Below are positions 1 to 23,456 of a stretch of 23,456 nucleotides of DNA, piece after piece (position 1 is the first letter of the stretch; every line of letters starts with the position of its first letter). The position numbers were made by a program, and so were the translations under genes. The DNA comes from a virus, in IMG/VR virus record IMGVR_UViG_3300028394_000313, positions 1 to 23,456 of that record. One strand, written 5' to 3'. Below the pieces are notes generated by a model. That model made no database searches and was not told where the DNA came from. It worked only from the letters and a program-made list of their open reading frames with translations.

Positions 1-4
1 CTCA

Positions 5-49
5 ACAAAAAAAAAAGCCCCAGAGCACAGGACAGGGTGCTCTGGGGCT
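5..49 (-). terminator. Rho-independent terminator of the leftmost minus-strand unit
   Basis: A perfect 13-bp stem (16-28 with 37-49, AGCCCCAGAGCAC arm) encloses an 8-base loop. On the minus strand it is followed by an uninterrupted T tract (plus-strand A run 7-16). It lies just downstream of the gene ending at 90. The first nine bases of the window, CTCAACAAA, match the arm of the palindromes found further right, so another boundary element may begin just outside the window. Confidence 0.9.
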
Positions 50-51
50 GG

Positions 52-85
52 TTGGCGTAGAGAAATGAGAAAAACTACGCCAAGT
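52..85 (-). other. Hairpin between last gene and terminator
   Basis: TTGGCGTAG pairs with CTACGCCAA (9 bp) around an A-rich loop. It lies in the short 3' untranslated stretch between the stop at 90 and the terminator. It may protect the 3' end or reinforce termination. It does not share the loop of the intercistronic hairpin family described elsewhere. Confidence 0.5.
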
Positions 86-89
86 CTAT

Positions 90-296
90 TTAGTTATCTG
101 GGATAGTTCCCTCATTTTCGTTCTGGTCTTGCCACCAGAACTCGTCTTGGAACTCGGTTGTATCTAGAACCTGCCACCAATCTAAATCAAGGTTGCTTTC
201 AGGTTCTCGGGCTATCTCTATCGCTTGCTCTGGTGTGTCTGCCTGAATTGTGGTTTCATACCAGATTGTCGCTTTTTGCTGAACTCTGTATTCCAT
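90..296 (-). CDS. Small acidic Trp-rich protein, unknown function
   Basis: This gene encodes 68 residues. The reading frame could start 5 codons earlier, but I place the start at 296 because GTGAGGA lies about 6 bases upstream of that ATG and the upstream gene stops at 298-300, one base away. This implies translational coupling. The protein has a beta-rich N-terminal half (EYRVQQKATIWYETTIQAD), then a short helix containing EQAIEIARE, and an acidic tail with WW pairs. This beta-beta-alpha pattern with an E/Q-AI-E-A helix is common in very small phage proteins. I do not recognise a named family and assign no function. It is the last gene of the four-gene unit 913-90. Confidence 0.75.
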   Translation of the reverse strand: MEYRVQQKATIWYETTIQADTPEQAIEIAREPESNLDLDWWQVLDTTEFQDEFWWQDQNENEGTIPDN

Positions 297-297
297 T

Positions 298-420
298 TTA
301 TTCCTCACCATTTATTAGTTGCTCTAAATCAAATAGGGCTTCCTCTGCTGTTGTAGCCCCCTCTTGCCAATCGGTAAAGATTGCCTTGATTGCTGTTGCT
401 TCTTTGTCGTTTAGTTCCAT
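298..420 (-). CDS. 40-residue acidic protein, unknown
   Basis: This is a 40-codon gene that an ORF caller with a 60-residue cutoff would miss. It starts ATG at 420, with a strong GGAGGGG Shine-Dalgarno 5 bases upstream. That ATG overlaps the stop of the preceding gene as TAATG, and its own TAA at 298-300 sits one base before the next ATG. The product begins MELNDKEATAIKAIF and ends LEQLINGEE: a helical acidic miniprotein with one Trp. Spacing and ribosome site support it strongly. The function is unknown. Its size and position suggest an accessory phage protein, which is inference only. Confidence 0.75.
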   Translation of the reverse strand: MELNDKEATAIKAIFTDWQEGATTAEEALFDLEQLINGEE

Positions 421-689
421 TAGAACCCCTCCAATGTTTCTATTAGTCGCTTGTTGTCAGGTGTGGTGCTGTCGGTGATAGCATAACCAGATTGGTTTAT
501 GTTCTCTATGATGTCCCTAACATAGTTTATTAGGAACTTACGATTAGCGAACTCTAAGGTGAATTGAGATTTCAGTTCCTCATCATCACTAAAAATGCGA
601 ACGCTGTCTTTGGTCTGGTCTAGGTGCTTGTTGATGTAGTCCTCAAACACTTCCAACGCTGATACGATAATTGCCTGTTCGGTGTTCAT
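420..689 (-). CDS. Small helical acidic protein, unknown
   Basis: This gene encodes 89 residues. Its ATG at 689 overlaps the TAA of the upstream gene by one base (TAATG), and its own TAA overlaps the next ATG in the same way, so four genes form a tightly coupled chain. The sequence is mostly predicted helix (EQAIIVSALEVFEDYINKHL near the N terminus). It has no Cys, membrane segment or signal peptide. I recognise no family. The overlap pattern and codon integrity make the gene real; the function is unknown. Confidence 0.8.
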   Translation of the reverse strand: MNTEQAIIVSALEVFEDYINKHLDQTKDSVRIFSDDEELKSQFTLEFANRKFLINYVRDIIENINQSGYAITDSTTPDNKRLIETLEGF

Positions 690-913
690 TACTCAACCAC
701 CTCTTCATCACAATTACAATCAGGGTCATTACAGCCTAGTTCTAGATGAGCCTTGCGAGCCTCTTCTATCATTGCGAACACATCATTTAGGGCAGAGCCT
801 AATAGGACAGGTTTGCGTTCTGGCGTGATTTCTTCCATACCCTTATACTCATTACAATCCACACAGGCAATAGTGCCAAGTGGGTATTCTCTATTACAAA
901 ATACACATTTCAT
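689..913 (-). CDS. Zinc-ribbon-like small protein
   Basis: This gene encodes 74 residues. The open frame extends 30 codons further upstream, but that part overlaps the promoter. GAGAGAACC just before the ATG at 913 supports the shorter start. Two CxxC pairs (C3/C6 and C17/C20) are spaced like a zinc ribbon or rubredoxin-like knuckle. A second Cys cluster lies in the acidic C terminus (CNDPDCNCDEE). This suggests a metal-binding protein, possibly binding nucleic acid or a protein partner. It is the first gene of the unit driven by the promoter at 963-991. No specific family is assigned. Confidence 0.78.
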   Translation of the reverse strand: MKCVFCNREYPLGTIACVDCNEYKGMEEITPERKPVLLGSALNDVFAMIEEARKAHLELGCNDPDCNCDEEVVE

Positions 914-962
914 TTGGTTCTCTCTAATCTCATTTAGGTAGCCCTTGTTGGCTACAAGAACA

Positions 963-1013
963 ACATTACCCTTGCCAAAGGATAAATGTGGTTGTGTTAT
1001 CAAATCGTAATGT
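963..1013 (-). promoter_or_regulatory. Promoter and operator of unit 913-90 (copy 5)
   Basis: Read on the minus strand this is CCACAT (986-991), a 17-base spacer and TAATGT (963-968, TAnnnT type). A GTTAT operator pair at 996 and 1007 (plus-strand orientation, second half GTAAT) lies just upstream of the -35. The transcript would begin near 956, followed by a GTAGCC/GGCTAC hairpin (940-957). The geometry is the same as at four other promoters in the left arm, and this copy is the most divergent. Confidence 0.65.
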
Positions 1014-1020
1014 AAGCCCC

Positions 1021-1085
1021 CAACTCAACAAAAAGCAACACGCCACGGTTTATAGGGGATCGGCGTGTTGCTTTTTGTTGAGTTG
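1021..1085. repeat. Boundary palindrome A
   Basis: A perfect 24-bp inverted repeat (1021-1044 with 1062-1085) surrounds a 17-base loop. The arms begin CAACTCAACAAA, as in three other palindromes; the inner part (AAGCAACACGCC) is specific to this copy. It lies between the terminator of one unit and the operator of the next. The A-rich/T-rich arm bases around a GC core could also act as a bidirectional terminator. Confidence 0.9.
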
Positions 1086-1088
1086 GCA

Positions 1089-1129
1089 TAAAAAAAGCCC
1101 CTCAGCCTGTGTGTAGGGCTGAGGGGCTT
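1089..1129 (-). terminator. Terminator of unit 1496-1158
   Basis: A 13-bp stem (1095-1107 with 1117-1129) has a 9-base loop and is followed on the minus strand by a run of Ts. It lies 29 bases after the stop at 1158. Confidence 0.9.
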
Positions 1130-1157
1130 ATTGAGTGTGTCCGACACTCGGCGGGTT

Positions 1158-1496
1158 CTAGTCCTCTGGCTTATCCTGCCAGTTTTCACCGTCAAAGATT
1201 TTACCGTTTTCGGTCAGTTCGTAAATCGCCCCTGAGTAGAGCATTGAGTAATACAGATAGAGGTCATCAATCATCAAGTCCTCAATTCGGTCAGGCAAAT
1301 CTGTCCTCATCTCGTGGAACTTGTTTGAATACTCGTCAGGCAAATCACGCCAAGTCCCGATTATGTCACCTGTGTAAATAGGCAAGGCACTGTCTGCGTA
1401 TTCGTGAGCCAAGTCACTTGGGTGAGTTCTCCCGATAATAAACTCTCGGTTATCCCAGATTTCCTTATTTATTTCTGTTTCTGTGTAAAGGGTCAT
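1158..1496 (-). CDS. Acidic protein, unknown function
   Basis: This gene encodes 112 residues. The frame opens at 1511, but GAGAAGAGAACC lies directly upstream of the ATG at 1496, the same leader wording as at the start at 913, so I use the internal start (MTLYTETEIN). The protein is acidic and Tyr-rich, with a DDLYLYYSMLYSGAIYEL stretch near residues 80-98. It lacks Cys and membrane segments. It is the only gene of its transcription unit, between its own promoter and a strong terminator. No family is recognised. Confidence 0.78.
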   Translation of the reverse strand: MTLYTETEINKEIWDNREFIIGRTHPSDLAHEYADSALPIYTGDIIGTWRDLPDEYSNKFHEMRTDLPDRIEDLMIDDLYLYYSMLYSGAIYELTENGKIFDGENWQDKPED

Positions 1497-1539
1497 TGGT
1501 TCTCTTCTCATTTAGGTTAGCCGTCTTGCTAACAGAACT

Positions 1540-1590
1540 AGACTATTACGAGCAAAGGAGAAAAGTGGTTGCGTTACTAAACTGTTATAA
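1540..1590 (-). promoter_or_regulatory. Promoter and operator of unit 1496-1158 (copy 4)
   Basis: On the minus strand this is CCACTT (1563-1568), a 17-base spacer and TAGTCT (1540-1545). An operator pair GTTAC (1573) and GTTATAA (1584) lies directly upstream, 11 bases apart. A GTTAGC/GGCTAAC-type hairpin (about 1515-1533) follows at the expected transcript start. Confidence 0.72.
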
Positions 1591-1596
1591 ACCGAT

Positions 1597-1669
1597 CCAA
1601 CTCAACAAATAGCCAATAGCCCGATCTTTTATTAGGGGGCTTCGGGCTATTGGCTATTTGTTGAGTTGG
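1597..1669. repeat. Boundary palindrome B
   Basis: A perfect 28-bp inverted repeat (1597-1624 with 1642-1669) has an 18-base-class loop. The arms begin CCAACTCAACAAA and continue with TAGCCAATAGCCCG; the AGCCAATAGCC part is shared with palindrome C. It lies between the terminator of unit 2253-1774 and the operator of the next unit. Confidence 0.9.
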
Positions 1670-1670
1670 C

Positions 1671-1708
1671 AAAAAAATAGCCGGCTGAGGGGAAGGCTCA
1701 GCCGGCTA
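1671..1708 (-). terminator. Terminator of unit 2253-1774
   Basis: A perfect 12-bp stem (TAGCCGGCTGAG, 1678-1689, with 1697-1708) is followed by seven Ts on the minus strand. It directly abuts palindrome B. Confidence 0.9.
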
Positions 1709-1725
1709 ATCTATTTAGTTATGTT

Positions 1726-1750
1726 TGAGCCAGTTTTACAACTTGGCTCA
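1726..1750 (-). promoter_or_regulatory. Covarying hairpin, copy 1 (3' untranslated)
   Basis: The stem TGAGCCA/TGGCTCA carries a loop that reads AGTTGTAAAAC on the minus strand. It belongs to a five-member family (others at 2832, 3212, 4303 and 4655) in which stem bases differ but pairing is kept. Here it follows the only gene of the unit, with no gene before the terminator, so it may mark a site where a downstream gene was lost. Confidence 0.65.
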
Positions 1751-1773
1751 GGTTGTTTTCTTGAGAGAGAAAC

Positions 1774-2253
1774 TTATCTGTTTTCCCAGAATTCAATTTC
1801 TTCATCGGTTGCCAGTCTGAACACCATCCAGCCAGTGCCAGTTGGCTCATCGTGACTTGAACGCCTTACTGTCAAGTCTTTACCATCATACTTGAAGTAG
1901 AGGGTGAAGTCGCCGTTTAGAGATAGTCGCTTGACTATGTCCTTGATGTTAGGCTCAGCGATAGTGTATCCACTACGCCTCTGCCAGCCGATACCGTCTC
2001 CACCAATGTAGAGTTTATCGGTCGCCTCAATGCCATGGTCGCGATTCCAATGTCCTAGCATGTCATACTCAATGTTGCTCATGACATCTTCATAGCAACC
2101 TGAACACCACTCGGCAGGTACAGGGTCGCCTTGTTCATCTAACTCTTCGGACTCAGTCTCATCATTCCACTTGGTGCAGGTGCAGTAATCATTCAACTCA
2201 TAGACTATCTCTGTAATCTCTTCATCTCCGTAATACAAGTTTGAAGCATCCAT
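1774..2253 (-). CDS. Acidic Cys-containing protein, unknown function
   Basis: This gene encodes 159 residues. The frame opens 35 codons upstream, but that part covers the promoter. GAGAAAAGAGAAAAG lies just before the ATG at 2253, giving MDASNLYYGDEE. Cysteines CTC near residue 23 and CSGC near residue 52 could form one metal site. The C-terminal half contains a beta-rich segment (FTLYFKYDGKDLTVRR). It is the sole gene of its unit. I do not recognise a family. Confidence 0.78.
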   Translation of the reverse strand: MDASNLYYGDEEITEIVYELNDYCTCTKWNDETESEELDEQGDPVPAEWCSGCYEDVMSNIEYDMLGHWNRDHGIEATDKLYIGGDGIGWQRRSGYTIAEPNIKDIVKRLSLNGDFTLYFKYDGKDLTVRRSSHDEPTGTGWMVFRLATDEEIEFWENR

Positions 2254-2305
2254 AACTTTTCTCTTTTCTCTCAATGTAATCGCTAGCGTTTTCGCTAACA
2301 AGATA

Positions 2306-2356
2306 AGATTATTATGCTTGCAGGAAGAAAGTGGTTGCGTTATCAAACCGTTATAC
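2306..2356 (-). promoter_or_regulatory. Promoter and operator of unit 2253-1774 (copy 3)
   Basis: On the minus strand this is CCACTT (2329-2334), a 17-base spacer and TAATCT (2306-2311). The operator GTTATCAAACC-GTTATAC begins at 2339 and repeats at 2350. The transcript starts near a GTTAGCG-AAAA-CGCTAG hairpin (about 2280-2298). Confidence 0.72.
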
Positions 2357-2361
2357 AAGCT

Positions 2362-2445
2362 CCCAACTCAACAAAAGCCAATAGCCACACGCCTTATATA
2401 AAAACAACGAAGTTGTTTGTGGCTATTGGCTTTTGTTGAGTCGGG
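2362..2445. repeat. Boundary palindrome C
   Basis: A 28-bp inverted repeat (2362-2389 with 2418-2445) has one mismatch near its outer end. The loop holds its own AACAAC-GAA-GTTGTT hairpin. The outer arm CCAACTCAACAAA is shared with palindromes A and B, and AGCCAATAGCC with B. It is flanked on both sides by GTTAT operators (2339 and 2452). Confidence 0.88.
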
Positions 2446-2451
2446 CGTGTC

Positions 2452-2469
2452 GTTATCAAACTGTTATAA
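2452..2469 (+). promoter_or_regulatory. GTTAT operator without adjacent promoter
   Basis: GTTATCAAACT followed by GTTATAA, 11 bases apart, matches the operator consensus. It lies between a terminator and palindrome C, away from any of the five leftward promoters. Confidence 0.6.
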
Positions 2470-2470
2470 T

Positions 2471-2508
2471 CCCCGAAGGGGCAGGAGGGCTAGGGCAAGC
2501 CCTCCTGC
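2471..2508 (-). terminator. Hairpin terminator of unit 3595-2516
   Basis: A perfect 11-bp stem GCAGGAGGGCT (2481-2491 with 2498-2508) begins 8 bases after the stop at 2516, followed by a small CCCC-GAA-GGGG hairpin. No T tract follows on the minus strand, so termination is likely but less certain than at the other units. Confidence 0.6.
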
Positions 2509-2515
2509 TGTTCAC

Positions 2516-2809
2516 TCAATCTGTGTCTATGAGATAAGTTTTGCCCTGAACTTTTATAACCACTACGCTATCTAGTGGAACAGACCTGAACGCTTGTTTG
2601 TCCAAGTCCCAGACTGGAAGCAAACCCTTTTCAACTGTGTCGTAAGGTAGTTCACCGCCTTTTAGGTGTTCTGCGTAGTTAGTGGTTGCTCGCATTACCC
2701 TAAGTTCTAGGGTTGAACGCTTGATGAATTCAACTGTGAATTCCCTAGCGTTTCCCGGGTGTCTTAGGAATGAGGCGATTTTTTCTTGTGCTAATAGTGT
2801 CGGTTTCAA
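2516..2809 (-). CDS. SH3-barrel-like (DUF2693-like) small phage protein
   Basis: This gene encodes 97 residues. It starts at TTG (2807-2809), with AGAAGGGCAA about 5-8 bases upstream; the gene at 3186 has the same leader and also a TTG start. The middle and end follow a pattern known from small phage proteins annotated as SH3 beta-barrel or DUF2693: FTVEFIKRSTLELRVMRATT, then a YD-T segment, then PVWDLDKQAFRSVPLDSVV. In that family the WDL...RS element precedes the last strand. The role of the family is unknown. It is the third gene of unit 3595-2516, preceded by a covarying hairpin. Confidence 0.75.
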   Translation of the reverse strand: MKPTLLAQEKIASFLRHPGNAREFTVEFIKRSTLELRVMRATTNYAEHLKGGELPYDTVEKGLLPVWDLDKQAFRSVPLDSVVVIKVQGKTYLIDTD

Positions 2810-2831
2810 TTTATTGCCCTTCTGTTTAGTG

Positions 2832-2854
2832 TGAGCAGTTTTAGGACTTGCTCA
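2832..2854 (-). promoter_or_regulatory. Covarying hairpin, copy 2 (intercistronic)
   Basis: Stem TGAGCA/TGCTCA; the minus-strand loop is AGTCCTAAAAC. It lies between the stop at 2866 and the TTG start at 2809, just ahead of the ribosome-binding leader, so it could affect initiation or mRNA processing. Confidence 0.65.
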
Positions 2855-2865
2855 GGTCGCAGGTT

Positions 2866-3186
2866 CTACCAGTCGGTAGTGTTTGTGATTTGCTTGACGT
2901 CTAAGTCTACGTCTAGCGTATCAACATCACCATCGTTGAAATCGAAAGAGATGTCTGCCGATAGATAGTTTAGGTCATCAGCGTTGTAAGTAAGTGGAAC
3001 CTCTACGCTAACTGAGCCCTTGATAACTACATCAAGGCTGATGGTCTTGGTCTTGTCAATTCCCAAGATGTCGCAGATTTCCTCGCTATCTGGACTGTCC
3101 CAGTTTTCGATTAGGTATTGCTTTACCGCTTCGATCTGGTCTTTTATCATTGTGTATCTAATGTGGTTCTCGATTTCTTTTGTCAA
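2866..3186 (-). CDS. Acidic protein with TTG start, unknown
   Basis: This gene encodes 106 residues. It starts at TTG (3184-3186), preceded by AGAAGGGCAACAAA, nearly identical to the leader of the next gene. The N-terminal half is helical (TKEIENHIRYTMIKDQIEAV). The C-terminal half is beta-like and strongly Asp-rich (SFDFNDGDVDTLDVDLDVKQ). It has no Cys and no membrane segment. The Asp-rich tail could bind metal or mimic DNA charge, which is speculation. It is the second gene of unit 3595-2516. Confidence 0.75.
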   Translation of the reverse strand: MTKEIENHIRYTMIKDQIEAVKQYLIENWDSPDSEEICDILGIDKTKTISLDVVIKGSVSVEVPLTYNADDLNYLSADISFDFNDGDVDTLDVDLDVKQITNTTDW

Positions 3187-3211
3187 TTTGTTGCCCTTCT
3201 ATTTTTTAGTG

Positions 3212-3234
3212 TGAGCCTTTTTAGGACTTGCTCA
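3212..3234 (-). promoter_or_regulatory. Covarying hairpin, copy 3 (intercistronic)
   Basis: Stem TGAGC/GCTCA; the minus-strand loop region reads AAGTCCTAAAAAG. It lies between the stop at 3245 and the TTG start at 3186. Confidence 0.6.
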
Positions 3235-3244
3235 GGTCTCAGGT

Positions 3245-3595
3245 TTATCTAGGGCTAACTGTCCCAGATTCGATTCCCTTGATGAATTCATCTAGGGTTG
3301 ACTGAATTAGCATAAGTTCTGCCAGAGTGAAACTACCACGCAATAACTCCGTGTTAGTGTAGTTGCCGTCGCCAAACACGCCAGTGAGATAAGTCCAAAC
3401 ATCTCTGTCTAGGTGGATTTGGTGCTTACCCTCATCTCCGTGCCATACAGACATAGATAGACGGTCAGTTAGGTGAGGACTTTGTATGTCCTCGCCAGCG
3501 ATTATTTGAGTATCGATTTCGCCCTTGACCCAATTGCCGTTTATAGCAACAGGTTCAGCGTTCACCTCTACTTTTAGTTGGTGCTTAGTGTTCAC
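3245..3595 (-). CDS. Unknown protein, first gene of unit
   Basis: This gene encodes 116 residues. It starts at GTG (3593-3595) with AGGAG 7 bases upstream (AGGAGTTCATAGTG), a convincing site. The N-terminal two thirds look beta-rich (VKGEIDTQIIAGE, MSVWHGDEGKHQIHLD) and the C-terminal part is helical (LAELMLIQSTLDEFIKG). There is no Cys or membrane segment. It is the first gene after the promoter at 3664-3692. The family is not recognised. Confidence 0.78.
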   Translation of the reverse strand: MNTKHQLKVEVNAEPVAINGNWVKGEIDTQIIAGEDIQSPHLTDRLSMSVWHGDEGKHQIHLDRDVWTYLTGVFGDGNYTNTELLRGSFTLAELMLIQSTLDEFIKGIESGTVSPR

Positions 3596-3663
3596 TATGA
3601 ACTCCTAATAACTTGTAAGGACTGCCCTTAGAACTTTTGCCCTCTCTTGTTCCTTACAAGATA

Positions 3664-3714
3664 AGACTATTGCGTTCAAAGGAAAAAAGTGGTTGTGTTA
3701 TCAAAGCGTTATAA
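3664..3714 (-). promoter_or_regulatory. Promoter and operator of unit 3595-2516 (copy 2)
   Basis: On the minus strand this is CCACTT (3687-3692), a 17-base spacer and TAGTCT (3664-3669). The operator GTTATCAAAGC-GTTATAA starts at 3697. A CTTGT/ACAAG hairpin (about 3647-3661) lies at the predicted transcript start. Confidence 0.74.
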
Positions 3715-3722
3715 TCTCTCGA

Positions 3723-3780
3723 TCATCACAGTTTGATAACGGCTCTTTATTACAGTTTGATAACATAACAGTTTGATAAC
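3723..3780 (-). promoter_or_regulatory. Three operators in reversed orientation
   Basis: Three copies of GTTATCAAACTGTNAT lie on the minus strand (3723-3740, 3750-3764, 3765-3780). They face the plus-oriented operator at 3697. The outer two are followed by GG and the last two abut. This is the only place where this operator occurs in the opposite orientation. Confidence 0.65.
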
Positions 3781-3783
3781 GGC

Positions 3784-3879
3784 CCGACTCAACAAAGACT
3801 AATGGCAACAAGTTGCCTATTAGCCTTATAATCACAGGCTATACATAGTATATAGCCTAGTGATTATTGTTGAGTTGGC
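3784..3879. repeat. Boundary palindrome D with two inner hairpins
   Basis: The outer arm ACTCAACAA (3787-3795) pairs with TTGTTGAGT (3867-3875) and extends with a wobble and two GC pairs. Inside lie two hairpins: CTAATGGCAAC/GTTGCC-ATTAG (3799-3823) and ATAATCAC-GGCTATA with TATAGCC-GTGATTAT (3828-3867). In single strands this would fold as a three-way junction. The other palindromes are simple stems. Confidence 0.82.
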
Positions 3880-3900
3880 ACGACACGCCCGGGTGACATC

Positions 3901-3918
3901 GTTACACAAATGTTATAA
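3901..3918 (+). promoter_or_regulatory. Degenerate GTTAT operator
   Basis: GTTAC at 3901 and GTTATAA at 3912 keep the 11-base spacing but the middle is ACACAAAT instead of CAAAN. It lies between the terminator of unit 5171-3956 and palindrome D, mirroring the operator at 2452. Confidence 0.45.
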
Positions 3919-3946
3919 AGAGAGGGCTGGTTTCCCAGCCCCCTCT
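3919..3946 (-). terminator. Terminator of unit 5171-3956
   Basis: GGCTGG (3925-3930) pairs with CCAGCC (3935-3940) and flanking AGAG/CTCT extend the stem past a two-base bulge. The minus-strand continuation is only moderately T-rich. It lies 10 bases beyond the stop at 3956. Confidence 0.65.
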
Positions 3947-3955
3947 GTGTTGCTA

Positions 3956-4276
3956 CTAAGACGGCATAAACGGTGAGTCTATTTCATCTAGCAGTGTTTC
4001 TAGTTCCTTAGCCCACTGCTCAGCCTTGACGACCATCAGTAGATACTTGGCTAGTTCCTCGTTGTTGCTAACTAACTTGGTTAGTTCTACGACAGGGCTA
4101 GACCTACGAGGCCTTCTCTGAACATAAGTTCTAGTAGGCTTGTCTAATCCTGTTCCACGCCTTGCCCTCATTACTAACTTTTGATGTTCATTCCAGCAAA
4201 GACGGCATCGGTATGTGCTGGTTAGTGCGTTAGACACTGTAAGATCGTGCCCTTGATTACAGGTTGTGCTTGTCAT
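3956..4276 (-). CDS. Zinc-finger-like basic protein
   Basis: This gene encodes 106 residues. It starts at ATG 4276 behind AAGGAAATGAA. The N terminus carries C6-x3-H10 and C24-x2-C27 (CNQGHDL ... YRCRLCWNE), a pattern seen in short zinc-binding phage proteins and in the zinc knuckle next to some HNH nucleases. A basic segment follows (RARRGTGLDKPTRTYVQRRP), then a helical acidic C terminus. No HNH catalytic residues follow, so nuclease activity is not supported. DNA or RNA binding is plausible. It is the last gene of the unit and is preceded by a covarying hairpin. Confidence 0.78.
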   Translation of the reverse strand: MTSTTCNQGHDLTVSNALTSTYRCRLCWNEHQKLVMRARRGTGLDKPTRTYVQRRPRRSSPVVELTKLVSNNEELAKYLLMVVKAEQWAKELETLLDEIDSPFMPS

Positions 4277-4302
4277 TTCATTTCCTTATCTGTTTGAGTG
4301 AG

Positions 4303-4327
4303 TGAGTCAGTTTAGCCACTTGACTCA
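4303..4327 (-). promoter_or_regulatory. Covarying hairpin, copy 4 (intercistronic)
   Basis: Stem TGAGTCA/TGACTCA, against TGAGCA/TGCTCA in copies 2 and 5, so one added pair is matched on both sides. The minus-strand loop is AGTGGCTAAAC. It lies between the stop at 4338 and the ATG at 4276. Confidence 0.65.
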
Positions 4328-4337
4328 GGTGGTGTTG

Positions 4338-4538
4338 CTAGACTGCTACTAGTGGATAGAACTCAACCCTGATAGTTGGTTGTTCTAGTGTATAACTTAG
4401 GCAAGGCTTACAGACTTTTGCTCCGTCATTTTCGCATTGGACAAACGCTCCAATTGCGGGATGAAAGAACTCAATTGCCTTGACAAAGTGTGTTGCTGTT
4501 GTTTCCTTACCTGATTCTAAACATCTTGCACAGTTCAT
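4338..4538 (-). CDS. Small protein with two CxxC pairs
   Basis: This gene encodes 66 residues. Its ATG at 4538 overlaps the TGA of the upstream 32-codon gene (ATGA), with AAGGGTAAG as the ribosome site. CARC (residues 3-6) and CKPC (about 43-46), plus a single Cys at about 35, suggest one bound zinc ion. The fold is likely a small beta-rich treble-clef or zinc-ribbon type. Function unknown. Confidence 0.78.
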   Translation of the reverse strand: MNCARCLESGKETTATHFVKAIEFFHPAIGAFVQCENDGAKVCKPCLSYTLEQPTIRVEFYPLVAV

Positions 4539-4633
4539 TTCTTACCCTTACTGTCTAACTTGCCGAATAGATAACCAATTGCGAAGGCAATAATCATTTC
4601 CAATAAATCTTGCCCGTTTATTATGTGTGTCAT
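4535..4633 (-). CDS. 32-residue single-pass membrane miniprotein
   Basis: This is a 32-codon gene below usual ORF cutoffs. ATG at 4633 follows AAAGGACAAAA, and its TGA overlaps the next ATG as ATGA. The product begins MTHIINGQDL, contains a hydrophobic helix LLEMIIAFAIGYLFG long enough for one membrane pass, and ends with a Lys-rich tail (KLDSKGKK), so the C terminus would face the cytoplasm. Clear ribosome site, overlap and covarying hairpin upstream support it. Roles such as an inhibitor of host membrane processes are speculation. Confidence 0.72.
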   Translation of the reverse strand: MTHIINGQDLLEMIIAFAIGYLFGKLDSKGKK

Positions 4634-4654
4634 TTTTGTCCTTTGTTTGTAGGG

Positions 4655-4677
4655 TGAGCAGTTTAGGCACTTGCTCA
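4655..4677 (-). promoter_or_regulatory. Covarying hairpin, copy 5 (intercistronic)
   Basis: Stem TGAGCA/TGCTCA; the minus-strand loop is AGTGCCTAAAC. It lies between the stop at 4692 and the miniprotein start at 4633. Confidence 0.65.
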
Positions 4678-4691
4678 GGTGTTGTTGCTAA

Positions 4692-5171
4692 CTAGTTGAT
4701 TAGTCCTAGTTCGTGGTGCTCAAACTCTACTTCAAAGGCATTTGCTTTTAGGCACTTGCCGTCTGTGAGTTCGTGGTCGCATACTGCGTCAGCACAGTCT
4801 GCGTCTTGTGTAAATACCACAAAGGTATCTGCCAAGTGTGTTCGCATTTCACTCCACCTAGTCGGTCCGTAAAGGTCGTATTCCATACCTTTTAGGAATA
4901 CGCCATCGTGATGACCGTTAGTTGCGTAGTTGATACCGTCATACTCGCAAGAGTCAAAGAATGACTGAATGCTCGCAAAGAGATTACCGAATGTTTCCCA
5001 GTATTCTACACGCTGAACGCTAGTAGATGAACCGTTATAACGCCAAGTTTCCTTGCGTTCATTGACATCTTTACGGTCATACCAATACTTGACCAATTCT
5101 AACGGAGTGTCAAGCGTATAAATACGGTCGTCTAACTCGGTAGAATTGACTAACAACGGATTAGTGTCCAT
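4692..5171 (-). CDS. Acidic protein, unknown, first gene of leftward unit
   Basis: This gene encodes 159 residues. ATG at 5171 follows AGGGCAGGCA. The protein is acidic and rich in Tyr, Trp and Asp; the C-terminal part has three Cys with a His (DADCADAVCDHELTDGKC). It has no membrane segment. It is the gene nearest to the divergent control region, so it is probably among the first left-arm genes expressed. I recognise no family and do not assign a function. Confidence 0.78.
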   Translation of the reverse strand: MDTNPLLVNSTELDDRIYTLDTPLELVKYWYDRKDVNERKETWRYNGSSTSVQRVEYWETFGNLFASIQSFFDSCEYDGINYATNGHHDGVFLKGMEYDLYGPTRWSEMRTHLADTFVVFTQDADCADAVCDHELTDGKCLKANAFEVEFEHHELGLIN

Positions 5172-5241
5172 TGCCTGCCCTAACTATCAGGGAACTACTT
5201 GCCTAAGCCGTCTGCCTAAGTCTTGTTTCCCTAACAAGATA

Positions 5242-5292
5242 AGACTATGTCCACCAAAGGCAAAAAGTGGTCGTGTTATCAAAGCGTTATAA
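5242..5292 (-). promoter_or_regulatory. Promoter and operator of unit 5171-3956 (copy 1)
   Basis: On the minus strand this is CCACTT (5265-5270), a 17-base spacer and TAGTCT (5242-5247). The operator GTTATCAAAGC-GTTATAA begins at 5275. A CTTGTT/AACAAG hairpin (5222-5238) lies at the predicted transcript start, giving a leader of about 65 bases before the ATG at 5171. Confidence 0.75.
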
Positions 5293-5463
5293 AGATTATT
5301 TTCGTTATCAAGCCGTAATCTAGATGGTTCTCGTTATCAAATTGTAATAAAGGGGGGGTAGGGTTAGGCGTTATCAAATCGTTATAATCGGGCAGGGCAC
5401 AGAAACGATTGAGGTCCTAGAAAGCTAGGCAGTAGCCTAAAGGGCGGGGATGGCCGGCGCAGC

Positions 5464-5493
5464 TGTTTGGGTGTTTGGGTGTTTGGGTGTTTG
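5464..5493 (+). repeat. 8-bp tandem repeat
   Basis: The unit TGTTTGGG occurs three full times plus six bases. It lies directly upstream of the candidate promoter at 5491-5520 and is G/T-rich on one strand. Confidence 0.9.
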
Positions 5494-5520
5494 TAACTTA
5501 TCGTGCACAATCGTTATAAT
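5491..5520 (+). promoter_or_regulatory. Candidate rightward sigma70-type promoter
   Basis: TTGTAA (5491-5496), an 18-base spacer and TATAAT (5515-5520). The -10 is embedded in a half operator (CGTTATAAT), so operator binding would block it. A transcript from here would have a leader of about 170 bases before the ATG at 5699. Confidence 0.5.
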
Positions 5521-5573
5521 TGATTTCAGGGGTGGTGTGCAAAATTAGTTAAATATTTGATTGTCCTTGTTTC

Positions 5574-5589
5574 AATAGGAATACCTATT
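5574..5589. promoter_or_regulatory. Palindrome in rightward leader
   Basis: AATAGG-AATA-CCTATT forms a 16-bp palindrome. It overlaps the second of two copies of TATTTGATTG (5554-5563 and 5586-5595). It may be a second operator between promoter and first gene; no binding protein is known. Confidence 0.4.
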
Positions 5590-5686
5590 TGATTGGAATA
5601 GCAGTGATAGCTGCGCCGCCCTAAGCTACCATTTTCACAACTCCTGCAAAAATGCTATTAGGGGGTTAAATGTTGTTGTTTTACTT

Positions 5687-5701
5687 TATACTGAAGTAAT
5701 G
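5687..5701 (+). promoter_or_regulatory. -10 element for a leaderless transcript
   Basis: TATACT (5687-5692) ends six bases before the ATG at 5699, the distance expected when transcription starts at or next to the A of the start codon. No Shine-Dalgarno lies at a usable distance. No clear -35 is seen. Leaderless starts are common in Actinobacteria. Confidence 0.5.
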
Positions 5702-5926
5702 AAGCCACGCGGGTTGTATGAAGAGTTTGCACACGGCCGCGCGCCAGAGCTGCACCAGGTACTAGGTGTATTCACCCAAAATAATGCCGTTTTAGGGCTG
5801 AATGTAATGGATGCCCGTAGAATCAATGATGGTATCTTTACTGGTCCAAAAGGTGCCTATCAACGCTATAATGTTTCTGGACAAGCAACAAACGTTGCAC
5901 AAATACCTTACGGGAGCGCACAATGA
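5699..5926 (+). CDS. First rightward gene, small unknown protein
   Basis: This gene encodes 75 residues. It probably begins a leaderless mRNA. The stop overlaps the next ATG by ATGA. The sequence (MKPRGLYEEFAHGRAPELH..., ending in a Gln/Ala-rich tail) shows no recognisable domain, Cys or membrane segment. It opens a chain of five small basic or polar genes ending with an HNH endonuclease. Function unknown. Confidence 0.75.
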   Translation: MKPRGLYEEFAHGRAPELHQVLGVFTQNNAVLGLNVMDARRINDGIFTGPKGAYQRYNVSGQATNVAQIPYGSAQ

Positions 5927-6111
5927 ACCCCAAAGATAAGCAGTTTAAACTTCAATTAAATGCTGAGCCAGCTGGCGAATCAATGTCTTTAGAACACCAG
6001 TACCATGCAGTAATGTCCCAAGACCCACGTTACAACACCCCGGAAGATTTAGAAGAGATGGGTAACGCGATGTGGAAAGCAGAACAGGAAAAGAAAAAGA
6101 ATGCATCCTAA
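5923..6111 (+). CDS. Small hydrophilic protein, unknown
   Basis: This gene encodes 62 residues. It overlaps the previous gene by four bases (ATGA), with GGGAGCG just upstream, and the next gene by eleven. It has a helical middle (SLEHQYHAVMSQDPRYNTPE), then a Lys-rich C terminus. No family is recognised. Coupled translation with both neighbours is likely. Confidence 0.72.
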   Translation: MNPKDKQFKLQLNAEPAGESMSLEHQYHAVMSQDPRYNTPEDLEEMGNAMWKAEQEKKKNAS

Positions 6112-6379
6112 GAATCCGCAAATGAGCGAAGGCGACAAGCTAGAGCGCGCAAACAACACTCTTCTGCGCCACAGAGGGCCTGGTAAGCCTAACGACAAAA
6201 AGGCTAAAGCCCTTTTTGACAGAAACATGGGTGAGCACGCAGTTCGCACCATGAAGGTTAAAGACGTTATCAAGGAGTACAAAGAAGACCCTGAAGCGTA
6301 TACCGCAATTAGCGCTGAGTCTATTGGCCGTATGCGTCGCGGCGAGCCTTCTAAATATCACACTGATAAAGACCTATAG
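6101..6379 (+). CDS. Basic protein, related to the next gene
   Basis: This gene encodes 92 residues. The ATG at 6101 lies inside the end of the previous gene, behind an A/G-rich ribosome site. I keep this start because the neighbouring gene starts with the same M-x-PK-x-PQ pattern. Near the C terminus it has IGRMRRGEPSKY, matching LGRAKRGEPMDL of the neighbour. Both are basic, with a central helical part. They look like diverged copies of one ancestral gene. The role is unknown; DNA-binding or virion-associated roles are possible. Confidence 0.75.
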   Translation: MHPKNPQMSEGDKLERANNTLLRHRGPGKPNDKKAKALFDRNMGEHAVRTMKVKDVIKEYKEDPEAYTAISAESIGRMRRGEPSKYHTDKDL

Positions 6380-6387
6380 GAGCTCTC

Positions 6388-6735
6388 ATGCAGCCAAAAA
6401 AGCCACAACTACCTAGATACTCTAAGAACTCTGAACTACCTACACACCAGGCTAGAAGAGCTAATGCAAGCGTAGCCAGGTTTAATAACGTACTTCACCC
6501 TGTAATTAAAGGCGTAATGAAGCGCAATACTGCTGAAGGTAAAGTTAGAGAGGCCGTAGATTCAGGTATGTCTATCCAAGAAGCAGATAGCAGATACAAG
6601 GCCGCAGAAGCTTCGGGTACTAAAGACCTTCACATGTACGAAATTCCAGTTAGGGCCGGAGCCCTTGGCCGTGCAAAGCGTGGGGAACCTATGGATTTGA
6701 TTACTGGTGTTAATCCAGAAAGAAAAGGCAGATAA
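6388..6735 (+). CDS. Basic protein, likely paralogue of preceding gene
   Basis: This gene encodes 115 residues. ATG at 6388 has AGGAG six bases upstream; the TAA overlaps the next ATG by one base. It shares the opening M-x-PK-x-PQ, an N-terminal basic stretch and the C-terminal GRxxRGEP motif with the gene at 6101, but has an insertion of about 20 residues in the middle (GMSIQEADSRYKAAEASGT). No known family. The shared motif suggests a common ligand, perhaps nucleic acid. Confidence 0.77.
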   Translation: MQPKKPQLPRYSKNSELPTHQARRANASVARFNNVLHPVIKGVMKRNTAEGKVREAVDSGMSIQEADSRYKAAEASGTKDLHMYEIPVRAGALGRAKRGEPMDLITGVNPERKGR

Positions 6736-7073
6736 TGTCTGAAAAGAAAAAAGCTACTGGTAAGAAGACTAAGACCCTAGCGGGCAAGACTTCTGACGGT
6801 AAAAAGGTTTATGGGCCGTTTAAGGGCTCTAAGAAAAATGGCGGACGCCCTATGATGTCTGTTGTAAATAAAGATGGCTCACGTACATCTATCTCGGCCG
6901 CTAAGTATAAGTATGAGAAAACACACGGTAAATTGCCTAAAGGTGTAGATGTTGACCACAAGGACAACAACCACTCCAATGACAATGCTGGAAACCTACG
7001 CGCTCTAAAACACGGTAAAAATACTGCTAAAGAAAACAAGCGCCGCGCAGGTAAGAAAGAAAACGACAAATAA
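6735..7073 (+). CDS. HNH endonuclease
   Basis: This gene encodes 112 residues. After a Lys-rich N terminus (residues 1-40) and a short strand pair, the HNH core runs from about 69 to 100: VDVDHKDNNHSND, then NLRAL and NTAKEN. His75 is the likely general base, with Asn84 or Asn87 and Asn96 in the later HNH positions. The pattern resembles HNH_3-type phage nucleases, which either act as free-standing homing endonucleases or assist DNA packaging. It is 5.5 kb from the terminase, so a packaging role is uncertain. It starts on the TAATG overlap with the previous gene. Confidence 0.88.
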   Translation: MSEKKKATGKKTKTLAGKTSDGKKVYGPFKGSKKNGGRPMMSVVNKDGSRTSISAAKYKYEKTHGKLPKGVDVDHKDNNHSNDNAGNLRALKHGKNTAKENKRRAGKKENDK

Positions 7074-7104
7074 TTCGGTTTAGATAAGAAATCTGAAACA
7101 ACTC

Positions 7105-7128
7105 ACGCCATACTTAATAATATGGCGT
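7105..7128 (+). other. Hairpin ahead of the large repeat-protein gene
   Basis: ACGCCATA (7105-7112) pairs with TATGGCGT (7121-7128) around an 8-base A/T loop, 32 bases after the HNH stop. It lacks a clear T tract. It could be a weak terminator or leader structure. Confidence 0.5.
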
Positions 7129-7174
7129 TCCGATCAAACGTCTTTAAATCTATCTCTAGAGAAAGTATAAATCA

Positions 7175-9712
7175 ATGGCAAACAACGTAGGTAATTTTCA
7201 GGACAGCGGTACGCTACTTCCTGTTACCACTCAGAAAGTAAGCGGAGCCGTCAATAACGGCACTTCCGTTACCCTAACAGCTTCAAACTCAAATATTGCG
7301 GTAGGACAGGTCGTAACCGGTTCTGGTATTGCAAACGCTGACGGTATCAACCCTGCAACTACTGTTACTGCAACTGGTAACCCAATAACCCTTAGCCGTC
7401 CAGCTACTCTTGTAGATGGCGTAACTCTTAACTTTTCGAGTTACCAGAACCAGAACATCGAAACTGACTTCGTATGGGGTAACTTTGCAATTCAGCCAAA
7501 CGATGACCGTGCAACTACCGCCGCTGGTAACTTCCCGGCTTCTGGTGTTACAACTGCAAAGATTACAACTGCAAGCACCGACGCTAAAGTTACTACTTTT
7601 ACCACTGACGTAGCTCACAACCTAGTAGTAGGTTCTACAGTTAACACCGGTGTTTTTGCTACTGGTGGAACTGTTGCTTCTCCAGTTGCCGGTACAACTG
7701 TTTTGTCCGAATCAGTTAACGCAATTGCTACTGCTACAGCGGCATCAGTTACAGCAAACGTAGCCGCTAATACAAATGTTACTATTCCTTCAACTGCTAA
7801 CCTTGTAGTAGGTATGGTCGTAACAGCTAGCGGTGGAACCGTTACCACTCTTGCTGCCGGTACTACAATTACCTTAGTTACTAGTAACACGGTTATTCAA
7901 TTAAGCAGTGCAATTAACGTTAGCGGTACTACTCTTACTTTTGCGTATACTCCGGCTGTTGCCGACTCTACACAAAAGACCGTCACTATTAACACCCCTA
8001 CTAACAAGTTTGTTGTAGGTCAGGTTGTTAGTATTAGCGGTGGTACTTCAGGAAACAACAACGCCATTTACAACGGTTCATTTACTGTACTAGCTAGAAC
8101 TGCTAACTCAATTACAATTGCTAACGCAAATACTCCAACCGAAATCAAAGACACACTTGCAATTGCGGCTACCCCATTTGACCTAAATAACGCAACTGTA
8201 TTGAGCGTTCCTTCAACAACTACATTTACCGTTGCAAGCGGCCCTGTGAGCTCTTCCTCAAGCGCTTCTACCGTAACAGCTTCTCTTGAGGTTGTTGGCG
8301 ACACAAACTGGGCTTACCTAAACGGAGTTGCTCAGACAGCCGCTACTACTAAGGTACAGAGTGCACGTCTAGCTGTTTCTAAACTTACTGATAGCGCAAG
8401 CAAAGACAGATTCGTAATTAGCAACACTGTAAACGGAAACTCTCTAGAGACTCCAATTGACAGCGCTCTTCTTGCGGATTCAGGATTCTACGGATTCCCG
8501 AACTTCAATACTGGTAAGTATCCAGTAACTGCTGCTCAAGCTGGTGGTTCTGCGGCCAATCCTTTCGTACTAGTTACTGCTTCAAATAACTTTGCAGAAA
8601 CTTTAACTCTTGGTACTTCTACAGTTAACCTAACTGGCTTCACTAACCCTGCGTTTAACATCAACGGAGCAATTGTTCGCGCTGCGACAGCAGACAACTT
8701 TGTAGTATCAGGCTCTGTTACTACTCAGGTAGGTGGAAACGGAAGCACATCACAGGTTGGTGTTACTCTTACTGCTGCTAACAACGCTATTCAGGTAGGT
8801 CAGTCGGTAGTTATTTCAGGTTCTGTAGTAGGTAAGGTTGCTGCAATTAGCGGTACTGCTCTTACATTAGACACCGCAACTTCGGTAGCAAACAGCACTA
8901 CCATTACGTTCCTAGCTCCACTAGGTACTGCTCTTACTGGTCAATCAGCTGCTGCACAGATTGCCGGCTGGGGTATCGGTAACTTCAATGTTACTGCTGT
9001 TACTGTTGATGCAACAACAAACACTACCTACAAGTACACTGCTCAAAACAACCTAAACGCTGGTGACGTAGTAACTGTTACTGGTCTAGTTAGCAACGCT
9101 ATTTTGAACCCTAACGTAAGCTCCGTAACAGTTGCTGCTGCAACTGCAACTAGCTTTACAGTTACTGGTCGAACTGCATCAACTGCTGGTTATTCTATAA
9201 CTGGTCAAACCGGTAAGGTAGAATACTCATCTGCTCTAACTAACGTAGATGGTGCTTTTGCAACCGGAACATTTGGTTACCTAGTCCCTAGCGTAGTTGG
9301 TAAGACATCTACTGTTGCTATTGACGCACTAAATGACCGCGGCTTTGTACACAGCGCAGGTTCAACCACCTCATCTGCTAGCAACGTTGCTAGCGTTACC
9401 GGTATTACCCGTACCGCAGGTAGCAACCTAGCTGTCCTAACTGGTGGCGCGGGTGCGTTTACTAACCTAGTAGCTGGTGACGTTGTTACTGTAAGCAGCT
9501 CGTCTATACTAGGCCTTGTGAACTCTACTGACTACACAGTTGCCCACTGGATTAGCGCAACTGCTATCGTGATTAACACCGGTACTACAGATGCAGTGTC
9601 TTCTGGAACCCTAACCTTGACTCCAAAGATTGGTACAGTACACTCTCAGCAGTACGCTGCTGGTACTGCACGTACAACTACTGCAATTACTACTGGCCTC
9701 TGGGCTGCCTAA
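7175..9712 (+). CDS. 845-residue beta-repeat structural protein
   Basis: This is a very Thr/Ala/Val/Ser/Asn-rich protein without Cys. At least six segments repeat a loose pattern: a beta strand, then a hydrophobic-VGxxV turn and strand. Examples are SNIAVGQVVTGSG (residues about 38-50), ANLVVGMVVTASG (about 208-220), NKFVVGQVVSISG, NAIQVGQSVVISG, NNLNAGDVVTVTG and FTNLVAGDVVTVSS. Such modules occur in phage tail fibres, head fibres and other surface proteins, so a virion surface role is likely. The ribosome site AGAGAAAG lies 9 bases before the ATG. A strong terminator follows. It is placed well away from the tail fibre at 20528, so it may decorate the head. Codon use matches the neighbours. 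Confidence 0.85.
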   Translation: MANNVGNFQDSGTLLPVTTQKVSGAVNNGTSVTLTASNSNIAVGQVVTGSGIANADGINPATTVTATGNPITLSRPATLVDGVTLNFSSYQNQNIETDFVWGNFAIQPNDDRATTAAGNFPASGVTTAKITTASTDAKVTTFTTDVAHNLVVGSTVNTGVFATGGTVASPVAGTTVLSESVNAIATATAASVTANVAANTNVTIPSTANLVVGMVVTASGGTVTTLAAGTTITLVTSNTVIQLSSAINVSGTTLTFAYTPAVADSTQKTVTINTPTNKFVVGQVVSISGGTSGNNNAIYNGSFTVLARTANSITIANANTPTEIKDTLAIAATPFDLNNATVLSVPSTTTFTVASGPVSSSSSASTVTASLEVVGDTNWAYLNGVAQTAATTKVQSARLAVSKLTDSASKDRFVISNTVNGNSLETPIDSALLADSGFYGFPNFNTGKYPVTAAQAGGSAANPFVLVTASNNFAETLTLGTSTVNLTGFTNPAFNINGAIVRAATADNFVVSGSVTTQVGGNGSTSQVGVTLTAANNAIQVGQSVVISGSVVGKVAAISGTALTLDTATSVANSTTITFLAPLGTALTGQSAAAQIAGWGIGNFNVTAVTVDATTNTTYKYTAQNNLNAGDVVTVTGLVSNAILNPNVSSVTVAAATATSFTVTGRTASTAGYSITGQTGKVEYSSALTNVDGAFATGTFGYLVPSVVGKTSTVAIDALNDRGFVHSAGSTTSSASNVASVTGITRTAGSNLAVLTGGAGAFTNLVAGDVVTVSSSSILGLVNSTDYTVAHWISATAIVINTGTTDAVSSGTLTLTPKIGTVHSQQYAAGTARTTTAITTGLWAA

Positions 9713-9723
9713 TATCTAAGTAG

Positions 9724-9754
9724 AAAAGCCCCGGTCGTTTGGCCGGGGTTTTCC
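9724..9754 (+). terminator. Terminator after the repeat protein
   Basis: CCCCGG (9729-9734) pairs with CCGGGG (9743-9748), with TTTT after and AAAA before. It is 11 bases after the stop at 9712 and could act in both directions. Confidence 0.88.
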
Positions 9755-9797
9755 TATTTAAACTGATAAAATTATCCAAAAGGATTAGGATTTAATT

Positions 9798-10472
9798 ATG
9801 GCTGAAAATATTGTTGGTAAAACCGCTAGAACTCAGGCGGAGTCCATACCTAAAGACACTAAGTTTGCTCAAGACACTCTTAAAGGTTTGTTGTTTACTA
9901 ATCTTGCAAATGGCGGAAGTCGTGGAAGAGGCGGCTCTGGAGGTACTTCTGGGGGCGGTCGTGTTAAGAGTATGCAAGAGTACCACAATGAAGATGTCAG
10001 AGCTCAGCACGACTACGAACGTCAAGTGGGCTTAGAAGGCGCACGACACAAACAAGCCCTATCTGGTTTGCGTGCTGTTCACAAAGTTGCTCCGGAAGGT
10101 CGCGTAGCTAAAGGTTTTAAGTACAAAGGTCTTGAAGCAAGTTACGAAAATGCTCCACCACCGCCAACTACCGGTGTAGCAGCTGGTCAAGCTGAGGGTC
10201 AACAGCAAACTGGTACTAAAAAACCATCAAAGCCTCGTAAGCGCTCTGCAAGAAAGCCTATTCAGTTTGATGTTTATGACGGAAAAACTCGCCAACAATA
10301 TGGCGTAGCCGTCCGTAGTGGTTCTAAACCTGTCTTTCCAGATGACAAGCCTGCAACGCCTAAAAAAACTACAACTAAATCTAAAACTACAACTAAAGCT
10401 AAGGCAGTTAAAGCTAAGCCTGCAGCAACTACTGCCCCTAAAAAATACAAGCCACGTGGAAAAAAAGCTTAA
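9798..10472 (+). CDS. Basic protein with histone-H1-like tail
   Basis: This gene encodes 224 residues. ATG at 9798 follows AGGATTTAATT. The layout has three parts: an ordinary N-terminal part to about residue 38, a Gly-rich linker (GGSRGRGGSGGTSGGGR), a helical middle with many charged residues (70-110), and a Pro/Lys-rich end. The last 45 residues are Lys/Ala/Thr repeats (TTTKSKTTTKAKAVKAKPAA) like eukaryotic H1 or bacterial AlgP/HU-type tails. This suggests non-specific DNA binding, perhaps as an internal virion or condensation protein. No enzyme motif is seen. The end overlaps the next gene. Confidence 0.78.
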   Translation: MAENIVGKTARTQAESIPKDTKFAQDTLKGLLFTNLANGGSRGRGGSGGTSGGGRVKSMQEYHNEDVRAQHDYERQVGLEGARHKQALSGLRAVHKVAPEGRVAKGFKYKGLEASYENAPPPPTTGVAAGQAEGQQQTGTKKPSKPRKRSARKPIQFDVYDGKTRQQYGVAVRSGSKPVFPDDKPATPKKTTTKSKTTTKAKAVKAKPAATTAPKKYKPRGKKA

Positions 10473-10662
10473 AGTAGATATACGCCGTAAAGGGCCTCTA
10501 GCACGCCGCTCGGGAGCTATTACGTCTACCGACGTATACGAACGCGATGAGCGCCCTACAGGCCGTTACAGAGAGTTTAGAGACGCTTTGACACGTGCCG
10601 GTGACTACGCTATAGCTGGAATCCCTACTCACATGAAAGAGTGGGGAAGATGGAATCCGTAA
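10456..10662 (+). CDS. Small basic protein with GTG start
   Basis: This gene encodes 68 residues. The open frame begins further upstream inside the previous gene, but that part is a Leu/Gln-rich shadow of its Lys codons. The first plausible start is GTG at 10456, which gives MEKKLKVDIRRKGPLARRSG. No good Shine-Dalgarno precedes it, so translation probably depends on the overlapping upstream gene (17 bases). It is rich in Arg and Lys, with a C-terminal WGRW. Function unknown. Confidence 0.6.
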   Translation: MEKKLKVDIRRKGPLARRSGAITSTDVYERDERPTGRYREFRDALTRAGDYAIAGIPTHMKEWGRWNP

Positions 10663-10817
10663 AACGTCAAAAAGAGTTTAAAAAAGAGGCTTTATTTAAG
10701 CCTGCACAAGTAAAAGATACGCGTTTCGGTGTTCGCAGAATATATTTGAATCAAAAGGAAAAGCCAACCACTTTTTCATATGCTAACCCCGGCCGTAATT
10801 GGTGGGGCACAAGGTAA
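10650..10817 (+). CDS. 55-residue basic protein, unknown
   Basis: This gene is shorter than common cutoffs. ATG at 10650 lies within the end of the previous gene, with GGGGA just upstream. It runs 55 codons to TAA at 10817, 9 bases before the next start. The product begins MESVKRQKEFKKEALF, contains a TRFGVRRIYLN strand and ends NPGRNWWGTR. The very basic composition fits its neighbours. It fills a gap that would otherwise be empty inside a tightly packed operon. Function unknown. Confidence 0.68.
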   Translation: MESVKRQKEFKKEALFKPAQVKDTRFGVRRIYLNQKEKPTTFSYANPGRNWWGTR

Positions 10818-10826
10818 TAGGAATAT

Positions 10827-11096
10827 ATGTCGACCGATCAATTAATTGCGCTTATTGCTACTCTTTGCACCATTCTTAGCTTAGGCGGCTTTGTTGTTGC
10901 TCGCTTAGTTAAAGGCTACACAAGTGAGATAGTAAGCGTTCTTATAAAAGACTACTTATCGGAACTTAAGCCAAATCACGGCTCATCTCTTCGTGACGAT
11001 GTATTAGGAATTAAAACTGACTTAAATTCTGTTAAAGTAAATATTGCTGTCTTAGAAGGCAAGTTTGACCAGCATATTAAAGAGAATATTAATTAA
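10827..11096 (+). CDS. Membrane-anchored actinophage protein (DUF2746-like)
   Basis: This gene encodes 89 residues. ATG at 10827 follows AATAGGAATAT. One transmembrane helix lies at about 6-28 (LIALIATLCTILSLGGFVVA), followed by an amphipathic or coiled C-terminal part. The motif NHGSSLRDDVLGIK resembles the NGGSSLRDAV motif shared by many small actinophage membrane proteins, annotated as DUF2746 or holin-like. A holin role is possible, but there is no endolysin next to it. Topology: short N terminus out, long C terminus in the cytoplasm. Confidence 0.75.
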   Translation: MSTDQLIALIATLCTILSLGGFVVARLVKGYTSEIVSVLIKDYLSELKPNHGSSLRDDVLGIKTDLNSVKVNIAVLEGKFDQHIKENIN

Positions 11097-11133
11097 ATCT
11101 GCTATTATTAATAGATAAACTACAAGGAGAAAC

Positions 11134-11316
11134 ATGAAGTGTTCAAACTGCTCTGAAGACGCTGCTTACACAGAAAGCTCAGTTAACTTTAGCCCTGCTC
11201 ATTATTGCGTAAAGCACCTACCACAACACCTTCGTTTAGGCGCTGAAGAGGGGCTATACCCTCTAGAAGAGCTTAAATCAGATAAAAAGAAGTCTGTAAA
11301 AGAAGAAACCGAATAA
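11134..11316 (+). CDS. Small zinc-binding-type protein
   Basis: This gene encodes 60 residues. ATG at 11134 has a clean AAGGAG site 6 bases upstream. CSNC (residues 3-6) followed by HYCVKHLPQH could bind one zinc ion. The end is Lys/Glu-rich. The stop overlaps the next ATG (TAATG). No named family. Confidence 0.78.
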   Translation: MKCSNCSEDAAYTESSVNFSPAHYCVKHLPQHLRLGAEEGLYPLEELKSDKKKSVKEETE

Positions 11317-11531
11317 TGCGCATTACCCGGATACAAGCTTATCAAGCTCATCCGGTTCCTAGTCATGTGTACTACCCTCCTGAAGACCCATTAGAGCCGG
11401 ACATTACCGCTCAACCTGAATCAGTTATTGAGGGTGAGGATGAGGAAACTGAAGAGCGTTTATTTAGGTGCAAGCACTGTGATGAACTTGTGCTTGAATT
11501 TGATATAGAATACCATGAGTGTGACGAATAA
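11316..11531 (+). CDS. Small acidic protein with C-terminal zinc knuckle
   Basis: This gene encodes 71 residues. It starts on the TAATG overlap with the previous gene and ends on another with the next. The middle is very acidic (EGEDEETEE). The C terminus has CKHC with HEC (CKHCDEL...YHEC), a C2HC-type finger such as seen in FLYWCH/BED-like mini fingers, though family assignment is not possible. It forms a pair of zinc-finger-like genes with its upstream neighbour. Confidence 0.76.
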   Translation: MRITRIQAYQAHPVPSHVYYPPEDPLEPDITAQPESVIEGEDEETEERLFRCKHCDELVLEFDIEYHECDE

Positions 11532-11989
11532 TGGCTAAAAGTAATAATCCCTGGTCTAATGAGAAAAAAAGACAGCAGACCACTTCTAGGCAATGGCTAG
11601 ATATCCTTACTAATGAGGAAAATCCAAATGTGCCTGCTGAGGATAATGATTTTGAAGTAGATAACTCTTCATTAGAAATGCCTAATATGTCAGGCACTAC
11701 CTCTACAAACCCAGGAAAGCCAAGAACAGTAAAAGCAGGCTTTGATTACAAAACATTTAAAATGATTGTAGTATTCCGAGATGGAACGTGGTGGCAGTAT
11801 AATGGTGTACCAGTACAGATGTGGGAAAATTTCAAAGCAGCAGAATCTAAAGGCAAATATCTTTATTCTTCTGGTTTAGACTCATGGCCAGATATGCATG
11901 AAGTTGATATGGAAGAGCTATCTAAAGCACAAAAAACTCAAATAAATGACTTTAAAGGTTATTTGGATTACATGTATAAAGGAAAATAA
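11531..11989 (+). CDS. KTSC-domain protein
   Basis: This gene encodes 152 residues. A disordered polar N terminus (1-63) leads into a KTSC-like domain at about 64-120: FDYKTFKMIVVFRDGTWWQYNGVP then a helix with FKAAESKGKYLYSSGLD. KTSC domains are small beta domains found alone in phages and fused to lysyl-tRNA synthetases, and probably bind nucleic acid or protein. The sequence fits the Y-D-x(n)-L-V-F-x-x-G-x-x-Y-x-Y-x-x-V-P pattern of that family well. A C-terminal helix (121-152) follows. The stop is directly followed by the next ATG. Confidence 0.8.
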   Translation: MAKSNNPWSNEKKRQQTTSRQWLDILTNEENPNVPAEDNDFEVDNSSLEMPNMSGTTSTNPGKPRTVKAGFDYKTFKMIVVFRDGTWWQYNGVPVQMWENFKAAESKGKYLYSSGLDSWPDMHEVDMEELSKAQKTQINDFKGYLDYMYKGK

Positions 11990-12244
11990 ATGCAATCAAT
12001 CGGTTCACTATATGTTGATACTATTAAGCTAAAACATCCGCTCACCCCAGTATTTGAATGGGGTTGGAGTCAGGAGACAGAACACCCTTATCGCGAAAGC
12101 AAAGTATGCCTTGTATTCTGGGTTCCGTTTATTAAACGTGGGTATGCCATTGGTCTTTGGGGTAACCCCATTGATGAAGACGAAGCTCTAGGCAAAGTTC
12201 TACGTAAGCTTGATACTCCTAGTGAGGAGATTAAAAAATGGTAA
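11990..12244 (+). CDS. Small protein, unknown
   Basis: This gene encodes 84 residues. Its ATG follows the TAA of the KTSC gene without a gap. It is Trp- and Pro-rich with several short strands (KVCLVFWVPFIKRGYAIGLW) and a helical end. The hydrophobic centre is too broken by charged residues for a sure membrane helix. The last codons TGG TAA overlap the next start. Function unknown. Confidence 0.75.
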   Translation: MQSIGSLYVDTIKLKHPLTPVFEWGWSQETEHPYRESKVCLVFWVPFIKRGYAIGLWGNPIDEDEALGKVLRKLDTPSEEIKKW

Positions 12245-12483
12245 ATTTTAAAAAGAAAAGTTGGAATAAACCATTTCCTGAAAAAATTGCTAAACGGGTA
12301 TCCCGCATACCTACAGCTGATTTAACCTCATGGGCAGACCAAACGCTATATGAGTTAGGGCGTCTTCTTAGCATATATGAACGCAACCGTACCCCAGAAG
12401 CTATTAAAGAATTGGTTACCAGCACCGAAGCCCTTCATGCGGTAATAGAAGAATTAAATAAAAGAACAAACACTAGTTTATAA
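12238..12483 (+). CDS. Small helical protein upstream of terminase
   Basis: This gene encodes 81 residues. ATG overlaps the previous gene by seven bases, with AGGAG about 12 bases upstream. A basic N terminus is followed by two or three helices (LTSWADQTLYELGRLLSIYE, then EAIKELVTSTEALHAVIEEL). It lies where a small terminase subunit would be expected, directly before the large subunit. The size is small for that role and no helix-turn-helix is evident, so this is only a positional suggestion. Confidence 0.72.
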   Translation: MVNFKKKSWNKPFPEKIAKRVSRIPTADLTSWADQTLYELGRLLSIYERNRTPEAIKELVTSTEALHAVIEELNKRTNTSL

Positions 12484-12546
12484 AGTTTAATATTTATTTA
12501 TGGTATCATTAATAAGCCAACCTTCCTTCTCTCCCGTGTGGCACTT

Positions 12547-12579
12547 AGTAACCCTGAGTCATATCGGCTCAGGGTTACT
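12547..12579 (+). terminator. Perfect 12-bp hairpin ahead of the terminase
   Basis: AGTAACCCTGAG pairs exactly with CTCAGGGTTACT around a 9-base loop, ending 18 bases before the terminase ATG. The short T-rich run after it is broken (TTACTATT). It may end the small-gene transcript or, if the promoter lies upstream near 12504, control terminase expression. Confidence 0.6.
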
Positions 12580-12597
12580 TTACTATTAAGGCATAAG

Positions 12598-14175
12598 ATG
12601 AGTGAATACGACGATTTTGAAGAAGTAGATGAAGACTTTGATGAGCAATCTGAGTCTTATGAAGAAGAGTATGATGACGGCTTAGACGAGCTGTCTCGTG
12701 AGTTTGTTGACCAATTAATCGATAAGATTATGATTTTTATGACCGCGCTTGTAGGTCACCCACTTCGCCCTTACCAAGAGCCTTTAGCTAGGCGAATCAT
12801 CGAATCTGTCGTTATTAACGAGGGTGAAGAGATTACAGCCCTAGCCTCTCGTCAGTCCGGTAAGTCTGAGACTGTGGCTGATACTGTGGCTGCACTTATG
12901 GTTATCCTACCCCGACTTGCCAAAATGTACCCTGACCTATTAGGTCGTTTCAAAGATGGTCTATGGGTAGGTTTGTTTGCCCCTGTTGAAGGCCAGGCTG
13001 AAACTTTGTTCTCACGTGTTATTTCACGCCTTACTAGTGAACATGCCCTAGCTGTTTTAGAAGACCCTGAGATTGATGATGAGGCTAAAAAGGTTGCTGG
13101 TGTGACTAAGCAAGTTAAACTTCTTAAATCTAATTCCTCAGTTATGATGATGACAGCTAACCCTAGGGCTAAGATCGAATCTAAAACTTTCCATCTTATT
13201 GTTATTGATGAGTGTCAGGAAGCCGATGACTTTATTGTAGCTAAGTCTATCGGTCCGATGCTTGCATCTACCAACGGTACTATGGTGAAAACCGGTACTC
13301 CTACTACGCACAAAAACAATTTTTATCGAGCCATTCAACTCAACAAACGCCGTTCTACAGGACGCGGCGGCAAGCAGAACCATTTTCAATGGGATTGGCG
13401 TGATGTAGCTAAAGCTAGCGATGATTACGGTAAGTTTGTGCGTAAGGAGATGCTTCGTATTGGTGAAGATTCTGATGAGTTCCAGATGGCCTATAACTGC
13501 AAATGGCTTCTAGAACGCGGTATGTTCGTTACGTCTGGCGTTATGGACGAACTTGGGGATACTTCTCAAAAAATTGTAGAAGCTTGGCATCGTACTCCTG
13601 TTGTAGTAGGCATTGACCCTGCTCGTAAAATGGACTCCACTGTGGTAACCGTGGTCTGGGTAGACTGGGATAGGCCTGACGAGTTTGGTTACTTTGACCA
13701 CAGAGTGCTTAATTGGCTAGAGATTCAAGGCGATGACTGGGAAGACCAGTATTTCCAAATAGTTAATTTTCTTGAAAATTATGACATCTTATACGTTGGC
13801 GTAGACGCTAACGGTGTAGGAGATGCTGTAGCTCAGCGCCTCCGTTTACTGCTTCCTAGAGCAGAAGTTATTTCTGTAGGAAGTAGCCAGCAAGAACAAT
13901 CTAAGCGGTGGAAGCATCTTAAGACCCTTATTGAGCGCCGCCTTATTGGTTGGCCAGCACATGCTAAAACTAGAGGTCTTCGTAGATGGAAGCGGTTCTA
14001 TCAGCAAATGACTGACCTAGAAGTTAAGTTCCAAGGCCCTAACTTTCTTGCTCATGCCCCTGAAGAAGCCCATGCCCATGACGACTTTGCCGATAGTTTA
14101 GCTATTGCTTGCGCTTTAACCATGGAGCTTACAATGCCTAGCGTAGAAGTAAGTTCTTCGCCTTTTTACAGATAA
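12598..14175 (+). CDS. terL: Terminase large subunit (DNA packaging ATPase-nuclease)
   Basis: This protein has 525 residues. The frame opens at 12538, but that part runs through the hairpin at 12547-12579, so I use the ATG at 12598 behind TTAAGG. It drives ATP-dependent DNA packaging and cuts the concatemer. Motifs: an acidic N terminus (1-33), Walker A SRQSGKS (84-90), Walker B LIVIDE (200-205), coupling motif GTPT (233-236), then the RNase-H-like nuclease with Asp340 (GID), Asp403 (GVDANG) and Asp495/Asp496/Asp499 (HDDFADS). The length and motif order are standard. It heads the head-assembly module. Confidence 0.96.
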   Translation: MSEYDDFEEVDEDFDEQSESYEEEYDDGLDELSREFVDQLIDKIMIFMTALVGHPLRPYQEPLARRIIESVVINEGEEITALASRQSGKSETVADTVAALMVILPRLAKMYPDLLGRFKDGLWVGLFAPVEGQAETLFSRVISRLTSEHALAVLEDPEIDDEAKKVAGVTKQVKLLKSNSSVMMMTANPRAKIESKTFHLIVIDECQEADDFIVAKSIGPMLASTNGTMVKTGTPTTHKNNFYRAIQLNKRRSTGRGGKQNHFQWDWRDVAKASDDYGKFVRKEMLRIGEDSDEFQMAYNCKWLLERGMFVTSGVMDELGDTSQKIVEAWHRTPVVVGIDPARKMDSTVVTVVWVDWDRPDEFGYFDHRVLNWLEIQGDDWEDQYFQIVNFLENYDILYVGVDANGVGDAVAQRLRLLLPRAEVISVGSSQQEQSKRWKHLKTLIERRLIGWPAHAKTRGLRRWKRFYQQMTDLEVKFQGPNFLAHAPEEAHAHDDFADSLAIACALTMELTMPSVEVSSSPFYR

Positions 14176-14253
14176 TTTACGTTTATCCTGCAAATTTTCG
14201 TAATTAGTATAAAACTTGTATAGAGGCCTCAACCTTTTTATTAGGAGATATTA

Positions 14254-14652
14254 ATGTCACTTGCACCAGACCCACAGTTCCCAGAGCGTGCTCCACTAAC
14301 TTACGACAGTAAGATTGCTGCAGCAGTTCCTGGCCAGCGCGGACCACTTCGTTTTGAAGAAGGTGTCGCAACCGATACAGACGTTCCAGACGAATTTATT
14401 CTTGGAGCACAGCAGGGATATTCTCCTGCTCCAGGTCGTCCAAACCGTAATGCCCCTGTTCACACTAAGACTGCTGAAGAGACTATGAGCGAACGTGCTC
14501 ACGTAGGTTCAGCTGCATGGGTGGAGTCACAGGACTACCTAGGTGAATTCTCAGGCTCAGCCTTTGAAGACCACGGCTCAAACGTTTACGAGACTGTTGT
14601 CCGTAACGGTGGCCGTCAGCAGCACCCGAACCCAGCTCAGGTTCAGGACTAG
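14254..14652 (+). CDS. Head-module protein, unknown
   Basis: This gene encodes 132 residues. ATG at 14254 has a strong TTAGGAGA site. Polar and Pro/Gly-rich throughout (APDPQFPERAPLTYDSKIAA), it lacks Cys and predicted helices, so it is likely extended or disordered. Its position between terminase and portal suggests a virion or assembly protein, but no family is recognised. A hairpin follows. Confidence 0.72.
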   Translation: MSLAPDPQFPERAPLTYDSKIAAAVPGQRGPLRFEEGVATDTDVPDEFILGAQQGYSPAPGRPNRNAPVHTKTAEETMSERAHVGSAAWVESQDYLGEFSGSAFEDHGSNVYETVVRNGGRQQHPNPAQVQD

Positions 14653-14663
14653 GTAAAAAATTC

Positions 14664-14704
14664 TTGAACCCCCGTACCTCACTGATGATGGCGTACGGGT
14701 GGTT
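14664..14704 (+). terminator. Candidate hairpin terminator
   Basis: AACC-CCCGTAC pairs with GTACGGG-GGTT around a 15-base loop, with one bulged base. It comes 12 bases after the stop at 14652. There is only a weak T run after it, so it may instead act as a leader structure for the next gene. Confidence 0.45.
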
Positions 14705-14728
14705 TGAGTACTTCTAAGGTGGTGGATT

Positions 14729-15046
14729 ATGGCTCTCGTTAAGGGTCAAGAAGTAAAAGAGACGCCCCATCAATACCCCGCAAACCCTCGCCTTTGGAAT
14801 CTAATTACCACACAGGCAAAAACTCGTTTTGCTAAGTACCCTTCTCCAGCTGCTGCTCACTGGGTACACTCTAAATATGAACAACTTGGCGGCAAGTTTG
14901 TAGATTCTAAAAAACAAATTGACCCCCGTATGCGTGACCGTGCTCAAGAAGCTATGGATAAAAAAGAAGAGCAGCAAAAAAATTCGATACAAAAAGACGT
15001 AAATAAGAAAGTAACTAAAAAGGTTACTAAACCAATTGCCAAATAG
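14729..15046 (+). CDS. Small protein with YPSPAA...GG motif
   Basis: This gene encodes 105 residues. ATG at 14729 follows AAGGTGG. The core reads LWNLITTQAKTRFAKYPSPA, then AHWVHSKYEQLGGKF: a W-x-I-x(4)-K-x(4)-YPS-x-AA-x-WV-x(3)-Y-x(3)-GG-x-F pattern that I recall in assorted small proteins of phages and large DNA viruses without a settled function. The Lys-rich C terminus (from about 78) is probably disordered. It lies before the portal gene, so a minor virion role is plausible. Confidence 0.72.
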   Translation: MALVKGQEVKETPHQYPANPRLWNLITTQAKTRFAKYPSPAAAHWVHSKYEQLGGKFVDSKKQIDPRMRDRAQEAMDKKEEQQKNSIQKDVNKKVTKKVTKPIAK

Positions 15047-15070
15047 TAATCCCTGAAAAAAATAAGTATT

Positions 15071-15100
15071 TTGCGGTACACTATAACTACTCACGATAAT
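15071..15100 (+). promoter_or_regulatory. Candidate portal-gene promoter
   Basis: TTGCGG (15071-15076), an 18-base spacer and GATAAT (15095-15100), 22 bases before the ATG. An overlapping TATAAC at 15082 is an alternative -10. The match is moderate. Confidence 0.4.
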
Positions 15101-15122
15101 ATAACTGGAAGCGCTTCGTAGC

Positions 15123-16853
15123 ATGTCGATTGATTTTTCCCCTCCGTCATATAGAGCCGCATCCTCTGACCTTACCATCAGCATCTCCCCTCTGGGTCTT
15201 GTAGAGCTTGCTGATGAAGAGTTTGAGGTCCACGGCCCTCGTCTAAACCGTTACAGCCTTAACTGGGCTATGTACCTAGGTCACCACACTTCTTTCCGCC
15301 GTCAGGCCGGTGAACCTTCTATTGTTCTTAACTATTACCGTGCTTTTACTGACTTTATTATTAACTTCACATTTAGTAAGGGCGTTCAGTTCCGTAGCGT
15401 TAAGGCTACTGAGGCTATCGTTCCTTCTCTTCTTGAGCGCGTCTGGGAAGTAGATAATAATAAAGCTACCGTACTTTGGGAAATCGGTCAGCAGGGTGGT
15501 GTTTCTGGAGACTGTTTTATCAAAGTAGCTTATGAAGAGGGCTATGAGGATTCTGTAGGCGGAGTTCATCCAGGCCGTGTTCGTATCTTACCTCTAAACT
15601 CTTCTTTTGCTTTTCCAGAATTTCACCCACACGACCGTGAACGTCTAATCCGTTTTAAGCTTAAGTACCGTTTCTGGGGGACATCGCTAGAAGGAACTCG
15701 TCAGGTTTACACTTACACCGAGATTCTCACAGAAGACACTATTGAAGAGTACATCAACGATGAAATGATCGACTCTCGTCCAAATCCATTGGGCATTATT
15801 CCAGTTATTCATATCGCTAACGTTCGTGTATCAGGTTCTCCTTGGGGCCTATCTGACTGTAACGAAATGATTAGCATTAACCGTGTCTATAACGAAACTG
15901 CCACAGACATTGCAGATATTATTAACTACCACGCTGCCCCTGTTACTGTAATCATTGGTGCTAAAGCTAGCCAGTTAGAAAAAGGTGCTAACAAGGTTTG
16001 GGGTGGTCTACCAAAGGACGCTCGTGTTGAGAACCTTGAAGGTGGAGGCCAGGGCCTAAAGGGCGCTATGGACTTTATGGCTCAGCTAAAGAAGGCTATG
16101 CATGAAATGACCGGTGTGCCTGAGTCTGCTCTTGGCCAAGCTATGCCGGTTTCTAACACTTCTGGTGTTGCACTTTCAATTATGTTCCAGCCTTTGATGA
16201 ATCGTTATCACCAAAAGATTGTTCAGTATGCTCACGGAATTGAACGTGTTAATGAGCTAGTTCTTCGCACTCTTGCACTAAAAGAGCCAGAAACATTTAC
16301 TCTTAACCTAGATGTAGAAACTACTCCAAAACTTAACCAGTTAGTTCAACTGGACCCTAGTGACCCAGAGACTTACCGTACATATGCCCACTTCCCACCA
16401 CCACTACCTCTAGATAAGCTAATTGTATTGAACGAAGTTCAATCACTGCTATCTCTTGGTTTGCAGTCTAAGGAGGGTGCTTTGCGCGACCTTGGTGAAG
16501 AATTCCCTGAGTCTAAGCTTCAAGAAATTCGTAAAGAACTTATCGATGATGCTATTGCTGATGGGGCTTTGCGTCTTGTACAAACCGAAATTGAGCAAGA
16601 AATTGCGTCTATGACAGGTCAATTAGGAATGATGGACGGGACTACGGCTGGTGGCGGGGCTACTCCAGGAGCTGGTGCCCCAGGACCTATGGGCGGTGCC
16701 CCAGGCGCTGGTGAACCTATGGCTCCTACCCTTGACCCACAAACCCTAGATAACCTCGCATTAGGGGAGTCTGAACTTAGAACCAGACTTGTTACAGAAG
16801 CTTATGGAACAAAATTACCTAGTAGACAAATTCCACAAGATTATCAAAAATAA
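15123..16853 (+). CDS. Portal protein
   Basis: This protein has 576 residues. It forms the dodecameric DNA gate at the capsid vertex and docks the terminase. The sequence fits the Gp6/SPP1-type portal family: an N-terminal mixed domain with RYSLNWAMYLGHHTS and VLNYYRAFTDFIINFTF, the conserved WEIGQQGGVSGDCFIKV region (about 117-140), NPLGIIPVIHIAN (about 222), the NETATDIADIINYHAAP stem region, and ALGQAMPVSNTSGVAL (about 340). A Gly/Pro-rich segment lies near residues 510-540. ATG at 15123 has only a weak upstream GGAAG. The family's usual length is similar. Confidence 0.93.
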   Translation: MSIDFSPPSYRAASSDLTISISPLGLVELADEEFEVHGPRLNRYSLNWAMYLGHHTSFRRQAGEPSIVLNYYRAFTDFIINFTFSKGVQFRSVKATEAIVPSLLERVWEVDNNKATVLWEIGQQGGVSGDCFIKVAYEEGYEDSVGGVHPGRVRILPLNSSFAFPEFHPHDRERLIRFKLKYRFWGTSLEGTRQVYTYTEILTEDTIEEYINDEMIDSRPNPLGIIPVIHIANVRVSGSPWGLSDCNEMISINRVYNETATDIADIINYHAAPVTVIIGAKASQLEKGANKVWGGLPKDARVENLEGGGQGLKGAMDFMAQLKKAMHEMTGVPESALGQAMPVSNTSGVALSIMFQPLMNRYHQKIVQYAHGIERVNELVLRTLALKEPETFTLNLDVETTPKLNQLVQLDPSDPETYRTYAHFPPPLPLDKLIVLNEVQSLLSLGLQSKEGALRDLGEEFPESKLQEIRKELIDDAIADGALRLVQTEIEQEIASMTGQLGMMDGTTAGGGATPGAGAPGPMGGAPGAGEPMAPTLDPQTLDNLALGESELRTRLVTEAYGTKLPSRQIPQDYQK

Positions 16854-16899
16854 TTTTGATTTAGCAACAAAAACGCGGTAGAACGCGTAAAACTTAATA

Positions 16900-16929
16900 T
16901 TGACAACATAACGTGCGGCTATATGTGCT
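16900..16929 (+). promoter_or_regulatory. Candidate scaffold/capsid promoter
   Basis: A consensus TTGACA (16900-16905) lies in the 128-base gap after the portal gene, but the -10 at an 18-base spacing (TGTGCT) is weak. The gap also holds a small ACGCG/CGCGT hairpin (16874-16887). High capsid and scaffold output would fit an extra promoter here. Confidence 0.35.
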
Positions 16930-16981
16930 ACGTGTCGAAAGATACATTCGGAAAACGCCCTAGAGAAATTAAGGATATACA

Positions 16982-17785
16982 TTGAGTACAACAGATTCAC
17001 AACCAAATGCCGAAGCTTTTGAAGCTGAAGCAGGAGTAACTCCAACAGTAGCAACGCCTGACGCTGATGCGTCAATTGCTACATCGGTATCTTCAACTGA
17101 TGCACCAGCTACAAACACCAAGTTCTATACGGACGAGGATTTGTCTAAGGTACGCACTCAGGAAAAAGATAAGCTTTACCCACAGATTGATGCACTAAAG
17201 ACTGAACTCGCAGAGATTAAACGTCAACGCGAAGAAGAACTTGCAGCAAAACGTGCGGAAGAAGACGCTAGAGCCGCTGAAGAGCGTGCAAAGGCAGAAG
17301 CTGATATGGACGTTCGTGACCTTCTAAAACAGAAGGAAAGCGAATGGCAGGAGCAATTGGAGCGTGAGCGTCAAGAACGTGAACGCGCATTTGCTGAGTT
17401 GGACCGTGAAAGGCAGTACTCAGAACTTACCAGTTACAAGCAGCAATTGCTTGAAGCTGAGCGGGACAATATTATTCCCGAACTATTGGACCTTGTAACG
17501 GGTAACACCCCAGAAGAGGTCAGTGCGAGTATCGAAGGCTTGAAAGAGCGTTCTTCTCGTATCCTTGATTCGGCACAGGCAGCGATGCAGAATGCCCGCA
17601 AGGAAATGACGGGTAGTCGGGTAACCGCGCCACCCACCGGACCATTGGATATCAATTCGGAACAACGTACGCTTACGGCTCAAGAAATTGCAGCCATGCC
17701 GATGAATGAATATGCACAATATCGTCAACGTCTATTGAGTGATAAAGCTCGTGGACGCGGACAGGGTTTGTTCGGGAACCCATAA
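16982..17785 (+). CDS. Scaffolding protein
   Basis: This protein has 267 residues. It starts at TTG (16982-16984), fixed by AAGGA seven bases before it, and there is no nearby ATG. It has a disordered Thr/Ala-rich N terminus (1-45), then a long Glu/Arg/Lys coiled coil (about 52-162, with stretches such as EEELAAKRAEEDARAAEERA), a helical C-terminal half and a basic end (RGRGQGLFGNP). This composition between portal and capsid is typical of scaffolds that shape the procapsid and are then removed. No protease domain is seen. Confidence 0.9.
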   Translation: MSTTDSQPNAEAFEAEAGVTPTVATPDADASIATSVSSTDAPATNTKFYTDEDLSKVRTQEKDKLYPQIDALKTELAEIKRQREEELAAKRAEEDARAAEERAKAEADMDVRDLLKQKESEWQEQLERERQERERAFAELDRERQYSELTSYKQQLLEAERDNIIPELLDLVTGNTPEEVSASIEGLKERSSRILDSAQAAMQNARKEMTGSRVTAPPTGPLDINSEQRTLTAQEIAAMPMNEYAQYRQRLLSDKARGRGQGLFGNP

Positions 17786-17821
17786 ACCAATAACGTCAAT
17801 TTAATTTAGGAGCCCACGCAA

Positions 17822-18910
17822 ATGGCATCAGGTATTACGGGAACCGGCAATCTAGCTGCCGCCCCAACCTCGTACTCAGGTACAAACACACAGCTAACTC
17901 AGGCGATTCAGCAAATCTGGTCAAAGGAAATCCTTTTCCAGGCTATGCCAATCCTTCGCTTTGAGCAGTTCGCAGTTAAGAAGACAGAACTTGGTGTTGC
18001 ACCAGGTCTTCAGATTAACTTCCTGCGTTACAACAACCTAGGCTTCGCTTCAGCGCTAGTCGAAGGTGTACGTATGCAGACCAACGCTCTGACTGCACAG
18101 CAGTTCTCAATCACCGTTTCAGAGCACGGATACGCACTTGCAGTTTCAGAGCTATTGCTAAACGCATCTTTCGATGACGTTATGGCATCTGCTTCTCGTC
18201 TGCTAGGTCGTAACATGGCTCTTTACCTAGACAAGCTAAGCCGCGACACCCTATACGGTGCGACTTCTCAAATCTGGGGTGAAGACCGTACCAACCTAAC
18301 CGCTATCACTAACGGAACTGGTAACTTCAACCAGTACGGATACGGTACAAACGGTACAAGCAATGCTTCTATGACCGGTAACTATGGGCTAACTCCAAGA
18401 ACCGTTAAGGACGCAGTCGAGCAGCTATCAACTAAGAACATTCCAAGGCTTGGAGAAACTTACGTTGCATTCGTACACCCTCACCAGTCACGTCTTCTAC
18501 GCGACACTGCTGAGTTTATCGAAGTAACTAAGTACGCTGCTCCAGGTAACTTCATGCTAGGTGAAATCGGCCGTCTATACGACACCGTATTCATCGAAAC
18601 CACACAGGTCCGTAAGGTCACTAACGGTGCTGGTACAGGTTGGACTGCTGACACAGCTGTTTCTAACCCAGTTCCTGCTGCCGGTGGTGGTTACGTAGCT
18701 CCTGCTGAGTGGACTGGTAACGGTAACAAGGACCGCTATGACGCTATCTTCATTGGAGACAACGCATTTGGTCACGCTATCTCACTTCCAGTTGAGCTTC
18801 GTGATGGTGGTATTCTAGACTTCGGTCGTGAACACGCACTAGCATGGTACTCGATCTTCGGTCTTGGTCTAATCACTGACCAGGCTGTAATCGTAGCCTC
18901 AACAAACTAA
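17822..18910 (+). CDS. Major capsid protein, N4-gp56 family
   Basis: This protein has 362 residues. ATG at 17822 follows AGGAG. It forms the icosahedral shell. The start (LAAAPTSYSGTNTQLTQAIQ, then IWSKEILFQAMPILRFEQFA) and the region SEHGYALAVSELLLNAS (about 99-115) with the ALYLDKLSRDTLYG-like helix match the N4-gp56 capsid family, an HK97-fold group. The length is in the usual range of 350-400. No maturation protease gene is found nearby, fitting N4-type heads. A strong terminator follows. Confidence 0.92.
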   Translation: MASGITGTGNLAAAPTSYSGTNTQLTQAIQQIWSKEILFQAMPILRFEQFAVKKTELGVAPGLQINFLRYNNLGFASALVEGVRMQTNALTAQQFSITVSEHGYALAVSELLLNASFDDVMASASRLLGRNMALYLDKLSRDTLYGATSQIWGEDRTNLTAITNGTGNFNQYGYGTNGTSNASMTGNYGLTPRTVKDAVEQLSTKNIPRLGETYVAFVHPHQSRLLRDTAEFIEVTKYAAPGNFMLGEIGRLYDTVFIETTQVRKVTNGAGTGWTADTAVSNPVPAAGGGYVAPAEWTGNGNKDRYDAIFIGDNAFGHAISLPVELRDGGILDFGREHALAWYSIFGLGLITDQAVIVASTN

Positions 18911-18916
18911 TTGTGC

Positions 18917-18944
18917 TAGGGGGGTCAGCAATGGCCCCCCTTTT
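18917..18944 (+). terminator. Terminator after the capsid gene
   Basis: GGGGGG (18919-18924) pairs with CCCCCC (18935-18940), followed by TTTT. A partial terminator here could keep downstream gene levels below capsid. Confidence 0.92.
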
Positions 18945-18987
18945 ACAACCCCCTGCAATACCGAGACACTAATTAGGAGAATACCCC

Positions 18988-19356
18988 GTGGCAACACAAA
19001 AGAAACCGGCAGACTTTACAGGTCGCCAAAGAGATGCCCTCGTCGCACAGCAGTTAGATGACCAAGCGGCTCGCACAAGCGAGCTTGCAATGGCTACTGC
19101 CGAAGCTGCTATTAAAGTAGAGACGGAAGTAATCGACGCTACAGAGCCAAATCGTGCTCAGCCAATCGTAGTTGATGAAGTAGTTAAGAGCAAAGAACAG
19201 AACGCTACAGTAACTATCCGCGTATCGGATAATATTGAGTCTATGACTTTTGGTGCTGGAAACTACTACAGCTTTAAGGCTGGACAAAAGTACGAAGTTA
19301 CTCCAGAAATCGCCGCTCACCTTGAGCTAAAAGGTTACGTTTCACAGCGATTCTAA
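18988..19356 (+). CDS. Small head-associated protein, GTG start
   Basis: This protein has 122 residues. It starts at GTG (18988-18990), with AGGAGA eight bases upstream. The N-terminal half is helical, polar and Ala-rich. The C-terminal part (about 80-122) is beta-like, with GAGNYYSFKAGQKYEVTPEI and HLELKGYV, a pattern seen in small phage proteins encoded right after the capsid gene. It could be a head-completion or decoration protein. No firm family. Confidence 0.72.
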   Translation: MATQKKPADFTGRQRDALVAQQLDDQAARTSELAMATAEAAIKVETEVIDATEPNRAQPIVVDEVVKSKEQNATVTIRVSDNIESMTFGAGNYYSFKAGQKYEVTPEIAAHLELKGYVSQRF

Positions 19357-19370
19357 AATTTACTTTAGAC

Positions 19371-19402
19371 GGGGCAGCGGGCTTAGTGCCCGCTGTTTCG
19401 TT
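19371..19402 (+). terminator. Terminator after the small head protein
   Basis: CAGCGGGC (19375-19382) pairs with GCCCGCTG (19388-19395), 5-base loop, followed by TTTCGTTT. Confidence 0.85.
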
Positions 19403-19469
19403 TATCCAGACTTTTTAAGTGTTATAAGTCATCATAGAATTAAATGATTTTTGTTAGGTTGGGCTCACT

Positions 19470-20528
19470 ATGGCTGTATTAGCAGACCTTTTATCAAGGG
19501 TTCGTATCGAACTAAACGACCAAGCTCGACAGTTCACCAAAACATTTACCGCCGATGGCGTTACTAAAGATTTTGTTACTGGCTATAAGCCACTTGATGT
19601 AGCCACATTAATGGTTAAAGATAACAGTACAACGCTGACTAATCCAACTACTTATACTGTTGAACCTGTTTTTGGCACTATTCACACAGTAACTGCCCCA
19701 GTATCAGGACATGTTTTAACCGTAACTGGAAATGTTTATAGGTACTTTACTGATGACCAGTTAACATATTATGTTACTACCGCACTTTTACAGCACACAA
19801 ATAACCGCACAGACAGCTTTAACAGGGCCATAACCGTCGATACTCTACCTGAGATAGAAGTGTACCCTGTAGTCCTCCTAGCGACCGTAGAGGCCCTCTG
19901 GGCCTTAGCTACAGATGCAGCTTTTGATATCAATATCCAAGCCCCTGACGGCGTCACTATTCCTCGTAGCCAAAGATTTAGTCAACTTAACGCAATTATT
20001 GAATCCCGCAAAGAACAGTACCGTACTCTATGTTCTGCTCTTAATATTGGCGTTTGGCGAATTGAGATGGGAAGCCTGCGTAGAGTGAGCCGCACTACTA
20101 ATAAACTTGTTCCTCTTTACGTGGCCCAAGAAATTGACGACTCTACCAGCCCAGAGCGCGTTTATATGCAAAATGACCTTAATGGCCGTACGGTAATTGC
20201 TAGCAATGTGCCTATCTACGACATCGTTATGATGCAGGGAGACAACTACTCAGTTATCTTAGACTTCCCTGACAGCCTTGACTTTACAACGCTAACGTTT
20301 AAAGCTCAGATTAGGACTTACCCAGGTTCTCCTACACTTTGGGCTACATTTACAGTTACTGTGTATGACGCTAACCTAAAGAAACTACAATTAAGTTTGC
20401 CGGGCACAACCACCGCTAATCTTCCTGTTCGTTGTTTCTGGGATATCCAAGCTACTTCATCGGTTGATTCAAGCGTTACCACTTATCTTCGCGGACAGGT
20501 ATTTACCTCTAGGCAGGTAACTCAGTAA
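19470..20528 (+). CDS. Connector-like protein fused to BppU-like domain
   Basis: This protein has 352 residues. The N-terminal half (about 1-195) is mixed and helical (LADLLSRVRIELNDQARQFT, YYVTTALLQHTN, EVYPVVLLATVEALWALATD), the layout of head-tail connector or adaptor proteins. The C-terminal part (about 225-352) is beta-rich with MQGDNYSVILDFPDSLDFTT, AQIRTYPG and WDIQAT, similar to the N-terminal domain of baseplate proteins (BppU/DUF2479-like). The pairing suggests one protein that joins the head and holds the fibre encoded next. A weak TTAGG lies ahead of the ATG. Its TAA overlaps the fibre ATG. Confidence 0.72.
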   Translation: MAVLADLLSRVRIELNDQARQFTKTFTADGVTKDFVTGYKPLDVATLMVKDNSTTLTNPTTYTVEPVFGTIHTVTAPVSGHVLTVTGNVYRYFTDDQLTYYVTTALLQHTNNRTDSFNRAITVDTLPEIEVYPVVLLATVEALWALATDAAFDINIQAPDGVTIPRSQRFSQLNAIIESRKEQYRTLCSALNIGVWRIEMGSLRRVSRTTNKLVPLYVAQEIDDSTSPERVYMQNDLNGRTVIASNVPIYDIVMMQGDNYSVILDFPDSLDFTTLTFKAQIRTYPGSPTLWATFTVTVYDANLKKLQLSLPGTTTANLPVRCFWDIQATSSVDSSVTTYLRGQVFTSRQVTQ

Positions 20529-23456
20529 TGACTGACACTATTATCATTACGCCATCTCCGGCTGTAGAGGTAACAGTTACTCCGGCCACTGTTACAAATA
20601 ATACTCCAGGCACAATTACCGTAGCTGCCACTACTGCAGCTAATATTCAAGTTACTAGTCCAATAATTAATACGGGCACAAGTACGGCTCCTATTATTGG
20701 CATTAATCAAACTTTATTACAACTTTCTCAAACACAAATTACAAATCTAGTATCTGATTTAGCCGCAAAATTGGATTCGACTACAGCTTCGTCTACTTAT
20801 TTAACCCAAAGTAACGCTGCATCAACTTACGCTACTCCAGCATTTGTGGGAACTGCTATCTCTAATCTTGTGAATTCTGCTCCTGCTGTTCTAGACACTC
20901 TTAATGAGTTAGCTGCCGCTCTTGGTAATGATGCAGCCTTTGCTACTACGGTTACAAATTCTTTATCGGGTAAGGCATCTCTTGCTACAGACAACACTTT
21001 TACTAATAACACAAACACTTTTGTTGCAGGTACTGGTGCAACAAAACTTATTGTTAAAGCAGGTGCAACTCAGGGGTCAACTAACTGGCAAGAATGGCAG
21101 AACGCAAGTGGAACACCTGTCGCACGTATTGACCAGTATGGTGGCTATAGGGGAACTTTTGCTTCATTGATTACCGACTCTTCTACTACTCCACCATTAG
21201 CGTTAAGAGGTGCTTCTAACCAAGTTGCAGATATTTTAACTATTACAAATAACTCAGCTACAACCATTGGTGGTCATAACGCTAACGCACAGATTTATAC
21301 AGGTTCAACAACACCTATTTTTACTGCTGTTGGTGGAACAATACAATCTATTGCTACAGGTGCTAATCCTCTTATCACTATGGCTTCAGCCCATGGTTTA
21401 GCTATAGGTGATTTAGTGCAGATTGCTGGAACTACGGGCAACACCTATAACGGAACTAACTTGTATGTTTCAAATGTTCCGTCAGCGACTACTTTTAACA
21501 TTATTTCAGGTCTTACAGTGGGTCAAGCTGGTGCCGCTGGAACGCTTAGCATTTCTGCGCAGGCTTCTATCACTCAAAGGTCTATTGGAACAATTGGTCT
21601 AAGAGTTAAAGGTGCTTCTACCGCTGGTTCTGGTGCTAACCTTTTTGACGTAGTTGCATCAGACAACTCACAAAGATTTTCTGTAAACAGTTTTGGAAAT
21701 ACCGCTATTGGTTCTGGTCTGCAAATAAGTGGAACTACAAATAACGCACCATTAAACGCAAGTTTGCAAATAAACCAAGGTACAGGTTCAACTAATAAAG
21801 GCATAATAGTCAGGTCATCTGGTTCGGTTGGAGTCACCGCAAACTCTATTGAAATAATGGACTTTGCTAACACAGTGCTAGGTGGAACAAACGGTGTAGG
21901 TCAAACATTTACAGGCTCAACCACCCCTGTCCTTACAGCATCAGGCGGTACTATCCAATCTATTGCTACTGGTGCCAACCCACTTGTGACCATGGCTTCC
22001 GCCCACGGATTCACTATTGGTGATTTAGTAACTCTTGCAGGAACTACAGGTGGCACATATAATGGAACATTTGTTGTAGCAACAACTCCGTTGACAACAA
22101 CTTTTACTATTACATCATCTTTAACTACTGGACAGGCTTCGGCTGCTGGAACTGTGTCTGTGCCTGCTCAAAAGAGTATTACGTCTCGAAGTGCAGCAAC
22201 AATACCTCTTGTTATTAAAGGTGCATCAGGACAAACAGCATCATTGATTGAAATTCGAGATGGTACTAATACACTAAAATCTTACACTTTGTCAAATGGC
22301 GATTGGATTATGCCTAATCTTTACAACTCTTATGCAGGAGTTGGTACTGGTTATAGCGATTATCAAGGCACAGCAACTTCTCTATATGTAAGACCTACTG
22401 CAACTACTCGTATTGGTGTAGTAATCAAAGGTCTTACATCTCAAACTGCCAACTTACAGGAATGGCAAACTTTTGACGGAACTAACACAACAACAACAGT
22501 AGCAAACATAACTAAAGACGGTGTTCTAAATGCTGCAGGTATTTCTATTAGCGGAAATGGTGTTTTCAATTACACCCAAACATTTCAAAACAGTTCAGTA
22601 ATTCCATTAATTGCAAAAAATTTAGGTGGGTCTGCAAATATTCAGGAATGGCAAGAAGCAAATAGTGGTGCGCCATCAAAAGTAAATAGCATAGGGCAAA
22701 TGCGTGTTAGAACTTATTTAGGCACATACACAAATGCGGCTTTAGCTGCAGCAGCAGCTTACGCAGCAGAAATTCCAATCATGGTTCGTGGTCTTGGTGC
22801 TGCAGGTACATACACTCAAACTGGAGACCTTCAACAATGGCAGACCTTTGATGGAACTAATGCAACAACAGTAGCAAAAGTAGATAACGTAGGAAATATT
22901 ACTGGCAAATCTTTAACTGCTAACAATAATGGAACTCTTGGTTACTTACAACTTATAGGTGGAACATACCCATCATTAACTTATTACAACTCAACATCTA
23001 CGCCAATGACACAGTGGATAAATACTATGTCTGGAACTGGTGGAGGTTCATTATTTGACTTTACCGCTACTGGTGGTGGATTCTTTACTATTCGTTCTGC
23101 TATGAATGACGATACTAAAAGTACTTTTAAAATTGATTCAAGCAGGAATATAGGAATTGGTGGCATGACCGCTAATTCATTTAGTCCGGGAGCAGCTGCG
23201 TCTGGAACATTATTTATAGCGAATGTGTTGACAGCACCAACTGGAAATCCTACTACTGGTGGAACACTTTATGTTGATACTGGTGCCCTCAAATATCGTG
23301 GAACATCAGGCACAGCAGCAACAATTGTTAACGCTGACGGGACTGATCCTAATGCGTATACTCTACCTACTGCTTCAACATCCGTGCTTGGTGGAGTTAA
23401 AGTTGATGGAACCAGCATTACTATAAATGGTTCTGGTGTCATATCTGGAGCAAACA
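20528..23456 (+). CDS. Tail fibre, 3' end outside window
   Basis: The frame is open from ATG 20528 (overlapping the previous TAA by one base) to the window edge: at least 976 residues, no stop. It is Thr/Ser/Gly/Ala-rich and beta-repeat in character. Short repeats with EWQ or QQWQ followed by a strand and a Gly turn occur near residues 188, 650, 702 and 770. A long segment of about 107 residues (residues 258-364) is repeated at 462-567. The last part (LPTASTSVLGGVKVDGTSI) is the repeat seen in many fibre shafts. A receptor-binding tip and any folding chaperone would lie beyond the window. Confidence 0.88.
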   Translation, partial: MTDTIIITPSPAVEVTVTPATVTNNTPGTITVAATTAANIQVTSPIINTGTSTAPIIGINQTLLQLSQTQITNLVSDLAAKLDSTTASSTYLTQSNAASTYATPAFVGTAISNLVNSAPAVLDTLNELAAALGNDAAFATTVTNSLSGKASLATDNTFTNNTNTFVAGTGATKLIVKAGATQGSTNWQEWQNASGTPVARIDQYGGYRGTFASLITDSSTTPPLALRGASNQVADILTITNNSATTIGGHNANAQIYTGSTTPIFTAVGGTIQSIATGANPLITMASAHGLAIGDLVQIAGTTGNTYNGTNLYVSNVPSATTFNIISGLTVGQAGAAGTLSISAQASITQRSIGTIGLRVKGASTAGSGANLFDVVASDNSQRFSVNSFGNTAIGSGLQISGTTNNAPLNASLQINQGTGSTNKGIIVRSSGSVGVTANSIEIMDFANTVLGGTNGVGQTFTGSTTPVLTASGGTIQSIATGANPLVTMASAHGFTIGDLVTLAGTTGGTYNGTFVVATTPLTTTFTITSSLTTGQASAAGTVSVPAQKSITSRSAATIPLVIKGASGQTASLIEIRDGTNTLKSYTLSNGDWIMPNLYNSYAGVGTGYSDYQGTATSLYVRPTATTRIGVVIKGLTSQTANLQEWQTFDGTNTTTTVANITKDGVLNAAGISISGNGVFNYTQTFQNSSVIPLIAKNLGGSANIQEWQEANSGAPSKVNSIGQMRVRTYLGTYTNAALAAAAAYAAEIPIMVRGLGAAGTYTQTGDLQQWQTFDGTNATTVAKVDNVGNITGKSLTANNNGTLGYLQLIGGTYPSLTYYNSTSTPMTQWINTMSGTGGGSLFDFTATGGGFFTIRSAMNDDTKSTFKIDSSRNIGIGGMTANSFSPGAAASGTLFIANVLTAPTGNPTTGGTLYVDTGALKYRGTSGTAATIVNADGTDPNAYTLPTASTSVLGGVKVDGTSITINGSGVISGAN
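21299..21619 (+). repeat. Internal fibre repeat, copy 1
   Basis: The segment starts with ACAGGTTCAACAACACC and encodes TGSTTPIFTAVGGTIQSIAT to VKGAS. Copy 2 at 21911-22228 is similar at both DNA and protein level (GGTIQSIATGANPL and TMASAHG shared exactly). Confidence 0.85.
21911..22228 (+). repeat. Internal fibre repeat, copy 2
   Basis: This is the second copy of the 107-residue block, 204 codons after the first, in frame. It shares TGSTTP, GGTIQSIATGANPL, TMASAHG, IGDLV, AGTT and QASAAGT-type blocks. Divergence at third positions and in loops shows that the duplication is old. Confidence 0.85.

Follow-up and report, generated by a model that had tools for sequence, protein, structure and literature searches.

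Organization of the locus and kinship of the phage

The window analysed here, 23,456 bp long, is a complete IMG/VR virus record that carries terminase, portal and major capsid genes in its right part and small leftward genes without known function in its left part. Its nearest cultured relatives are the Streptomyces phages BRock, LuckySocke, Alone3, GiJojo and pSt2308. Identity to these Borockvirus-type phages reaches 53-54% for the terminase and 69-70% for the major capsid protein, over almost the full protein length, which indicates kinship to Borockvirus-like phages rather than membership of the genus. We infer that the window represents an uncultured, Borockvirus-related phage of actinobacteria. 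At the DNA level, comparison of the control region with the cultured phages gave no match.

The region at 5293-5698 had been taken in a preliminary description for a divergent control region. We find that this reading is partly supported, and that it missed the coincidence of the region with the terminal-repeat boundary of the cultured relatives.

Direct-repeat boxes and leftward promoters

Four operators had been proposed at 5275-5387, and four 19-bp boxes do exist there, at 5274-5292, 5303-5321, 5332-5350 and 5369-5387, all on the minus strand. The box sequence, CGTTATCAAATCGTTATAA, present as a consensus copy at 5369-5387, is no palindrome but a direct repeat, GTTATC-N5-GTTATA, with an 11-bp period (6-5-6), a character that the preliminary description had not mentioned. 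The 12 strong boxes of the window score 23.0-30 by matrix (the weaker upstream box at 5303-5321 scores 23.0) and shuffled windows score at most 15.7, a contrast that is somewhat overstated because the same 12 boxes trained the matrix. Every strong box lies left of 5388, and the structural half has none.

Five of the boxes precede leftward genes, and each stands exactly 26 nt, in leftward reading, from a TANNNT hexamer. The resulting predicted promoter modules, all on the minus strand, lie at 963-1013 (box 995-1013, TAATGT), 1540-1590 (box 1572-1590, TAGTCT), 2306-2356 (box 2338-2356, TAATCT), 3664-3714 (box 3696-3714, TAGTCT) and 5242-5292 (box 5274-5292, -10 TAGTCT at 5242-5247), the last being the putative promoter of the gene at 4692-5171. 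In the relative G002, five further boxes keep the same 26-nt distance, with a spacer sequence different from that of the window; in the two phages together, TANNNT is found at +26 of 10 out of 25 boxes. This spacing is rare elsewhere, occurring at 2 of 90 boxes of other viruses among the matches listed, where a -10-like hexamer at +31 in the opposite reading accompanies 27 of the 90 (loci L103-L222), a group that is probably in part a single family. Since the box-to-TANNNT distance is fixed at 26 nt, the box centre would fall near -48, a usual place of an OmpR-family activator, and the arrangement thus looks activator-like.

Three more boxes, recognized by box match and matrix score, begin at 3723, 3747 and 3763 (3723-3781) in the opposite orientation, on the plus strand. 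Another, found by box search at 2451-2469 on the minus strand, occupies the distal side of an inverted repeat and has no attached -10. Large inverted repeats of this kind lie between leftward operons in the window (2360-2450 and 3780-3890) and in L006 (270-380) and L010 (200-300); their outer arms, CCGACTCAACAA and TTGTTGAGTTGG, are conserved, and boxes are found at or within the arms. Bidirectional termination is one function they might have, but they may equally represent some different element.

MtrA as the candidate binding protein

In Streptomyces, MtrA recognizes direct repeats of the consensus GTnAcC-n5-GTnAcn, and similar sites are described for mycobacteria and corynebacteria (PMC5650626, PMC6265350, PMC13189361). 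The phage box fits this consensus and its 11-bp period, with T or C rather than C alone at the fifth base. One count of spacings was set aside as biased, its loci having been selected with the spacing-5 pattern. Its exact form has 19 matches among 84,980 species genomes, 14 of them actinobacterial. It occurs near dnaB and DnaA boxes in Tessaracoccus and, in two mycobacteria and a Nocardia, ahead of a gene that we take, from our own reading of its sequence, to be a probable fatty acid synthase gene. In three mycobacteria it lies upstream of ectA and ectB (ectA-ectB); in S. venezuelae, MtrA targets and activates ectABCD (PMC13189361). No OmpR-type domain is encoded in the 12 virus records and two cultured phages that were searched. 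Given the match to the consensus, the chromosomal sites including ectA-ectB and the lack of a phage OmpR-type domain in the records searched, the host response regulator MtrA is the best candidate for the protein that recognizes the boxes, and another OmpR-family regulator could bind similar repeats. When one mismatch was allowed, the family of one candidate host lineage showed the box in only 5 of its 101 genomes, so the link to this host is thin.

Viral contigs often contain the MtrA-type site, at least 120 having been found, and host MtrA control may be common among actinophages.

A rigid element beside the boxes

The G-run of the preliminary description is present as G7 at 5352-5358, followed by TAGGGTTA at 5359-5366. 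Together these form a core, G7TAGGGTTA (5352-5366, plus strand), whose spacing is kept in relatives and which opens a rigid element: the core, a box, GGGC|AGGG, 36 nt and CAGTAGCC. The boxes at 5332-5350 and 5369-5387 flank this core; we refer to their positions as slot A, left of the core, where the box is recognized by match and matrix, and slot B, on its other side. Most of the clade has C7ANNNTTA as the core, and the clade-wide pattern of a C-run, ANNNTTA and CAGTAGCC is matched by at least 120 viral contigs; in the subclade of the window, G7TAGGGTTA replaces the C-run form at almost equal spacing. The span from core to CAGTAGCC is 81-85 bp in 116 of the 120 pattern matches listed, where 71-101 was permitted, and the start-to-start distance from core to GGCAGTAGCC is 71-72 nt in the window and its near relatives. 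The distance from promoter to core, on the other hand, varies from roughly 40 to 105 bp among the window, G002 and L010. At the right of the element, TAGGCAGTAGCCTAAA (5426-5441, plus strand, with CAGTAGCC at 5430-5437) is presumed to be a terminase recognition motif; it is kept in relatives and lies near both repeat ends in the cultured ones. Both TAGGCAGTAGCCTAAA and the fixed-spacing element common to many phages were absent from the preliminary description.

A predicted terminal repeat and its end

The 221-bp terminal repeat of BRock was defined by double read coverage (PMC7453282). Terminal repeats measure 344 bp in LuckySocke, 221 bp in BRock and 197 bp in both GiJojo and Alone3, and in all four phages the repeat lies inside the divergent gap beside the HNH gene, the place that the region at 5293-5698 occupies in the window. 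The left repeat end is 36 nt before CAGTAGCC in 4 of 4, and the right end is 37 nt before CAGTAGCC or CAGTATCA. By homology with these ends, the GGGC|AGGG at about 5393/5394, 36 nt before CAGTAGCC, is the predicted packaging cut of the window phage and would mark where a long terminal repeat, spanning at least 1-5393, ends on the right; slot B lies between the core and this cut.

The window contains the right motif, at 5394-5437; the left repeat end lies outside it, and the left motif is present in G002, G005, G030 and other relatives. About 14 long relatives have an upstream CAGTAGCC with (C)TGG 35-36 nt before it (GGG instead of TGG in the left copy of G017), and their predicted repeats range from 193 bp to 10 kb: 193-216 bp in G018, G032, G037, G038, G040 and G043, about 1.0 kb in G034, 4.6-8.1 kb in G031, G005, G017, G036, G030, G033 and G041, and about 10 kb in G002. 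No left copy was recognizable in G026 and G035, and no standard right copy in G014. A motif pair 180 bp apart in G011 was considered as a short repeat and ruled out, since the core precedes its first copy. Long forms of the repeat are predicted from these motifs, by extension from the short ones.

In the alignment to G002, window positions 9-1609 match the end of that record and position 2399 onward its start; because the window aligns to both ends, 1-5393 would fall within the repeat. The predicted repeat of G002, 11% of its genome, contains all 14 strict boxes of that phage. IMG/VR labels the relatives linear without end repeats, which is expected if assembly collapses the repeat and yet is no proof of it. 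Comparing the gene left of the repeat in cultured phages with that in window-type phages revealed no homology; G002 and G005 have an AAA+ gene there, next to a VWA gene. These AAA+ (AAA_5) and VWA-domain genes, directly left of the predicted left cut (L083 6168-9682; L085 9396-12903), constitute a MoxR-VWA-like pair in a phage.

Exchangeable sites in the slots

The slots beside the core hold MtrA-type boxes in the window, G002 and others, LexA sites in L007, L010 and L099, DnaA boxes in L016 and L274, and CRP sites in L230 and L300; the MtrA counts of this survey include loci picked out with an MtrA pattern. With what we take to be the consensus sequences for LexA, DnaA, CRP and PhoP sites, the observed and expected numbers in 75 clusters, loci fetched by the MtrA pattern being excluded and related phages being taken as independent after coarse clustering, were 7 and 0.09 for LexA, 10 and 0.52 for DnaA, 5 and 0.20 for CRP, and 10 and 0.24 for MtrA. 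PhoP-like sites (2 and 0.01) and CTCAG repeats (5 and 0.08) were likewise enriched in the 75 clusters, both classes having been defined after the data were seen, and a literature search for an assignment of the CTCAG 11-bp repeats to MprA found no paper, so that they were left without an assigned factor. Both sides of the core hold a site for the same factor in 14 counts, and 43 of the 75 clusters have no recognized host site. A search of the phages bearing LexA or DnaA sites turned up neither a LexA nor a DnaA protein. In a large subgroup (L260, L266, L305, L311, L344 and others), slot A holds a conserved palindrome, CACCTGA-N7-TCAGGTG.

The rightward side

Several smaller features of the preliminary description are present right of the predicted cut: the tandem repeat is TGTTTGGG in 3.8 copies at 5464-5493 with 100% match, and two copies of TATTTGATTG begin at 5554 and 5586. 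The reported 16-bp palindrome, AATAGGAATACCTATT at 5574-5589, is not perfectly palindromic but an inverted repeat whose arms enclose a 4-nt loop. A promoter whose -10 overlaps a half operator can be written as TTGTAA-18-TATAAT at 5491-5520, over a half site at 5512-5519, but such matches are not above chance (3 found, 3.0 expected in shuffled sequence). The second proposed promoter is probably TATACT at 5687-5692, 6 nt ahead of the ATG at 5699 (5687-5701, plus strand). This -10 hexamer 6-7 nt before the ATG of the first rightward gene recurs in two other phages as CATAAT (L006 1706-1722; L010 1818-1832), and the transcript is probably leaderless. The earlier idea that one protein controls both directions is plausible at the leftward promoters and unsupported for the rightward ones, where the promoter candidate has a single half site and the first gene is preceded by a separate -10, 6 nt from the ATG.

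Discussion

We consider it slightly better than even (roughly 55%) that a long direct terminal repeat has its right boundary in this region, joined to a control element that serves the leftward genes on the repeat, with host MtrA as activator. The leftward, presumably early, genes would be carried on the long terminal repeat. MtrA, a host response regulator of the OmpR family, would bind the 6-5-6 direct repeats, centred near -48 at each leftward promoter and ahead of a TANNNT -10 that lacks a conserved -35 partner, and would activate transcription rather than repress it. If MtrA acts in this way, the repeat genes would follow the MtrAB state of the host. The boxes flanking the G7TAGGGTTA core near the cut would be slots in which the regulator has been swapped for LexA, DnaA or CRP sites in relatives. 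Because the distance from core to cut is fixed and that from promoter to core variable, proteins bound there may also have a direct role at the DNA end.

Taken further, that role could be the only one: the slot sites would work at the DNA end and not in transcription, a host protein bound tightly next to the core acting as a roadblock to fork, polymerase or terminase and so aiding duplication or cutting of the terminal repeat. Besides the rigid spacing, this would account for why LexA, CRP, DnaA and MtrA, which differ in regulatory logic, share the same slots, often with one factor on both sides, and for why the element is kept in phages with short predicted repeats. The boxes of the window, however, also keep a constant spacing to each of the leftward -10 hexamers, well away from any cut, and we know of no packaging system that uses host transcription factors as an end roadblock; we regard this explanation as unlikely, yet the most serious competitor. 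Somewhat less probable still is an ordinary divergent control region in which the boxes are operators of a phage-encoded, stoperator-like repressor. Many asymmetric copies in short intergenic gaps, mostly in one orientation relative to transcription, would suit such a protein, but the exact site also stands at conserved actinobacterial chromosome genes (ectA, dnaB and the probable fatty acid synthase), the slots are swapped for LexA, DnaA and CRP sites, and no OmpR-type protein was found in the near-complete relatives searched, which leaves room for a small phage protein of another kind. In addition, BRock is described as virulent (PMC7453282).

The preliminary description had also seen an iteron-like array fitting a replication origin. 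Direct repeats of 11-bp period, and the DnaA boxes that about ten clusters of relatives have in the same slots, would agree with this. Most relatives, though, have slots without a DnaA box, and because LexA, CRP and MtrA-type sites fill the same slots in others, an origin is not their common denominator. The supposed iterons are promoter boxes spread across the whole leftward block, recurring at promoters over about 10 kb, and along the 88.5 kb of the relative G002 the GC skew reaches no extreme at the control region, its maximum lying near 73 kb and its broad minimum at 26-44 kb. An origin with iterons is therefore very improbable here.

Beyond the promoter-linked terminal repeat that we favour for the window, we tentatively propose, with rather less than even confidence, that a large clade of actinophages keeps a rigid element at the packaging end, with a slot on either side, and that in each lineage these slots dock the host master regulator that suits it (MtrA, LexA, DnaA, CRP, perhaps PhoP and another OmpR-type factor), and that regulator exchange at a fixed place ties end formation or terminal-repeat expression to the chosen host signal. 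If true, phages of uncultured actinobacteria would sense host state via different master regulators in one conserved genome-end slot. The rule that CAGTAGCC lies 35-37 nt from each cut would predict genome ends and repeat lengths in a clade known mostly from metagenomes, and is directly testable on the cultured Streptomyces phages. Host-regulator use and long terminal repeats are already known; a search of the open-access literature returned no report of swappable host-regulator sites at a packaging end, which appear to be new.

Host response-regulator control has a precedent in CtrA in alphaproteobacterial phages (vB_BsubS-Delta and others, PMC9437464), where, as here, sites for a host master regulator are clustered in one part of the genome and read the host state. 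Host phylum and regulator differ, and the abstract of that account describes neither a link to the genome end nor exchange of regulators in fixed slots. Phage GIL01 (PMC4551915) provides the precedent for LexA control, with host LexA boxes in its control region as in the relatives L007, L008 and L010; in the window clade, by contrast, LexA is one of several interchangeable factors and lies beside a predicted packaging end. The Borockvirus phages (BRock, LuckySocke, Alone3, GiJojo and pSt2308) share with the window the divergent gap with an HNH gene on its right, a CAGTAGCC-like motif 36-37 nt from each repeat end and a C-run core ahead of the right end, whereas their repeats are short (197-344 bp) and gene-free, and no MtrA-type boxes were found there. 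Long terminal repeats carry early genes in coliphage T5 and Bacillus phage SPO1, to which the predicted multi-kilobase repeat of the window clade, full of small, separately promoted genes, bears a resemblance. These phages are unrelated, however, and the repeat of the window clade ranges in length from about 0.2 to 10 kb and is marked by host-regulator boxes.
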